From Planctomycetota bacterium (lineage in GTDB: Bacteria > Planctomycetota > Phycisphaerae > UBA1845 > UTPLA1), in contig JAATGM010000051.1 in assembly GCA_015654675.1 (NCBI GenBank), forward strand, positions 62,001-126,000: a stretch of DNA of 64,000 nt, written 5' to 3'. The notes below the pieces were generated by a model, which made no database searches, was not told the origin of the DNA, and was given only the letters and a program-made list of their open reading frames with translations. Both the position numbers and the translations under genes were made by a program. Positions 1 to 64,000 of this stretch are shown here, piece after piece; within the stretch, counting starts at the first letter, position 1; every line of letters begins with the position of its first letter.

Positions 1-149
1 GAGCGGTATTCGTCGGCGGTGGTCCAACTGGACTGGCCGATGTCGTCACCGTAGGTGTCGCGGCGGACTTCGGCGATGGCGCTGTCGGCGAAGTGGCCGT
101 AGGCGTTGTCGTAGAGGTTGACCTGGGGGGTGGGGGGCATGGCGGGCAT
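1..149 (-). CDS. Probable SAM-dependent methyltransferase, N-terminal fragment
   Basis: Only the first 49 codons are present; the gene runs leftward out of the window. Seen: a short proline-rich start, then NLYDNAYGHF and GDDIGQSSWTTADEY. From memory this resembles the N-terminal cap segment that precedes the Rossmann fold in some class I SAM-dependent methyltransferases. The glycine-rich SAM motif would lie outside the window, so the function is inferred. In-frame ATGs at 149 and 140 are both possible starts. It is divergent from the lipoprotein gene at 229, with 79 bases between the two start codons. Confidence 0.5.
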   Translation of the reverse strand, partial: MPAMPPTPQVNLYDNAYGHFADSAIAEVRRDTYGDDIGQSSWTTADEYR

Positions 150-228
150 GATAACGCGCGGGGTAGTTGGCCGGCCATTTCGCGATGATGATCGACTCTT
201 GGGATTAACCTCGAATATCATCGTTTCG

Positions 229-726
229 ATGCCATGCTATCGACGACGACTGCGCCAAGGACTGCGACTCGGAGCGCTAGTCACCGCGACGCTCGTTACC
301 GGGTGCACCAACCAGTCCGAGACGAGCATCAAGAATGCTTACATCATGTATTCGGAGCAATCCGGCGATTTGGCTTCACCATCGGCGCGCTGGTATCAAT
401 TTGTCGAGAAGGACATCGGGCGTGAGCAGTTTGTGCGCGACATGGCACACTTCGTGGGGACAAAATACCAAGCCGAGGCACTTTATTGTCTGGGATGGTT
501 TGGCGGGAGGGCCGAATTACCAGTCGTGGCGAGTGGCCTCGAATCGAGCGACGCGCGCATTGCGCGCGTCGCGCTGCATTCGTTCAACCTTCTTTCCGGC
601 AAAAACTTTGCGAGCGCCGGCGCGGCAGCCGAGTGGTGGCGTTCGGCGAGAATCGGCACGCGGAGCGGCGCGGAAGGCAGCGGGCGCGACGGAGGGCGGC
701 GGAGCGGAGAAACGGGCGGCGGATGA
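229..726 (+). CDS. Small predicted lipoprotein with HEAT-like region
   Basis: The protein is 165 residues. The ATG at 229 puts a basic n-region (YRRRLRQGLR) in front of a hydrophobic stretch ending LVTGC, a good lipobox, so membrane anchoring is likely. Longer in-frame starts from 118 would bury this signal and were not chosen. The middle part (YQAEALYCLGWFGGRAELP, then SSDARIARVALHSF) has the look of one or two HEAT-type helical repeats. The C-terminus is a Gly/Arg/Ser-rich low-complexity tail. No enzyme motif was seen. The gene converges on the HEAT-like gene that ends at 740, leaving 13 bases between the stops. Confidence 0.6.
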   Translation: MPCYRRRLRQGLRLGALVTATLVTGCTNQSETSIKNAYIMYSEQSGDLASPSARWYQFVEKDIGREQFVRDMAHFVGTKYQAEALYCLGWFGGRAELPVVASGLESSDARIARVALHSFNLLSGKNFASAGAAAEWWRSARIGTRSGAEGSGRDGGRRSGETGGG

Positions 727-739
727 AGGAAGGCGGGGG

Positions 740-1339
740 TTAAGTGCTGTTCGCTCCTGAGTGCCCCCGGGGTTCAAGCGGATTTCTTTTGATCAATTGT
801 TCAAATGCGGCATTGGCTGCGGCCTGTGTGGAAGGTGCGCCAGCGCCCGATACGAGAAAGTCGCGGAGCAGCCACGTTGGCCCGTAGCCGCCGGCGCTGG
901 CCAATGCTGAAATCGCTTCGAGCCGCTCGGAATCGGTTCCGTGATCGAGACAGTCCCGGGCTATGTAGAAGATGGCGGTGCGGACCGGACCGTGAAGCGA
1001 TTCACGGGCTCCGCGACGTTTCTGACGTACCAGTGCCGGCAGCGAACAAGCGGCGCTGCGGCCGATGTAAGCGAGAGTCATGGCAATTCGGCGTCGCACT
1101 CGACGGCAGCGCGGATGTTCGAACATGATGGTTAATTCGCGGGCGGCTTCTTTCGCGAACTGGTGGCTTGAGTCGAACAGAATTTTCATCATCGCGTTCA
1201 GACAAATGGCGCGAAGTACTGGATCGTTTGTTTCTGAGCAGACCTTTACGAGGCGCGGGATCTCGTCGATGGCGGGTTTACCGACGCGGGCAAGCGAGAT
1301 GATCTGTTCTTTGGTGAGTGACGACATGGCGAGTTTCAT
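740..1339 (-). CDS. HEAT-repeat-like protein of unknown function
   Basis: The protein is 199 residues and has no signal peptide. It is mostly alpha-helical, with repeated helix pairs such as AIDEIPRLVKVCSETNDPVL, AICLNAMMKILFDS and RIAMTLAYIGRSAACSLPAL, the pattern of HEAT or Armadillo-like scaffolds. No catalytic motif was recognised. Two in-frame ATGs (1339 and 1327) compete and neither has a strong Shine-Dalgarno sequence. It converges with the lipoprotein gene on its left. That neighbour also looks HEAT-like, so the pair may share ancestry or partners, which is inference. Confidence 0.6.
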   Translation of the reverse strand: MKLAMSSLTKEQIISLARVGKPAIDEIPRLVKVCSETNDPVLRAICLNAMMKILFDSSHQFAKEAARELTIMFEHPRCRRVRRRIAMTLAYIGRSAACSLPALVRQKRRGARESLHGPVRTAIFYIARDCLDHGTDSERLEAISALASAGGYGPTWLLRDFLVSGAGAPSTQAAANAAFEQLIKRNPLEPRGHSGANST

Positions 1340-1395
1340 GATAGCACGCGACTCATCGCGGTCGCGTGATTCCCCCGCCTGGTTGCGGCGGGGAA

Positions 1396-1487
1396 AGCTC
1401 GGCGCGCCCTTTCAGGGCTTTCACTAATTCATGCGATGCCTACCCAGGGCGTTGCCCTGGGCTATTTTGGCGCACGCCTTTGGCGTG
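1396..1487. repeat. Composite palindromic repeat, copy A
   Basis: This copy contains three small hairpins in fixed order. They are GCCCT/AGGGC around a 3-base loop, CCCAGGGC-GTT-GCCCTGGG (1443-1461), and CACGCC-TTT-GGCGTG (near 1473-1487). Nearly the same order and spacing recur in copy B at 1701-1791. Each stem is perfect and each loop is mostly three bases. Confidence 0.85.
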
Positions 1488-1700
1488 TAGTGGCGGACGA
1501 TTTGCAGTGGCGAACGATTTCGCCACGTGCGTTTTGCTGGCGTGTGATTCCTCCGCCCCCATTGGGGGCGGAAGAAATCGAGGGGTCGTTCGTTACCACG
1601 GGTTACGCGAGGGTAGACGGGCCTTCTGTTTCCACGGGCTGCGCGAGCCCCGGCGGGCTCGCTCCACCGCGTGGCTACATTCCTTCGCCCCGTTGGGGCG

Positions 1701-1791
1701 AGCTTGGTGCGCCCTTTCAGGGCTTTTCTAACTGATGCGATGCGGGCCCAGGGCGTTGCCCTGGGCTATTTTGGCGCACGCCTTTGGCGTG
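1701..1791. repeat. Composite palindromic repeat, copy B
   Basis: This is a direct repeat of copy A, about 91 bases long. The flanking linkers (AATTCATGCGATGC in A, AACTGATGCGATGC in B) and the three hairpin blocks are almost identical. The middle stem is extended to 9 bp here (GCCCAGGGC-GTT-GCCCTGGGC). A further hairpin with a GTT loop lies directly upstream (1686-1702). Confidence 0.85.
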
Positions 1792-1865
1792 CCGTGCAAT
1801 GCGGTTGCGCGAAGGCCGGCACATAAGACAACGACGCGTCTCGCGTTTGATTCGTGTCCGGTCGA

Positions 1866-2306
1866 TTACGAATCGTTTGGAAGGCGGCGGTATACCAGCC
1901 AGTAATCCCAGTTTGCGCGGACACGAGTGAGGTCGTAGCCTTCGCCGCACTCTGGGCACTTGTGCGCTTCTGGCAGGCCTTCGAGGGCGTATCCGCAATT
2001 CATGCAGAGGGCGAGATTATTGTCGGCGAGTCGCGTGCGAAATGATCTGAAAAGCATGCGCGGAACCAGCGCGAGCGAGATCGCGGCGCCGATTAGCAAC
2101 ACCCCTAATGCCAGTCCCCAGCGAAATCCACCGAATGCGCCTATGCAGTACATGCTTAAGGCGGACCCAGCTGTATAAAAGCACAGGTGCAGATTTCGCC
2201 AAATTACGAGTCGATTCCAGAATGCAGGCGGCATCCATTTCGGACGGCGCCAAGGGAGTGCGGCTCCGGCGGGATTGGGTCCCCAGAGTTGTTTGTTCCA
2301 AGACAA
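1866..2306 (-). CDS. Two-TM membrane protein with C-terminal CPECG zinc ribbon
   Basis: The protein is about 146 residues if the TTG at 2306 is used, or 122 from the ATG at 2234. The TTG is preferred because the reading frame upstream of the ATG already looks coding (WNKQLWGPNPAG, PWRRPKWMPPAFW). Two hydrophobic segments follow (around FYTAGSALSMYCIGAFGGF and LALGVLLIGAAISLALV). The tail is a treble-clef type zinc ribbon, CMNCGYALEG...HKCPECG. This tail recurs in two other small membrane proteins of the window (14660-15268 and 15398-15763). Function unknown. The gene lies 26 bases downstream of the glycoside hydrolase and is probably co-transcribed with it. Open frame further upstream (to 2582) overlaps that gene and was rejected. 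Confidence 0.65.
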   Translation of the reverse strand: MSWNKQLWGPNPAGAALPWRRPKWMPPAFWNRLVIWRNLHLCFYTAGSALSMYCIGAFGGFRWGLALGVLLIGAAISLALVPRMLFRSFRTRLADNNLALCMNCGYALEGLPEAHKCPECGEGYDLTRVRANWDYWLVYRRLPNDS

Positions 2307-2332
2307 GGCCGATTCCGAAAACCAAATCGGGT

Positions 2333-3772
2333 TTAGCCCGGGTTCCAGAGGCCCTTTAGCGTCTGGAATGCGGCGCGTGGGACGCGCTCGTCGGGGACGA
2401 ATGGGCTTGGGAAGCTGGTGGCGCTTGAGCGCTTCAGGACTACGGCGTTGATGCCGAAGCCCTCTTCGTCCCAGCAGCCGCCGGGGAAGGCGTCGTTTGC
2501 GCCGGGCGACACATTGCGCACGGCGGGGTCGCCGGCCTTGTACCACTCGTCCTGCCACTCGAAGACGATTCCGCCGGCGCACACGTCCTTGTTCGCGGCG
2601 ATGTCGTTCCAGTGGCCCTCGATGTACTTCGCGGCGAGCTGGCCGGAGTCGACGAGGTCGGTCATCGAGCCGGTCTGGCAGAGCTGGCCGAGTACGGCCG
2701 GATCGGTGCCTTGCGGGATGGGCACGCCCATTCCATCGACGATCTGCTGGCGGGTGGTGGAAGGCGGACCGAACTCAGTCACGATGAGCGGCTTGGTGCT
2801 CACGGCGGCATAGGTCGAGAACAGAATGTCGAAGTTGTTCGTCGTGTCGCCGAGGCGGCCACGGTAGGAGTTGATGCCCCACATATCGATGTTGGTGACG
2901 TCCCAGTTGTTCTGCTTGACGAGGTTGAGCGAGGTCATTGAGTCGTCGATCAGGGCGACCAGGATCTCTTTCTTGGGGGCAATGGCCTTCAGGTCTTTGG
3001 CGAGGTCGTTGAGGTAGGCCCAGTAGTGCGGGTTGGCGCGGCTCTGGGGAGAGTTGATCTCGTTGCCGAGCACCCAGCCGAAGACGGCGGGATGATTCTT
3101 GTACTTCTCGACGAGGGCCTTGTAGGCCTCGGCGTCGGTGGCGCGGCGCTGCGGCGCGGTTTGATTGCCGTTGAAGTGCCAGCCCGGCTCGCTGCGCGTT
3201 TCGTCCTCGACCCAGACCTGATCGGTGCCGCCCGGGCCGGTCGGCAGGGTGACAAACCAGGTGCCGTCGGTGGGCTCCGACGGGACGACCTTGTAGCGAA
3301 AGATTCCGTTGCTGAGCGGGTACGCGAGAAACGCGCGGATCTGCTGCCGGCCGCCGTTCCAGAGGAGATCCAGGAAGCGGGTGTGATCGCGCGGCTCGCT
3401 CGGGCCGATCTGCGGTTGCCAGGGATAGGTGGCGTAGACGCGAATTGTGTTGACGCCCATTTGGCGCATCAGCGCGACGTCCTGCTTCCAGATTGGCTCG
3501 AAGTAATCGCCCCAGAAGACGTCGCCGCCGTTGCCGCGCAGGTTGGCGTCGTAGTCGTCGAACGAGCCGCCGATCGGGATCGGGGAGTAGTTGACGCCAC
3601 GGATCTGGAAGGCGCGCTCAATCGGCCCGCGCTGGAGCTCGAGCCCGCGGCCGACCACCGTTGGATCGGCCGGGATGGTGGTTCCACAGCCGGCGTAGAC
3701 GAGGGCGAGAGCACAGAGAAGCCCGGCCGCGAGCGGGCCCGTTCGAGACGAAAGTGAGCGTCGTTGCAGCAT
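2333..3772 (-). CDS. Exported lipoprotein glycoside hydrolase (TIM-barrel, clan GH-A type)
   Basis: The protein is 479 residues from the ATG at 3772, which has GAGAGGG about 7 bases upstream. A signal sequence ends LVYAGC (Cys29), a lipobox. The rest fits a (beta/alpha)8 hydrolase of clan GH-A: IRGVNYSPIPI near residue 58, GVNTIRVYATYP near 106, the acid/base Glu in GWVLGNEIN (Glu238) and the nucleophile Glu in LIVTEFGPP (Glu333). It would cut or transfer beta-linked glycans outside the cytoplasmic membrane. Resemblance to GH72/GH2-type catalytic domains is recalled, but the substrate cannot be told. It lies downstream of pyrG after 145 bases and upstream of a zinc-ribbon membrane protein. 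Confidence 0.8.
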   Translation of the reverse strand: MLQRRSLSSRTGPLAAGLLCALALVYAGCGTTIPADPTVVGRGLELQRGPIERAFQIRGVNYSPIPIGGSFDDYDANLRGNGGDVFWGDYFEPIWKQDVALMRQMGVNTIRVYATYPWQPQIGPSEPRDHTRFLDLLWNGGRQQIRAFLAYPLSNGIFRYKVVPSEPTDGTWFVTLPTGPGGTDQVWVEDETRSEPGWHFNGNQTAPQRRATDAEAYKALVEKYKNHPAVFGWVLGNEINSPQSRANPHYWAYLNDLAKDLKAIAPKKEILVALIDDSMTSLNLVKQNNWDVTNIDMWGINSYRGRLGDTTNNFDILFSTYAAVSTKPLIVTEFGPPSTTRQQIVDGMGVPIPQGTDPAVLGQLCQTGSMTDLVDSGQLAAKYIEGHWNDIAANKDVCAGGIVFEWQDEWYKAGDPAVRNVSPGANDAFPGGCWDEEGFGINAVVLKRSSATSFPSPFVPDERVPRAAFQTLKGLWNPG

Positions 3773-3917
3773 TGTTTTCCCTCTCAAGTCTGGGGGCGCT
3801 TGGCCCTTGTGAACTCCGAGTGGCGTTCGAGAATCGCACGGATCATGCAATGATATTACAAACAAATACCAATACTGGATACATTCGTTCGCCCGGCTGG
3901 GGCGAACTGCGAGGATG
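3773..3917. other. pyrG-glycoside hydrolase intergenic spacer with repeat remnant
   Basis: This 145-base spacer is unusually AT-rich in the middle (3845-3885). It ends in a hairpin at 3881-3909 whose sequence (ACATTCGTTCGCCCGGCTGG and onward) matches the block at 1677-1707 in the repeat region. On the minus strand the hairpin sits just after the pyrG stop codon. Confidence 0.5.
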
Positions 3918-5687
3918 TTAGACCGACGCGGTCCAGGTTGGGTTGGAGGATTCGGTGATCGGGTTCGCGTGCGACTTTCTTGCGATGGCCGCCTTAACCA
4001 AACCCAAGTAGAGCGGGTCGGGGCGCAGTGGGCGGCTGGTCATTTCGGCGTGGGCCTGGGTTGCGACAAAGAACGGGTGAGTTGATTGCGGCAGCTCAAG
4101 CACCTGCATGATGGGGAAGTTGGGGTCTTTGCCGGAGAAGATCATGCCGGCTTTTTCGATGGCTTCGATGTAGCGCGGCTCGACTTCCCAGCGGTGGCGG
4201 AAGCGCATGCGGACTTCGGGGGCGTTGTTGAAGAGGGCGGCGGTGAGGGTGGCCGGTTTGATCTGCAGGTCGCGGCCGCCGAGGCGCATGTTGCCGCCGA
4301 GGCCTTCGATTTGTTTTTGCTCGGGGAGGATGTCGATGACGGGGTGGCGTGATTCGGGGTCGATCTCGGTGCTGTTTGCGCCTTCGAGGTTGCAGACGTT
4401 GCGGGCGAACTCGATGACGGCCATCTGGAAGCCGTAACAGATGCCGAGGAAAGGCAGGCCGATGGTGCGGGCGTGGCGGATGCAGGTGATTTTGCCTTCA
4501 GCACCGCGAGCGCCGAAGCCGCCGGGGGTCATCATGGCGTCGCAGTGGGCGAGCTTTTCGGCGACGTTTTCCTCGGTGATTTCGGTGGTGTCGATCCAGT
4601 CGATGTGGACCTTGACGCCGGCGTGGGTGCCGGCGTGCTCGAAGGCCTTGATGACGCTGGCGTAGCTGTCGCGGACGGAGGTGTATTTGCCGGTGATGCC
4701 GATGGTGATGGTCTTTGAGGCGGCGCGGAGGCGGGTGATGTAGTCGGTCCAGGTCTGGCGGGCGCGGGTTTCCATTTCGGGGTGGCAGCGGTCGGCGAGT
4801 TTGAGGATGTCTATTACGGCGGTGTCCAGCCCTGCGCCGCGGAGCATTTCGGGGATGAGGTAAATCGAATCGCAGTCGTGCATGGAGAAGACGCGGTCCA
4901 TCGGGACGCTGGAGTAGAGGGCGAGCTTCTCGCGGACTTTGCGGCCGACCGGATTGCGGGCGCGGCAGGCGACGACGTGGGGTTGGATGCCGCACTCCAT
5001 GAGACTGCGGATACCGAGTTGGGCGGCCTTGGATTTTTGTTCGCCGAGGGCGGCGGGCTCGATTACGTAGGTGAGCGCCACGAAGCAGGTGGAGCCGGGG
5101 CCTTCCTCGAAGGCCATCTGGCGCATGGCTTCGATGAAGTAATTGTTTTCGACGTCGCCGACGGTGCCGCCGATTTCGACGAAGACGACGTCGGCGTCGG
5201 TGTTCACCGCCAGCTCGCGGAGGCGGGCTTTTACTTCGCCTGTCACGTGAGGAATCATCTGGACGTCGCGGCCGAGGTAGCTGCCTTTGCGCTCTTTTTC
5301 GAGGACGCGCGAGAATATCTGGCCGGAGGTGGTGAAGTTGAGGCGCGTCAGGTCCTGGTCGAGCATGCGCTCGTAGGTGCCGAGGTCCATGTCGCACTCG
5401 ATGCCGTCGTCGAGGACGAAGACTTCGCCGTGGCGGAAGGGGTTGAGGGTGCCGGAGTCGAGGTTGAGGTAGCCCTCCAGTTTGATCGGCGCGACGGTGA
5501 GGCCTTTATCCTTTAGGACTTTGGCGAGGGAGCTGGCGAGGATGCCTTTGCCGAGGCCGGACATGACAGTGCCGAAGACGACGACGTATTTGGTTTTGCC
5601 GGGCTTATAGCCGGCGGGCATGGGTGTGTAGATTTCGGCTTCGTCGGAAGTCGTTGAGACGGAGGCGAGCAGGTCGTTTGGGTTCAT
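3918..5687 (-). CDS. pyrG: CTP synthase (glutamine-hydrolysing), divergent form
   Basis: The protein is 589 residues. It makes CTP from UTP, ATP and glutamine. Start ATG 5687 is preceded by GGAG at 6 bases; an upstream ATG at 5735 is possible. The N-terminal synthase domain has the P-loop-like MSGLGKGILASSLAKVLKDK, KLEGYLNLDSGTLNPF where most family members have KLDPYINVDPGTMSPF, and VEIGGTVGDVE. The C-terminal glutaminase has GFGARG, the catalytic Cys in GICYGFQ (usually GICLGMQ) and a His/Glu pair in QAHAEM (usually QFHPE). All recognised catalytic residues are kept, but the surrounding motifs are atypical. It is divergent from the membrane protein at 5870 and probably heads a unit with the glycoside hydrolase. 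Confidence 0.94.
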   Translation of the reverse strand: MNPNDLLASVSTTSDEAEIYTPMPAGYKPGKTKYVVVFGTVMSGLGKGILASSLAKVLKDKGLTVAPIKLEGYLNLDSGTLNPFRHGEVFVLDDGIECDMDLGTYERMLDQDLTRLNFTTSGQIFSRVLEKERKGSYLGRDVQMIPHVTGEVKARLRELAVNTDADVVFVEIGGTVGDVENNYFIEAMRQMAFEEGPGSTCFVALTYVIEPAALGEQKSKAAQLGIRSLMECGIQPHVVACRARNPVGRKVREKLALYSSVPMDRVFSMHDCDSIYLIPEMLRGAGLDTAVIDILKLADRCHPEMETRARQTWTDYITRLRAASKTITIGITGKYTSVRDSYASVIKAFEHAGTHAGVKVHIDWIDTTEITEENVAEKLAHCDAMMTPGGFGARGAEGKITCIRHARTIGLPFLGICYGFQMAVIEFARNVCNLEGANSTEIDPESRHPVIDILPEQKQIEGLGGNMRLGGRDLQIKPATLTAALFNNAPEVRMRFRHRWEVEPRYIEAIEKAGMIFSGKDPNFPIMQVLELPQSTHPFFVATQAHAEMTSRPLRPDPLYLGLVKAAIARKSHANPITESSNPTWTASV

Positions 5688-5753
5688 GGGCGGCTCCGGT
5701 TGGGGTCCGGGGTCGGCGAATGGAACAACGTTCATTGTAGCATGTGTGTCAAG

Positions 5754-5776
5754 CAGTTCGCGGCGCGTGCGAACTG
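5754..5776. promoter_or_regulatory. Perfect inverted repeat upstream of pyrG
   Basis: CAGTTCGC, seven bases, then GCGAACTG: an 8-bp perfect dyad in the 182-base divergent spacer between pyrG and the gene at 5870. On the pyrG strand it lies just upstream of a TACAAT (5734-5739) that could be a -10 box. It could be an operator or a simple hairpin; no regulator is known. Confidence 0.35.
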
Positions 5777-5869
5777 GGGGGTGGCCGGCGGCGGCTTGAA
5801 TGCGGTGCATTCCAACCATAGCATCGAAATTCGCCATTGTTGGAGCTGCGTTTGACTGCACGAGACTCG

Positions 5870-8311
5870 ATGCCTCGCGAAACAGATCAGCCACTTGTCG
5901 CCGGGCGCGGGACGTTTATCGGCCTGACTGCCGTGGCGCTGTGCACACTGACGTATGAGATCCTGCTGACACGGATTTTCAGCGTCACGCTTTATTACCA
6001 CTTTGCGTTTGTGGCGGTTTCGATCGCGCTGTTTGGGATGACGGCGGGGGCGGTTGGTGTTCACGTTTTCGCGAGACGGTTTTCGCTGGCGCGGACGCGA
6101 CGTGAGATGGCGCTGGCGGCGCTGCTGTTTGGCGTGACGCTGGTGCTGAGTTTTGTTGCGCATGTGCGAATTCCGATCCGGCCGGAGACGAGTGGGTCGG
6201 GACTGGCGCTGCTGCTGGTGACCTATGTGCTCGTGGCGGTGCCGTTTGTGTTCAGCGGGGTTTGCGTTTGTCTGGCGCTGACGCGGTTTCCGGGGCAGGT
6301 GGGGCGGCTTTATTCGGCGGACTTAATCGGGGCGGCGGCGGGGTGTCCGCTGCTGATCCTGCTGCTGGGGGTGGTGGATGGGCCGACGGCGGTATTGGTG
6401 ATCGGGTGCGTGTCGCTGGTGGGGGCGGCGGCGTTTGCGTGGGATGCGGGGGCACGTGGCGTGTTGGGGGCGTCGGTGTTGTGCGCGGTGATCTGCGCCG
6501 GGGCGGCGGCGGCGAATCGGATGGAGCTGGCGGGCGGGCGGTCGTGGTTGCGGTTGATCTGGGTGAAGGGGTCGAAGGAGCAGCCATCGGACTTTGAGCG
6601 GTGGAATTCGTTTTCGCGGGTGAGTGTGCGGGGCGATCAGGCAAAAGGAATTCCGCCGCAGGGGTGGGGGCTGAGCTCGACTTATCCGGCGGAGCGCGTG
6701 TTTCCGCAGTTGTATATGAGCATTGATGGGACGGCCGGGAGCTTTCTGACGAAGTTCGACGGCAACCCGGAGTCGGTGGAGTTTCTGCGCTATGACGTGA
6801 CGAACGCGGTGCATGCGATTCGGCATGGTGGGTCGATTCTGGTGATCGGTGCCGGTGGCGGGCGGGATGTGCTGTCGGCGATCGTGTTTGGGCAGAAGAA
6901 GATCACGGCGGTGGAGATTAATGCGAGCAGTCTGGCGGCGGTGAACGAGGTTTTTGGGGAGTTTACGGGGCATCTGGATCGGCGGCCAGGGGTTTCGTTC
7001 GTTAATGATGAGGCGCGGAGCTTTGTGGCGCGGTCGCGCGATCTGTTTGACATCATTCAGATTTCGCTGATCGACACCTGGGCGGCTACGGCTGCGGGCG
7101 CGTATGTGCTGAGCGAGAATTCGTTGTATACCGTCGAGGCGTGGACGCAGTATCTGCGGCATCTCACGGAAGACGGGATTCTGTCGGTGTCGCGGTGGTA
7201 TCGGCCGGGGGAGTTTGGGGAGACGCATCGAGTGGCGGCACTGGCGAATGCCGCGCTGCGGAGGGTGGGGATTGCGGACCCGCGGGCGCACATTGTGATT
7301 CTGGGGTCGGAACCGGCGCGGGGACAGGCGGCGGATTCGAGCCGGACTTCGACCACTTTGGTCTGTCGGCGGCCTTTCACGGCGGCGGAGTTGGACGAGC
7401 TGGAGAAACTGGCGGCGCGGTTGAAGTTTCCGATTTTGCTCAGCCCGCGGACGGCGGTGGATCGGGTGATGGCGGATCTTGCATCGACCGGGGCGACGGA
7501 GTCGGGCGACGCGCCGAAGGAATTGAACCTGACCGCGCCGACGGATGATCGGCCCTTCTTCTTCAATATGGCGAAGCTTTCGTCGGCGCTGCGGCCGGCG
7601 GCGTGGACGAATCCGAATCTGGATATGAATCTGCGAGCGGTACGGGTGCTGACCGGGCTGCTGGCGTTTGTGCTTGTCATTTCGCTGTTGCTGGTTGTTC
7701 CGCCGCGCCTGGTTGGCGGTGGGGCGGGCGGGTCGCTGGGGCTGACCGTTTACTTTGCCTGCATCGGGCTGGGTTTCATCTTGATTGAGATCGCGCAGGT
7801 ACAGCGGTTGATCGTGCTGCTGGGGCATCCGACGTACACGCTTTCGGTGGTGTTGTTTGCGTTGCTGGTATCGGGTGGGTTGGGGAGCTATGCGACGCGT
7901 GGAATTTCTGAATCGCAGTTGACGCGCGCGGGCGCCCGGCGAATTTTGGCGCTGCTTGGAGTATTGCTGATCGTTGGGGTGGCGACGCCCGTGGTTGTTG
8001 ATCGGTGGCAATCCGGATCGACGCCGGTGCGGATCGGGATTGCGCTGGCGATGTTGGTGCCGACCGGGTTTTTCATGGGGATGGCGTTTCCGATCGGGAT
8101 GCGAATTGCAAATCGGGTGACGCCGGCGACGACGGCGTGGCTGTGGGGATTGAACGGGGCGACCTCGGTGGTGGCATCTGTACTCGCGGTGGTCATTGCG
8201 ATGGGGTGGGGGATTTCGAGCGCGTGGTGGTCGGGCACGGTTTGTTATCTCGTCGCGTTGGCGGCGCTGATGGGCGTGGAGCGCACAGCCAGTTTCAAAA
8301 GCATTGAATAG
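5870..8311 (+). CDS. Membrane protein with spermidine-synthase-like domain
   Basis: The protein is 813 residues. Start ATG 5870 is preferred over a TTG at 5837. Layout: about six hydrophobic segments in residues 20-220, a Rossmann-fold methyltransferase/aminopropyltransferase-like domain in roughly 280-580 (ILVIGAGGGRDVLSA near 323, then ITAVEIN), the motif PTDDRPFFFNM near 575, and about six more hydrophobic segments to the C-terminus. This matches the large integral-membrane spermidine synthase-like proteins common in Planctomycetota and Proteobacteria, whose substrate is unknown. The usual polyamine synthase gatekeeping residues could not be checked by eye, so polyamine synthesis should not be assumed. 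The next gene (DUF2071) starts 24 bases downstream. Confidence 0.8.
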   Translation: MPRETDQPLVAGRGTFIGLTAVALCTLTYEILLTRIFSVTLYYHFAFVAVSIALFGMTAGAVGVHVFARRFSLARTRREMALAALLFGVTLVLSFVAHVRIPIRPETSGSGLALLLVTYVLVAVPFVFSGVCVCLALTRFPGQVGRLYSADLIGAAAGCPLLILLLGVVDGPTAVLVIGCVSLVGAAAFAWDAGARGVLGASVLCAVICAGAAAANRMELAGGRSWLRLIWVKGSKEQPSDFERWNSFSRVSVRGDQAKGIPPQGWGLSSTYPAERVFPQLYMSIDGTAGSFLTKFDGNPESVEFLRYDVTNAVHAIRHGGSILVIGAGGGRDVLSAIVFGQKKITAVEINASSLAAVNEVFGEFTGHLDRRPGVSFVNDEARSFVARSRDLFDIIQISLIDTWAATAAGAYVLSENSLYTVEAWTQYLRHLTEDGILSVSRWYRPGEFGETHRVAALANAALRRVGIADPRAHIVILGSEPARGQAADSSRTSTTLVCRRPFTAAELDELEKLAARLKFPILLSPRTAVDRVMADLASTGATESGDAPKELNLTAPTDDRPFFFNMAKLSSALRPAAWTNPNLDMNLRAVRVLTGLLAFVLVISLLLVVPPRLVGGGAGGSLGLTVYFACIGLGFILIEIAQVQRLIVLLGHPTYTLSVVLFALLVSGGLGSYATRGISESQLTRAGARRILALLGVLLIVGVATPVVVDRWQSGSTPVRIGIALAMLVPTGFFMGMAFPIGMRIANRVTPATTAWLWGLNGATSVVASVLAVVIAMGWGISSAWWSGTVCYLVALAALMGVERTASFKSIE

Positions 8312-8335
8312 TCGAGGCGTGTATCGTCCTCCTGG

Positions 8336-9076
8336 ATGGATACGTCGTTCCTACTTGAGACTTCACATCGGCCGTGGGCGCTGCCGGCGCGCGCGTGGCG
8401 GATGGCGATGGTGTGGCATGATCTGTTGTTCGCGCACTGGCCGGTAAAGAAGGAGGTGCTGCGGCCGTTGGTGCCGCGGGCATTGGAGATCGATACGTTT
8501 GGGGACGAGGCGTGGATTGGGGTGGTGCCGTTTCGGATGACGGGTGTGCGGCATCGGCTTATGCCGGCGCTGCCGTGGTTGTCGGCGTTCGCGGAGATCA
8601 ATGTGCGAACGTATGTAACCGCAGGCGGGCGGCCGGGAGTTTTGTTTCTCAGTCTGGATGCGGAGCGATTGATCGCCGTGAAGGCCGCGCGGGCGACGTA
8701 TTCGCTGCCTTATCATCTGGCGGCGATGCGGGCGGAGACGCGCGGGAATTTCGTCGCGTATTCGTCGCGTCGCGTTGCGGCTGAAGCGGAGTTTGTGGGG
8801 GAGTACGGGCCGAGCGACGTGGTGTTTTCGGCGCGGGCCGGGACGCTCGAGCACTGGCTGACGGAGCGGTATTGCCTCTACACGATGGATCGGCGCGGGC
8901 GGGCGTCGCGGGCGGACATCCATCATGTGCCGTGGTCGTTGCAACTCGCTGAGGCGGAAATTACGCGGAACTCGATGACGCGGCCGCTAGGGATCAGTCT
9001 GCCGGACACGCGGCCGGTGCTGCATTTTGCGAGGCGGTTGGACGTAGTGGCGTGGGGGCTGGAACGGGTCGTATGA
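8336..9076 (+). CDS. DUF2071 (YqjF-like) family protein
   Basis: The protein is 246 residues. The start ATG 8336 follows TCCTCCTGG. The N-terminus (MVWHDLLFAHWPV, then LRPLVPRALEIDTFGDEAWIGVVPF) and the middle (FAEINVRTYV, GRPGVLFLSLDAERL) are the hallmarks of DUF2071, a small soluble family with an acetoacetate-decarboxylase-like fold in related structures. Its biochemical role is not established. No signal peptide or membrane segment is visible. The last four bases overlap the start of the next membrane protein gene (ATGA), so the two are probably translationally coupled. Confidence 0.85.
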   Translation: MDTSFLLETSHRPWALPARAWRMAMVWHDLLFAHWPVKKEVLRPLVPRALEIDTFGDEAWIGVVPFRMTGVRHRLMPALPWLSAFAEINVRTYVTAGGRPGVLFLSLDAERLIAVKAARATYSLPYHLAAMRAETRGNFVAYSSRRVAAEAEFVGEYGPSDVVFSARAGTLEHWLTERYCLYTMDRRGRASRADIHHVPWSLQLAEAEITRNSMTRPLGISLPDTRPVLHFARRLDVVAWGLERVV

Positions 9077-10563
9077 TGGGGGTCATGGGTGATGGACTCG
9101 TCATCTCCAATCCACTGGGTGTGGCGCAGGCGCGATTGCTGTGCACGCCGAAGCGACATTTGCAGATCGCGATTGGGTATCCGGTCGGCGTCGCGGCACT
9201 GGCACTGATGGTGTATCGGGCGTCGCAGCCGATGACGGTGGCGACGCTGGCGACCGGCTTTGTGGCGATCGCAGCGGGGATTCAGTTTCTGCTGCTGGCG
9301 CCGGTCGCCTCCGGGGCGATTCGTCGGGCGATACAGCGGGACTATGCGACGGGAATGGTGGAGTCGCATCGGCTCACGGCGATGGGCTCATCGACGGTGA
9401 TCCTGGGATACGTCAGCGGCGCGACTTCTCAGGCGTTCACGCTGGCGGGGGCGAACTTTGCGATGGGGATGGTGGCGGCGGCGTTCATTCCGAACCGGCC
9501 GTTTGTCGAGTGGGCGATCGCGAACTTTTTTGTAATCTGCGTGGCGTTCGTGGTCTGGTCGATGACGACATTCATGGCAGTCGCGACCCAGGGGAAAAAC
9601 AATCTCGTCGGATTGCTGATGGCATTCGGAATCATGGGCGGAATCGCAGCATTTCATGCTCTGCCGCCGCTGTTGTTGATCATCGGGCCGATCCTGTTGC
9701 TGCTGCGGTTCCGAGGGGTCGCTACGGGGGTAACACCGCCAGCGGAAATGCTGCTGTCGATTCCGCTGCAGGTTGCAGTGGGATTCGTATTTTGCGCGGC
9801 GGCCGCGCGGAAGTATCGGCGGGCAGATGTGCAGGGATTTGACGCGGCGCTGGGACTGATCCTGCTGGCATTGATGGCGGTTTCGTGCTCGGCCGGACTG
9901 GCGATGGTGGATGGTTTTCGAAATTTCATCCCGGGCGACCCGTTGAGTGCGCCGATCGAGGCGATGACGCTTGCGACATCGATGTTTCTGACGATTGTGG
10001 CGATGCTCCCGATCGCGGCGGCGGCGCAGGCATCAGGGCGGTGGGAGCGGCGGCGGCTGGTGGATGCGGAGTTTGAGGATCGCGCGCCGCGCGGTTATTT
10101 GCTGGTGGCGCTGGCGGCGGTGGGGCTTGTTCTGCTCAGCATCGCGGTGGGCGACCTCGTGCATCATCAAGTGCGGGAGGTTGTCTCGGTTGCCGCCAAG
10201 GCGGGAATCTGTTTGTGCGTGGGACTGTTGGGGCTGGCGGGCTTTTTGCGGCGGGCCTATGCAACGCGGGACCGCGTCTGGTTTGCGGGGGCGGCGTTCT
10301 TCCTCGTTTTGTGGGTGCTGCCGATCGCGGCCGAGGTTGTATTTTACGTCTATGGCGAGAGCGAGGCGGCAGTGCGGACATTTACGCCGCTGATCGCGTT
10401 CTCTCCTGTGGGAGCAGCGTTTGCGATTACGCGCGAGCTGGACGTCCAGCTGTGGCCAGGGATCGTGACTCAATGCGTCATCGCGGTTTTTCTCTGTGCG
10501 CGTCGCAGTCGGGATCGGCGCGGAGAGGCGGTGAGGATAGAAACCGCCGCGCGAATGGGGTAG
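9073..10563 (+). CDS. Multi-pass membrane protein, unknown function
   Basis: The protein is about 496 residues with roughly twelve hydrophobic segments and short polar loops. The ATG at 9073 overlaps the DUF2071 stop; later ATGs at 9076 and 9085 are also possible. An early amphipathic region (MDG...PLGVAQARLLCTPKRH) is followed by evenly spaced helices, as in ABC-2 type permease-like proteins. No transporter signature was recognised and no ATPase is adjacent; an orphan ATPase lies at 24346-25284. Function unknown. thyX follows 47 bases later on the same strand. Confidence 0.65.
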   Translation: MMGVMGDGLVISNPLGVAQARLLCTPKRHLQIAIGYPVGVAALALMVYRASQPMTVATLATGFVAIAAGIQFLLLAPVASGAIRRAIQRDYATGMVESHRLTAMGSSTVILGYVSGATSQAFTLAGANFAMGMVAAAFIPNRPFVEWAIANFFVICVAFVVWSMTTFMAVATQGKNNLVGLLMAFGIMGGIAAFHALPPLLLIIGPILLLLRFRGVATGVTPPAEMLLSIPLQVAVGFVFCAAAARKYRRADVQGFDAALGLILLALMAVSCSAGLAMVDGFRNFIPGDPLSAPIEAMTLATSMFLTIVAMLPIAAAAQASGRWERRRLVDAEFEDRAPRGYLLVALAAVGLVLLSIAVGDLVHHQVREVVSVAAKAGICLCVGLLGLAGFLRRAYATRDRVWFAGAAFFLVLWVLPIAAEVVFYVYGESEAAVRTFTPLIAFSPVGAAFAITRELDVQLWPGIVTQCVIAVFLCARRSRDRRGEAVRIETAARMG

Positions 10564-10610
10564 AAACTGGCGCGGGGTATTGATCGGAACGGAGCGACGG
10601 AGTGGGCGCC

Positions 10611-11387
10611 ATGAAGATAATTCGCGAGCCGGGCGTGTTCATCGTTGGGCGGCAGATGATTGACGATGCGGAACTCGATCGATTTCTTGCCGAGCACGAC
10701 GTGAACACGTGGGAGACGGATACTGAGGTCGCGGGACAGAAGCTGGCGGAAGTCGCGGGGCGTGTCTGCTACATGTCGTTCGCGAAGCCGCGGCCGGGCG
10801 GCAATGCTGCGTATATCAAACATATTCTGGAAGTCGGGCATGGCAGCGTGCTGGAACACGCGGTGTGGAACGTGCTTTTCACCGGGGTGTCGCGAAGTTT
10901 TACGCATGAGCTGATCCGGCATCGGGCCGGGTTTGGGTATTCGCAGCTTTCGCAGCGATACGTCGATGAGGGCGTCGCTGAATATGTCGAGCCGGACATC
11001 ATTGCGGATGATCCGGAATGCCACGCGATTTTTGAGTCGGCGATGGCCGACGTGCATGCGGCGTATCTGAAGCTCGCGGATCGGCTGGGGGCGATGCTCA
11101 CGAACATCGAAGATAAGACGGCGCGGCGGAAAATGGCGCGGCAGGCGGCGCGATGCGTGTTGCCGAATGCGACCGAGACGAAGATTTTTGTGACGGCGAA
11201 TGCGCGCAGTTGGCGGCACTTTATTGAACTTCGGTGTAATGAATTCGCCGAGCCGGAAATTCGGAAGGTGGCGGCCGCGGTGTGCAAGGTGCTGCAGCGC
11301 GAAGCGCCCAACCTCTTTGGGGACTATACGTTTCGGCAATTAAGCGACGGGTCGGAAGTGGTTGAAACGCCGTTTCGGAAGGTTTGA
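10611..11387 (+). CDS. thyX: FAD-dependent thymidylate synthase
   Basis: The protein is 258 residues. ThyX makes dTMP from dUMP using methylene-tetrahydrofolate, FAD and NADPH. The ATG at 10611 is preferred over a GTG at 10602; GGAG lies 8-9 bases upstream. Recognisable elements are HGSVLEHAVWNVLFTGVSR, the signature RHRAGFGYSQLSQRY and a C-terminal substrate site NARSWRHFIELR. The signature is RHR-X8-S, one residue longer than the textbook RHR-X7-S, and codon-by-codon reading confirms the extra residue. No thyA is seen in the window. The TIGR03790-type gene follows, with its own likely promoter. Confidence 0.93.
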   Translation: MKIIREPGVFIVGRQMIDDAELDRFLAEHDVNTWETDTEVAGQKLAEVAGRVCYMSFAKPRPGGNAAYIKHILEVGHGSVLEHAVWNVLFTGVSRSFTHELIRHRAGFGYSQLSQRYVDEGVAEYVEPDIIADDPECHAIFESAMADVHAAYLKLADRLGAMLTNIEDKTARRKMARQAARCVLPNATETKIFVTANARSWRHFIELRCNEFAEPEIRKVAAAVCKVLQREAPNLFGDYTFRQLSDGSEVVETPFRKV

Positions 11388-11442
11388 GCGGGGCCCCGGG
11401 CGTTTGTGGTGGTCGGGTGGATCGGGCGCGGGGGTTTCGGCA

Positions 11443-11496
11443 TATAATGGCCATGCGGCGGCGGGGCTTGGGGGCTGCGCCGATTACCGGAGGGAG
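11443..11496 (+). promoter_or_regulatory. Candidate -10 box and strong Shine-Dalgarno before the 11501 gene
   Basis: A perfect TATAAT lies at 11443-11448 but no good -35 is visible. Its predicted start point (near 11455) is downstream of ATG 11447 and about level with ATG 11453, so neither can be the main start. GGAGGGAG at 11489-11496 sits 4 bases before GTG 11501. Together they favour the GTG start. Confidence 0.4.
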
Positions 11497-11500
11497 CAGC

Positions 11501-13063
11501 GTGCGGCTACTTAGCAGGGGCGGCGTCTGGGCGCGGTTGGCCGCGGTCGTGATCGCGCTGGCAGGCGGCGCGCGGATCAGCCGGGCGGACATTCTTCCAA
11601 ATCAAGTGCTGGTGGTGTTCAACTCGGCATCGGCTGAGGGGACCGCGCTGAAGAACGCCTACATGGCGGCGCATCCGGGGATTCCGGCGGTCAACGTGGT
11701 TGATCTGAACAATGCAGTATTGTTGACGCTGCCGGAAGTGGCGTATGCGACGTTCGTCGCCACGATACGTGACCCGATTCGAAATTATCTGGCGCAGCCG
11801 GGGCTTCCGGATGCGGACTCGATCATTGCGATCGTTCTAATCCGGCCGATTCCGCACCGAATTCAGGACAATACGAACGCGCCGGTCGGGGACACGCCGA
11901 GCCAAGCTTTGAATGAGTTTCTGGCGGGCGACGCTACGTTTGCCTCGGTGGACTCGGAATTGACGCTATTGTGGCAGAACCTCGAGGCGGGCGAGGCCGG
12001 CGGGTCGATGGACAGCCGATCGGACAATGCGATTACCAATCCATATTTCAAGTCGATGGTGGGGATCGACAGTTTTTCGCGGGCGAATATCACGGCGCAG
12101 CGGACGTTGACGGCGGTTGCGGGCGTGGCGTGGTTCACGAGCAGCTCGGGCATGACGCCGGGCGACATGTATGTCGTGAGCCGCATCGACGGGAACACGC
12201 AGGCCGATGCGCTGGCGGCACTGGGGCGGGCGCAGGGGCTGTATGTCAATCGGGCCGTGACGAAGGTGTTGCTGGATGCGTACAACACTGCGGCGCGGGC
12301 GCCGATTGACGACGACAATTTGTTTAACCCGCCGAGCGCCGATCCATTCTGGGGCGGGCCCGATTACGCGGACACGACGATGGCGCTTTCGATGAACGGC
12401 TGGAATGTGCGGTATGACCAGACGTTTGCGTTCATCACGCCGGCGCTGGAGCCGAATTTGCTGATTGCCTATGGGTCGTATGGCGGCAACCACAGTCTGG
12501 GCGGGGCCGGAGAAGCGCCGCCGGGCGGGGCGAATTACATCGTTGGGTATCGGTTTCCGAACGGGGCGATTTTCAACACGATCGAGTCTTACAATGCGCG
12601 CGGATTCAACGGGCAGGCGACTTTGTTCAACCAGTGCCAGATCGCGACGTTTCTGGCGGCGGGCGGGACCTTTGGCGTGGGCAATGTGTGGGAGCCGATC
12701 AGCCCGTTTGTGCCGGACAATGAGTTCCTGCTGCAGAACTTTCTGGTGAACGGGAGGACGTGGGGCGAGGCGGCCTGGTCTTCGATTCCCGCCCTGTCTT
12801 GGCAGGAGCTGGCGGTGGGCGATCCGCTGGCGAAGGCCAATGTGATTTACGATCCGGGGCTGCCGCGCGGCGATATGGATGGGAACGGGCGCGTTGACGG
12901 CGAGGACGTGCGATGGTTTGAGGTCGTGCTGGATGGTCGGATCGCGGAGTATCGGGCGGCGTTTCCGGCGCTGGATCCGCGGGCGCGCGGGGATTTTGAT
13001 GGGGACTATGCGGTGACGGCGACGGATGTGGGCGGGATGATTGCGGCGCTGCTGGGGCCGTAG
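11501..13063 (+). CDS. TIGR03790-family exported protein with dockerin-like tail
   Basis: The protein is 520 residues from GTG 11501, which gives a standard signal peptide (RLLSRGGVWARLAAVVIALAG, cut near ISRA/DIL). The body contains VLVVFNSASAEG, NYLAQPGLPD and MYVVSRIDGNTQADA, which fit the TIGR03790 family as recalled: secreted proteins of unknown role, often next to PEP-CTERM or dockerin systems. The last 60 residues are two EF-hand-like calcium loops, DMDGNGRVDGED and DFDGDYAVTATD, a dockerin-like module. The start choice is argued under the upstream regulatory entry. The gene ends 11 bases from the convergent PIN gene. Confidence 0.75.
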   Translation: MRLLSRGGVWARLAAVVIALAGGARISRADILPNQVLVVFNSASAEGTALKNAYMAAHPGIPAVNVVDLNNAVLLTLPEVAYATFVATIRDPIRNYLAQPGLPDADSIIAIVLIRPIPHRIQDNTNAPVGDTPSQALNEFLAGDATFASVDSELTLLWQNLEAGEAGGSMDSRSDNAITNPYFKSMVGIDSFSRANITAQRTLTAVAGVAWFTSSSGMTPGDMYVVSRIDGNTQADALAALGRAQGLYVNRAVTKVLLDAYNTAARAPIDDDNLFNPPSADPFWGGPDYADTTMALSMNGWNVRYDQTFAFITPALEPNLLIAYGSYGGNHSLGGAGEAPPGGANYIVGYRFPNGAIFNTIESYNARGFNGQATLFNQCQIATFLAAGGTFGVGNVWEPISPFVPDNEFLLQNFLVNGRTWGEAAWSSIPALSWQELAVGDPLAKANVIYDPGLPRGDMDGNGRVDGEDVRWFEVVLDGRIAEYRAAFPALDPRARGDFDGDYAVTATDVGGMIAALLGP

Positions 13064-13074
13064 GCGCGGCGGGG

Positions 13075-13476
13075 TTAGGTTAGGACCATCTTGAAGCCGG
13101 CCTGGGTGAAGTGTTGGTCGGTGGTGGCTGCTTCCGTGATGCGAAGCTGTTTCATGATTTGAAATGAAATGCAGTCCGTCAGTGACCAGTCTTTGTCGAC
13201 TCGGGCGGCGTAGAGTTCCTGGCCTTTTGCAAACCAACGCTGGCTCGCAGGTACAACGAAGATGAGCCTGTGTCTCTGAATATCTGCGCACATGCGGACA
13301 GCCACGCCGCGCAATCGCCCGCGCGCGGCGGAATTGAGCAACTCGAGGAGCACCCAAGTCGTAGTGACGAAGCGACCGGGGTATGAGCGCAACCATCGGT
13401 CGGCGGCGGCAAACCACTGATCATTGGGATTCAGAAGTGCGAGATAGAAACTCGTGTCCGCGAAGACGTTTTTCAT
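13075..13476 (-). CDS. PIN-domain ribonuclease toxin (VapC-like)
   Basis: The protein is 133 residues. It has the acidic PIN-fold pattern: FADTSFYLALL (Asp near residue 7), an acidic residue in VLLELLNSAARGR, DWSLTDCISFQIM with the third Asp, and TTDQHF near the end. Such proteins are Mg-dependent ribonucleases, most often the toxin half of a VapBC-type pair. The ATG overlaps the stop codon of the upstream small gene (ATGA), which is the usual antitoxin-first order. The target RNA cannot be predicted. It converges with the TIGR03790-type gene. Confidence 0.88.
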   Translation of the reverse strand: MKNVFADTSFYLALLNPNDQWFAAADRWLRSYPGRFVTTTWVLLELLNSAARGRLRGVAVRMCADIQRHRLIFVVPASQRWFAKGQELYAARVDKDWSLTDCISFQIMKQLRITEAATTDQHFTQAGFKMVLT

Positions 13477-13748
13477 CTTTTCGGAGTGCCGTAGAGATAG
13501 TGATCATGTTGTTCAGCGAAGTCGGCCGGCAGTCCCTTCACTTTTCCGGCGTATTTGAGCAGCATTTTTGCCATTGATGAGAGCTTCTCAGGTGCTGGTT
13601 TTCGCTTTGCCTTCGTTGTCGCGGACTTTTTACGCGGAGCGTGCGATTGCTCCGGAATCGCGTGGACACGCACCCTGGTTCCGTCTTTCAGCCGCGCGCT
13701 GCGTTCCAAGACGATTACGCCGTTCTTGACGGTTCCGCTATAGCTCAT
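13473..13748 (-). CDS. Predicted antitoxin of the PIN pair
   Basis: The protein is 91 residues from ATG 13748. It opens with YSGTVKNGVIVLERSARLK, a beta-rich motif recalled from small antitoxin-like proteins (AF2212/DUF104 type) placed before PIN toxins. It then has a Lys/Arg/Pro-rich linker (KKSATTKAKRKPAPEK) and a C-terminal LPADFAEQHDHYLYG segment that probably binds the toxin. The longer reading frame to 13802 is less likely. It overlaps the toxin gene by four bases. Autoregulation is typical of such pairs, but no operator was identified. Confidence 0.75.
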   Translation of the reverse strand: MSYSGTVKNGVIVLERSARLKDGTRVRVHAIPEQSHAPRKKSATTKAKRKPAPEKLSSMAKMLLKYAGKVKGLPADFAEQHDHYLYGTPKR

Positions 13749-13808
13749 GGGGCTACACCTCGGCTTAGATTTTATCGTCGGCATTCGCCAGCGAAAAGTC
13801 ACACTCGG

Positions 13809-14417
13809 CTAGTTCGGGCTAATTACAATCGCCTTGGGCATGGTGGGGCAATAGTACTGGCAGATTCCGCAGCCGACGCAGCCGCGGCCGGCGTTCATTT
13901 CTGGGTCGATGACGTGCACGCGGCCGTCGGTGCCGAGCACAATGGCGGTGTCGCCCAGCGGGCAGCGCTCGATGCAGATCTTGCAATCTTCGCCTTTGGA
14001 TCGGACGCAGACTTCGTGGCGGACCTTGGCGAGGCCCATGCGGATGTCGAAGCGGTCAACCAGGGTGAGGGCGCCGCTGGGGCAGGCCTTCATGCAGGCG
14101 AGCTCGTCGCAGATGACACAGGCGGAGAGGTCTGGGTCGATGACCGGCGTGCCGCGCAGATTCTCGTCGTCGGTCTGGTAGAGGATGATGCACTTGGCGG
14201 GGCAGGCGTCGGCGCAGGCGCCGCAGCGGAAGCAGGTGTCTAGGAATTGCTTTTCGGGTTTCGCGCCGGGCGGGCGGAGGCGCTCGCGGAGGATAGGGAG
14301 CTGAATCGGGAGGCGTTTTTCGATAGCGTCGGCGAGCGGGCGGAGGATTTTGGCGAATCCGGCGGCGAAAAAGCGGCGGCGGTCCTGCGGGCGGTCTTCG
14401 GGGGATTCGTCAGGCAT
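13809..14417 (-). CDS. Ferredoxin-type protein with multiple 4Fe-4S motifs
   Basis: The protein is 202 residues and lacks a signal peptide. Cysteine motifs in order: CFRCGACADACPAKC, CVICDELACMKACP, CKICIERCP and CVGCGICQYYCPT. These would bind about four 4Fe-4S clusters, as in NapG/MauM-like or other electron-transfer ferredoxins. The N-terminal 60 residues are basic and amphipathic and could contact a partner. No dehydrogenase or oxidoreductase gene lies next to it, so the partner is unknown. Its start overlaps the upstream small zinc-ribbon gene by 8 bases, so the two are probably co-translated. Confidence 0.85.
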   Translation of the reverse strand: MPDESPEDRPQDRRRFFAAGFAKILRPLADAIEKRLPIQLPILRERLRPPGAKPEKQFLDTCFRCGACADACPAKCIILYQTDDENLRGTPVIDPDLSACVICDELACMKACPSGALTLVDRFDIRMGLAKVRHEVCVRSKGEDCKICIERCPLGDTAIVLGTDGRVHVIDPEMNAGRGCVGCGICQYYCPTMPKAIVISPN

Positions 14418-14649
14418 TGGGGGCAGCCGGGGTCGGGGGTTTGGCCGGTGCGGGTTTGGGGGCGAGCTTTTTTTCGATCGCCTTGATGCGCTTGTTCATA
14501 CTCTCGAGGACGGCGCGGACGGTATCGGGGAGCAGGGCGCAGTTGTCGCAATAGAAGCGGGTGGCGCGGGATTTGATGATGGGGTAGTCGTAATTACCGT
14601 TGCAGGAGCGGCAGCTGCGGATTTGGAGTTCGGGGTCTCGATCGGGCAT
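14410..14649 (-). CDS. Small zinc-ribbon protein with coiled-coil tail
   Basis: The protein is 79 residues from ATG 14649. CRSCNGNYDY then YCDNC gives a four-cysteine zinc knuckle. A charged helix follows (VRAVLESMNKRIKAIEKKL) and a Pro/Ala tail ends the protein. It could be a structural or RNA/DNA-binding adapter; no family was recognised. It overlaps the ferredoxin start and lies 10 bases downstream of a CPECG membrane protein gene. A broken copy of its first codons exists at 15325-15387. Confidence 0.7.
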   Translation of the reverse strand: MPDRDPELQIRSCRSCNGNYDYPIIKSRATRFYCDNCALLPDTVRAVLESMNKRIKAIEKKLAPKPAPAKPPTPAAPNA

Positions 14650-14659
14650 ATGGGCGATT

Positions 14660-15268
14660 CTAAGTGGGCGGCGGAGGCGATTCCAATTGCGTGCTCGACT
14701 TGGCGATCGACGTGCCGCATTCGGGGCATTTGCCGGAGGTGTTGGCGGTGAGGTTGTAGCCGCACCTTGGGCAGGGAGCGGGGTTGCGCGCCGCACGAGA
14801 ACGAGCGAAGGCGACAACGGTCAAGCTTGTCGCAGGAACCGCAATGAGCCAGAGTGGAAGTTCCAACATATATTGGTTGAGCGAATTTGGCGGCGATGCA
14901 GAACTAGATGGCGCATTGAAGACTATGCCTGATTGATCCAGCAGATCGGTGGATGAATAGCTTGGCATCCGAGGTAGCAGTGCCCGCCAATTTGGGAAGG
15001 CGTGCGAGCCGTCGAGCCCATCGAAGGCAGCCGGACCGACGGCAAAATCGATGCGGCTCGTATAACCGCCCACTACGCGAAGTCTCTCGACATCTGCGCC
15101 AGTCCATGGCCTCAGTCGAATATCGAGAATGCCCGATCGAAGCTCCAACTCTATCCGGCCGGTCGTGAGATTGAGTGTTCCGAAGAGGCAAAACGCCCAT
15201 GCCGCCAGTGCAACGAGCGATGTCGCGACGCACACCCAACGTAGTTGGCTGGGTCGAGCGCGGCTCAC
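14660..15268 (-). CDS. Membrane protein with C-terminal CPECG zinc ribbon
   Basis: The protein is 202 residues from a GTG at 15268; no ATG is available in frame and no clear Shine-Dalgarno is seen, so the start is uncertain. One membrane segment lies at about 10-30 (RWVCVATSLVALAAWAFCLF) and a second near 138-155. Between them is a probably extracytoplasmic domain of about 100 residues with no recognised fold. The tail, CPRCGYNLTANTSGKCPECG, is the same zinc ribbon as at 1866 and 15398. The 3' end of this gene and the start of the next are duplicated upstream. Confidence 0.65.
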   Translation of the reverse strand: MSRARPSQLRWVCVATSLVALAAWAFCLFGTLNLTTGRIELELRSGILDIRLRPWTGADVERLRVVGGYTSRIDFAVGPAAFDGLDGSHAFPNWRALLPRMPSYSSTDLLDQSGIVFNAPSSSASPPNSLNQYMLELPLWLIAVPATSLTVVAFARSRAARNPAPCPRCGYNLTANTSGKCPECGTSIAKSSTQLESPPPPT

Positions 15269-15324
15269 GCTTGCGCGCGCGTGAGGGTATTTGAATACGA
15301 ATGATGCACGGCAGCGTTTCTAGC

Positions 15325-15387
15325 CTATTTCCAGCGTCGAGTTCTTGCCCGTCTCAAGATTTGGACTTGGGGGTCTCGGTCGGGCAT
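15325..15387 (-). pseudogene. Truncated copy of the 14410-14649 zinc-ribbon gene
   Basis: The ATG at 15387 begins MPDRDPQVQI, against MPDRDPELQI in the intact gene at 14649. The frame then leaves the homology and stops after 20 codons. About 60 bases around the start, including the upstream TTAGAATCGCCCAT spacer, are nearly identical in both places. This shows a partial tandem duplication. Confidence 0.7.
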
Positions 15388-15397
15388 ATGGGCGATT

Positions 15398-15763
15398 CTA
15401 AGTGTTGGGCGGGGTCGATTCCATTTGCATGTCGGATTTGGGAATCGGCGTACCGCATTCGGGGCAGCGGCCGGAGCGATTGCCGGCCAGGTTGTAGCCG
15501 CAGACGCCGCAGTGCGCGTATGGCATTTGTTGAAGCGAGCGGCGCACCCTGATTCCCTGAATGAACATCGCAATCGCGGCAGCGAAGCATGCGAGCGGGA
15601 TGCAGCGTGCGGGCCATAGTGGGAAATTGCGGCTGGTAGTGAACGAGTCGGCAAACAAGGCGCCCGAACAGAGCAGGACCAGCGCGCCAACGGGATAATT
15701 TGACGGCCGGGAGCGCTCGCGCGCCAGCAACTGGCGCATTCGATGCAGGCGACCGTAAGGCAT
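15398..15763 (-). CDS. Small two-TM protein with CPECG zinc ribbon
   Basis: The protein is 121 residues from ATG 15763. Two hydrophobic helices (VGALVLLCSGALFADSF and ARCIPLACFAAAIAMFI) precede CGVCGYNLAGNRSGRCPECG. The last 25 residues and the downstream spacer match the gene ending at 14660 closely, but the N-terminal halves differ, so only the tail region was duplicated. It starts 12 bases after the prkA stop and is probably in the prkA transcript. Function unknown. Confidence 0.7.
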   Translation of the reverse strand: MPYGRLHRMRQLLARERSRPSNYPVGALVLLCSGALFADSFTTSRNFPLWPARCIPLACFAAAIAMFIQGIRVRRSLQQMPYAHCGVCGYNLAGNRSGRCPECGTPIPKSDMQMESTPPNT

Positions 15764-15775
15764 GTTGTATAAGCC

Positions 15776-17836
<2,061 letters not shown>

Positions 17837-18045
17837 GGCTGGCTGCCTCCCGGCTGAGTTTTTTCCGCATGCGCGGCTCGTACCATTCTAGGATCGGCGA
17901 AAGCGTGGGAATCAACACACTCGGCCAAGCTCGGGCCGAGCGCGACTGGCACGCGTGAGGGGATTGCGACGCACATGATCGTCGGGCGCGGATCGTATCG
18001 ACGGAGCGGGGTGAAGGCAATCGCGGCGGGGAGAACGGTAAACGA
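17837..18045. other. rnc-prkA spacer
   Basis: This 209-base spacer has no credible gene. It holds a 7-bp hairpin at 17920-17940 (CTCGGCC/GGCCGAG, 7-base loop) without a U-tract. Transcription from rnc could run on into prkA; no promoter was clearly recognised. Confidence 0.4.
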
Positions 18046-18774
18046 TCAGGCATCGAACCGAGGCGCGGGCTGCGGTTCGGTGGCGGGGTCGAGTAGATTC
18101 AAGGCGATCAATGCATTGTATGCGGCGCGTTGCTCGGCTTCCTTCTTGCTGTTGCCCCAGGCGCTTCCGAAGCGACGGCCGCCGACGTTGACGGCGACCT
18201 CAAAGCACTTGGAGTGATCGGGGCCTTTTTCATCGAGCAGTTCGTAGGACGGGGTCGAGACGAGGTCTTTCTGGGCGTGCTGCTGTAGCTTGCTCTTGAA
18301 GTTCTCCTGATGCTCGGAGGCGACGGAGCGCTGGATGAGGGGCTCCATGCTGCGGAGGATGAAGCCACGGGCGGCTTCGAAGCCGCCGTCGAGGTAAATC
18401 GCGGCGATGACTGATTCGAAGACGGCGGCGGCGAGGGATTCGGGCATGCCGTTGGCGGTGGCCATGCCTTTTCCAAGATTGAGCAGCTTATGCAGGCCCA
18501 TTCGCTGGGCCACGTCGGCGCAACACTTGCGCGAGACGACGGCGGATTTGACCTTGGTGAGGTCGCCTTCGAGGTAAGTTGGGTAGTTCGCGAAGAGATA
18601 TTCGCACACGACGAGGCCGAGGACAGCATCGCCGAGGAATTCGAGTCGTTCGTTGCTGACGGCGCGGGTTTCGGCGACGGACGAGTGCGTCAACGCCTGT
18701 CGGATGACGTCAGCGTTTTTGAATTCGTGTCCGGTGACCGCCTGACAGCGGTCGAGCCAATTCTCGGGCGGCAT
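18046..18774 (-). CDS. rnc: Ribonuclease III
   Basis: The protein is 242 residues from ATG 18774, with AGG 8 bases upstream; a longer start at 18849 is possible. It cleaves double-stranded RNA in rRNA and mRNA processing. The catalytic domain has NERLEFLGDAVLG (residues 41-53) and EGDLTKVKSAVVSR. The dsRNA-binding domain occupies about 165-235 (SKLQQHAQ, TPSYELLDEKGPDH, KEAEQRAAYNAL). Oddity: where most homologues have LADxxE with a metal-binding Asp (B. subtilis LADVFES), this one reads LAAAVFES, so Asp is replaced by Ala. Other acidic residues are intact. Confidence 0.92.
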   Translation of the reverse strand: MPPENWLDRCQAVTGHEFKNADVIRQALTHSSVAETRAVSNERLEFLGDAVLGLVVCEYLFANYPTYLEGDLTKVKSAVVSRKCCADVAQRMGLHKLLNLGKGMATANGMPESLAAAVFESVIAAIYLDGGFEAARGFILRSMEPLIQRSVASEHQENFKSKLQQHAQKDLVSTPSYELLDEKGPDHSKCFEVAVNVGGRRFGSAWGNSKKEAEQRAAYNALIALNLLDPATEPQPAPRFDA

Positions 18775-18942
18775 GAAAAGACCTGCCAACAGGTTCCGTT
18801 GCAGGCCGATGACGAGGACCGCAGGAATCGTCGCGGCGGGCTTCGTCATAGGCCCTGACTGTAAGTATCGTATCGTACTGGAGTTCCGGCGTCAAGTTGT
18901 GAGTTTTGGTAAATTATGCAGGGAATGTCGAGCCGATACGTC

Positions 18943-18951
18943 TGTTATAAT
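18943..18951 (+). promoter_or_regulatory. Extended -10 promoter, possibly leaderless
   Basis: TGTTATAAT is a perfect extended -10 element (TGn plus TATAAT). A start point 7 bases downstream would fall on or next to the A of ATG 18959. No Shine-Dalgarno is visible in the remaining bases, so the transcript may be leaderless. Confidence 0.4.
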
Positions 18952-18958
18952 AAGCCGA

Positions 18959-19372
18959 ATGCTGCGAATCGTACTAGCTCTGGCCGTGATGATGCACTCC
19001 GTGAGCATCTGCATGGGCGCCTGCGCCGCGGATGAGCCGAAGACGTGCGAGACCTCCAAATCGCCGTGCTGTCAGAAGAAGGAATCGGCGGCAGGCGAGC
19101 AGTCGAGCTGCTGTTGCAGCCCCAAGTCGGACCACCGATCGAAGCCGAAGGGCGAGGATTGCAAATGCTGCGTCTCGCCTGACGAGCCACTGGGCATGCC
19201 GCCGGGCGTCGTCAAGGTGTCCGCGCCGGTCGCGATCGACATCATTTCACTGCATGACGTATTGGCGACGGGCTGGGCCGCGATCGCACACGACAAGCAC
19301 GCGACTGAAAACTGGCTCATGAGGCAGGGGGCCTCGACTTCGCATTCCGTTCTCTGCGTTTGGAACAATTGA
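18959..19372 (+). CDS. Exported cysteine-rich protein
   Basis: The protein is 137 residues. A signal peptide (LRIVLALAVMMHSVSICMGA) is followed by a Cys/Lys/Ser-rich segment, with CETSKSPCCQKK, SSCCCSPK and CKCCV, about ten cysteines in 50 residues. The C-terminal 60 residues are Cys-poor apart from one near the end and may fold separately. Paired and triple cysteines suggest metal binding, but no known family was recognised. It lies 126 bases upstream of a second Cys-rich exported protein on the same strand. Divergent from rnc. Confidence 0.65.
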   Translation: MLRIVLALAVMMHSVSICMGACAADEPKTCETSKSPCCQKKESAAGEQSSCCCSPKSDHRSKPKGEDCKCCVSPDEPLGMPPGVVKVSAPVAIDIISLHDVLATGWAAIAHDKHATENWLMRQGASTSHSVLCVWNN

Positions 19373-19498
19373 ATCACTTTCGGCATTCGATCGACTGATC
19401 GCGTCGTGCCGCTCGTGCGGATCGACGGATCTGGTGCCGCGCTTCGAATTCGAGCGTGGCGAGTGTTCGACTGTTTGGATTGATTCAGGAGTTATCTC

Positions 19499-19795
19499 AT
19501 GCAGAGGTTGATTTCACTGGTTTTGTTGACGACGGGCATCGTAGCGTTTGCCGCTTTGGCGTCGCCGACACCGGCCGCGGCGGTGTTGCCATTCACCGCT
19601 TCGTGTTGCTGCGGCGAGAACTGCACATGTGATGATTGCACGTGCGGCAGCGGAAGCTGTTCGTGCGAATCATGTGCATGCGATGAATGCAGTTGCGGTT
19701 CGTGCGCTTGCGATGATTGCAAGTGCGGCGACTGCGATTGCGGAAGCGGCAAGTGCGCTGTCCGAGGCAGTGCCAAAGGGTCGTGCTGCGGATAA
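19499..19795 (+). CDS. Exported metallothionein-like Cys-rich protein
   Basis: The protein is 98 residues with AGGAG 7-8 bases before ATG 19499. A signal peptide ends near PTPAAA. The mature part holds 22 cysteines in about 65 residues, arranged as repeated CxC and CxxC units with Asp/Glu/Gly/Ser between them (CTCDDCTCGSGSCSCESC and similar). Density and spacing resemble metallothioneins, but those are cytoplasmic; a secreted form would bind metal in the periplasm or outside. It lacks aromatic residues in the core. The repeat is regular at the DNA level too (TGCGA-type triplets), so it may have grown by slippage. A strong terminator follows. Confidence 0.7.
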   Translation: MQRLISLVLLTTGIVAFAALASPTPAAAVLPFTASCCCGENCTCDDCTCGSGSCSCESCACDECSCGSCACDDCKCGDCDCGSGKCAVRGSAKGSCCG

Positions 19796-19822
19796 CGCGG
19801 ACGACTTGTTGATGTTTCAACG

Positions 19823-19856
19823 AACCGGGTTCGCCGATGGGCGGGCCCGGTTTTTT
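19823..19856 (+). terminator. Rho-independent terminator
   Basis: AACCGGG-TT-CGCC, loop GATG, GGCG-GG-CCCGGTT, then a T-tract. With two G-U pairs in place of the TT/GG mismatch it forms a continuous 13-bp stem. It terminates the Cys-rich gene on the plus strand. Confidence 0.85.
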
Positions 19857-19864
19857 GTTTGTCG

Positions 19865-20056
19865 TTAGTCGTTGCCTGGACCGGCCGGCTTCCGCTCCTG
19901 CGCGGCCACAGTGTCGAGATACTTCTGGAAGTCGCCCATTTTGTAGGAGATGAAGCAAAATGCATGGTGGAGGGCGAGCCACTCTGGGTCGGTGGGATCG
20001 CCCTCGGCTTCGTGCCTGAGTTCGTTGAGTTTTGCGAGCAGCGGTTCGGCTTTCAT
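19865..20056 (-). CDS. Small hypothetical protein
   Basis: The protein is 63 residues from ATG 20056. It is helical, with KAEPLLAKLNELRHEAEGD, WLALHHAFCFISYKMGDF and QKYLDTVAAQ. It reads as a genuine small soluble protein because of its balanced composition and because the frame has no better reading on the other strand. No family was recognised. It lies 57 bases downstream of the PKD/cyclophilin gene on the same strand and may share its transcript. Confidence 0.55.
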   Translation of the reverse strand: MKAEPLLAKLNELRHEAEGDPTDPEWLALHHAFCFISYKMGDFQKYLDTVAAQERKPAGPGND

Positions 20057-20113
20057 GCGTGGAGTATGCCACGCATGCGGCGGCGACTCAACCGTCATAA
20101 GTGCCCCGAGCGC

Positions 20114-21838
20114 CTATTCGCGTCGGGCTGTGATGATGGTGACATCGGTCACGGGAACGTCCTGGAACGTTGTGGTCGTGCCGTTCACCAGTCGGACCGT
20201 GGCATTCGCGGTTGCGACGCCGGCAATGGCGTCGACGACCGAGAGGCCGCCGGTGACCGATCCGAACACGGTGAAAGGCGGCGGGCCGGTGTCCAGGTTT
20301 GGGTTGTCGCCAACATTGATGAAAAACTGGTTTGAACCGGAATTGGCATCGGTGCCACGCAAGGCAAGGGCAATCGTGCCGCGGAGGTTTGACAGGCCGT
20401 TGTTGGCTTCGCTGGGGATGGTTGGGAAGCCCTCGACTTCCTGTAAGCGCGGATTGGCGCCTTGTCCCAGGCTCTCGAAGGCGCCGCCCTGAATGACGAA
20501 GTTGTTAGGTGGGACGCGGTGAAAGACGATTCCGTCATATTTTCGAGTGTCAACGTAGTGGAGGAAGTTGGCAACGTGGCCGGGGGCCTTGACCGGATTG
20601 AGCGTGAGCACGATGTCGCCGAGGGTGGTCGTCAGCCGAACGATATCCGGCGTCACGACGCGGAAACCGGCGGTGAGGGTGGCCTCATTCGCATCCGGGT
20701 TGCGAACGATGACGTTCCAGTCGCCCAGTTGGGCTCCGTTGAGATTGAGGTCGCAGGTGATCTGGCCGGAGTTGACGACCGTGACGTTGCTGGCCGCGAT
20801 ATCGGTCTGGCCGGTGCGGGTGAGGCGTACGCCTGCGCCGTTCTGGAAGTTTCCGCCGGACAGGTTGGTGATTGAAACGGTCGAGTTGACAGTTCCGTTC
20901 GAGGGGGAAATCTGGGTGATGAAGGGGAGGGTGCCGAGCAGCGGCACGGATTGGGTCAGGGAGCTCGAGCCGCCCAGGTTGTCAAAACAGGTGAGGGTGA
21001 CGCTGTAGGTGCCCTGCACGGGGTAGACGTGCTGGGGCGTCGGTCCGGAACCTGAGGGCGAGTTGTCGCCAAAGTTCCAGGCAAAGGTGGCGATTCCGCC
21101 GTCAGGATCGGACGAAGCGGAACCATTGAAATTGACGGTGAGCAGGTCTGGCGCCTCGGGCCCGAGCGACGTGAATGAAAACGCAACGGTCGGTGGAATG
21201 TTGGCAGTGACGGACTGCGAAGCGGAACCGGTCGCGCCTCGATTGTCAGTGACGGTCAGCTTGGCGGTGAATCGGCCCGAGCTGGAGTAGGTATGGTTGA
21301 GAGTCGCACCGGAGCCGATCGGCGAGCCGTCGCCGAAGTTCCAGGAGAAGCTGACAATGGATCCATCGGGATCGGCGCTACCGGTGCCGTTGAAGGCAAT
21401 GGTGCGCGGCAGGACGCCGGGTTGCGAAGTCGGGACAGGTGTGGCGGTGAAGGATGCGGTGGGCGCGCGGTTGGGGCCCTGTACCACGACGGGCAGCTCG
21501 CCCTGGCCAATGAGGGCCTGCGAGTTAAAGACGTAGGCCTTGACGGTGAAATTGCCGTTGGCTTCGAAGACGTGCGTGACGAACTTGCCCGAATTGGGTG
21601 TCAGGCCGATGACGCGCGAGCCGTCGCCATACTCCCAGTTGATGGACCAGGCGTCGGGGTAGAGGCCGAGGTCGAGCGTGAATGACAATTCGAGGGAACT
21701 GTCAGACGGATTGACGAGAGCGATCTGCGGGGCCGGGCGCAGGAGCGGTGGGGTGGGGATGGTCCCCGGGCAACCACTCTGCCCCATCATGACCGTGAGG
21801 AGTGGAAGGCAGATCAACAACGAGATGAATTTCTTCAT
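20114..21838 (-). CDS. Lipoprotein with PKD domains, IPT domain and cyclophilin-type isomerase
   Basis: The protein is 574 residues. The signal sequence ends GQSGC (Cys23), a near-lipobox. Domains in order: three PKD-like beta-sandwiches (about 50-115, 128-205, 215-290; WNFGDGSP and WNFGDNSP motifs), an IPT/TIG-like domain (about 300-385, ITQISPSNGTVNSTVSI), and a cyclophilin domain (about 400-570; YDGIVFHRVPPNNFVIQGG and SGSNQFFINVGDN, including the catalytic Arg of FHR). It would be a surface- or periplasm-exposed prolyl isomerase on a long adhesive stalk. Fusion of cyclophilin to PKD domains is not an arrangement I recognise as common. Possible promoter at 21924-21953. Confidence 0.85.
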   Translation of the reverse strand: MKKFISLLICLPLLTVMMGQSGCPGTIPTPPLLRPAPQIALVNPSDSSLELSFTLDLGLYPDAWSINWEYGDGSRVIGLTPNSGKFVTHVFEANGNFTVKAYVFNSQALIGQGELPVVVQGPNRAPTASFTATPVPTSQPGVLPRTIAFNGTGSADPDGSIVSFSWNFGDGSPIGSGATLNHTYSSSGRFTAKLTVTDNRGATGSASQSVTANIPPTVAFSFTSLGPEAPDLLTVNFNGSASSDPDGGIATFAWNFGDNSPSGSGPTPQHVYPVQGTYSVTLTCFDNLGGSSSLTQSVPLLGTLPFITQISPSNGTVNSTVSITNLSGGNFQNGAGVRLTRTGQTDIAASNVTVVNSGQITCDLNLNGAQLGDWNVIVRNPDANEATLTAGFRVVTPDIVRLTTTLGDIVLTLNPVKAPGHVANFLHYVDTRKYDGIVFHRVPPNNFVIQGGAFESLGQGANPRLQEVEGFPTIPSEANNGLSNLRGTIALALRGTDANSGSNQFFINVGDNPNLDTGPPPFTVFGSVTGGLSVVDAIAGVATANATVRLVNGTTTTFQDVPVTDVTIITARRE

Positions 21839-21923
21839 ATTGAGCGTTCCCCGAGGCGGAGATTGATGCCGGCGACCGGCGGGTCATGTCCCTGCGGGTT
21901 TGGACGAAGCGAGGCGGATGTTC

Positions 21924-21953
21924 ATTCTATGGCCGCCGCGATATCTTTGTCAT
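21924..21953 (-). promoter_or_regulatory. Candidate promoter for the PKD/cyclophilin gene
   Basis: On the minus strand ATGACA (21948-21953), 18 bases, TAGAAT (21924-21929). It would give a leader of about 80 bases before ATG 21838. Confidence 0.35.
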
Positions 21954-22021
21954 CGGCGTTGGCGATGGCCAGAATTGACGTTCGGCCAGTCAGTTAGGCG
22001 CGAAAATGCGGGCGCAGGACA

Positions 22022-24349
22022 TTGTCCGATAACTTGTTACGCACGGGTGACGCAGGCGGGGGGCGGGCAGAGACTGCGCGGGGATGGCTGGCGCATGGGC
22101 TGGTGCCCGGGGTGATCGTGGTCGCGGCGACGCTGATCGCGACACTGGGCGTGCTGTGGGGCGGCTTCGTCAACTGGGATGACGGGGCGAACATTATCGA
22201 TAATTCGCGGGTGCATGGCTTGGACGGGGGCCGACTCGCATGGATGTGGGCGTCGCGGCATCTTGGGGTCTATGAGCCGTTGTCGTGGATGTTGAAGGCG
22301 GCGACCTATTCGATCTTTGGATTGAAACCGGCAGCGTTTCATGCGGTGTCGTGGGTCTTGCACGGTGTTTGCGCTGGGCTGGCTTATTTCCTGATTCGAC
22401 GATTGGTGTTGTTGGCTCGGCCGGGGCTCGATGCCACGTCGGCGACGTGGGGCGCGGCAGTGGGGGCGCTGCTTTTCTCGGTGCATCCGCTGCGGGTGGA
22501 ATGTGTGGGGTGGGCGTCGGGGCAGTCATATCTGCTGGCAGCCGCGTTTGGGATGGCGTCGGTGTTGGCGTATCTGCGGGCGAGTGCGGGGGGGACCGGG
22601 CGGGGATTTTGGATCGTGTTGTCATGGCTGCTGTTCGTCGCGGCTTTGCTCTCGAAAGCGGCGGTCGTGCCGTTGCCGCTGGTGCTGCTGTTGCTGGATA
22701 TTTATCCGTTGCGGTGGCGTATTGCCGGTCCGGTATGGGCCGAGACATTTGCATTTGCCGTGCCGGCGATTCTCGTGGGTGGGTACGTGATGGCGACGCC
22801 GATCGTGCCGATGGTCGGCGGGGCACCACCTGGACTTTGGGCGCGGATCGTGTTCGGGATGCAGGGGGCGGGGATGCTGCTGGCGAAGACGGTGTGGCCG
22901 TCGGAGTTGTCGCCATTTTATCAAATGCCGCCGGCGCTGGTCTGGAGCGCGCGGGTGGTTGCGCTGGTTGCTGCGAGCGGACTTGCGATTGTGATTGCGC
23001 TGACCTGCTGGCGGCGATGGCCTGGGCTTGCATGCGCGACGGCGACGTTTCTGGTGATGGTTGCGCCGACGCTCGGGATCGTGCGGCACGGGGAGCAGTT
23101 GACGGCGGATCGGTACAGCTACCTGGCGTGCCTTGGATTCGCGGCGGTTCTGGCGGGGGCAATTGCGATGGCGGGGCCGATCCTACAGCGCGTGTCCGGT
23201 GTCGCGATCATCGGACTGGCGTTGCTTTCGTGGCGGCAGGCGTCATTCTGGAGCGATTCCGGGGAACTCTGGCGACATGCACTGGCTGTCGATTCGAAGA
23301 ATTGGGTGGCGCATAACAATCTGGCTTCGGTGCTGCTCGATGCGGGGAAGACAGACGAGGCGAAGTCGCACGCGAACGCCGCGGTGGGGCTGCATCCGGA
23401 CTATCCCGATGCGTGGATGACGCTGGGGATGATTGTGGAGCGAGAGGAAAAGCCGGAGCAGGCGCTGGCGCTGTATGAGCGAGCGGTGGCGATCAGGTCG
23501 TGGCATCCGGCGGCGAACAATCTGGGGGCGGTGTTGTTGAAGCAGGGCCGCGGGGATGAGGCGATCGCGATTTATGAAGCAGCGCTGCGCGGCGATCCGA
23601 GCAGCCGGGAACTGCGAAACAATCTGGCGGCGGCGAAAACAAAGGCGCGAAAGTATCTGGATGCCGAGAAGCTGCTGGTTGGCTTGATGGTGGAAGAGCC
23701 GGGCGACGCGGTCACACGACTGAATCTTGGAAAGCTGTATGTTCGCGCGGGGAAGCCACAGTTTGCCGAAGAACAATTCCGGAAACTCATCGCAACCAAT
23801 CCGACAAGCGGCGAGGCGCATTTGCAGTTGGGGCTCGTATTACTGGCGACGCAGCGTCGCGACGAGGCGCGGGCCGAGTTTCAACGATGCATCGAGGTTG
23901 ACCCGGCGCAGGTCAATGCGCGGGCGCAACTGGCCGTGTTGATGGAGCAGGACGGCGAGATCGCGACGGCGGTCAGATTGCTGGACGAGGCGAACAAGAT
24001 TGATCCGGCGGATACGCGGGTTAGCAATAAGCTGGCTTGGATTCTGGCGACGACTTCGATTGACGAACTTCGTGATGCGCAGCGTGCAGAGGGTTTGGCA
24101 CGGGGGACCTCGGAGCGGCTGCAGAACAGGATTCCGCAGGCCTTGGACACACTTGCCGCGGCGCTGGCGGCCGAGGGGAAGTTTGACGAGGCAGTTGCGG
24201 CGGCCGAGGCGGCGGCGCGGCTCGCGATGGAGCGCGACAACGAAGCACTCGTGAAGAAGATTGGCGAACGGCTCGAGCGGTATCGGCAGCAGAAGGCTTG
24301 GGTAGAGCAGGCAACGGCGCGGGTTCGGAAACCGGGCGGGGCAAGTTAG
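22022..24349 (+). CDS. TMTC-like membrane protein with C-terminal TPR repeats
   Basis: The protein is about 775 residues from a TTG at 22022; no ATG is well placed and the start is uncertain. Residues about 25-400 hold about ten membrane helices, with the early motif GGFVNWDDGANIIDNS and RHLGVYEPLSWMLKAATY. These recall the bacterial proteins related to eukaryotic TMTC O-mannosyltransferases. From about residue 410 to the end there are six to eight TPR units (WVAHNNLASVLLDAGKTDEA, AHLQLGLVLLATQRRDEA). It could be a membrane glycosyltransferase acting on exported substrates, which is inference. It converges with the ABC ATPase, sharing a four-base overlap of stop codons. Confidence 0.75.
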   Translation: MSDNLLRTGDAGGGRAETARGWLAHGLVPGVIVVAATLIATLGVLWGGFVNWDDGANIIDNSRVHGLDGGRLAWMWASRHLGVYEPLSWMLKAATYSIFGLKPAAFHAVSWVLHGVCAGLAYFLIRRLVLLARPGLDATSATWGAAVGALLFSVHPLRVECVGWASGQSYLLAAAFGMASVLAYLRASAGGTGRGFWIVLSWLLFVAALLSKAAVVPLPLVLLLLDIYPLRWRIAGPVWAETFAFAVPAILVGGYVMATPIVPMVGGAPPGLWARIVFGMQGAGMLLAKTVWPSELSPFYQMPPALVWSARVVALVAASGLAIVIALTCWRRWPGLACATATFLVMVAPTLGIVRHGEQLTADRYSYLACLGFAAVLAGAIAMAGPILQRVSGVAIIGLALLSWRQASFWSDSGELWRHALAVDSKNWVAHNNLASVLLDAGKTDEAKSHANAAVGLHPDYPDAWMTLGMIVEREEKPEQALALYERAVAIRSWHPAANNLGAVLLKQGRGDEAIAIYEAALRGDPSSRELRNNLAAAKTKARKYLDAEKLLVGLMVEEPGDAVTRLNLGKLYVRAGKPQFAEEQFRKLIATNPTSGEAHLQLGLVLLATQRRDEARAEFQRCIEVDPAQVNARAQLAVLMEQDGEIATAVRLLDEANKIDPADTRVSNKLAWILATTSIDELRDAQRAEGLARGTSERLQNRIPQALDTLAAALAAEGKFDEAVAAAEAAARLAMERDNEALVKKIGERLERYRQQKAWVEQATARVRKPGGAS

Positions 24350-25284
24350 TCGACCTGGCGGATGCCGGCGCGAAGGTAGGCGTCTTCGAGGTCGCCTTTG
24401 AGCGGGGTGAATGCGGCGATTTGCAGGTCTTCGGCGAGCAGGCGGCGCAACAGCGTTGCCGCGGCGGCCGCATCGGCGTCGAATTCGAGCGAGAAGGTGT
24501 GGCCGGTGACTTCGACGTTGGTCACGTTCGGAATGGCCGCGAGGCGGGCCTGAAGATCGTCGCGCGGTACGACGAGCGTCGCAGAGTAGCGGCAGCGATG
24601 ATCGGCGAGGCCGCCGACGACTGACGCGACGGTGCCGAAGGTTCGCAGGCGGCCTTGCTCCATGATGGCGATGTGCGTGCAGTACTCGTGCAGGTCGGCC
24701 AGGATGTGGGAACTGACGATCAGAGCTTTGTCCTGATCGCGCAAGCTGGCGAGCATGCGACGGAACTGGATGCGGCCGGCTGGGTCGAGACCGGCGGCGG
24801 GTTCATCGAGCAGCACGAGCGAGGGGTTGGGGAGCAGGGTGCGGGCGACGTTGAGGCGCTGGCGCATGCCGCGCGAGAGGGTCTGGATTTTTGAATCGCG
24901 GCGATCGGAGAGCCAGAGCTGTTCGAGCCAGAAGTCGATGCGCTCTGAGATCATTTCGTCGCGCAGGCGGTAGGAGCGGCCAATGAAGTGGAGGAAGTCG
25001 GCGACGGTCAGGGCGTCGTAGAGGGCGGGGGTGTCGGGGGTGAAGCCGATGGTCGAGAGGGCATCGATGGCGCCGGGCTCGACGCGACGATCGAGGACGC
25101 GGACCTCGCCGGTGGTGAGGGGCAGTTGTCCTGCGATGGCGCGGAGGGCAGTTGTTTTGCCGGCGCCGTTGGGGCCGACCAGGCCGAGGAGGTCGCCACC
25201 GTTGAGCACGAGATTGAACTCGGCCAGCGCGTTGAAGCGGGCGTAGTCGACGCGGAGGTTGCGGGCGTTCAGGATCTGCGTCAT
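24346..25284 (-). CDS. ABC transporter ATP-binding protein
   Basis: The protein is 312 residues. Walker A is GPNGAGKTT (37-45), the signature is LSRGMRQRL and Walker B is LVLLDEPAAGLDP; the switch His is in VSSHILADLHEYC. The signature has Arg in place of the usual second Gly of LSGG, which occurs in the ABC-2/gliding-type exporter ATPases (CcmA/NatA-like). The C-terminal 80 residues are an accessory domain (LADHRCRYSATLVVPRDDLQ). No permease gene is adjacent, so the partner is unknown; the multi-pass protein at 9073-10563 is one candidate but unlinked. The start overlaps the gpmI stop (ATGA). Confidence 0.9.
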   Translation of the reverse strand: MTQILNARNLRVDYARFNALAEFNLVLNGGDLLGLVGPNGAGKTTALRAIAGQLPLTTGEVRVLDRRVEPGAIDALSTIGFTPDTPALYDALTVADFLHFIGRSYRLRDEMISERIDFWLEQLWLSDRRDSKIQTLSRGMRQRLNVARTLLPNPSLVLLDEPAAGLDPAGRIQFRRMLASLRDQDKALIVSSHILADLHEYCTHIAIMEQGRLRTFGTVASVVGGLADHRCRYSATLVVPRDDLQARLAAIPNVTNVEVTGHTFSLEFDADAAAAATLLRRLLAEDLQIAAFTPLKGDLEDAYLRAGIRQVD

Positions 25285-26918
25285 CGCGGGCCCGGCTCGA
25301 GGAGCGACACTCCGGTCATTTCGGCGGGCTTGTCGATCCCGGCCATCTGGAGGAGCGTGGGGGCGATGTCGGCCAGTCGGCCGCCTTCGCGAAGTTTGCG
25401 GCCTTTGAAGCGGTCGTCAACGAGGATGAGCGGGACGTCGTAGGTGGTGTGGGACGTGTGCGGTCCGCCGGTGGTGGGGTCGATCATCTGTTCGCAGTTG
25501 CCGTGATCGGCGGTGACGATGGCGGCGCCGCCTTTGGCGAGAACGGCGTCAACCACTTTGCCGACGCAGGCGTCGACGACTTCGACGGCCTTGATGGCAG
25601 CGGGCAGGACGCCGGTGTGGCCGACCATGTCGCCGTTGGCGTAGTTGAGTACGAGCAGATCGTATTGGTCGGAGGCGATACGGCGGAGCATTTCGTCGGT
25701 GACTTCTTCGGCGGACATCTGCGGCTTGAGGTCATACGTGGCGACGTCGCGTGGCGAGGGGATGATCTGGCGCTCTTCGTGTGAGAAGGGCGGTTCGCGA
25801 TAGTCGTTGAAGAAGAAGGTGACGTGGGGATATTTTTCGGTTTCGGCGCAGTGAAATTGAGTGAGGCCCAGGCCGGACCAGTAGCCGGCGAGGATGTTGG
25901 GCAGTTTTTCGGGCTTGGGGTAGGCGACGTGGACGGGGAGGCCGGTTTCGTATTCGCACATGGTGCAGAAGTACAAGTCTTTGATGCGCGGGCCACGGGC
26001 GAAGCCCATGAGTTTGATGGTGCCGTCCTTGTCTTTGGCTTCGAACGGGAAATGTTCGAGAACGAAGGCCTTGGTAATTTCGCGCGGTCGATCTCCACGA
26101 AAGTTGTAGAAGACGACGGCATCGCCTGACTGGATGATGCCGCGCGGCCGGCCGGCGGAGTCGGCGATGAAGGTCGGCTCGATGAACTCGTCGCCGTGGC
26201 GGGAGGCGTCGGTCGGGTTGTCGTAGTAGCGCTGGAAGGCGGCTTCGGCGGACTCGACGGCGTGGCCTTCGCCGCGCGTGAGCAGCCGATAGGCCTTCTC
26301 GACCCGGTCCCAGCGGTTGTCGCGATCCATGGCGTAGAAGCGGCCGACGACCGAGCAGACTCGGCCGACGCCGAATTCGTTGAGCTTGGCTTCGACGCGG
26401 CGGATAAAGCCGATGCCGGCGTTGGGCGGCGAATCGCGTCCGTCGGCAAAGGCATGAAAGCAGACGCGATCGCGCGGGACGTGGCGACGGCGGGCGAACT
26501 CGGCGACGGCGAAGGCGTGTTCGAGCGCGCTGTGCACGCCGGCGTCGGAGCAGAGGCCCATGATGTGAAGCTTGCCGCCGGTGCGAAAGACCTGATTGAT
26601 GGCGCCGGTGATGGCGGAGTTGCTGTAGAAGGAGTCGTCGCGGATGCGGCGAGTGATGCGCATGAGCTCCTGGTCGACGATTCGGCCGGCCCCGATGTTC
26701 TGGTGGCCGACTTCGGAGTTGCCCATGATGCCGTGGGGCAGGCCGACGTCTTCGCCGCTGGTTTTGATGAGGACGTTGGGGTAGTCGCGCATGAGGCGAT
26801 CGTCGACCGGCTTTTTTGCGAGAAAGACGGCGTTGGCTTTGTTCCACTCGGGGTAGGGGTTTTGTCCCCATCCGTCGCGGACGATGAGGAGCAGCGGGCG
26901 TCGAGGAAGCTTGGGCAT
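25281..26918 (-). CDS. gpmI: 2,3-bisphosphoglycerate-independent phosphoglycerate mutase
   Basis: The protein is 545 residues, slightly longer than the usual 510-515. It interconverts 3- and 2-phosphoglycerate in glycolysis using two Mn ions. The alkaline-phosphatase-like core has LLIVRDGWG (metal Asp near 15), the phospho-Ser in MGNSEVGHQNIGAGR (Ser68) and VTADHGNCEQM with metal-binding Asp-His near the C-terminus. ATG 26918 was chosen; a GTG at 26927 is in frame and neither has a strong ribosome site. It is co-transcribed with the ABC ATPase by overlap. Divergent from superoxide dismutase. Confidence 0.94.
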   Translation of the reverse strand: MPKLPRRPLLLIVRDGWGQNPYPEWNKANAVFLAKKPVDDRLMRDYPNVLIKTSGEDVGLPHGIMGNSEVGHQNIGAGRIVDQELMRITRRIRDDSFYSNSAITGAINQVFRTGGKLHIMGLCSDAGVHSALEHAFAVAEFARRRHVPRDRVCFHAFADGRDSPPNAGIGFIRRVEAKLNEFGVGRVCSVVGRFYAMDRDNRWDRVEKAYRLLTRGEGHAVESAEAAFQRYYDNPTDASRHGDEFIEPTFIADSAGRPRGIIQSGDAVVFYNFRGDRPREITKAFVLEHFPFEAKDKDGTIKLMGFARGPRIKDLYFCTMCEYETGLPVHVAYPKPEKLPNILAGYWSGLGLTQFHCAETEKYPHVTFFFNDYREPPFSHEERQIIPSPRDVATYDLKPQMSAEEVTDEMLRRIASDQYDLLVLNYANGDMVGHTGVLPAAIKAVEVVDACVGKVVDAVLAKGGAAIVTADHGNCEQMIDPTTGGPHTSHTTYDVPLILVDDRFKGRKLREGGRLADIAPTLLQMAGIDKPAEMTGVSLLEPGPR

Positions 26919-27029
26919 TTGGGGCACCGAAACAGGATTTCAATGATCGTGTTTGGGGCCGATTGTACCTGTCGGGGCGCGAAATGCACCGAGTCCGGGA
27001 CAGCCGCGGGCGAAGCGGGTGCAATTCGC

Positions 27030-27058
27030 TTGATGCCCCAATTTGGCGCGGCTATGCT
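27030..27058 (+). promoter_or_regulatory. Candidate promoter for superoxide dismutase
   Basis: TTGATG, 17-base spacer, TATGCT. Predicted start near 27065, leaving a leader of about 48 bases with GAGGAGGT before ATG 27113. Confidence 0.4.
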
Positions 27059-27112
27059 CCGTGCGACGCGTCTAACACCGACAACGATTTTCATAAATGA
27101 GGAGGTCAGATC

Positions 27113-27727
27113 ATGCCGTACGAACTTCCCCCGCTGCCGTATGCCTACGAGGCGCTGGAGCCGCACATCGACGCGAAGACGATGCAGGTGCATCACGATT
27201 TGCACCATAAGGCCTACGTGGACGGGCTGAACAAGGCGCTGGACGGGCTGGCTAAGGCGCGCGAGGCGAATGACTTCGCTGCGGTGCAGCAGCTCTCGCG
27301 GCTGGTGGCTTTCCATGGCGGCGGTCACAGCAATCATACGATTTTCTGGAATAACCTCGCGCCGGCCGGCAAGGGCGGCGGGGGGGAGCCGGGCGGCGAG
27401 CTGGCGACGCAGATGCGCAAGGACTTCGGCGACTTCGCGAAGTTCAAGGCGCATTTCTCGGCGGCGGCCGCGGCGGTGGAAGGGAACGGCTGGGGCGTGC
27501 TGGCGTGGCAGCCGGCGCTCGGGGCGCTGACGATCCAGACGATGATGAATCAGCAGAACCTGACGATTCTTGGGAGCATTCCGGTTCTTATGCTCGACGT
27601 CTGGGAGCATGCTTATTACCTGAAGTATCAGAACCGCCGGGCGGAGTATGTAACGGCGTTCTGGAATGTCGCGAACTGGAAGGATGCCGAGGCGCGATTT
27701 GGGAAGGCGTCGAAGGTGACGATCTAG
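27113..27727 (+). CDS. sodA: Superoxide dismutase, Mn/Fe family (probably Mn type)
   Basis: The protein is 204 residues and has no signal peptide, so it is cytoplasmic. It converts superoxide to oxygen and hydrogen peroxide. GAGGAGGT sits 6 bases before ATG 27113. Metal ligands visible: His27 (MQVHHDLHH), His75 (GGGHSNHTIFW), Asp162 and His166 (LDVWEHAYY). GGGHSNH and the NQQN stretch favour Mn over Fe preference, although cambialistic use cannot be excluded. It stands alone between a promoter and a strong terminator, divergent from gpmI. Confidence 0.95.
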   Translation: MPYELPPLPYAYEALEPHIDAKTMQVHHDLHHKAYVDGLNKALDGLAKAREANDFAAVQQLSRLVAFHGGGHSNHTIFWNNLAPAGKGGGGEPGGELATQMRKDFGDFAKFKAHFSAAAAAVEGNGWGVLAWQPALGALTIQTMMNQQNLTILGSIPVLMLDVWEHAYYLKYQNRRAEYVTAFWNVANWKDAEARFGKASKVTI

Positions 27728-27758
27728 GCGACGCCGCTCGATTTGATTAACGCAACGA

Positions 27759-27788
27759 AGCCCGCGACGGGATGTCGCGGGCTTTTTT
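27759..27788 (+). terminator. Rho-independent terminator after sodA
   Basis: AGCCCGCGAC, loop GGGAT, GTCGCGGGCT: a perfect 10-bp stem followed by six T residues. Confidence 0.93.
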
Positions 27789-27843
27789 GATTTTGGGCTG
27801 GTTGTTAGGATGGTGGTACGAGCCTGCCATTGGGAGCTAAAGC

Positions 27844-28344
27844 ATGAAGCGAGTATGGATCGGGATTTCGTGCGCTGGAATGGTGGGATGTCTTTGGGCG
27901 GTGGCGGCGGCTGGTTCGAGCGAGAGCCCGGCGAAGATTGATTCGGTGGCGTGGCTGGCGGGGACGTGGGTTGGCGAGACGGGGTCGCCGCCTTACAGCG
28001 AGACGTGGGGCAAGGCGATCAACGGCGGGATGCTGGGGATGTGCCACATGACCGACAAGAAGGGGGCGCCGTTCTACGAGTTGATTCTGATCGAGGAGAC
28101 GCCGAAGGGGCTGGCTTACCGGATCATGCACTACACCGATGGCATGAAGGCGAAGCATGCGGAGCCGAAGGTGATGCAGGCGATCGAGGTCGGGGCGGAT
28201 CGAATCGTTTTCATGGAGAGCGAAGGGGAGAATCCGGCGAGGATTTCATATCGCAAGGCGGGGGCGGACCGCGTGGTGGCGCGGGTTGAACACGTCCGAA
28301 ATGGGAAGGCAACGGGCTTTGATATCCCGTTGCGGCGTGGATAG
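27844..28344 (+). CDS. Exported DUF6265-type protein
   Basis: The protein is 166 residues with GGGAGCT upstream of ATG 27844. A signal peptide (KRVWIGISCAGMVGCLWAVAAAG) is followed by a compact beta-rich domain: VAWLAGTWVGETG, YSETWGKAINGGMLGM and FYELILIEETPKGLAYRI. This matches the pattern of the DUF6265/lipocalin-like family found in many environmental bacteria. Ligand unknown. It lies just after the sodA terminator, so it needs its own promoter. Confidence 0.75.
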   Translation: MKRVWIGISCAGMVGCLWAVAAAGSSESPAKIDSVAWLAGTWVGETGSPPYSETWGKAINGGMLGMCHMTDKKGAPFYELILIEETPKGLAYRIMHYTDGMKAKHAEPKVMQAIEVGADRIVFMESEGENPARISYRKAGADRVVARVEHVRNGKATGFDIPLRRG

Positions 28345-28362
28345 GCCGAAATAACTGATTGT

Positions 28363-28391
28363 TTGAGGCGCGCCGGCCGGGCGGATATTAT
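28363..28391 (+). promoter_or_regulatory. Strong candidate promoter for the deiminase gene
   Basis: TTGAGG (28363-28368), 17-base spacer, TATTAT (28386-28391). Predicted start near 28398. This also argues against the longer in-frame starts upstream of 28444. Confidence 0.5.
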
Positions 28392-28410
28392 TGTTACCGG
28401 GGAGTTACGC

Positions 28411-28440
28411 GTGCGAACGCACGGCCCTCCCCGAGGAGGG
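28411..28440 (+). promoter_or_regulatory. Leader hairpins burying the Shine-Dalgarno sequence
   Basis: Two adjacent hairpins fill most of the predicted leader: GTGCG-AA-CGCAC (28411-28422) and CCCTCC-CCGA-GGAGGG (28425-28440). The second sequesters the whole Shine-Dalgarno GGAGGG, which sits 3 bases from ATG 28444. It could be an RNA thermometer or a translational switch. Confidence 0.45.
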
Positions 28441-28443
28441 ACC

Positions 28444-30123
28444 ATGCGGAATTGCCTCGTCGCCATCGCGCTTTTGCCGGTTTTATTTGGTTGCCTGCTT
28501 TCGACGGCGCGAGCCGAGGAACCGCAGATCATCGACGGGCGGATCGTCTGGCCGAAGGGCTACATCATTCCGCGCTACGAAACGGAGATTGAGAAGAAGT
28601 ATCGCGAGATGTTCGGCGATGGGCCTTCGCCGCGCGCGGCAACTCCAGCGCCGAGCGGGCCGCTGCACTGCGTGGCCGAGTATGAGCCGATGGAGGGGAT
28701 TCTGGTTGAGTGGAAGTCGTTCACTGCGATCATCACGACGATGGTGAAGGAAATCACCACGACCGCAAACACGATTGCCTACGTAGCGGTCGACAATGTC
28801 GCAACGCAGAACAGCGCGACGACGACGCTGACGAATGCGGGCGCCAATATGAGCAAGGTGCGGTTTGTAGTTCGCACCACCGATTCGGTCTGGATTCGCG
28901 ACTACGGACCGCGGTATTGCTACGAAGGGCAGTGCCGCGTGATTGTCGACCACAAATACAATCGGCCGCGACCGAATGATGACGTGCTGCCATCGTTTTT
29001 TGCTACGTACAAGAAGAATCCGTATTACGAGTTCCAGAATCTGTACGGGAATCAACAATTGATTCACGGCGGCGGGAACTATCACCTCGACTCGCTGGGG
29101 CGCGGCTACGCGACGCGGCTGACGGTGAACGAGAATCCGACACTGACCGAATCGCAGATTGTGACGATCTGGGGGCAATACTGGGGGACGAATCATACGT
29201 TTCTTGATCCGTTTCCGGTCAGCGTGGATTCGACTCAGCATCTTGATATGTGGATGGAGATCATTGGCGACAACAAGGTCGTGATCAGCGATTGGCCGAA
29301 TAATCCGGGATCGACGCAGGACAATATCTGCGACAGCACGGCGACGATGATGGCGACGAACGGGTACACGGTGTATCGCATACCAGCGTTCAGCGTGGGC
29401 GGGACGCACTACACGTATACCAACGTCGTGATTTGCAACAACCTGGTGCTGATCCCGTCCTACACGAATGCGACGGTTTCGCCGTCAAACGCGACGGCGC
29501 TCGCGACTTGGCAGGCGGCCATGCCGGGCAAGACGATTGTGCAGGTTCCCTGTCAGGCGATCGTGACGTCGGCGGGAGTCATGCACTGTATTGCGATGCA
29601 CATTCCGATACCGCTGGGCGGGGCGAATCCGACGGCGTACCTGAAGAACTATCGCGGCGGCGAGGTTTTGACGCCGGGCAATCAGATCAGCATCAATTGG
29701 ATTTCGGATGATGACGTCGGAACGAGCAATGCGGACCTGCTTCTTTCGACGGATGGCGGGATGACGTGGCCGACGACGATCGCATCGGCGGTGGCGGACA
29801 ACGGGTCGTACCTCTGGACCGTTCCGAACATCTGCACGAAGCGGGCGAGAATCCGGGTCCTGGTTCGCGACGGCGACAGCAACACGGGCTATGACAGCAG
29901 CACCGCGAATTTGCGGATCGCCGGTTTGCCGTGCCTTGGCGACATGAACTGCGACGGAAATGTCGATGCGAATGACGTCGGGCCGATGGTGCTGGCGATG
30001 ACCGATCCGACGGCGTATTCGGCGATTTATCCGGGTTGCATCGTCAACGGCGACATGAACGCCAGCGGCGCGACGGACGGCGACGATTTGCAGCTATTCG
30101 CGAACGAATTGATGTTGCCCTAG
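28444..30123 (+). CDS. Exported peptidylarginine/agmatine deiminase-like enzyme with dockerin-like tail
   Basis: The protein is 559 residues. A signal peptide (LVAIALLPVLFGCLLSTARA) precedes a guanidino-modifying pentein fold: YEPMEGILVEW near 80, Asp153 in WIRDYGP, HGGGNYHLD near 208, His266 in QHLDMW and the nucleophile Cys382 in GVMHCIAMHIP. This fits the PAD_porph family (agmatine deiminase and bacterial peptidylarginine deiminase), hydrolysing a guanidinium group to citrulline-type product and ammonia. A beta-sandwich-like segment follows (about 400-490), then two EF-hand loops (DMNCDGNVDAND, DMNASGATDGDD). Export plus a dockerin-like tail suggests protein substrates or surface attachment, which is inference. 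Confidence 0.82.
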   Translation: MRNCLVAIALLPVLFGCLLSTARAEEPQIIDGRIVWPKGYIIPRYETEIEKKYREMFGDGPSPRAATPAPSGPLHCVAEYEPMEGILVEWKSFTAIITTMVKEITTTANTIAYVAVDNVATQNSATTTLTNAGANMSKVRFVVRTTDSVWIRDYGPRYCYEGQCRVIVDHKYNRPRPNDDVLPSFFATYKKNPYYEFQNLYGNQQLIHGGGNYHLDSLGRGYATRLTVNENPTLTESQIVTIWGQYWGTNHTFLDPFPVSVDSTQHLDMWMEIIGDNKVVISDWPNNPGSTQDNICDSTATMMATNGYTVYRIPAFSVGGTHYTYTNVVICNNLVLIPSYTNATVSPSNATALATWQAAMPGKTIVQVPCQAIVTSAGVMHCIAMHIPIPLGGANPTAYLKNYRGGEVLTPGNQISINWISDDDVGTSNADLLLSTDGGMTWPTTIASAVADNGSYLWTVPNICTKRARIRVLVRDGDSNTGYDSSTANLRIAGLPCLGDMNCDGNVDANDVGPMVLAMTDPTAYSAIYPGCIVNGDMNASGATDGDDLQLFANELMLP

Positions 30124-30162
30124 CGCGGCGATCTGAAACGCACTCTCGACTACAATCACTCC

Positions 30163-31278
30163 ATGAGTGCGAAGCCCCGTCGTCATATCCTGGCTGAGAC
30201 GCCCGAATCGCTGGCCCCGTGGTTAGCGGAGGCGGGCGAGCCGGCGTTTCGCGGTAAACAGATTTTCGAGTGGGTTTATCGCCGCCGGGCCGAATCGTTC
30301 GAGGCGATGTCCAATTTGCCGAAGCTGCTGCGCGACCGGCTGGCTGAGGCGTTTGAGATATACACTTCGTCGATTGCGCGGCGGGCGGATTCTTCGGACG
30401 GGACCATCAAGCTGTTGCTGGCCTGGCCGGATGGGGCGACCAGCGAATGCGTGATGATCCCGGACGGCGATCGGCGGACGGTGTGCATCGGCTCGCAGGT
30501 GGGCTGTCCGGTGGGTTGCCGATTTTGTGCCAGCGGCATCGACGGAGTCGAGCGGAACCTGACGGCGGGGCAGATTGTCGAGCAGGTGATGCGAGTGGAG
30601 CAGATCTGCCGCGACGTGGATCGCGTGCCGGATGAGACGACGCTGCATCAGTTGAGCAATATTGTGATGATGGGGTCGGGGGAGCCGCTGGCGAACTATC
30701 AGCATGTGATGGCTGCGGTTCGCATTCTGAACGCTCCATGGGGGCTGCACATCGGGGCGAGAAAGATCACGATCAGCACGGTCGGACTGCCAAAGCAGAT
30801 CCGCAAGCTGGCGGAGGAAGGGTTGCAGGTGAATCTGGCGCTGTCCGCACACGCGCCCAATGACGCACTGCGGCGCGAGCTGATTCCGTGGGCGGAACAG
30901 ATCGGGCTGGCCGAACTGGTGGCGGCATGTCGGCATTATTTCGAGAAGACCGGGCGGGAGATCACGTTTGAGTACATCTTGCTGGCGGGGGTGAACGATC
31001 GGGCGGAGCATGCGGAGCAGCTTGCGAAACTGGTGAAGCAACTGCGCTGCAACGTCAATCTCATTCGATACAACCCGGTTTCGCCGCTGCCATTCGGGCG
31101 GCCGACGTCGGATGCTACGACTCGATTTCAGGCGATACTTAGGAAGTCGGGCGTGAACGCGCATGTTCGCAAGTCGCGTGGCATGGATATCGATGCGGCG
31201 TGCGGTCAGCTTCGGCGGAAGGCGCAGGCGGAGTCGGTGGTGACGCCCGCGGCGCGGGTTCCGAACGACGGGGAATAA
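30163..31278 (+). CDS. rlmN: Dual-specificity 23S rRNA / tRNA adenine C2-methyltransferase
   Basis: The protein is 371 residues. It is a radical SAM enzyme that methylates C2 of A2503 in 23S rRNA and A37 in some tRNAs. The CxxxCxxC cluster motif is CPVGCRFC (Cys115, 119, 122), after GSQVGC. GSGEPLANY, NLALSAHAPND and the methyl-accepting Cys347 in DIDAACGQL are present. Most homologues read SLHAPN where this has SAHAPN. ATG 30163 follows a short 39-base gap from the deiminase stop; no strong Shine-Dalgarno was seen. Confidence 0.95.
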   Translation: MSAKPRRHILAETPESLAPWLAEAGEPAFRGKQIFEWVYRRRAESFEAMSNLPKLLRDRLAEAFEIYTSSIARRADSSDGTIKLLLAWPDGATSECVMIPDGDRRTVCIGSQVGCPVGCRFCASGIDGVERNLTAGQIVEQVMRVEQICRDVDRVPDETTLHQLSNIVMMGSGEPLANYQHVMAAVRILNAPWGLHIGARKITISTVGLPKQIRKLAEEGLQVNLALSAHAPNDALRRELIPWAEQIGLAELVAACRHYFEKTGREITFEYILLAGVNDRAEHAEQLAKLVKQLRCNVNLIRYNPVSPLPFGRPTSDATTRFQAILRKSGVNAHVRKSRGMDIDAACGQLRRKAQAESVVTPAARVPNDGE

Positions 31279-31333
31279 TCGCGCATCGCGCCGTCAACAC
31301 AATTCGCGGACATTCCATTATCATCCATCACGC

Positions 31334-32260
31334 ATGTGGGCTCCGCTCGCGAAGTTTATCGATCTGTCGGTGTTGTCGCTGGTCGCGGCGACGCGACCGA
31401 ATTACCTGCGCGACGACTTCGGTCCGCCGGAACATTCGGCGGCGGAGTTACTGGAGCGCTGGCAGACGGCCGAGGTTGATCTGAATGAAGAGTCGATCGA
31501 CGGGCGGGTGACGCGCTACGACGTTCGTATTCGTGGGGCGGGGCAGTCGCACGAGACGGTTTTGTATCACGAGCGATGGGTGGAGCCGACGCGGCGTTTG
31601 ATGGTGTATCACCACGGACTGGGCGAATTTCCGCCGAATCGGTCGTTCAAGCGGCTGTTTGGGGATCGCCGCGATCCTTTGCCGGCGGATCGGGTTCTGA
31701 TGGTTGGGGTGGGGCACGTGCCGGGGCGGCGCGATCTGCGGCAGCGGCTTGCGCGGATTGACGGGTTTGTCGCGATGCTGGGATGCAGCGTGGCGGTGGC
31801 CAAGGCAGTGGCCGATCGATTTGGCGATCGGTATGACCGAATGGTGCTGGGCGGGATGAGTCTGGGCGGCATCATTTCAATGATTGAGACGATGCATGAG
31901 CCGCGATTCACGTGCAATGTGTCGCTGGCGGCGACGCCGTTCATTGCGGGATTGCTGGTGAAATCGTCGCTGTCGCGGCTGGTGGATTCACGATACCGGG
32001 TGCGCGTGCCGCATGACGCATTACGAACCGGGGTTGATATCGATGAGCACGTAGGAAATGGGGGCGGACGGCTGGTCATGATCAACGGTCGGCACGACAC
32101 GATGGTGGACATCGAGCGGCTACGGCCGTGGTGGGCGGCGCGACCGGGGATCGAAACGCATGAGATTTCGGCGAGCCATCTGAGTCTGGCGGTGGCACCG
32201 GGCGAGTCGGCGCGGACGTTCAACATGATCGTGCGGCGCGAGCTGGGCATTGTCCGTTAG
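31334..32260 (+). CDS. Alpha/beta hydrolase-fold protein
   Basis: The protein is 308 residues with no signal peptide. LMVYHHGLGEFP (oxyanion-hole region near 95), the nucleophile elbow GMSLGG (near 175), an Asp in NGRHDTMVD and a C-terminal His in ISASHLSL make a plausible Ser-Asp-His triad. Substrate unknown; such enzymes are esterases, lipases or related. The spacer to tilS is 57 bases and contains a possible tilS promoter. Confidence 0.8.
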   Translation: MWAPLAKFIDLSVLSLVAATRPNYLRDDFGPPEHSAAELLERWQTAEVDLNEESIDGRVTRYDVRIRGAGQSHETVLYHERWVEPTRRLMVYHHGLGEFPPNRSFKRLFGDRRDPLPADRVLMVGVGHVPGRRDLRQRLARIDGFVAMLGCSVAVAKAVADRFGDRYDRMVLGGMSLGGIISMIETMHEPRFTCNVSLAATPFIAGLLVKSSLSRLVDSRYRVRVPHDALRTGVDIDEHVGNGGGRLVMINGRHDTMVDIERLRPWWAARPGIETHEISASHLSLAVAPGESARTFNMIVRRELGIVR

Positions 32261-32290
32261 TTGCAAGCGCGACGACGGTCCACCTACACT
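32261..32290 (+). promoter_or_regulatory. Candidate promoter for tilS
   Basis: TTGCAA, 18-base spacer, TACACT; predicted start near 32297, 21 bases before ATG 32318. Confidence 0.3.
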
Positions 32291-32317
32291 CTCAGTTGCA
32301 GCGGTGGCCCCAGTCTG

Positions 32318-33361
32318 ATGCGACCGATCGAATTTGAACGTCGAGTTTGCGATGAGTTGCGCGTGGCGGCCGGGCTTCGCGCGGGGTGCGGGGTCGTTCT
32401 AGCGGTATCGGGCGGGGCGGATTCCGTGGCGATGCTGCGGGCCATTTGCGAGCGGAACACGCGCGATGAACTGGGCTGGCGGTTGCATGTCGCGCACCTG
32501 AATCATGGATTACGCGGAGCCGAGGCGGACGCGGACGCGGCATTTGTGCGGACGGTCTCTCGGCACCTGGGCGTCGCATGCACGGTAGGGCGGGCGCGAC
32601 TTAAGTTATCGAAGCGCGGCGTGGAGGAGCGGGCGCGGCTGGCTCGATATCGGTTTCTTGAGCGAGTGGCGCGACGGGTTGGGGCCGCGACCGTGGTTGT
32701 GGCGCATCAGGCGGATGATCAGGCGGAAACGGTCCTGCATCATGTGCTTCGCGGGAGCGGGCTGCGCGGCGTTGGGGGGATGCGGCCGGTACGAAGCTTG
32801 CGCCGGGATGGGGAGATTCGGCTGGTCCGGCCGATGCTGAGGATGCGCCGAGCGGATGTCCGAGCATACCTTTCGGCGAGGGGGCAGGCGTTTCGCGATG
32901 ATCGGACGAATGACGACGAATCGCTGACGCGCAACCGCATTCGGAAGCGGGTGCTGCCGTTACTGGAGGCCGAGGTGGGCCGAAACGCGCGGCAGGCGTT
33001 AACGCGACTGGCCGAGGCGGCGCGCTGGACGCAGGACTTTGTAGAAGAGGCGTCGGAGAGGGCGTTGACGGATGTGACGCGGGACTGCGGTGCGCGGCGG
33101 GCCGAGCTGGACGCAGCGGCATTTGCGCGGCTGCCGATGATTATTCGTGTCGATATCATTTGGGCGGTTTTGCGGCGACTTGGCGGGCCGCTGGGGCGGA
33201 TTCGATTCGAACATCTGCGCGATGCAGCGGGCCTCGCCGCGGCGACTCGCAATGGCAAGCGGCTTGAATTGCCGGGCCGGATCGTTGTTTGTCGGACGCG
33301 GCAGACGATTTCGTTCGAGCGGACAATGCGGGGTGCGGAGTTGATGCACTCGAATGATTGA
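32318..33361 (+). CDS. tilS: tRNA(Ile)-lysidine synthetase
   Basis: The protein is 347 residues. It attaches lysine to C34 of tRNA-Ile(CAU) so that it reads AUA. The N-type PP-loop SGGADS is at 31-36. HLNHGLRG, the conserved AHQADDQAET and a C-terminal DDRTNDD...TRNRIR motif follow, all typical of TilS. It is near the shorter end of the family (a full C-terminal domain would add about 100 residues). The longer frame to 32261 was rejected in favour of ATG 32318. The stop overlaps the next start by 8 bases. Confidence 0.93.
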   Translation: MRPIEFERRVCDELRVAAGLRAGCGVVLAVSGGADSVAMLRAICERNTRDELGWRLHVAHLNHGLRGAEADADAAFVRTVSRHLGVACTVGRARLKLSKRGVEERARLARYRFLERVARRVGAATVVVAHQADDQAETVLHHVLRGSGLRGVGGMRPVRSLRRDGEIRLVRPMLRMRRADVRAYLSARGQAFRDDRTNDDESLTRNRIRKRVLPLLEAEVGRNARQALTRLAEAARWTQDFVEEASERALTDVTRDCGARRAELDAAAFARLPMIIRVDIIWAVLRRLGGPLGRIRFEHLRDAAGLAAATRNGKRLELPGRIVVCRTRQTISFERTMRGAELMHSND

Positions 33362-34592
33362 CGCGGCGACTGCATCGCGACTGGCCGAGCGCCGCTGGCG
33401 GCGAGCGCTGGCGTTGTGTCTGGTTGTTGCGGCGGCGGCGCGCGGGGCGATGGGCTATTACGCTTATACGCATCCCGAGCGATTCGATTATCCGGATTCG
33501 CATCGATACGTGGGGGTGGCGGAAAACATTGCGGCGGGGCGCGGGCCGATAGAGTCGCAGAGCGTGCGCTGCGGCACGGACCCGGGCTATCCGTACGTGC
33601 TGGCGATTGGGCGGCTCGGGGGCTTTGACACATTTTCGGCGACTATGAACTGGGGGCGCGTTGCGAACGGACTATTCGGTCTGTTCGCGGTTGTCGCGGC
33701 AATGCGGCTGGCGCGGCGCGCGGGCGGAATTGCCGCCGCGATTGTGGCCGGCCTGATCATGGCCGTTGATCCGATCTGCTTGTTCTTTCATGGGCTGGTG
33801 CTGACGGAAGTAATGTTCACTTGTGCGCTCTTGTGGGCAATCGAGTGGTTGCTGTGCGCGATTGACACGGGGCGAATTGAGTATGGCGTACTTTCGGGTG
33901 CGTTTCTGGGCGCGGCGGCGCTGACGCGAAGCAGCGCGATCGTCTTCCCACTCTTACTGTTGCCGATTCTGCTGTTAGCAGGGATGCCGCCGCATCGCGG
34001 ACGGCTGGTCGTCGCGTGGGTGGCAGCGATTGTCATGATACTGCTGCCGACGACCATTCGAAATTATCGACTGCTGGGGTCGTTTGTGCCCGTGCGGACC
34101 GGCATGGGGGCGACGTTGCTCGACAGTTTCGGGGATTGGGCGGACGGCGGTACTGGGATGCAGCGCGTGAAGTGGCCCGAGTTTCCGGCGGAGGCGGACG
34201 AAGTCGAGCGCGATCGGATCTGCCGTGAGACGGTATTCGACTGGATCGGCGAGCATCCGCGGCGGAGCGTGGAACTGGGGCTGGCGAAACTGCGACGGAC
34301 GTGGTCGATCACGCTGCACGCGCCGGGATATCAGGGCGGGAATTTTGATCGCATTGCGTGGGCAACGGTTGCTCCGGTTTATCTACTGGCAGTGATTGGG
34401 GCGATTTTGCTACGGCGACGGACGGCACTGCTCTACGCGCTGTTGGCGCCGGCGATTTTTGTGACACTCATTCACTGCGTATTCGTCGGCTCCGTGCGTT
34501 ATCGCGTTCCGGCGATGCCGGGTTTGTTCGTGTTGGCGGGGACGGCGATCGCAGCGGTGATTCCGGGGCGCGGATCGGAGCGGCCGGCATGA
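33354..34592 (+). CDS. GT-C type membrane glycosyltransferase-like protein
   Basis: The protein is 412 residues with about ten hydrophobic helices. An early acidic motif (YPDSHRYVGVAENIAAGRG) after the first helix and the following TDPGYPYVLAI resemble the ArnT/PMT (GT-C) family loop, where an Asp takes part in catalysis from the periplasmic side. An EHPRRSVELGLAKLRR segment near 300 is a probable cytoplasmic or interfacial loop. It probably moves a sugar from a lipid carrier; acceptor unknown. It overlaps tilS by 8 bases and shares ATGA with the AsmA-like gene. Confidence 0.75.
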   Translation: MIDAATASRLAERRWRRALALCLVVAAAARGAMGYYAYTHPERFDYPDSHRYVGVAENIAAGRGPIESQSVRCGTDPGYPYVLAIGRLGGFDTFSATMNWGRVANGLFGLFAVVAAMRLARRAGGIAAAIVAGLIMAVDPICLFFHGLVLTEVMFTCALLWAIEWLLCAIDTGRIEYGVLSGAFLGAAALTRSSAIVFPLLLLPILLLAGMPPHRGRLVVAWVAAIVMILLPTTIRNYRLLGSFVPVRTGMGATLLDSFGDWADGGTGMQRVKWPEFPAEADEVERDRICRETVFDWIGEHPRRSVELGLAKLRRTWSITLHAPGYQGGNFDRIAWATVAPVYLLAVIGAILLRRRTALLYALLAPAIFVTLIHCVFVGSVRYRVPAMPGLFVLAGTAIAAVIPGRGSERPA

Positions 34593-37500
34593 CGCGATTT
34601 GCGCCGACAGCGCCCTGGTGGACGCGACTGCCGCGATTTCTTCGGCCGCCACGGCCGGTGTTCCTGCGTCGCCCGGTTTCGGCGACGCGGACGCGATTTG
34701 GGTGGGTATTGCTCGCGCTGCTTGCGGCGGCACTGGGGGCATTTCGTTGGACGACCTCGGATGAGCGCATCCGGCAACGGGCGATTCGATTCCTGGAATC
34801 GGCGACCCATGGCGAAGTCAGCGTACGGTCGGCGCAGTTCTCGATGTTTGACGGGATTACGCTGCGCGGCGTTCGGATCGCTACACCGGCGGAGGCGGGT
34901 TCGAACGCAACAGCGGATGAACGGCAGATTTTCAGCGCCGAGTCGGTCACGCTCTTTCCAAAACCGTGGAAGATGTTGTTGCTCAAGCTGGACGTGAGCG
35001 AGATCGCGGCGGTGCGGCCGGAGTTCGCGATGGTCCAGGATTTGTCGACCGGTCGGTTCAACTGGGAACTCCTGAAGTCGCCGGCCATGATGGGGGAGCA
35101 CCGTGCAACGCCGACGCGGCCGTTTGTGCGACTGCGCGACGCGGAGGTGCACACGGCGACGGTCGATGCGTCCGGCCGACACAACACCGGATCGATTGTG
35201 CTGGACGTGGATGTCTCGCCGCAGCCGGAGAGCACGAGCGGCTACCAGGTCGATATCCGCAAACACAGCGGAAAGGCCAATCGCGGTCGGATGATTTACG
35301 ACCCGCAGACGGGGAGCATCAGCGATACGCCGGACATCGGGCTGGGGTCGGTGCGTCCGCTGCTGCCGAAGGATGCGCAGGAGTTTTTTGATCGAATCGG
35401 GCTGGAGGGTGAGATCAGCTCTCATTCGATTCGATATGGCACTTCGACGCAGCCGGCGCGGCACTTCGAGCTGGACTTGAAGGATGTGCAGCTTTCGCTG
35501 CCGTACGCGATACTGGGCAGCGGGCACGCGGAATCGGCGGCGGAGGCGCGGGCACGCGGGGCTCCGGTTTTGCAACTGACCGATGTGCGCGGCGGAATCA
35601 CGCTTTCGGGATTGAACATCGACATCGGGCTGGTCGGCCGGCTGAATGACGCGCCTTGCGATCTGAAGGGGCGTCTGACGGGGTACAACGAATCGCTGGA
35701 GCAGGTGGGCCTCGACCTGGAGTTTGGGTTGCGCGGCCTGATGATGCCGGAGGGGGAGGAGCGCGAGCGGCTGATTCACGACACCACCGCGCCGTTTGAG
35801 ATTCGCGATTTTCTAATGCAGTACGATCCGTATGGACCGATGGATGTGCGCGGGCGTCTGGTGCGGCCGGCCGGGGGTGGCGAAATCCAGTTTATTGGCG
35901 ATCTGATTGCACGCTGTCGAATCGCGCGGTTTCGGGAGTTTCCGTATCCGATCGAGGGTGCTTCGGGCGTGGTGCGATTCCGGCCGGACGGAGTCTGGGT
36001 GGACGGGATCGTGGGCCATCGCGGGTCGGCGTCGATTCGAATCGATGGATTTGTGGACAACGTGCATCCGTGGACGGGATACGACGTGCATGTTCACGGG
36101 AACGCGCTACCGTTGAACGGCGAGTTGTATCGGCTGCTTGATCGAGGATATCAGCGGCTGTGGCGGCGGTTCGATCTGCGCGGGATTTTGAATACCGAGA
36201 TTCGGGTTTCGCGGGCGAATGGAGATGCGCAAACCGGTTCGCGGCCGTTTCGAACGGAAGTTAAGGCCGATCTTCGCGACGCACATGTGCGTTTCGACCA
36301 GTTCCCGTATCCACTGGAGGGGGTGCGCGGGCGATTGAATGTCGAATCGGGGATGATTCGGATTGACGGGCTGATGGGGCGAGGCGCATCGCAGGGGGCT
36401 GAGGGGCCGCCGGCGACCGTTCGGGTGGATGGGTACTACATTGATGAGCATCCGCGCGATCCGGCTTCGGTCGGCAATCTTGAGTTGCGGCTGGAGGCGA
36501 GCGGACTTGCGATCGACCGGCGGCTGATCGAGGCGATGCCGCTGGATGCGCGGGTGGCGTTTGAGCAGCTTCAGCCGAGCGGCCGGATCGACGTGCTCGG
36601 GCGCGTATTCACGAATGACGCGGCCGGGACGCTGAAGTATGACCTTGATGCGGAAGTCCGCGATGCCGCGATGTGCTACGCGGAGTTGCCCTACGCGATC
36701 AGCGGGATGCGCGGGCGGGTTCGCATTTCGCCGGATCGACTGACTCTGATCGACCTGGCCGGATCGCATGGATCGACGGGATTCGCAGCGCAGGGCGAGG
36801 TGCGCCAGACCGCCGAGGGATACGACGCCGATTTGAGTCTGTCGATCGCCAAGCTGGCGCTGGATGAGGACGTCCGCCGGGCGGTGAGCGGACAATTGAA
36901 GGAACTCTGGCAGATGCTCGAACCCTCGGGCGTGCTGGACATCAAGGCGAAGTTGCATCGTGTCCGCAACGGCGAGCGAGTGACGACTGAGCATGTGACG
37001 ACGGTGGACCTGCAGGGGGCCGCGATGCGCTATCGCGAACTTCCCCTGCTTTTGACCGATTTGCACGGCGTGGTCGAGGCGACGGAGCGGCGGGTGACGC
37101 TGAAGGGCGTGACCGGGCGAACCGGGAAAGGTGACGTGAAGCTCGATGGCACGGTCGAGATCGGATCGGACGGGCCGAAGGGCACGCTTGCCGTGCATGC
37201 CGGGAATATGCGGTTTGACGATGCCCTGAATCAGGCGTTGCCGGCGGCGATGCAGTCGGCGTGGCGGTCGATCGCGCTGCGGGGCGGGTTCGGGCTCGAC
37301 TTGAACGAGTTCAGTTTTAAGCCGGGCGCGACCGGGCGGATGGAGTATGCCTGGAGGGGCGATCTTTCGTTGCGTGACGTGCTGTTGTCGCTCGGACTCG
37401 ACGTGCGCGACGTCAACGGCGGGCTGCATGTCGAGCAGGCGTCGTATGGGGCGCGGGGGATGCAGTTGCGCGGCTCGGCGGCGCTGGCACGGGCGGTGTT

Positions 37501-38230
37501 AGGGCAGTTTGATCTGCAGAACCTGCATTTTGACGCGGAGATGCGCGAGGGGTCGAACGTTCTCGATTTGACCAACGCGCGGGCCGAGCTGTTTGGCGGC
37601 ACGGCGAGCGGGTCGTGCAAGATCACATTTCTGCCGGACGACACGCAATATGAGTTGAGCTTTGACTTACGCGACGCGGAGCTGCACCGGTACCTGCAGG
37701 CGTCGCGGCGACTGACGGACGCGCAGCAATCGGCGCGCGGGCTGCTCTACGGAAAGTTCGCGATGCGCGGGCTGACGAGCCATCCGAATCAGCGGCGCGG
37801 CGGAGGCGAATTGTTTCTGCGCGAGGCGCAGGTGTGGAAATTGCCGCTGATTCTCAAGATTTTCCAGCTCCTAAACCTGGCCCCCGACGAGAACATGTTC
37901 CACGATGGCTGGCTGAAGTTTTTCATCGAGGGGAACACGATGCACCTGACGAAGATCGATTTGCAGGGCGGGGCGATTTCGCTGATCGGCAGCGGCGAGT
38001 TGAACATCGAGACCGACGAGGTCAACGTGCGATTGCTGGCGGGTAGCCCGCATCGGCTGCGTGTTCCGATCGTGACGGAGATGATTGAAGGGGCATCGCG
38101 CGATCTGTTTGAGCTGCATATCACCGGCTCACTGCGCGATCCGAAAATCGAGACGCAGCAGGCGCGCAACATTCGCCGGGCGCTCGAGACGATATTCCCG
38201 CCGCCGGCAAACCGGGGGTCGGACCGCTAA
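34589..38230 (+). CDS. Very large AsmA-like envelope protein
   Basis: The protein is 1213 residues from ATG 34589, which overlaps the previous stop (ATGA); a longer frame from 34358 is rejected. One N-terminal membrane anchor (FGWVLLALLAAALGAFRW) precedes a long repetitive beta-rich region of the AsmA/YhdP/TamB type. Repeated FPYPIEGASGVV, FPYPLEGVRGRL and LPYAISGMRGRV units show the repeat. The C-terminal domain is AsmA_2-like (LGELNIETDEVNVRLLAGS region). Such bridge-like proteins move lipids between inner and outer membrane in Gram-negative bacteria. Its presence implies an outer membrane. It may share the tilS transcript. Confidence 0.85.
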   Translation: MTRFAPTAPWWTRLPRFLRPPRPVFLRRPVSATRTRFGWVLLALLAAALGAFRWTTSDERIRQRAIRFLESATHGEVSVRSAQFSMFDGITLRGVRIATPAEAGSNATADERQIFSAESVTLFPKPWKMLLLKLDVSEIAAVRPEFAMVQDLSTGRFNWELLKSPAMMGEHRATPTRPFVRLRDAEVHTATVDASGRHNTGSIVLDVDVSPQPESTSGYQVDIRKHSGKANRGRMIYDPQTGSISDTPDIGLGSVRPLLPKDAQEFFDRIGLEGEISSHSIRYGTSTQPARHFELDLKDVQLSLPYAILGSGHAESAAEARARGAPVLQLTDVRGGITLSGLNIDIGLVGRLNDAPCDLKGRLTGYNESLEQVGLDLEFGLRGLMMPEGEERERLIHDTTAPFEIRDFLMQYDPYGPMDVRGRLVRPAGGGEIQFIGDLIARCRIARFREFPYPIEGASGVVRFRPDGVWVDGIVGHRGSASIRIDGFVDNVHPWTGYDVHVHGNALPLNGELYRLLDRGYQRLWRRFDLRGILNTEIRVSRANGDAQTGSRPFRTEVKADLRDAHVRFDQFPYPLEGVRGRLNVESGMIRIDGLMGRGASQGAEGPPATVRVDGYYIDEHPRDPASVGNLELRLEASGLAIDRRLIEAMPLDARVAFEQLQPSGRIDVLGRVFTNDAAGTLKYDLDAEVRDAAMCYAELPYAISGMRGRVRISPDRLTLIDLAGSHGSTGFAAQGEVRQTAEGYDADLSLSIAKLALDEDVRRAVSGQLKELWQMLEPSGVLDIKAKLHRVRNGERVTTEHVTTVDLQGAAMRYRELPLLLTDLHGVVEATERRVTLKGVTGRTGKGDVKLDGTVEIGSDGPKGTLAVHAGNMRFDDALNQALPAAMQSAWRSIALRGGFGLDLNEFSFKPGATGRMEYAWRGDLSLRDVLLSLGLDVRDVNGGLHVEQASYGARGMQLRGSAALARAVLGQFDLQNLHFDAEMREGSNVLDLTNARAELFGGTASGSCKITFLPDDTQYELSFDLRDAELHRYLQASRRLTDAQQSARGLLYGKFAMRGLTSHPNQRRGGGELFLREAQVWKLPLILKIFQLLNLAPDENMFHDGWLKFFIEGNTMHLTKIDLQGGAISLIGSGELNIETDEVNVRLLAGSPHRLRVPIVTEMIEGASRDLFELHITGSLRDPKIETQQARNIRRALETIFPPPANRGSDR

Positions 38231-38236
38231 GACGGA

Positions 38237-39181
38237 TCAGCGAACTTCGACGCTGTTACGGACGAAGACGATTCCGGGAGAGCTGAGGAAACCGGACCAG
38301 ATTCCGATCGCGCCGAGTGCGGCGAACTGCATAGGGGTCGGTCGGGCGATGCCGGGAATGACCAGGCGGGTGCCGTGTTCGATCATCTCTTTTGTGAAGG
38401 CCGGTTCGCCGACGACGTAGGCGGCCGAGCCGACGACGACCAGGGCAAAAAGAATCCAGAGGGGCGAGCGCAGGCGAACCATGGTGAGGACAGCGACGGT
38501 GGCGACGTAGAACCCGGCCCCGACCGAGAAGAAGACCTGGCCTTTTAGAACAGCGGAGCGCATTCCTCCGGCGAAGACCGGGACGAGCACGAAGGCGAGG
38601 ATCGTTACGACGGCAACGGCGAGCAAGGCGCGTCGCATCTCGGCGGCGCTGTCGACGACTTCGTCGTCGGCATCGCGCGGGTGGCGGGCGAGGTGTTCGG
38701 GATCGGTGGTGGACCATGAATCGACCCAGCGGCCGACTACCGCACCGACCGCGATGAGTCCGACCCAGAGCCAGAACTCGAAGATGAGCGAGCGGACCGG
38801 CCACGGGGCAGCTGAGGCGGGCAGGCAGATGGGCAGCAGGTCCATGTTTCCGCCGCGAATGCTGACGGCGGCCAGGCCGACCGCGACGCCCAGGGGGCCG
38901 AAGGTGGCCGAGCGGGGCCCGCGAATCGCGACGGACAGTCCGGCGGCGACGATGGCGAGGCCGAGCATTTCGAGCATGACGAGAAACAATCGCGGGGTCA
39001 TGAGAAGCGTGACCGGCGCGAGCGGGTCGGTGGGGGCTACGACCCAGTAAGCAACGAACCAGAAGACGAGGGCCGGGACGGCGAGCGCGGCGAGCGAGCG
39101 GAGCTTGCCGGCGAGGGCGGCCTGATTCTCTGAGCCGGATTCGATGTCGTCGACTTCGGCGGGAGATTGAGCGGCGGTCAT
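38237..39181 (-). CDS. Six- to eight-TM hypothetical membrane protein
   Basis: The protein is 314 residues from ATG 39181; the reading frame to 39256 is considered an overextension. An acidic N-terminal 25 residues (SPAEVDDIESGSENQ) is followed by about seven hydrophobic segments and a polar loop near 170-200 rich in Asp/Glu. No family was recognised. The ATG overlaps the dapA stop (ATGA), so it is translated with dapA, although a functional link is not evident. It converges with the AsmA-like gene, six bases apart. Confidence 0.65.
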   Translation of the reverse strand: MTAAQSPAEVDDIESGSENQAALAGKLRSLAALAVPALVFWFVAYWVVAPTDPLAPVTLLMTPRLFLVMLEMLGLAIVAAGLSVAIRGPRSATFGPLGVAVGLAAVSIRGGNMDLLPICLPASAAPWPVRSLIFEFWLWVGLIAVGAVVGRWVDSWSTTDPEHLARHPRDADDEVVDSAAEMRRALLAVAVVTILAFVLVPVFAGGMRSAVLKGQVFFSVGAGFYVATVAVLTMVRLRSPLWILFALVVVGSAAYVVGEPAFTKEMIEHGTRLVIPGIARPTPMQFAALGAIGIWSGFLSSPGIVFVRNSVEVR

Positions 39182-40062
39182 GCGGCGGCTTCCATTGAGA
39201 AGTAGCGGTCGAGCGTTGCCTGGAGCTTCTGGCGATTGGCGGGCAGCAGTGGGCACATGGGCAGGCGGAATTCCTCAGCCATTTTCCCGCGCAGCGCGAG
39301 GGCAGTTTTGATCGGGATTGGGTTGGTTTCGAGCGAGAGCAGGTCGCGGCCGAGGCGATAGAGGCGGCGGTGGGCGCGCAGGGCGTCGTCCCAGCGGCCC
39401 TTCAGCGCGGCGGCGGTGAGGGATTTCACGTCAGCCGGGACGAGATTGGCCAGGACGCTGACGACGCCGCGAGCACCGATGCTCATGAGCGGTAGGGTGA
39501 GCGGATCGTCACCGGAAAGAATCGTGATGTCGCTGGCGAGCGACAATTCGCTGGCGCGATCGACTTCGCCGGTGGCGTGTTTGACGGCGAGGATATTGCG
39601 GTGCTCGGAGCGGAGTCGGGCGATCGTTTCGACTGAAAGTTCGACTCCGGTGCGGGCCGGGATGTTGTAGAGCATGATGGGGGCGGATAGTTCGCGAGCG
39701 CAACAACTGAAGTGTTGATACAGGCCGGACTGGGTGGGCTTGTTGTAGTAAGGATTGACGAGCATGAGGCCGTCAGCACCGGCTTCCATGGCGGCGCGCG
39801 ACTGATGGAGCGTGTGTTCGGTGCTGTTTGTGCCCGAGCCGACGATGACCGGGACGCGGCGGCTCGCGGCTTTGACCGCGGCGCGGACGATGGCGTCGCG
39901 TTCTTCGTCGCTGAGAGTCGGAGATTCGCCGGTGGTTCCGCAGGGGACGAGACCGTCGACGCCGCCGTCGATCAGGTCGCGACAGAGGCGATCAAAGGCG
40001 GGGAGGTCGAGTTTTCCGTCGCGGAAGGGGGTGACGAGGGCGACGAAGCAGCCTTCAAACAC
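39178..40062 (-). CDS. dapA: 4-hydroxy-tetrahydrodipicolinate synthase
   Basis: The protein is 294 residues from a GTG at 40062 with GGAG about 10 bases upstream. It condenses aspartate semialdehyde and pyruvate in lysine/diaminopimelate synthesis. The Schiff-base Lys161 lies in LAVKHATGE, with Tyr132 and Arg137 in LYNIPARTG and GTTGESPTL near 42-50. It fits the E. coli numbering. It follows pdxJ after 18 bases and probably shares its transcript. Other DHDPS-superfamily aldolases share the fold, but these motifs favour DapA. Confidence 0.94.
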   Translation of the reverse strand: MFEGCFVALVTPFRDGKLDLPAFDRLCRDLIDGGVDGLVPCGTTGESPTLSDEERDAIVRAAVKAASRRVPVIVGSGTNSTEHTLHQSRAAMEAGADGLMLVNPYYNKPTQSGLYQHFSCCARELSAPIMLYNIPARTGVELSVETIARLRSEHRNILAVKHATGEVDRASELSLASDITILSGDDPLTLPLMSIGARGVVSVLANLVPADVKSLTAAALKGRWDDALRAHRRLYRLGRDLLSLETNPIPIKTALALRGKMAEEFRLPMCPLLPANRQKLQATLDRYFSMEAAA

Positions 40063-40080
40063 GTGAGCAATACTCCATTT

Positions 40081-40806
40081 CTAGGGCTCAAACTGTACGA
40101 GCAGGTCCACCATTTGTCGAACGGCGGCGCGCATGCCGACGAACATGGCGCGCGAGACGATGCTGTGTCCGATGTTGAACTCGCCGAAGCCGGACATGGC
40201 GGCGATCGGGCCGATGTTGCGATAGGTCAGACCGTGGCCGCCGTGGACCTCGAGGCCGCAGCGCTGGCCGACTGAGATTCCGTCGCGAAGGCGATCGAGT
40301 TCGGCGCGGAGTCCGGCGGGGGAATGGGCGTGGCTGTAGGCGCCGGTCCAGAGCTCGACGGCTTCGAAGCCAAGTTCGGCCGAGCACTCAATCTGCTCCG
40401 CGATCGGCTCAATGAAGGCGCTCACGACGATGCCGCGATCTCGGAGGCGCTTTACGGCCGGGGCGACGCGGCGACGGAGGCGGACGACGTCGAGCCCGCC
40501 TTCGGTGGTTCGCTCGGCGCGGCGTTCCGGCACGAGGGTGCACTGATTGGGTCGCAGGTCGGCGGCAATGCGGACGATCTCGGCCGCGATGGACATTTCC
40601 ATGTTGAGTTTGACGTTTACGGATGCTTTGAGCGGCGGGAGGTCGCGGTCGGTCATGTGACGGCGGTCTTCGCGAAGGTGGAAGGTGATGCAGGTGGCGC
40701 CACCGAGTTGGGCTTCCACGGCGGCCCAGACCGGGTCGGGCTCGTCTGCGCCGCGGGCCTGCCGAACGGTCGCAACGTGATCAATATTGACGCCGAGGGT
40801 GGCCAA
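40081..40806 (-). CDS. pdxJ: Pyridoxine 5'-phosphate synthase
   Basis: The protein is 241 residues from a TTG start at 40806 with GGAG 7 bases upstream; no ATG is in place. It joins 1-deoxyxylulose 5-phosphate with 3-amino-2-oxopropyl phosphate to form pyridoxine 5'-phosphate. GVNIDHVATVRQARG, ITFHLREDRRH, ELWTGAYSHA and GGHGLTYRN are the family landmarks. Standard length. It heads a three-gene unit with dapA and the membrane protein and is divergent from the haloperoxidase-like gene. Confidence 0.95.
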   Translation of the reverse strand: MATLGVNIDHVATVRQARGADEPDPVWAAVEAQLGGATCITFHLREDRRHMTDRDLPPLKASVNVKLNMEMSIAAEIVRIAADLRPNQCTLVPERRAERTTEGGLDVVRLRRRVAPAVKRLRDRGIVVSAFIEPIAEQIECSAELGFEAVELWTGAYSHAHSPAGLRAELDRLRDGISVGQRCGLEVHGGHGLTYRNIGPIAAMSGFGEFNIGHSIVSRAMFVGMRAAVRQMVDLLVQFEP

Positions 40807-40915
40807 GGTCGTGCTCCGATTTCCGAGGCGAGAGTATATCGGCGCACGCGCGGTAAGTCGGTGTGCATGTCTGCACGAATCGGGCAGCGTTTCTTCCGTG
40901 CACGGGTGAATTGCG

Positions 40916-40945
40916 TTGACCGGTTAAAGGCCGGCGAGATAGGAT
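40916..40945 (+). promoter_or_regulatory. Candidate promoter for the haloperoxidase-like gene
   Basis: TTGACC, 18-base spacer, TAGGAT; predicted start near 40952, so the in-frame ATG at 40944 would not be transcribed and ATG 40983 is the better start. Confidence 0.4.
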
Positions 40946-40982
40946 GATGACCCTGGGGACCTCGCCGCTCGGAGCCAGCATC

Positions 40983-42434
40983 ATGAATTCACCAAAATTC
41001 ATCGGCCGATGCAGGGTTTTCTCATGCGCGATGGCCGTGACGCTGGGCTTGTCGGCGGGCTGCGTTCCGTGGCAATTTCTACCGGGCGCGGAGTCGGCGG
41101 CGACGGATACGCTGCTGCGGTGGAATGTCATCGCGGTGGACTCGAGCGGGCTTGACCACACGGCGGTTCAACCTGGGGAGAACCGTGTTTTTGGGCATCA
41201 GCTTGGTCCTACTCGCTCGAGCCGGGCGATGGCGATTGTGCATATTGCGATGTTCGACGCGATGAACGCGGTGGTGGGCGGTTTTGAGAGCTATACGCGG
41301 ACGCCCGCTGCGGCACCGACAACGTCTGTCAGGGCGGCCATCGCGCAGGCAGCGCATGACACACTGGTCGCGTTGTTTCCGTCTCACGCGCCGAGGCTCG
41401 ATCAACTATTGGCCGAGGACCTGGACGCCATTCCGGACGGGCTGGCGGAGCAGGACGGGATTGCACTCGGTCAGGAGACGGCGGGGCGGATTCTGGCGAT
41501 GCGGGACGGTGATGGTTCAGAACTGAACGAGCCGTATGTATTCAGCAACGCGCCCGGGGCGTGGCGGGTCGATCCGATCAATCCCGGGCAGCAGCCGCTC
41601 GGGGCAGCGTGGCACAACGTGAAGCCATTTGCGCTGAACAGTGCGACGCAATTCCGTTCGCCGGCGCCACCGGCGTTGACCAGCTCGGAGTACACGAGCG
41701 CGTTTGACGAAGTGAAAGAGCTTGGCGGAGACGGAGTCGTCACGCCGACGATCCGCACTCAGGAGCGGGGTTTCATCGGGATCTATTGGGCGTATGACGG
41801 GACGCCGAGCTTGTGCGCGCCGCCGCGGCTCTACAACCAGATCGCCCGGCAGATCGCGCAGGAACGAAATGTCAGCGGGATTGACCTGGCGCGATTGCTG
41901 GCGCTGGTCAACGTGGCAATGGCGGATGCGGGAATCGCCATTTGGGATTCAAAGTTTCATCACAACTTCTGGCGGCCGGTGACGGGGATTCGCGAGGCCG
42001 ATCCGGGAACCGGGCCGTCCGGGTTGGGTGATGGAAACCCGGACACAGTGGGGGATGTGAACTTCGTTCCGCTGTGCGCGCCGGCGACAAACCTGACGGC
42101 TCCTAATTTCACTCCGCCGTTTCCGGCGTATCCATCCGGGCATGCCGGTTTCGGTGGGGCGCTGTTTGAGACGCTGCGCGACTTTTTCGGGACCGACGAT
42201 ATTGCGTTCACATTTGTATCGGATGAGTTGAACGGGACCACGCACGACAATCAGGGCAATGTCCGGCCGCTGATTCCACGCTCGTTTACGTCGCTCTCGC
42301 AGGCCGAGGAGGAGAACGGGCAGAGCCGCATCTATCTCGGCATCCATTGGCGGTTCGATAAGACGGAGGGGATCTCGATGGGCCGCAAGGTGGCGGACCA
42401 TGTGTTCAATCACGCGTTTCAGCCGGCGCCCTGA
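40983..42434 (+). CDS. Vanadium-dependent haloperoxidase-like / PAP2-type lipoprotein
   Basis: The protein is 483 residues with a signal sequence ending LSAGC, a lipobox. The PAP2/haloperoxidase active-site motifs are present in order: KFHHNFWRP (Lys and Arg, 324-331), YPSGHAGF (384-387 PSGH) and RIYLGIHWRFD (Arg449, His455). These bind vanadate in haloperoxidases or phosphate in phosphatases. The spacing and the N-terminal helical half fit bacterial vanadium haloperoxidase-like proteins. Whether it oxidises halide or acts as a phosphatase cannot be told. The 3' end overlaps the convergent NADAR gene by 16 bases. Confidence 0.82.
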   Translation: MNSPKFIGRCRVFSCAMAVTLGLSAGCVPWQFLPGAESAATDTLLRWNVIAVDSSGLDHTAVQPGENRVFGHQLGPTRSSRAMAIVHIAMFDAMNAVVGGFESYTRTPAAAPTTSVRAAIAQAAHDTLVALFPSHAPRLDQLLAEDLDAIPDGLAEQDGIALGQETAGRILAMRDGDGSELNEPYVFSNAPGAWRVDPINPGQQPLGAAWHNVKPFALNSATQFRSPAPPALTSSEYTSAFDEVKELGGDGVVTPTIRTQERGFIGIYWAYDGTPSLCAPPRLYNQIARQIAQERNVSGIDLARLLALVNVAMADAGIAIWDSKFHHNFWRPVTGIREADPGTGPSGLGDGNPDTVGDVNFVPLCAPATNLTAPNFTPPFPAYPSGHAGFGGALFETLRDFFGTDDIAFTFVSDELNGTTHDNQGNVRPLIPRSFTSLSQAEEENGQSRIYLGIHWRFDKTEGISMGRKVADHVFNHAFQPAP

Positions 42435-43018
42435 GATGTCGGACGACTAACCGCCGGCTGAGTGGTTGGCGCATTGCGCAGCTCGGTCCTGATTTTCATC
42501 AGAATCTTTCCCAGCCGGTTTTCGCCCTGACCCCGGTAGACGCCCCACGTGCGATCGCCCCAGGTGTTGCCCTCGATCAGTTCGGTATCGCCGGTCGCGA
42601 GCAGTTTGGCGCGGAGCTCGGCGTGGCGCGTGAATTTGTCGCGGACGACAGTTTCCATCACCTTGAATTTCTCAGTATCCCAGTTGGGGCGGAGCTTGAG
42701 GGCTGCGCCGGCCTTTTTGGCGGCGGACGGCGTGGGAAGCGCGGCGATGCGCTTTCGTTCAGTCGGGTCGAGCGACTTGGCGGCCTGGTAGGCATGTTCG
42801 GACGAGGGGTAGATGACTCCCTCGAATTGGACTTTGGCCGGCCAGAAATTGGAGAGGAAGCGGTATTCGCCTTGGAACTCGGGAATCGAGTTCGACTGCG
42901 TTGATGGTTTTGGCTGCGTCGCCGGGGCGTCATGCGGGACCTGTCCGGCGCAGAATCCGGCGGACGCCGAGGCGAGTAGGAAGATCAGCGTGCTCGATCG
43001 TGAGGTGGTGAATTGCAT
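42419..43018 (-). CDS. NADAR-family protein with signal peptide
   Basis: The protein is 199 residues from ATG 43018; ATG 43066 would add 16 residues. A hydrophobic leader (SSTLIFLLASASAGFCAG) precedes a Pro/Gln/Thr linker and a full NADAR (YbiA-like) domain: EYRFLSNFWPAKVQF, YPSSEHAYQAAK and NTWGDRTWGVYRGQGENRLG. Known NADAR proteins are cytoplasmic N-glycosidases that act on riboflavin intermediates or remove ADP-ribose from guanine. An exported form would not meet these substrates, so the role is open. It converges on the haloperoxidase gene and is divergent from mtnP, 98 bases apart. Confidence 0.8.
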   Translation of the reverse strand: MQFTTSRSSTLIFLLASASAGFCAGQVPHDAPATQPKPSTQSNSIPEFQGEYRFLSNFWPAKVQFEGVIYPSSEHAYQAAKSLDPTERKRIAALPTPSAAKKAGAALKLRPNWDTEKFKVMETVVRDKFTRHAELRAKLLATGDTELIEGNTWGDRTWGVYRGQGENRLGKILMKIRTELRNAPTTQPAVSRPTSQGAG

Positions 43019-43116
43019 CGAGTGCGGATTATTAACGGGGTTCGGGGCGGCGTCGACGCGACCCATGGAAGGCGATACGATTTTGGCCGAACGGGGAGTC
43101 GGATTGGAGCGTGCGA

Positions 43117-44031
43117 GTGGCGCATTCGTCGAGAATTCTGGTCGGCATCATTGGCGGGTCGGGGTTCGGCCAGGCGCTGACGTCGCAGGCGGGGGGCAAG
43201 GCCGAGCGGGTCGAGACGCCGTTTGGGCCGCCCAGCGCACCGATTGTGCGGACGCAGATGGACGGGGTTGAGATCGCTTTCCTTCCCCGGCATGGCGATG
43301 GGCATATTTATCCACCCACGGCCGTTCCGTATCGGGCGAATATCTTTGCGCTGAAGGCACTGGGTTGCACGCACATCATTGCGAGCGGCGCTACCGGGAG
43401 TTTGCGCGAGGAGATTCGGCCGGGCGATCTGGTTGTGCCGGACCAGGTGATCGATCGAACCTTTCGCCGGGCATCGAGTTTTTTCGACGAAGCGGGGATT
43501 GTGGCGCACGTCGAATTTTCGCATCCGTTCTGCCCCGTGCTGCGTCGGACGCTGCTGGCCTCACGCGATGCGGTCGACACGACCGTACATGACGCGGGGA
43601 CGTATGTGTGTATGGAGGGGCCGGCGTTTTCGACGGCGGCCGAGAGCCGGGCGCATCGGAGCTGGGGTGGCGACCTGATCGGCATGACCTGCATGCCCGA
43701 AGCGAAGCTGGCGCGGGAGGCGGAGCTTTGTTACGGACTGGTGGCGCTGCCGACGGACTATGACTGCTGGCGGCCGCATGATCCGAGCATGGACAAGGTC
43801 GCGCTTTTGAATGAAATCATCCAGAATCTGAATCGAGTGACCGATTATTCGATCAAACTTGTCCGATCGGCGCTGCAACGAATCGCGACGGAAGGATTGC
43901 CGCCGTGTGAATGCCAGAAGAGTCTGGATCTTGCGGTCTGGTCGAACATGGCCAAAGTGCCGCGCGCGGCGATAGATAAACTGCGACCCATCCTCAGCCG
44001 CCGACTGGCGAACCAGGGAACAGGAGCATAA
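43117..44031 (+). CDS. mtnP: S-methyl-5'-thioadenosine phosphorylase (or related purine nucleoside phosphorylase)
   Basis: The protein is about 304 residues from GTG 43117, which has GGAG 7 bases upstream; GTG 43111 is also in frame. It splits methylthioadenosine with phosphate into adenine and methylthioribose 1-phosphate. VGIIGGSGF, PRHGDGHIYPPT, SGATGSLREEI, MEGPAFSTAAESR and the purine-site TDYDCW are typical of MtnP-type enzymes, and TDYDCW favours the MTA form over inosine/guanosine phosphorylases. apt follows after 4 bases, with its ribosome site inside the short spacer, supporting a salvage unit. Confidence 0.87.
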   Translation: MAHSSRILVGIIGGSGFGQALTSQAGGKAERVETPFGPPSAPIVRTQMDGVEIAFLPRHGDGHIYPPTAVPYRANIFALKALGCTHIIASGATGSLREEIRPGDLVVPDQVIDRTFRRASSFFDEAGIVAHVEFSHPFCPVLRRTLLASRDAVDTTVHDAGTYVCMEGPAFSTAAESRAHRSWGGDLIGMTCMPEAKLAREAELCYGLVALPTDYDCWRPHDPSMDKVALLNEIIQNLNRVTDYSIKLVRSALQRIATEGLPPCECQKSLDLAVWSNMAKVPRAAIDKLRPILSRRLANQGTGA

Positions 44032-44035
44032 TTCG

Positions 44036-44620
44036 ATGCTGACGAGCGACCGACCCGATACCGCGCGCCGAGCGATGCCGAGCCCATCACTATCGATCGC
44101 GAGCGCAGAGGATCTCAAGAAGCGCATTCGCGACATTCCCGACTTTCCCAAGAAGGGGATTGTCTTCAAGGATATCACGCCGTTGCTGGCTGATCCGAGC
44201 GCGCTTTCGATGGCGGTGGAGTTTCTGACGCAACCGTATCGAAATGCCGGTGTCGAACTGGTGATCGGGGCCGAGTCGCGCGGGTTTATTTTCGCGACGG
44301 CTGTGGCTCGAAATCTGTCGGCCGGATTTGTGCCGATCCGCAAGCCCGGGAAGCTGCCGAGCAAGACGCATTCGGCTTCGTATGAGCTCGAATACGGTAC
44401 GGATAGTCTGGAGATTCACCTTGATGCGATTCGGCCGGGCGCGCGGGTGCTGATGATCGACGACCTGCTGGCGACAGGTGGCACGATGGCGGCCTGCTGC
44501 GATCTGGTCGAGTCGCTGAAGGGGAATATTGTCGGGGTGGCCTTCTTGATCGAGCTCGCATTCCTGAATGGCCGGGAGAAGCTCGGGAAGTATCCGATTC
44601 ATCGCGTGATCCAGTACTAA
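44036..44620 (+). CDS. apt: Adenine phosphoribosyltransferase
   Basis: The protein is 194 residues, with AGGAG upstream of ATG 44036. It converts adenine and PRPP to AMP. The N-terminal IRDIPDFPKKGIVFKDITPLL and the PRPP loop VLMIDDLLATGGTM are diagnostic. The first 20 residues extend beyond the usual 170-180 residue enzyme; an internal ATG at MPSPSLSI could be the true start. It uses the adenine released by MtnP. Confidence 0.95.
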   Translation: MLTSDRPDTARRAMPSPSLSIASAEDLKKRIRDIPDFPKKGIVFKDITPLLADPSALSMAVEFLTQPYRNAGVELVIGAESRGFIFATAVARNLSAGFVPIRKPGKLPSKTHSASYELEYGTDSLEIHLDAIRPGARVLMIDDLLATGGTMAACCDLVESLKGNIVGVAFLIELAFLNGREKLGKYPIHRVIQY

Positions 44621-44919
44621 CGATTACGCACGGCGGAAAAACGGACGCGGGGATTTCGGCCAGCCTACTACGTTAGTCGGAGCGGCGGCGCGGACGTGTC
44701 TCGAACACAGCCCCCGAGCGGGTGCAGTCGGGCGGATTCCAGCACACGGGGTGAAATTAATAGCGATCCGCGGATTAATCGAGATTATCTGCCAGTTCGC
44801 CCCGAGGATTTGCTTGTAGCGGGGGGGCTTCCGAGATTATCCTGAACTGCATCTCGTCCACGTTCGTGGCGGGATGATGGCCGAACACCGTCGGCCGGTT
44901 TGGAAGGGAGCCGCAATTC
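44621..44919. other. Spacer before the protease gene
   Basis: This 299-base stretch has no credible gene. A GATTAATC palindrome and two GAGATTATC copies lie at 44774-44848, and a short hairpin (CCACG-TT-CGTGG) near 44860. The protease ribosome site GGGAG precedes ATG 44920 by about 9 bases. Confidence 0.5.
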
Positions 44920-47900
44920 ATGTTCAATCGCAATCGTTCCGTCACCGCTTCGATTTGCTGCTGCGCCCGGATGGCGCTGGCGACGCTGCTGGTTTCGAGC
45001 GCGGTCAGTGCCGTACAACCGCAGGCCTCGCGTATTCGATTCCGAAGCGGCGAGGTGGCGACGTCGCACAAGGCGGAGCCGGAGCTTGCGGCGGCGGGCA
45101 GTGCGGTGGTTCGGGCGGGCGGGGCGCACTTTGTCGTGCAGTTCAGCCAGCCCGTTACGGATGAAGTCCGCCAGAAGTTGAACGCGGCGGGCGTGACGCT
45201 GGACGAGTATGTGGGCGACAACGCGTACTTCGCGACGCGCGAGATGAATTTCAGCGCGACGGCGCTGTCGCGGGTCGCGACGGTGCAGGACGTGCTTCCG
45301 ATGCAGTCGGACTGGAAGCTGCATACGGCTTTCCTCCGCAATACGCTTCCGCCGTGGGCCGTGAAGCGCAATGTGGCACAACTGGGGCAGCTTTCGGAGG
45401 AGCAGCGCAAGCTCCTGAAGCCAGAGCAGCGCAATGGCACGCCGGCCGGCGAGGAGCAGGTTGCCGCATACATCATGTTTCACAAAGACGTGCCGCTGAA
45501 TCCGAATGGCGTCAATATCGCGCTTCGGCATGGGGCGGTCGTTCGATCGGTGCTGAACGGGATCAATGCGCTCGTGATCGAAATGCCGCTGGCGAATGTG
45601 CAGGTGCTGGCGGGAGAAGACGAGGTTCAGTGGATTGAGCCGCCGCTGCCGAGTCTGACGGCCGTGAATGACGGCAATCGCGCGCGGACCGGGGCGGACA
45701 TCGCCCAGGCCGCCCCTTACAACCTGAGCGGCGCCGGCGTTTCGGTGCTTGTCTACGACGGCGGGCTGATCCGAACGACGCACGTCGATTTTCAAGGCCG
45801 CGCCGTCAACGGACCCGAGCCGGCCTGCGAGACGCTGGCGGACCACTCGACGCACGTGGCCGGGACGATCGGCGGCGGAGGCGTTGCCAATCCAAACATG
45901 AAGGGAATGGCGCCGGGCGTAACGATCGTCGGGCATGCGCTCAATCAGGGCGGCGGCTGCAGTCTTTCGCAGGGCTTTCTCTATACAGATCCGGGCGACA
46001 TGCAGGCCGACTACACGGACGCCATCACGAACTTTGGCGCCGACATTGCGAATAACTCGATCGGAACCAACACAGCGCCGAACGGTTATCCGTGCGACTG
46101 GGAAGGTGACTATGGCGTGACCGATGTGCTGATTGACAGCATCGTTCGAGGCACGCCGGGCATTGCGAACGGGCAGCCGTTCCGCATCGTGTGGGCCAAC
46201 GGCAATGAGCGCAACAGCGGACGTTGCGGGACGACCTATCACACGACCGCGCCGCCGGCTTGCGCCAAGAATCATATTACGGTTGGCGCTTTGAACTCGA
46301 ATGACGACTCGGTGACCGCATTCACCAGTTGGGGCCCGGCGGATGACGGCCGAATGAAGCCCGATCTTTCGGGGCCGGGCTGCCAGGTTGGCGGCGATGG
46401 CGGCGTGACTTCGTGCTCGGCGAGCAGCGATACGTCATACACCGTGTTCTGCGGGACTTCGATGGCGTCGCCGACGGTTTGCGGATTGAGCGCGCTGCTG
46501 ATTCAGGACTTCCGCACGCAGTTTCCGTCGCGGCCTGATCCGCGTAACTCAACGTTGAAAATCCTGCTTGCGCAGACAGCGGTCGATCTGTTCAACACTG
46601 GTCCGGACTACCAGACCGGCTACGGCTCGGTTCGCATCCAGCCGGCCATCGACTTCATGCGGACGGGTAATTTCCTGGAGAACTCTGTTTCGCAGGGGCA
46701 GAGCTACAACGTGCTGGTGCTGGTGAACCCGGGCGACCCGATGATGAAGGTTACCCTGGCATGGGACGACGCCCCTGGAACGCCTAACGTGGACCCGGCG
46801 CTGGTGAACGACCTCGATCTGGTGGTGTTCGATCCGTCGAATAACCAGCGATTCCCGTGGACGCTGGATCCGGCTAATCCGGCCAATGCCGCAGTGCAGA
46901 CGCAGGCGAATCATCGGGACAACATCGAGCAGGTTGCCATTCCGAATCCGGCTCCCGGTGTGTATCGCATCGAGGTACGCGGGTTCAACGTGCCGAACGG
47001 GCCGCAGGCGTTCTCGCTGTGCGGTTCGCCGCAACTGATCAATTGCTCGCGGGCGGGCGTGATTGTGCTCGACCGACAGAAATATCCGTGTGCATCGAGC
47101 GCGACCATCCGCGTGATCGACTGCGATTTGAACCAGAACGACAATGTGATCGAGACCGTAAGCGTCAACATTTCATCCACGAGCGAGCCGGGCGGCGAGA
47201 CCGTGCTGCTGACCGAGACGGGCGCCCAGACGGCTGCGTTTGCCGGCACCATTCCGCTGAGCACGACCAACGCGGTGGGAACGCTCAAGATCGCGAACGG
47301 CGACACGATTACTGCAAAGTACGTGGACGCTGACGACGGCCAGGGACATACCAACGTGAACGTCCTGGCGACGGCGACGGTAGATTGCGTCGCACCGCTT
47401 ATTTCGAACGTTCAGACGATCAATATTGCTCCGCGGAAGGCGACGGTGACGTTCAATACGAATGAACCGGCGAACGGGACGGTTCGCTGGGGGACGAGTT
47501 GCGGGTCACTGTCGAACACCGTGGCGGGAAGCGGCCTGAATACGTCGCACAGCATGAATATCACGGGGCTCAGCCCATCGACGACCTATTACTATGCGAT
47601 CGATGCGACTGATGCGGCGGGTAACCCCGCAACCGACAACAACGGTGGATCGTGCTACTCGTTCTCGACGCCGGTCGTGCCGGACTTTTTCACTGAGATT
47701 TTCGAGTCGAACGATAATGACCTCGATAACCGGCAGATTCTGTTTACGCCGGATGCGAGCGTCAGCCGGTACAAAGCGTGCTCGTTTGCGAGCGTGGCAC
47801 TTCCGACCGATCCGACGGGCGGAACGCAGATCACGACCTGGAATGGCACGTCCGACGACGGCAACGCGCTGGTGACGCTCAGCGGCGGTGCGAGTGTGAA

Positions 47901-49311
47901 GCTCTATGGCGTGAGCTATGGCAGTTTCTATGTCACGACGAACGGCTACCTCACCTTTACCGCCGGCGAGACGGCTTACCTCGAATCGTTGGCCACACAC
48001 TTTGCGGCGCCGCGGGTTGCAGCGTTGTTTGACGATCTAACCGCCGGCGCGGGCGGTTCGGTAAGCTGGAAGCAGCTTGGCGACCGCGTGGCCGTGACCT
48101 GGCTGAACATTCCCGAATACAACACGACGAATCAGAACACGATTCAGATCGAAATGTATTTCGACGGACGGATCAGCTTGAACTATCTCTCGGTCGCCGC
48201 GACGGATGGTCTGGCTGGACTCTCCGACGGCTCGGGTCTCTCGGTCGATTTTTCGGAATCCGATTTGACAGCCCTCACGGGCGGCTGCGGTCCGCTGCCG
48301 CCTTCGGCCGCGGGCGTGAGCGACAGCGTCGCGGTGAACACGATCAAGTCCGTGACGCTGGCGGCCACTGACCCGAATGGCGACCCGATGACCTTCAAGA
48401 TCACGTCATTGCCGCCGCATGGGTCGCTTAAGGACCCGAATGGCGCAGTCATCACGAGCGTGCCTTACACGTTGCTGCTGAGCGGCAATCAGGTGTTGTA
48501 CAAGGGAGCGCTGAATTATCAGGGTACTGACGGCTTCCAGTACAAAGCGAACGACGGCACCTTCGATTCGAATACTGCAACGGTGGCAATGACAGTGGGC
48601 GGGCCGCAGCCGATCTACACGTTCCCCATGGACTCGAACCCCGGCTGGAGCGTGCAGGGGCAGTGGGCCTTTGGCGTGCCGGCGGGCGGCGGCTCGCACA
48701 ACCACGACCCGAGCGGCGGATACACCGGCACGAATGTATATGGTTTCAACCTGGCCGGTGATTACACCGACAATATGGCCGCACCACTGTACCTCACGAC
48801 CACGGCGTTCAATTGCACGGGCGTGACCGGCACGCAACTCCGGTTCCGACGGCGATTGGGCGTCGAATCCTCGCAGTACGACCATGCGACCATTGACGTC
48901 TCGACGAACGGGACGACGTGGACCAACGTCTGGAATCACTCCGGCGCGGCACTCGACGAGGCCGGCTGGTCGCTGCAACAGTACAGCCTGCTTTCGGCCG
49001 ACAATCAGCCAACGGTCTATATCCGCTGGGGCATGGGTCCGACCGACGGCTCCGTGACCTATCCGGGCTGGAACATCGACGACGTGGAAATCCTCGGGCT
49101 GACGCCGCTTTCGTGCGGTGCGGTTATTCCGGGCGACACGAACGGCGATGGAAAGGTCAATGGCGCCGACGTGCAGAGCTTCAGTCGCGTGTTCGTTGAT
49201 CCGTTCCTGGCCAGTGCGGCCGAGGGCTGTGCGGCGGACGTCAATCAGGACAACGCCCTGACGGCGGCTGACTTCCCGGCCATGGTGCAGAAGCTGCTGA
49301 CGACGCCCTGA
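44920..49311 (+). CDS. Giant secreted subtilisin-like serine protease with dockerin-like tail
   Basis: The protein is 1463 residues. A signal peptide (ALATLLVSSAVSA, cut near residue 31) is followed by a pro-region to about 245. The S8 catalytic domain has Asp280 (VLVYDGG), His309 (DHSTHVAGTIGG) and Ser514 (GTSMASPTVCG). After the catalytic domain come a P/pro-protein convertase-like beta domain (to about 700), Ig-like and FN3-like modules (one at about 825-910), a cadherin-like bridge (PPSAAGVSDSVAVN), a ConA/MAM-like lectin domain around 1230-1390 and two EF-hand loops (DTNGDGKVNGAD, DVNQDNALTAAD). It is probably a surface or secreted protein-degrading enzyme of a nutrient-foraging cell. 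Confidence 0.88.
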   Translation: MFNRNRSVTASICCCARMALATLLVSSAVSAVQPQASRIRFRSGEVATSHKAEPELAAAGSAVVRAGGAHFVVQFSQPVTDEVRQKLNAAGVTLDEYVGDNAYFATREMNFSATALSRVATVQDVLPMQSDWKLHTAFLRNTLPPWAVKRNVAQLGQLSEEQRKLLKPEQRNGTPAGEEQVAAYIMFHKDVPLNPNGVNIALRHGAVVRSVLNGINALVIEMPLANVQVLAGEDEVQWIEPPLPSLTAVNDGNRARTGADIAQAAPYNLSGAGVSVLVYDGGLIRTTHVDFQGRAVNGPEPACETLADHSTHVAGTIGGGGVANPNMKGMAPGVTIVGHALNQGGGCSLSQGFLYTDPGDMQADYTDAITNFGADIANNSIGTNTAPNGYPCDWEGDYGVTDVLIDSIVRGTPGIANGQPFRIVWANGNERNSGRCGTTYHTTAPPACAKNHITVGALNSNDDSVTAFTSWGPADDGRMKPDLSGPGCQVGGDGGVTSCSASSDTSYTVFCGTSMASPTVCGLSALLIQDFRTQFPSRPDPRNSTLKILLAQTAVDLFNTGPDYQTGYGSVRIQPAIDFMRTGNFLENSVSQGQSYNVLVLVNPGDPMMKVTLAWDDAPGTPNVDPALVNDLDLVVFDPSNNQRFPWTLDPANPANAAVQTQANHRDNIEQVAIPNPAPGVYRIEVRGFNVPNGPQAFSLCGSPQLINCSRAGVIVLDRQKYPCASSATIRVIDCDLNQNDNVIETVSVNISSTSEPGGETVLLTETGAQTAAFAGTIPLSTTNAVGTLKIANGDTITAKYVDADDGQGHTNVNVLATATVDCVAPLISNVQTINIAPRKATVTFNTNEPANGTVRWGTSCGSLSNTVAGSGLNTSHSMNITGLSPSTTYYYAIDATDAAGNPATDNNGGSCYSFSTPVVPDFFTEIFESNDNDLDNRQILFTPDASVSRYKACSFASVALPTDPTGGTQITTWNGTSDDGNALVTLSGGASVKLYGVSYGSFYVTTNGYLTFTAGETAYLESLATHFAAPRVAALFDDLTAGAGGSVSWKQLGDRVAVTWLNIPEYNTTNQNTIQIEMYFDGRISLNYLSVAATDGLAGLSDGSGLSVDFSESDLTALTGGCGPLPPSAAGVSDSVAVNTIKSVTLAATDPNGDPMTFKITSLPPHGSLKDPNGAVITSVPYTLLLSGNQVLYKGALNYQGTDGFQYKANDGTFDSNTATVAMTVGGPQPIYTFPMDSNPGWSVQGQWAFGVPAGGGSHNHDPSGGYTGTNVYGFNLAGDYTDNMAAPLYLTTTAFNCTGVTGTQLRFRRRLGVESSQYDHATIDVSTNGTTWTNVWNHSGAALDEAGWSLQQYSLLSADNQPTVYIRWGMGPTDGSVTYPGWNIDDVEILGLTPLSCGAVIPGDTNGDGKVNGADVQSFSRVFVDPFLASAAEGCAADVNQDNALTAADFPAMVQKLLTTP

Positions 49312-49332
49312 GCGGCGGCGGCGGTCGCTGAA

Positions 49333-52146
49333 TTACCAGTAAACGTGCCGCCGGAAGAGCAGTTGCTGGCGGCGCGGCAGGGCGTCGATGTCGCGGACGA
49401 GGAAGCGATTGTCGTCGACGTCCGTGAGGATTTTTCCGTTCGGGCCGAAGTCCTGTGCCTGGCTATGGGTCCAGCGCATCAGGAATCGGGCCGGGCCGCG
49501 ATCGGTCTGCACGGTAAAGTGCAGGTAGCCCTGGTTTAATTCAATCGACTCGATTGAGGTGATTTCACGGACAAAGTAGCGCCGGCGGAGGGCGTCTTCG
49601 ATCAGTCCGCGCGCGTCGGCCGGCCAGTCGGCCAGATCGCGGATGATGCCGATCTCCTGCTCGCGGCCGTCGGCGTCGGCATGGCGCAAGCTGACGTACT
49701 GCGTGGGGCGGGCGACCGGAAAGGCCCGCACGGCACTGACGCCGCCGTAGATTCGGTCATCGACGACGGTGACGTGCAGGGCGTCGTGATTGCCGAGGTG
49801 GATTCGAGAGTTTTCCGGGGTGAGCCAGCGCGTGCGGAACGTCTCGGGTGGAGCGACGCGCGGCGCGGCGGGTAGTTCGGGTGAGGGGTCGGCGACCGGT
49901 TGATCGATCGCGAGCCGATCGACGCTGACGTCGCGGGTGAGCTGGGTCTGCATTCGGACGAGCTTGGCGTAGGTGCCGGCTTTGTTCAGCAGGGTTTCGT
50001 GCGAGCCCTCCTCGATGAGCTTGCCGCGGTCAAAGACGAGGATGCGGTCGGCGTTTCGCAGGGTCGAGAGCCGGTGAGCGATGGCGATGGTGGTGCGGCC
50101 GCGCGTCAGGACGGACAGGGCGTCCTGGATGGATTTCTCGGACTCGGTGTCGACGTTGCTCGTGGCCTCGTCGAGGATGAGGATGGGCGAGTCAAACAGC
50201 AGCGCGCGAGCGATGGAGGCGCGTTGGCGCTCACCGCCGGACAGCCCCGCGCCGCGCTCTCCGACGGGCTGGTCGTAGCTGAAGGCGGTGGCCATGATGA
50301 ATTCGTGGGCGTTGGCGGCGCGGGCCGCGTCGAGCACCTCTTCGGGTGTTGACATGGGCCGGCCGTAGATCAGGTTTTCCCAGATTGTGCCGCGAAACAG
50401 GAAGGGTTCCTGCAGGACAACTCCGATCTGCCTCCGCAGGGTGTCGCGATTCAGCTCGCGGACGTCGATGCCGTCAATCGTGACGCGGCCTTCGTCGACG
50501 TCGTAGAAGCGCGAGATCAGATTGACGAGCGTGGTTTTTCCCGACCCGCTGCGACCGACGACGCCGACCATTTCACCGGGCGCGATTTCGAAGGTGACGT
50601 CGCGGAGGACGGGCTGGTGGCGGTCATGACCAAACGTCACATTTTCGAAGCGAATTCGCCCCTCGACGCGCTCTAACGAGCGGGCGTGCGCGGGATCGGT
50701 GATCTGCACGGGAGTATCGAGCAGCTCGAAGATGCGCTGACTGGCGGTCATGAAGCTCGTCAGCCAGGTGGTCAACCCGGCGAGCGTCGAGAGCGGGCTG
50801 TAGAACATCTGCAGGTAAGCAAGGTAGGCGATCAGTGAGCCGAGGGTCATCTTGTCGCCGAGCACGTCCTTGCCGCCAACATACCAGACGATCAGTCCGC
50901 CCAGACTGAAAATGAGCTGCATGGCCGCGGAAAACGTCGTGGTCGAGTATTCGACGCCGAGGCGCGAACGCCGCAGGTAGCCGCTGTTGGCCGCAAAGCG
51001 TTCAAACTCGCGGCGCTCCTGCGCGAATGCCTTCACGACGCGGATGCCGGAGAGCATTCCTGATAGAGCGCCGGCCTGTTTGCTGGTGGAATCCCAGTAG
51101 CGGTAATACTTGGGGTAAACAAATCGCCAGAAAAACCAGCTGCCGGTGACAACGAGCGGGGCGGGAATCATGGTGAGCAGGGCGAGTTTGCTGTTGAGCG
51201 TGAAGAGCATGACGCCCACGCCGACAAGTTGAAGGATTTGGAGCAGGAATCCGCCGGTGAGTTGCTGGACGAGCCCGTGCAGTGCTTCAGTGTCGTAGGC
51301 GACGCGATTGACGAGCACGCCGACCTGGTGGCGGTCGTAGTAGCCGACCGACAGCTCGTGCAGCTTTTCGACCATGCGGGCGCGGAGGTCGAACGTCATG
51401 GCGGTTCCGACACGGCTGGAGAGGCGACCCTTGAACTCATTGACGACACCGAGAACGACGCGCGTCGCGGCCAGCGACAGAACGATGACAAACAGGGTGG
51501 CCGTCAGGTTGGCGAGTGTCGGACCGGTGTGCTGGACCTGGAGCACGTTGTCGACCAGGTATTGCTGCAATTTGGGGGGGACCAGCTCGGCGGCGACGCT
51601 GACGATGAGCAGGGCCAGCATCGCCAGGGCGGAGCTGCGATAGGGCCGGACCAGCTCCCAGACGCGCGACAGAATGGCGCCGTGATTGATGCAGCGCGGG
51701 CAGACGTCGCCGACAAAGCGCAGCGTCATGCCGCAGGTTTTGCAGCGGCGGGCGTCCAGCTCGTCTTCGAGGTGAATTTCGAGTGTGCCTTCCGACTGAA
51801 GTTGCTGGAGCTTGCGCACGACGCGGCCGAAGCGATCGGCCATCGCGTTGGAGTAGCGGAGAATGTCGACCCACATCCCGTCGACCTGGGCCTGCAGAAA
51901 GCCGGAGCCGACGGCGCTATGCGAGCGGAAGCCGGAAAGCTGCGCGATGGTCCAGCGGCGAAGCAAGGCAGGCGCGGCACCATCGGAAAGGACGGAGACG
52001 TCATCGCGCGTCACGACCAGCCACTGGCGGTTGAATTCGCCGGTGAGATCGATGTCGGTCGTGGTGGAGAGCAGCACGGGCAAGCCGTTCAGGCCGCTTT
52101 GTTGGCGGAAGGATTCAATTGTCGACGGTAATGGCTCGGTCAGCAT
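49333..52146 (-). CDS. ABC exporter (permease-ATPase fusion) with zinc ribbon and DUF1854
   Basis: The protein is 937 residues, far longer than a usual half-transporter (about 600). The N-terminal 130 residues form an unrecognised domain. A four-Cys zinc ribbon follows (Cys135, 138, 149, 152; CKTCG and CPRC). Then six membrane helices, a Walker A GRSGSGKTT, signature LSGGERQR and Walker B ILILDEATSNVD. The C-terminal 130 residues end FLVRDIDALPRRQQLLFRRH, the recalled DUF1854 signature. DUF1854 is found on cyanophycin-associated ABC proteins. Export substrate unknown. Divergent from the DUF4286 gene. Confidence 0.88.
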   Translation of the reverse strand: MLTEPLPSTIESFRQQSGLNGLPVLLSTTTDIDLTGEFNRQWLVVTRDDVSVLSDGAAPALLRRWTIAQLSGFRSHSAVGSGFLQAQVDGMWVDILRYSNAMADRFGRVVRKLQQLQSEGTLEIHLEDELDARRCKTCGMTLRFVGDVCPRCINHGAILSRVWELVRPYRSSALAMLALLIVSVAAELVPPKLQQYLVDNVLQVQHTGPTLANLTATLFVIVLSLAATRVVLGVVNEFKGRLSSRVGTAMTFDLRARMVEKLHELSVGYYDRHQVGVLVNRVAYDTEALHGLVQQLTGGFLLQILQLVGVGVMLFTLNSKLALLTMIPAPLVVTGSWFFWRFVYPKYYRYWDSTSKQAGALSGMLSGIRVVKAFAQERREFERFAANSGYLRRSRLGVEYSTTTFSAAMQLIFSLGGLIVWYVGGKDVLGDKMTLGSLIAYLAYLQMFYSPLSTLAGLTTWLTSFMTASQRIFELLDTPVQITDPAHARSLERVEGRIRFENVTFGHDRHQPVLRDVTFEIAPGEMVGVVGRSGSGKTTLVNLISRFYDVDEGRVTIDGIDVRELNRDTLRRQIGVVLQEPFLFRGTIWENLIYGRPMSTPEEVLDAARAANAHEFIMATAFSYDQPVGERGAGLSGGERQRASIARALLFDSPILILDEATSNVDTESEKSIQDALSVLTRGRTTIAIAHRLSTLRNADRILVFDRGKLIEEGSHETLLNKAGTYAKLVRMQTQLTRDVSVDRLAIDQPVADPSPELPAAPRVAPPETFRTRWLTPENSRIHLGNHDALHVTVVDDRIYGGVSAVRAFPVARPTQYVSLRHADADGREQEIGIIRDLADWPADARGLIEDALRRRYFVREITSIESIELNQGYLHFTVQTDRGPARFLMRWTHSQAQDFGPNGKILTDVDDNRFLVRDIDALPRRQQLLFRRHVYW

Positions 52147-52258
52147 TGGGCCTGATTCTAGCGCGCTTGTTGTATCGCGCCGACGGGGCGGGGAATTGCG
52201 TTGCGGCGGATTCCGATTTAGAAATATGGACGGCAGGACTCGTCCGCTGGAGGGTCGT

Positions 52259-52558
52259 ATGGGCCGCGTCTATTACGAAGTGACCGCCACGATGATTGAC
52301 AGCAGCATAGCCGAGGAGTGGTCGCGCTGGATGGTTGGGGAGCACATTGACCGGGTGGTTCACGCGGGGGCGCTGAGCGGCCGGGTGGTGGCACTCGACA
52401 GCCCGGCAAACACATTCCTGGTTCAGTTCGAGTTCGAATCCCGGCAGGCGTTCGAGCACTACCAGTCGATGCATGCACCGTCGCTTCGCCAGGAGAGCGC
52501 GAAGCGGTTTGAGCCGGACCAGGTTACCTACGCGCGGCGAAGCGGGACGTATCTCTAA
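52259..52558 (+). CDS. DUF4286-family protein
   Basis: The protein is 99 residues from ATG 52259 with GGAGG 5 bases upstream; a longer ATG at 52226 lacks a good site. The fold is dimeric alpha+beta barrel-like (VYYEVTATMIDSSIAEEWSR, FLVQFEFESRQAFEHYQSM). The family is widespread; function is not established. It ends 8 bases from the convergent pepD gene. Confidence 0.8.
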   Translation: MGRVYYEVTATMIDSSIAEEWSRWMVGEHIDRVVHAGALSGRVVALDSPANTFLVQFEFESRQAFEHYQSMHAPSLRQESAKRFEPDQVTYARRSGTYL

Positions 52559-52565
52559 ACGGCGA

Positions 52566-54041
52566 CTATGCCGTGGCGAGGGCGGCCAGTACGGCCGAGA
52601 AATACTTCCAGAATTTTTCGACCGACGAAATCGAGACGCGTTCATCGGGTGAATGGGCGCCCTTGATCGTCGGACCGAATGAAATCATGTCCATACCACC
52701 GACGCGCTCGCCAATGACGCCGCACTCGAGGCCGGCGTGAATGGCGGTGACAAGCGGCTTCTTGTTGAAAAGCTTCTCGTAGATCGGCTCGCAGACTGTG
52801 AGTAGCTTCGACTTTGGATTGGGCTGCCAGCCGGGATAGCCGTCGGACGGGGCCGCCTGCCAGTCGGCGAGTCGGGCCGAGCCGGCCACCTGTTCCATGA
52901 CGGCGGTTAGGTGGGGCGCCGATGAGCTTCGCGACGAGGCGACGATTTTCAGTGTTGCGCTCGAGCCGCTGGGTTCCCACGCGACGACGGCGATGTTGTT
53001 TGAAGTCTCGACGAGGCCTTTGATGGCGCGGCTCATTCCCAGGACGCCATCGGGCAGGGAACAGATGAGATCAACGGCCTGGCGCGACTGCTCGGGGGAG
53101 AGTGCGGGGGCGGTCCTGGCGTCGGCTACCGCGATTTGAATGCCGTCATCGACATCGGCCAGCAGCTTTCGAGCTTCGCTCACGGTTGCGTCGACGAGTG
53201 CCTTGAGCTTTGGCATATCGCCGCCCGACAGCAGCAAGTTGGCCTGGGCTTCGCGCGGTATGGCGTTGTGTTTGTTGCCGCCCGCGAAGGAGATGAGCCG
53301 GAACGGAAATGTTGCCGCGCCGAGCAGGCGGGCGAGCAGCTTGTTGGCGTTTCCGCGGCATTCGTGGATATCGGCGCCGGAGTGGCCGCCGCGCAGGCCC
53401 GTGACCGTGACGCTGACGGCCTTCTCGCCCGCAGCGGCCGGCGACAGTGAAAAGGTCCGGGAGAGCGTGGTGGTTCGTCCGCCCGCGCAGCCGATGTAGA
53501 GCGTGTCATCCTCTTCGGAGTCGAGATTGATGAGTTGCCGGGCCTTGACGAGTTCCGGCGAAATTGCGGTGGCGCCGGTCAGGCCGGTTTCTTCGTCGAT
53601 GGTAAAGAGCAGTTCGAGCGGGCCGTGGCGGATGTCTTTTGAAGTTGCGGCGGCCAGCGAAGCGCAGACACCAATACCGTTGTCAGCGCCTAACGTGGTG
53701 CCGGTGGCGCGGACTTCATCGCCGTCGATCCGGATTTTAAGCGGATCTCGATTGAAGTCGAAATCGACGTCGGCGTTTTTCTCGCAGACCATGTCGAGGT
53801 GCGACTGGAGGCAGAGCGGGCGGGCCTTCTCGCAGCCGGGCGAGGCGGGTACGTCGATGACGATGTTGCCTACGGCGTCGCTGCGGTGCTTCCAACCGTG
53901 TTGCTTGGCGGTGTTGAGCACCCACTCGCGGACCTTGCCTTCCTGTTTGCTGGGTCGCGGCAGGGCGGTCAGCTCGCCAAAGAATCTCCACAGGTCGGTG
54001 GGCTGCAGTTTCGATAGTGTCTCTACGGCGGTCGCGGGCAT
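52566..54041 (-). CDS. pepD: Aminoacyl-histidine dipeptidase (M20C)
   Basis: The protein is 491 residues from ATG 54041 with GGAGG 6 bases upstream. It hydrolyses Xaa-His and other dipeptides using two zinc ions. M20 landmarks: LCLQSHLDMVCEK (first metal His/Asp), LGADNGIGV, FTIDEETGLTGA (catalytic Glu and metal Glu), LINLDSEE and the distal VTAIHAGLECGVI with His. Length matches PepD (about 485). Cytoplasmic. Divergent from the HdeD-like gene. Confidence 0.92.
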   Translation of the reverse strand: MPATAVETLSKLQPTDLWRFFGELTALPRPSKQEGKVREWVLNTAKQHGWKHRSDAVGNIVIDVPASPGCEKARPLCLQSHLDMVCEKNADVDFDFNRDPLKIRIDGDEVRATGTTLGADNGIGVCASLAAATSKDIRHGPLELLFTIDEETGLTGATAISPELVKARQLINLDSEEDDTLYIGCAGGRTTTLSRTFSLSPAAAGEKAVSVTVTGLRGGHSGADIHECRGNANKLLARLLGAATFPFRLISFAGGNKHNAIPREAQANLLLSGGDMPKLKALVDATVSEARKLLADVDDGIQIAVADARTAPALSPEQSRQAVDLICSLPDGVLGMSRAIKGLVETSNNIAVVAWEPSGSSATLKIVASSRSSSAPHLTAVMEQVAGSARLADWQAAPSDGYPGWQPNPKSKLLTVCEPIYEKLFNKKPLVTAIHAGLECGVIGERVGGMDMISFGPTIKGAHSPDERVSISSVEKFWKYFSAVLAALATA

Positions 54042-54154
54042 GGGACGCCTCCTTCCGGGTTGGATTATGCACGGCGAATAGCCGTTTGATCAATGCGTTT
54101 GCCGACCGGAGCGGCCGGCCGTATGCTTCGCCCGCCTTTCTCAAGGAGAACTTC

Positions 54155-54739
54155 ATGTCGGACGCACCCATTCTGCCTGTCAGCATTGCCCGCATCGGCC
54201 TGCACGAGCTTCGCCGGAGTTGGGGCTGGATTCTTGCCATCGGCATCGTGCTGATCGTGATTGGGACGGCCGCGATCGGTCGTTCCCGCATGGCGACGTT
54301 CTCAACCGTGGTCGTGTTTGGCTGGCTGCTGATCATTGGCGGCGCGATTCAGGCACTGCATGCATTTGCGATGCGGGCGTGGGGCGGCTTTCTGGTGCAA
54401 CTGATCGGCGGGCTGCAGGCGCTGGTGGTGGGATTCATGATGGTCGCCCATCCGGCCGCCGGGGCTCTGACGCTGACAATTCTGATCGCGGCCGGGTTCA
54501 TGATCGGCGGGATGTTTCGGATCGCGGCCGGTATTGCCCTGGATTTGCCGCATCGCGGGTGGGTAATTCTGAATGGCCTCGTGACGTTGGCGCTGGGGGT
54601 ACTGATCTGGCGTCAGTGGCCGATTTCGGGGCTGTGGGTGATTGGCTTGTTCATCGGAATCGACTTTATTTTCACGGGCTGGTCGCTGGTGATGCTGGCG
54701 ATGGTGGTGAAAAACCCGCCGCGAACGGCGATGCGCTGA
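54155..54739 (+). CDS. HdeD-like (DUF308) membrane protein
   Basis: The protein is 194 residues with AAGGAG before ATG 54155. Six short hydrophobic helices in pairs (WGWILAIGIVLIVIGTAAI, TVVVFGWLLIIGGAIQ and later copies) match the DUF308/HdeD family of three-repeat membrane proteins linked to acid-stress resistance in E. coli. No catalytic residues. It converges on the MacB-like gene with 2 bases between stops. Confidence 0.88.
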   Translation: MSDAPILPVSIARIGLHELRRSWGWILAIGIVLIVIGTAAIGRSRMATFSTVVVFGWLLIIGGAIQALHAFAMRAWGGFLVQLIGGLQALVVGFMMVAHPAAGALTLTILIAAGFMIGGMFRIAAGIALDLPHRGWVILNGLVTLALGVLIWRQWPISGLWVIGLFIGIDFIFTGWSLVMLAMVVKNPPRTAMR

Positions 54740-54741
54740 GG

Positions 54742-56019
54742 TTATTCGAAGCGCAAGGCGTCGATCGGGTCGAGGCGGCTGGCGCGCCACGCGGGATAGA
54801 AGCCGAAGAAGATTCCGACGAGCAGCGAGAACACGACCGAAACCGAAATTGACCAGGTGGTGACGACGGTTTCCCAACCCTTGTATGTCTCCAGAATGCG
54901 CGAGACGCCCACGCCGGCCAGAACGCCGACAATTCCACCCAGACAGCAGAGCAAGACGGCTTCGACGAGGAACTGGCCCATGATGGTGGGTGGGTTCGCG
55001 CCGATGGCCATGCGCAGGCCGATTTCGCGGGTGCGCTCGGTTACGGACACCAGCATGATGTTCATGATTCCGACGCCGCCGACGACGAGCGAGACGGAGG
55101 CGATGACGAGCAACAACTGTCGGAAGACCTCGGCGGTTTCTTCCTGAACGGCGGCGTTTTCGGCGAGGTCGAAGATGCGGAAGTCATCTGCCTCGTTGGG
55201 GCCGAGGTGATGCCGCTCGCGTAGCACCTGTCGCACCTGCTCGCGGACGAGGGGCATCGGGACTCCCTGCTTTGCCGCGGCGAGCATCGTGCCGGATTTT
55301 TCCTGCCCGGCGAGTTTTGTTTGAAATGAGCGGAACGGGAAGATGATGCAGTCGTCGTAATCGCGTCCATCCGAACTGCGGCCCTTCCCGGCGAGCAGCC
55401 CGACGATCTTGAATGGAACGCGATTGGCGCGGATCGTCTCGCCGACGGGGTTGACGGAGCCGAAGAGCTCGCGGGCGGCGGTCTGGCCGATGCAGCAGAC
55501 CTTTGCGAGTGAGTCATCGTCTTCCTGCGTGAAGTTGCGGCCTTCGGAGGCAGGCCAGCGGCGGATGTCGAAAAAGTTCGCAAAGACGCCCTGGACCGAA
55601 GTTTGGTAGTTCGCGAAAGATGACGAGACCTGCATCGTGATTCGATTGGAGGGCGTGGCGGCGCGGACGTGGCTGCACTGCTGCATGACGGCGAGGGCGT
55701 CGTCGGTGGTCATGGTGGCCGATGCGCCGGCGCCGGTCTGGACGCCTTGGCGCTGAATGCCCCATGACCCGATGAACATCCAGTCGTCGCCCATGGCGGA
55801 GATTTCGCGCTGCACGCGGCGCTGGGCGCCCTCGCCCATGGCAACGACGGTGATGACGGAACCGATGCCGATGATGATGCCGAGCGTTGCGAGCGACGTG
55901 CGAACTTTATTTTTGCCGAGACTGCCGGCGGCTTCGCCGATTGTGGCGAACAGGCCGGTTAAGCCACTGTGGCCGCGGCGGCGCTTCTTCTGAACGGAGG
56001 TGTGGGCTGCCTGGTGCAC
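54742..56019 (-). CDS. MacB-like ABC transporter permease (FtsX family)
   Basis: The protein is 425 residues from GTG 56019 with AGGA 7 bases upstream. MacB_PCD plus FtsX layout: one helix near residue 45-65 (TSLATLGIIIGIGSVITVVAMG), a periplasmic domain to about 285, and three helices at the end (LLLVIASVSLVVGGVGIMNIM, FLVEAVLLCCLGGIVGVLAG, SVVFSLLVGIFFGFYPAWRA). The motif GIMNIMLVSVTERTREIGLRMA is canonical. The cognate ATPase and adaptor are not next to it. Its partner gene upstream is a flavin reductase, 10 bases away, which is an unusual neighbour. Confidence 0.92.
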   Translation of the reverse strand: MHQAAHTSVQKKRRRGHSGLTGLFATIGEAAGSLGKNKVRTSLATLGIIIGIGSVITVVAMGEGAQRRVQREISAMGDDWMFIGSWGIQRQGVQTGAGASATMTTDDALAVMQQCSHVRAATPSNRITMQVSSSFANYQTSVQGVFANFFDIRRWPASEGRNFTQEDDDSLAKVCCIGQTAARELFGSVNPVGETIRANRVPFKIVGLLAGKGRSSDGRDYDDCIIFPFRSFQTKLAGQEKSGTMLAAAKQGVPMPLVREQVRQVLRERHHLGPNEADDFRIFDLAENAAVQEETAEVFRQLLLVIASVSLVVGGVGIMNIMLVSVTERTREIGLRMAIGANPPTIMGQFLVEAVLLCCLGGIVGVLAGVGVSRILETYKGWETVVTTWSISVSVVFSLLVGIFFGFYPAWRASRLDPIDALRFE

Positions 56020-56029
56020 GTAGCGTCCT

Positions 56030-56509
56030 TTAGTAGTTCAGGCCATTTCTACGAACATGGACATAGGGCTCGAAGCCGTCCTGGCATCGGGCGTCGATGA
56101 CTTCGCCGACGTAGAGCCAGTGATCGCCTGATTCGTATTTCGCATGCACGCGGCAGGAGATGGCGTTGGCGCAGTCGGCCAGGACGACACCCGCGGGCGT
56201 GTTCGTTGCCTCGATGCCGGCGAAGGCGTCCTGACCGGCCTCGAATCCGCGACCGAAGTGGCGGAACATAGGTTTGGGGTCGGTCCCGATCTGATTGAGG
56301 ACGAAGTGCCAGGATTCGTCGATGAGTGGTTCGATTGGTCGGCCTTTACGAACTGCGACGGACAGCGCGAGCGGCTCGAATCCCGCCTGCTGTACCCAGG
56401 ATGCCAGCATCCCGGTGCGCCGGTCGCCGGAGGATGCCGTAAGGATGAAGACGCCACTGGGGAGACGACCCACGGCTTGAGCGATTTGATCTCGAACCTT
56501 CGTTTCCAT
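56030..56509 (-). CDS. Flavin reductase-like FMN-binding protein
   Basis: The protein is 159 residues from ATG 56509; the upstream frame was rejected. It has the split-barrel flavin reductase pattern: VGRLPSGVFILTASSGDRRTGMLASWVQQAGFEPL, a hydrophobic SVAVRKGRPIEPLI, and HWLYVGEVIDARCQ near the end. Such proteins reduce or bind FMN and often pair with flavoprotein oxygenases or A-type flavoproteins. No such partner is in the window. GAGGTG lies upstream. Divergent from the GT-C gene at 56620. Confidence 0.85.
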   Translation of the reverse strand: METKVRDQIAQAVGRLPSGVFILTASSGDRRTGMLASWVQQAGFEPLALSVAVRKGRPIEPLIDESWHFVLNQIGTDPKPMFRHFGRGFEAGQDAFAGIEATNTPAGVVLADCANAISCRVHAKYESGDHWLYVGEVIDARCQDGFEPYVHVRRNGLNY

Positions 56510-56619
56510 GCCTTGATACACCTCAATCGGAGGGCCGCGCGTATTATAGGTTCGCGCGGGGGATCGTGCGAAGCATTTAACGATGGCGGCCGGTCCGGCT
56601 TTTCGGATAATGCGTGGCG

Positions 56620-58173
56620 ATGATCGCAACCGATGCCGCCGCAACTTCGATCGTGCCTCCAATGCAGGCGGGCGGAGGCGCGTGGCGGATAGCGGGCGTC
56701 GCGGTGCTGCTGCTCGCGCTTGCGATCCGCGTGCCGCTCGTTTTGCAGCCGGCCTGCATCGACCGCAACGGGGTCCAGTTTGTCGAGTTCGCCCGGCAAC
56801 TGGGGGACGACCCGATTCGCTGGATGAAGGCAACCACCCGGCAGCCGGGCTTTGCGGCTTTGATATTCGTAACGCATACGCTGTTCAATGACTGGCTGGG
56901 CGGGAACACTCCGGAGGCGTGGCAGCGTTGCGGAGAGTTGCTGGCGCTGATCGGCGGGGTGGCCACGTGCGGGTGTGTGTTTCTGCTCGCGATGGCGCTG
57001 TTTGACGTCAAGATCGGGGCGACGGCCGGTGTGCTTGCGGCGCTATGGCCGCAGGGTGCGGAGATGTCGGCCGAAGTTCTGTCGGACATGCCGCACTTGG
57101 CGCTTTATTTGGGGGCGCTGCTTTGCGTGTTACGCGCGATTCGGGACGGGAGCCGAGGGGTCCTACTGTGCGGGGGGCTCCTGGCCGGCTTGTGCTATTT
57201 GATGCGTCAGGAGGCGGTAGGGCTGGTGGCGGCCGCGGCGGTGTGCTGGTGGCTGGACTCGCCGGACCGAAGCATTCGCCGACGATTCGCGGGCGTGTTG
57301 CTGCTCGGCCTCGGATTTGTCCTTGCTGCGTCGCCACACTCCATCCTGACGGGGCGGTGGATACCGAATAAGAATCCGCTCGATCTGCTTCGCCTGCTGC
57401 ATCCGCCTTCGAGCGGACCGGCCACGGCGGGATTCCTGCTTGGCTATGACGTTACGTCCTGGCGAGTTCCCGATCGGTTGATTGCGGACTGGTTGAGGAG
57501 TGGTCGCGTCGTGCTGCCTGTTCTTTTCCTTTATGGCGCGCTTGCCAGGATGGCGCCGCGCGCTGAGCGCCGCGGGCGGCGGTTGGTCGTGCTGGCGGTG
57601 ATCGCGCAGTTGTTGCTGCTGCAGACGCGGGCGGCGATTTACGGCGAGTTGAGCGCCCGCTATGTGGCAATACCGCTCGCGCTCACGCTGCCCTGGGCGG
57701 CGTCGGGTTGGCTGACACTCATTCGGCGCGTGCGACCCAATCGTGCCGCCAAAGCGGCCGCGATCGTGATTCCCGTGCTTCCGCTGGCATTTTATCTGAC
57801 GCGTCCGGTGTATGGTGGGAAGGCGCATTATCGCGCGGCGGGAATTTGGCTGCGGCAGCATTCCAAGCCCGAGGACCTGATACTCGCACACGAAAACCTC
57901 GAACAGGCCATGTTCTATGCCGATCGAACCTATCCGGCGGCAACGTGGAGCAAATCTGTGCGCGCGGATGGAATCGAGCAGATCGCGGGGCGAATCGCTG
58001 CTGAACATCCGGCCTGGTTTGTCGACGCCGAGGACACGCATCGCGGGCTGCTCGACGAGGGCGCATACTTCGCATCAATCCGAGCCGGCGGCATTCCGGC
58101 GATTCGGCCCGCGATGGAGTTTGGGCCGGCGGGACGACGCGTATTCATCTTTCAAGTCGAGCCCTCGAAATGA
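56620..58173 (+). CDS. GT-C family membrane glycosyltransferase-like protein
   Basis: The protein is 517 residues; ATG 56620 is preferred over GTG 56614. About eleven hydrophobic helices are present. The first luminal loop has CIDRNGVQFVEFARQLGDD and TTRQPGFAALIF, which resembles the loop with the catalytic Asp in PMT/ArnT-like enzymes. A soluble C-terminal domain from about residue 395 (HYRAAGIWLRQHSKPEDLI) ends the protein, a usual arrangement in this group. Donor is probably a polyprenyl-phosphate sugar. It shares ATGA with the next glycosyltransferase gene. Confidence 0.78.
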   Translation: MIATDAAATSIVPPMQAGGGAWRIAGVAVLLLALAIRVPLVLQPACIDRNGVQFVEFARQLGDDPIRWMKATTRQPGFAALIFVTHTLFNDWLGGNTPEAWQRCGELLALIGGVATCGCVFLLAMALFDVKIGATAGVLAALWPQGAEMSAEVLSDMPHLALYLGALLCVLRAIRDGSRGVLLCGGLLAGLCYLMRQEAVGLVAAAAVCWWLDSPDRSIRRRFAGVLLLGLGFVLAASPHSILTGRWIPNKNPLDLLRLLHPPSSGPATAGFLLGYDVTSWRVPDRLIADWLRSGRVVLPVLFLYGALARMAPRAERRGRRLVVLAVIAQLLLLQTRAAIYGELSARYVAIPLALTLPWAASGWLTLIRRVRPNRAAKAAAIVIPVLPLAFYLTRPVYGGKAHYRAAGIWLRQHSKPEDLILAHENLEQAMFYADRTYPAATWSKSVRADGIEQIAGRIAAEHPAWFVDAEDTHRGLLDEGAYFASIRAGGIPAIRPAMEFGPAGRRVFIFQVEPSK

Positions 58174-59513
58174 ACAACGACGGCACTCCGGCGACCACCG
58201 GCTTTGCAGGGAGGGCAGCGAATTGGATCGAGCTCCATCGAGGTATTATTTGGAAGACCGTGGTCATTGCGGCGGTGGCATATGCCGTTGTCGACTGCGT
58301 GAGGTTTCCGCAGGCGATGGAGAAACGGAAGCCGACGCTTAAGCGGTGGCTGCCGTTTGCGGCCGAGCTTGGCCGCGATGATCGACTCTATGAGCGTCAT
58401 CCGGATTATTTGTATCCGCCGTTTTTTCTTGTGCTGCTTCGTCCGCTGACGCGCGTTTCGCCGGCCACGGCGGCGATGATGTGGCAACTGGCGAAATATG
58501 TCGCGATCGTGGAGACTTTTTCCGCCGCATGGGGAGTATTGCGGCGGGCCGGGCCGCTGCCGATGTGGGTTGAACTGGCGACGGTCGTGGTCGCGCTGCG
58601 GTTTGTGCATTCCGATCTGAGGCATGGGAATATCAATTTGTTCATTGCCGCGCTGGTGACGGGGGCCGCTTGGCTGTTTGTGAGCAACCGGCGATTTGCG
58701 GCCGGCGCGGCCGTGGCCGTGGCGGCGTGCATCAAGGTGACGCCGGCGCTGTGGATTGTGTACTTCGCGTGGAAACGTCAGTGGCGAGCCCTGCTGGGGG
58801 CGGCTTTGGGGGCTGCGATTGCGCTGGAGTTCGTTCCGTGGCTGGTCATCGGGCCGCGCCTGAATCACGAGTTGCTGTTGCGGTGGAATGCGCATGTGAT
58901 CGAGTCCTTCGTGGCGGAAGGAAAGATCGAATCCATCGGAATGAACCAGTCACTCACGGCGGTCACGAATCGGCTCCTGGGTGGATCCGATCTGGGGGCA
59001 GAGGAACGGCGGGCGGTCATCGTCGATCTCAACGACCGTACGATTCACTGGATTCAGCGCGGGCTTGCACTGGGTCTGATTGTATTGACCGGGTGGGCAT
59101 GTCGCGGCGCGGTGTTGACCAATCCATTTCCGTTGGCGGGCAACGCGGCGCTGATTGCCGCGATCGAATGGTCGATTCTCGCGCCGGTTACTTTAGCGCT
59201 TTCAGGTTATACGTGGACCGGGCACTTCTGCATGCTCGTATTGCCGATTGCGACGATGTTTGCATTCTTGTCGCGGCCGCGCGACATCACTCGCCGATTT
59301 GGCCACCTCGTGGCGTGCGTGGGCACCCTGGTCGCCTCGCTCATATTCGTCGTGGCGACGGACATTCTCACGCCGGCCGTTCGGGAATGGACGGTGAATC
59401 ACGGCCTGCCGTTGCTCGGGGCGTTGAGCATGCTGGCGGCGTTGATTGCGGCGCGCGAGTGCATGCGCGGCCAGGAGCGGGCAGATCAACCGTCGCGGCG
59501 CGTCCAGACGTAG
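58170..59513 (+). CDS. GT87 (DUF2029) family mannosyltransferase-like membrane protein
   Basis: The protein is 447 residues with about ten hydrophobic helices. YLYPPFFLVLLRPLT near residue 85, RHGNINLFIAALV near 155 and CIKVTPALWIVYFAWKR near 190 are typical of the DUF2029/GT87 polyprenyl-phosphate-mannose-dependent enzymes. Acceptor unknown. The first four bases overlap the previous gene, so the two are co-translated. The 3' end overlaps the convergent cupin gene by 28 bases. Confidence 0.82.
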   Translation: MNNDGTPATTGFAGRAANWIELHRGIIWKTVVIAAVAYAVVDCVRFPQAMEKRKPTLKRWLPFAAELGRDDRLYERHPDYLYPPFFLVLLRPLTRVSPATAAMMWQLAKYVAIVETFSAAWGVLRRAGPLPMWVELATVVVALRFVHSDLRHGNINLFIAALVTGAAWLFVSNRRFAAGAAVAVAACIKVTPALWIVYFAWKRQWRALLGAALGAAIALEFVPWLVIGPRLNHELLLRWNAHVIESFVAEGKIESIGMNQSLTAVTNRLLGGSDLGAEERRAVIVDLNDRTIHWIQRGLALGLIVLTGWACRGAVLTNPFPLAGNAALIAAIEWSILAPVTLALSGYTWTGHFCMLVLPIATMFAFLSRPRDITRRFGHLVACVGTLVASLIFVVATDILTPAVREWTVNHGLPLLGALSMLAALIAARECMRGQERADQPSRRVQT

Positions 59514-60016
59514 GGGATGTCGTTTTCGTGCGGGTCGGCGCGGAATTCGTCGGGGGTTTTGTAGTTGTAGCATTCAGTGGTGACGTTCACGACCATCGAC
59601 TCGTGGTCCGATACGCACATCCAGCCGTGATAGACGCCGGGCGGAATACGCAGGAGGGCGGGCTGATGCTCGCTCAGGTACATCTCGTTTACTTCGCCGC
59701 GCGTGGGCGAGTTTTCGCGGGCGTCGTAGAGGGCGGCCTTGATCGCGCCGCGAACGCAGTAGAAGTGATCGGTCTGCAGATTGTGGAAATGCCAGGCCTT
59801 CACGATGCCCGGATAGGTGGTGGTGAAGTAGACCTGACCGAATTTTTCGAACCACGGGTCATCGGCGCGCATGATTTCGCCAAGCCGACCGCGCTCGTCG
59901 GGAAGAATACGCGCCCGGCGGGCGCGCACGCCTTCAATGACGGTCTTTCGGCCGCGGAGCAGGAGCGATTCGTCGGCAAAGACGACGCGAAGAGGGGGCA
60001 GTTTCGACTTGTCCAT
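59486..60016 (-). CDS. dTDP-4-dehydrorhamnose 3,5-epimerase-like cupin
   Basis: The protein is 176 residues. RmlC-like features: LGEIMRADDPWFEKFGQVYFTTTYPGIVKAWHFH with the His-containing catalytic strand, NLQTDHFYCVRGAIKAALYD and IPPGVYHGWM. Two His residues of the canonical RmlC active site are conserved in form. The protein belongs to the broad nucleotide-sugar epimerase cupins; the exact sugar is not clear. Its gene faces the GT87 gene and lies 77 bases before the 347-residue glycosyltransferase on the same strand. Confidence 0.78.
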   Translation of the reverse strand: MDKSKLPPLRVVFADESLLLRGRKTVIEGVRARRARILPDERGRLGEIMRADDPWFEKFGQVYFTTTYPGIVKAWHFHNLQTDHFYCVRGAIKAALYDARENSPTRGEVNEMYLSEHQPALLRIPPGVYHGWMCVSDHESMVVNVTTECYNYKTPDEFRADPHENDIPYVWTRRDG

Positions 60017-60093
60017 TGCAGGTAAACTCCGAAATCAGCCGCGCGCTGCGGCGCGCTGAGGTGTGGCGACAATAATGGCGGGGCAGGCGACGG

Positions 60094-61137
60094 TCAACGC
60101 GATCCCGCGCCCAGTTCGCCAACGAGCGACAGCCGGCGGAGCAGGACGTCGACCCGGTTGAGATACTGGTGGTCGCGAAGGGTGCGTTGCTGGGAGGCGC
60201 GGGCAATTTCCATTCTTGAGGCCGGATTGCCGAGATAGAACTTCACCTTTTCGGCGAAGTCGGAAAGCCCACTGAAGAGGACAATTTCCTGGTCGGGCTC
60301 GTAGTAGTCCAGAACCTCGGGGCGGTCGGCGAAGATCATCTGAAAGGCGCCGGCCATGGCCGCCTCGAACGTGCGCGGGCCGGGAGTGGACGGTGTGATC
60401 TTGAAGCGTTCATTGGCGTACGAGTGGTCGCGTGCGAGATTGAGCACGATGCGGGAGCGGCTGTAATGCTCGATGAGCTGATGGCTGCTCAGTCGCTCAT
60501 TGCGGACATAAGAGGCATGACCGCGCCACTCGTCGCCGCAAATGAGCGTGCGATGTTTGCGAAGGACCGGGGCGAGACCGTCGATGATGGATTGGCGATT
60601 TGAGAATCCGACGCCGCAAAAGAAAATGTCATAGTCGTATTTCCGGTCGGATGCGGGTACTTCGCGAAAGTGCTGCGTCTTCGAGGCCGCAGTCGGCAGG
60701 TGGAACACGTGCGGCCGGCGGTAGAAGGATCTTGTCCAGCGATCATTGGTGAAGACGACGTCGGCCAGTTCGGCGAATTTGTATTCGGCGTCAAATTCGT
60801 AAGGGTCGTCGGTCAACCAGATGGCGAGGGGGAAACCGAGTTTCTTCGCGGCATCGGCAACGCCGTAGAAATCGGATTCGTCGGCCAGGGCGGAGCCGTA
60901 GATCAAGACAAATGCATCGCGCATGCCGCGCAGGGCTGACTCGTAGCGCGGGAGGGAGCAGGTGCGGACGTGATCCGAGCCAAGTCGCTCAGCCAGGGCG
61001 TCCACGACCGCGTCGCGCATGGATGTGTTGCGGTTCAAGGCGTCGGGTACGCCGCCCATGACGAGCGCCGAACTCAGTTTTGCGACGGGAGTTTCCCGCG
61101 CGGGCGCGGCGATTTCGGTTTCCAGGCCAATCGTCAT
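60094..61137 (-). CDS. CgeB-type glycosyltransferase
   Basis: The protein is 347 residues and soluble. WLTDDPYEFDAEYKFAELAD near 110, VFTNDRWTRSFYRRPHVFHLP and the C-terminal PSTPGPRTFEAAMAGAF near 255 followed by DYYEPDQEIVLF match the CgeB/DUF3880 plus glycosyl-transferase-1_2 arrangement. The family modifies spore coats or surface polysaccharide in other bacteria. Its sequence is a clear paralogue of the N-terminal half of the next protein. The start overlaps that gene's stop (ATGA). Confidence 0.82.
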   Translation of the reverse strand: MTIGLETEIAAPARETPVAKLSSALVMGGVPDALNRNTSMRDAVVDALAERLGSDHVRTCSLPRYESALRGMRDAFVLIYGSALADESDFYGVADAAKKLGFPLAIWLTDDPYEFDAEYKFAELADVVFTNDRWTRSFYRRPHVFHLPTAASKTQHFREVPASDRKYDYDIFFCGVGFSNRQSIIDGLAPVLRKHRTLICGDEWRGHASYVRNERLSSHQLIEHYSRSRIVLNLARDHSYANERFKITPSTPGPRTFEAAMAGAFQMIFADRPEVLDYYEPDQEIVLFSGLSDFAEKVKFYLGNPASRMEIARASQQRTLRDHQYLNRVDVLLRRLSLVGELGAGSR

Positions 61138-63593
61138 GGCATCCCCCGCAATCGCGAGAGGGCGCGGCGAAATGTCTGCTTTAGTCCGTTCCGACCGTAG
61201 TAGCTCATGACCTTGCGATGGAGCGACAGCCGCCGCGCCCGCGCCGAGAGCTGCACGAACGCCATGCGCCCGGCATCGTGCGAATCAGCCCGGCCCCATG
61301 CGCCGTGCAGCCGGCGATTGCCACAGTCGATGGGGTCGAAGTCGTCCGAGTCCGGCTGGCGCGCGGCAAAACTGCTTTCATGGGACAGCAGCGATTCATA
61401 CAGAGATTCGTAGGCGCTGGTGGCGCCGCCGTGGGTTGCAAAATGCGCTTCGGCGCCGCCGGCGCGGAGCCGTTCGAGCAGGCCGCGTTCATGCACGAGC
61501 CGCTCGATGGCCTCGGCGATTGCGCCCGGCGAATCGGGCGTGACCTTCAGCCCATCGACGCCGTCGGTCACTCGTTCGCCGAGCGCACCGATATCCGAGA
61601 CGATCGGTACGACGCCGGCGGCCCAGCATTCGGACAGGGTCAGTACGTAGCTTTCGGGCCAAACGGAGGCGAGCAACGCGACGTCGACCCGGCTGAGCAT
61701 GTCGGGCAGGTCGGCGGGGTTGTACGACCCGATGATTTCCACATGGTCGAGGCCGACGGTGTCCATGATCTGGGGATAGGGTTCGTCGAGGCGACCCATG
61801 ACGATGAACTGCACGGCTTTGGTGTCGCGACAGTGATTAAAGAGGTGGATGAGGGCATCGCCACCCTTGGGATAGGTGAAGTTTCCGACCGCGGCGCAGA
61901 CCAGGGGGCGATTGCTGTGGGGCGGCCGGTGCCGGACTGTGCTGAATCGCTTTGGATCGATGCCCGGCGAGATTACACGGACTTGTTCGGCGAGGTGTGG
62001 GTACGCGGAGGCGATGATTGCTTTCTGGCTCTCGCTGACGCACGTGATTGCATGTGCCCGCGACAGAACGTAGGCGACGAATGACCTGCGGGCCGCCTGG
62101 CTTCCCGCAGCCAGACTGTCGCTGCGGCGGAGGTCGATGTCACAAGCATCGAGGGGGGGGCGCGTCGTCCAGCAAAACTTCCCGGCTGCGTCGAGCAGGT
62201 TGAATCGCGGGCAGACGACGAAATAGTCGTGCAGCGTGACGACGGTCGCGGCACCGTGGCGCCGGGCGACATCGAGCAGCGACATGGGGTGATGCATAAA
62301 GTGCATGAAATGCACGACGTCGATGCGATGGCGTTCGAGGATTCGGGCGAATTGGTGTTCGCGCTCGATGTCAAAGTAAGCGTACGGGCTGAGCGGGTTG
62401 GAAAGTGGAAAAGACCAGCGATTATCTCGCGATCGAAGGACCATGCGGGTTCGATCGGCGGAGCGGCTGTCCGGATAGTAGAGATATCCGTGGAACGAAG
62501 GCGAGAGACGCTCGATGGTGTCGAGCGTATGGAGCTCGGTTCCGCCGAAAGGAGGCGTTTCGCTGGCGTTATGGACGACGTATAGCACTGATCGGGGTTT
62601 CGTGGATTCGATACGCAGCTGCTGACGCGGCTCGACGTCTTCGAGCCGTTTCAACAGCGCCTGCACGCGATGCCGATAGAGATGGCTGGCCCGCGCCCGA
62701 TTCTGGGAGGCGCGGGCAATCCGTACGCGGCGCTCGGGGTGATCGAGAAAGTGTCGAATCAGCGAGACACAGTCGTCAGCCGTTCGGAAATAGCTCAGTT
62801 CGCTATCGCGTTCGAAGTAGTCGTTGGTTTCGGGAAGCGTATCTTCAACGAGCTGGAAAGCGCCGGCGAGCGCGGTCTCGAAGAGCCGCGGCCCGGGCGT
62901 CGTGCTCGGCTGATCGACGCCACTGGCGGAAAACACGCGATGCAGATAGAGAACGATTTTGGATCGGTTCTGGACGGTGGCGAGTTCGGAATTGCCCAGT
63001 CGGTAGTTCAACTCAAAGTCGGGTACGCCCAGATCGGGCTTGGGGACGAACTCATTGTGCGGCAGGATGAATTTGCAGCGCAGGCCGTGGAGCTGCCCGA
63101 CAATCTTGCGCAATAGCGCGACGCGATTCGGCCAGGCCACACCCGCGAAGAAGACGTCGTAAAGGAAGTCACGCTCAGCCTCGACGACTTCGCGATAGTG
63201 GTACGGTTCGGACGCCGCCAGCGGGAGATGATGGACTTTGGGGGATGCGTAGGAGCGCACGCTTCCGCGATCGTTCGAGAAAATGAGATCGAACAGGTCA
63301 AAGTTTCGCTGGTTGGTGGCCTGCTCGTACGGGTCTTCGGTAAGCCAGAGGACCATGCGCGGACATCGTTCGCGCAGCCGCGAAATCATTCGCCGGTGCA
63401 ATTCCTGGCCGTCCAGACACACCACTACATTGCAGCGATGTCTCGCCAGGTCCTCGAGGCAACTGTGATAGTCGGAGACGAAGACAGAGTTTTCCCCCAG
63501 CAACTCTTCGAAGGCGTCGCGCACGAAGGTTGTGAGGTATCCGTTTAGATTACTTAGCTTGGTATTCAGTAACAGGACACGCCACGCGGTCAT
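61134..63593 (-). CDS. Two-domain glycosyltransferase: CgeB-type plus GT4
   Basis: The protein is 819 residues from ATG 63593 with GAGGG 6 bases upstream. Residues 1-325 form a CgeB-type unit (WLTEDPYEQ, FSNDRGSVRSY, STTPGPRLFETALAGAFQLV). Residues about 340-740 form a GT-B fold GT4 enzyme: GGTELHTLD, VHFMHFMHHPMSLLDVARRH, VTLHDYFVVCPRFNLL, the EX7E region WPESYVLTLSECWAAGVVP and DGVDGLKV. The C-terminal 80 residues are basic and may bind membrane or glycan. One polypeptide could add two different sugars. A likely promoter lies at 63745-63774. Confidence 0.85.
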   Translation of the reverse strand: MTAWRVLLLNTKLSNLNGYLTTFVRDAFEELLGENSVFVSDYHSCLEDLARHRCNVVVCLDGQELHRRMISRLRERCPRMVLWLTEDPYEQATNQRNFDLFDLIFSNDRGSVRSYASPKVHHLPLAASEPYHYREVVEAERDFLYDVFFAGVAWPNRVALLRKIVGQLHGLRCKFILPHNEFVPKPDLGVPDFELNYRLGNSELATVQNRSKIVLYLHRVFSASGVDQPSTTPGPRLFETALAGAFQLVEDTLPETNDYFERDSELSYFRTADDCVSLIRHFLDHPERRVRIARASQNRARASHLYRHRVQALLKRLEDVEPRQQLRIESTKPRSVLYVVHNASETPPFGGTELHTLDTIERLSPSFHGYLYYPDSRSADRTRMVLRSRDNRWSFPLSNPLSPYAYFDIEREHQFARILERHRIDVVHFMHFMHHPMSLLDVARRHGAATVVTLHDYFVVCPRFNLLDAAGKFCWTTRPPLDACDIDLRRSDSLAAGSQAARRSFVAYVLSRAHAITCVSESQKAIIASAYPHLAEQVRVISPGIDPKRFSTVRHRPPHSNRPLVCAAVGNFTYPKGGDALIHLFNHCRDTKAVQFIVMGRLDEPYPQIMDTVGLDHVEIIGSYNPADLPDMLSRVDVALLASVWPESYVLTLSECWAAGVVPIVSDIGALGERVTDGVDGLKVTPDSPGAIAEAIERLVHERGLLERLRAGGAEAHFATHGGATSAYESLYESLLSHESSFAARQPDSDDFDPIDCGNRRLHGAWGRADSHDAGRMAFVQLSARARRLSLHRKVMSYYGRNGLKQTFRRALSRLRGMP

Positions 63594-63744
63594 CTTCGAC
63601 CCTCGGTCACACCGGCAGCCGGTCCACCGGCGGCACTGGCGTCGGTCGTGCGGGTTTTGATGGGCAACCGCCTGCGTCGATCCGTCCTGGATCGGGCTTG
63701 TGGCGGCGACAGTCGCGGCGAGGCGGCGCTTATCCGCCCGCGTC

Positions 63745-63774
63745 AGATTATCCCGGATTGCGAGCGATGTTCAA
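63745..63774 (-). promoter_or_regulatory. Candidate promoter for the CgeB-GT4 gene
   Basis: On the minus strand TTGAAC (63769-63774), 18 bases, TAATCT (63745-63750). Start near 63738, giving a leader of about 145 bases that holds a GATCC/GGATC hairpin. Confidence 0.4.
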
Positions 63775-63827
63775 GGGCGCGCGAGCGATGGGGCAATTTC
63801 GCGGAGGTTTCCCGGAAACGGGGTGCG

Positions 63828-63998
63828 TCAGGCGGGCTGTGCGGCCTTGCGCGCGGCGCTGCCGGCGCGCATTTCCTCGATGACGCCGGCCTGGTGCTCC
63901 ATGATTTGCTGGGCAGCGGCACGATCCTCAGTCAGATGGGCGAATGCCTCGCGTTGGATGTTAATCGCCGAAGCAAACTCGTCGTTTGAACGTTTCAT
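63828..63998 (-). CDS. Small or partial helical protein at the window edge
   Basis: Fifty-six codons can be read from ATG 63998 to the stop at 63828: a charged, helical product (KRSNDEFASAINIQREAF, AAAQQIMEHQAGVIEEMRAG) of coiled-coil type. The frame may continue beyond the window, so this could be the C-terminus of a longer protein. No family was recognised. A GTTTCC/GGAAAC palindrome lies 8 bases downstream of the stop. Confidence 0.4.
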   Translation of the reverse strand: MKRSNDEFASAINIQREAFAHLTEDRAAAQQIMEHQAGVIEEMRAGSAARKAAQPA

Positions 63999-64000
63999 CC

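Follow-up and report, generated by a model that had tools for sequence, protein, structure and literature searches.

What is a NADAR domain doing behind a hydrophobic leader? In the accessible part of the literature, NADARs act on cytoplasmic or nuclear substrates, and an exported clade would differ from them. The question is raised by one gene within the DNA considered here (the window, a stretch of 64,000 nucleotides from a Planctomycetota bacterium). An earlier note, made from the sequence alone, had read in this gene a complete NADAR domain preceded by a hydrophobic leader and a Pro-rich linker, and had suggested that an exported member could act on extracellular ADP-ribosylated targets or serve in competition or defense. 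The features of the locus are collected in Table 1.

Table 1. Features of the NADAR gene and its neighbors, in window coordinates
Feature	Position	Strand	Basis or remark
Putative exported NADAR protein	42419..43018	-	199 aa; ATG at 43018, stop 42421-42419
Leader, residues 1-22 (MQFTTSRSSTLIFLLASASAGF)	42953..43018	-	Single Arg, hydrophobic stretch after it; sequence comparison and hydrophobicity
Cys23	42950..42952	-	Aligns with the leader-end Cys of 6/6 homologs; residue -1 is Phe
Pro/Thr/Ser/Gln-rich linker, residues 24-44	42887..42949	-	Alignment and low model confidence
NADAR (YbiA-type) domain, residues 45-182	42473..42886	-	Pfam, alignment, AlphaFold model, Foldseek
Glu74, first catalytic residue (SSEHAYQAAK)	42797..42799	-	Invariant column; role per PMC11543638
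Lys81, second catalytic residue	42776..42778	-	Invariant column; role per PMC11543638
Glu149, aligned with the YbiA-family glutamate	42572..42574	-	Alignment; PMC11125620
C-terminal tail, residues 183-199, without conservation	42422..42472	-	Alignment and model
Weak sigma-70-like site TCGACG-17-AATAAT	43028..43056	-	Consensus match only
S-methyl-5'-thioadenosine phosphorylase (MTAP), divergent neighbor	43111..44031	+	TIGR01694, over cut-off
Adenine phosphoribosyltransferase (APRT), neighbor	44036..44620	+	TIGR01090, over cut-off
Vanadium haloperoxidase/PAP2-like protein, convergent neighbor	40944..42434	+	Under Pfam cut-offs

A YbiA-type NADAR domain

The domain is as it had been described. 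All three of its motifs (FLSNFWP, SSEHAYQAAK, and NTWGDRTWG) lie on the minus strand where the earlier note had placed them, and the protein matches Pfam NADAR (PF08719) with an E-value of 6.8e-29 and 101.7 bits, against a gathering score of 35.1. The match to TIGR02464 (NCBIfam), the N-glycosidase of riboflavin intermediates, exceeds the cut-off as well; NF053876, the NADAR family anti-phage protein, is failed, at 52.3 bits vs a cut-off of 240. AlphaFold gives a confident model of a NADAR fold for the domain (pLDDT about 98), with values of 55-61 in the leader and the linker, and residues 24-44 are likely disordered. Foldseek, given the domain model, finds E. coli YbiA (2b3w, E 6e-12) and the ADP-ribose-bound NADAR of Phytophthora (8bau, E 1.5e-7); the match to the G. 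lovleyi NADAR (8bat, E 1.1) is not significant. This gene is the sole NADAR found in its own genome, and there are no Rfam matches within the window.

E74, K81, and E149 are invariant across 28 sequences, and the E-x6-K motif is present. PMC11543638 describes the catalytic roles of the Glu and the Lys in the NADAR family, and in PMC11125620 the mark of the YbiA subfamily is a third catalytic residue that is Glu rather than Asp or His. Since the third residue here is Glu149, the protein belongs with YbiA and not with the DarT1 antitoxins. It is probably an N-glycosidase in activity.

The leader

Taken alone, the leader is weak evidence for export. Its hydrophobicity is reached by about 5% of stop-free 44-codon stretches drawn at random from this GC-rich window, and by 106 of 20,000 sequences made by shuffling its residues. 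The stronger evidence comes from its relatives. Six homologs from the same taxonomic family, 55-66% identical to the window protein, end their leaders in VAGC, MAHC, VSSC, LTGC, LCGC, and LMGC, so that leader and aligned Cys are found in all six. Under a uniform leader test, exactly eight of 118 NADAR loci showed a strong hydrophobic leader: the seven members of this clade and one shortened relative, L010. It is because the homologs carry leader and Cys, while every one of the 110 other bacterial NADAR loci put to the same test lacks a strong leader, that I judge the leader to be real. The hydrophobic leader and the Pro-rich linker are thus where the earlier note had seen them, and its own concern, that homologs might start after the leader and the leader be out of frame or untranslated, has been answered by six leadered homologs and an in-frame leader in the window.

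No credible leader was found among 80 viral NADARs. One of these (L173) passed the hydrophobicity filter, the segment lying some 75-109 residues upstream of the domain, too far to count. Three plasmid NADARs whose match extended into the leader region were also set aside on their annotation: in H2 and H13 the domain sits toward the end of a longer protein, and H7 is the opening part of a long one.

Might the leader be an artifact of the choice of start codon? There are two candidate starts. The ATG at 43018 agrees with the start positions of the homologs, and the alternative, an ATG at 43066, would lengthen the protein by 16 residues with the leader still inside it. Between leader and domain the window gene has no in-frame ATG, GTG, or TTG, and a leaderless domain would therefore require a non-standard start, so the artifact is rejected for this gene. 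By their listed starts, the homologs of G011, G009, and G013 likewise have none of these codons between leader and domain.

One might still suppose that the leader is never used, and that this is a cytoplasmic YbiA enzyme acting on riboflavin intermediates. The match to TIGR02464 fits that supposition, as does the cytoplasmic location of known NADAR substrates (PMC11125620). It has to contend, however, with the window gene's want of a standard start between leader and domain, with a Cys and a lipobox that most of the clade conserves, and with the positive charge on the N-terminal side, which would place the domain outside even if the leader remained as an uncleaved anchor. I regard a cytoplasmic location as quite improbable, and the window protein as very probably exported. 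Since the leader is shared by the clade, the enzyme probably acts outside the cytoplasm.

The way in which the leaders have diverged is consistent with export. Leader and linker together are 36% identical between G013 and G002 and 29% between G009 and G015, with hydrophobicity and Cys kept. Free change within these bounds is the pattern one would expect of a working signal sequence.

Cys23 and possible lipid anchoring

In a canonical lipobox (PROSITE PS51257), Ala, Gly, or Ser occupies position -1 of the Cys. The leader ends in Cys in all seven members of the clade, a feature that goes beyond what the earlier note had observed, and the lipobox is canonical in five of them (G011, G009, G013, G015, and G002). 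The two failures are both at -1, Phe in the window protein (AGFC) and His in G008 (MAHC). Both have an AxA site immediately ahead of the Cys motif and so may instead be processed by signal peptidase I; by inspection, ASA|GF is a possible cleavage site in the window protein. With Phe at -1, the window copy would be exported either as an atypical lipoprotein or in soluble form. In most of the clade, the conserved Cys speaks more for anchoring by lipid than for free secretion. The window's own genome has a gene for signal peptidase II (PF01252, E 5.5e-29). Despite that gene, the same genome gives no Pfam match to LolA.

One clade, patchily distributed

In a tree of 113 NADARs the seven proteins with a leader group together as a single clade (SH-aLRT 98), as they do in a tree of 122 that includes viral sequences (SH-aLRT 93). 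In both trees the clade lies inside the YbiA-type NADARs. That the seven form a single clade argues for a single gain of the export signal, and the simplest reading is that a cytosolic enzyme gained the leader once. Origin from a particular phage NADAR was considered and rejected: phage NADARs and the nearest bacterial ones are equally close, and the tree offers no sister group. The 113-NADAR tree also holds a clade of four close paralogs (L025, L029, L033, and L041), found on separate contigs of one Bryobacterales MAG.

The search for other leadered NADARs that the earlier note had suggested yielded six full homologs and one remnant, and no neighbor is retained throughout the clade. Seven of the family's 17 genomes carry a member of the clade, a patchiness that suggests its function is dispensable. 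The remnant belongs to a further genome of the order, G019, where a lipoprotein-type leader (LSALFALLLPGGC) is joined to the last 50 or so NADAR residues (L010:1321-1644 / L019:6887-7171). In L010, from another family of the same order, little of the domain survives, and the first two catalytic residues are gone.

Where the domain is whole it appears to be under purifying selection, with dN/dS of 0.19 (G013 vs G002) and 0.14 (G009 vs G015), ratios that are rough, synonymous sites being near saturation in some pair comparisons. Catalytic residues under selection, joined to an export signal, imply a substrate outside the cytoplasm, whether ribosylated small molecules or nucleotides or nucleic acid bearing ADP-ribose. 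In the pair G013/G002 (L006/L008), dS of the NADAR gene is 1.1, about twice that of the flanking genes (0.45-0.54), which could reflect exchange between lineages or the noise of a short gene.

Neighboring genes

The haloperoxidase/PAP2-like neighbor has a lipobox-like leader of its own (LSAGC), and the 3' ends of the two convergent genes overlap by 16 bases. Elsewhere in the clade, the NADAR gene has as neighbor an SsnA-like aminohydrolase in G011 (just below the family cut-off), a PTPS/QueD-like protein in G013 and G002, which belong to one genus (Pfam, over cut-off), and in G009 and G015 an aminotransferase resembling methionine aminotransferases (under cut-offs). The remnant in G019 adjoins a selenium-dependent xanthine dehydrogenase (over cut-off). 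These neighbors lean weakly toward purine, pterin, and methionine salvage. The theme was noticed post hoc, and I take it as no more than a lead. Comparison of flanking genes across the clade loci found no neighbor common to the whole clade. A conserved operon is rejected, since sharing is limited to pairs (the PTPS-like gene in G013/G002; the aminotransferase and MutS in G009/G015).

Two other loci deserve mention. At 44920-49311 (+) the window encodes a subtilase with a dockerin, 48% identical over about 715 residues to a protein of the G019 locus (L143), which lies about 14 kb from the NADAR remnant; the likeness is probably that of a multi-copy family rather than synteny. In G012, of the same family, a NADAR is fused to a DUF1156/HmaB-type DNA methylase (L020:8834-12574), near an HmaA-like helicase, an HmaC-like DUF499 ATPase, and an IetS-like subtilase. 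Its NADAR domain passes NF053876 (268.9 bits vs 240), and the locus is a defense island.

What might an exported NADAR do?

The window's own genome, about 96% complete, has no match to DarT (PF14487), and no toxin or ART domain was found among the flanking genes scanned. A toxin-antitoxin reading is rejected on these grounds. The same results, and the want of a conserved neighbor, bear on the proposal of the earlier note: its exported NADAR is supported by the clade-wide leader, and the roles it had offered for one, in competition, defense, or action on extracellular ADP-ribosylated targets, have gained no direct support.

I propose that a Sec-type leader carries a NADAR N-glycosidase across the inner membrane, that lipid on the conserved Cys would tether the enzyme in most of the clade, and that the short, flexible linker would keep the YbiA-type domain off the membrane. 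There E74, K81, and E149 would most likely hydrolyze the N-glycosidic bond joining ribose (ribose phosphate or ADP-ribose) to a nucleobase-like amine, as in cytosolic NADARs. The likeliest use would be the periplasmic clearing or salvage of such N-ribosyl small molecules, or of ADP-ribosylated guanine in nucleotides or DNA. My belief and my doubt in this account as a whole are about equal. The choice of substrate is a guess, and any one compound that might be named is rather unlikely to be the right one.

Alternatively, the enzyme may shield the surface, stripping ADP-ribose that secreted ADP-ribosyltransferase toxins of competitors have placed on extracellular or incoming DNA and nucleotides. 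In PMC11125620 every NADAR tested removes ADP-ribose from guanosine, and secreted ARTs that modify guanine do exist (Scabin and ScARP). The clade is patchy, as defense traits often are, and in G013/G002 the NADAR diverges faster than its neighbors. Yet the scanned flanking genes hold no ART, toxin, or defense gene, and the score of 52 against the anti-phage family is far from its cut-off of 240. A shield of this kind seems improbable to me.

Nor does it seem likely, and to much the same degree, that the domain took on a new function once outside, binding where it formerly cleaved or turning to another substrate, for instance an envelope component or a nucleoside antibiotic. Such a change would sit well with a neighborhood that has no tie to a known substrate. 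It sits badly with purifying selection on the domain, and with a NADAR core that is invariant, its three catalytic residues included.

Periplasmic clearing or salvage by an anchored enzyme is the account I prefer. That Planctomycetota have an exported, mostly lipid-anchored NADAR that undoes ADP-ribosylation or splits N-ribosyl compounds in the periplasm or at the surface is a tentative claim, which I would sooner question than assert. If it is true, extracytoplasmic (ADP-)ribosylation of nucleobases would be a real process in these bacteria. Expression of so small a domain should be easy, which makes the question of a non-cytosolic NADAR substrate directly testable.

Comparison with known systems

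The roles given to NADARs in the accessible literature are riboflavin detoxification, antitoxins to DarT1 and YarT, phage proteins, and nematode splicing. No description of an exported NADAR, DUF1768, or YbiA lipoprotein was found there, in a body of text with few of the subscription papers and none of the bioRxiv preprints. The anti-phage protein of NF053876 (DS32_2) is of the same domain family as the window protein, which scores far under its cut-off. The NADARs associated with DarT1 (the BC4488 family; G. lovleyi 8bat) belong to the same superfamily and differ in their third catalytic residue, which is Asp, in their DarT partner, and in a fold extended at the N-terminus. Closer in form is the myxobacterial YarT-YbiA pair, whose YbiA-type domain is equally compact; in PMC11125620 the pair is described as intracellular and the YbiA gene adjoins a toxin gene, whereas none was seen at the window locus. 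The closest domain sequences are those of stand-alone NADARs of phage and bacteria (such as L153 and L092), about 50-60% identical to that of the window and, unlike it, without a credible leader. E. coli YbiA (2b3w) also lacks the leader, the linker, and the leader-end Cys; what it has in common with the window protein is the fold, the catalytic Glu/Lys/Glu, and a match to TIGR02464 over the cut-off.
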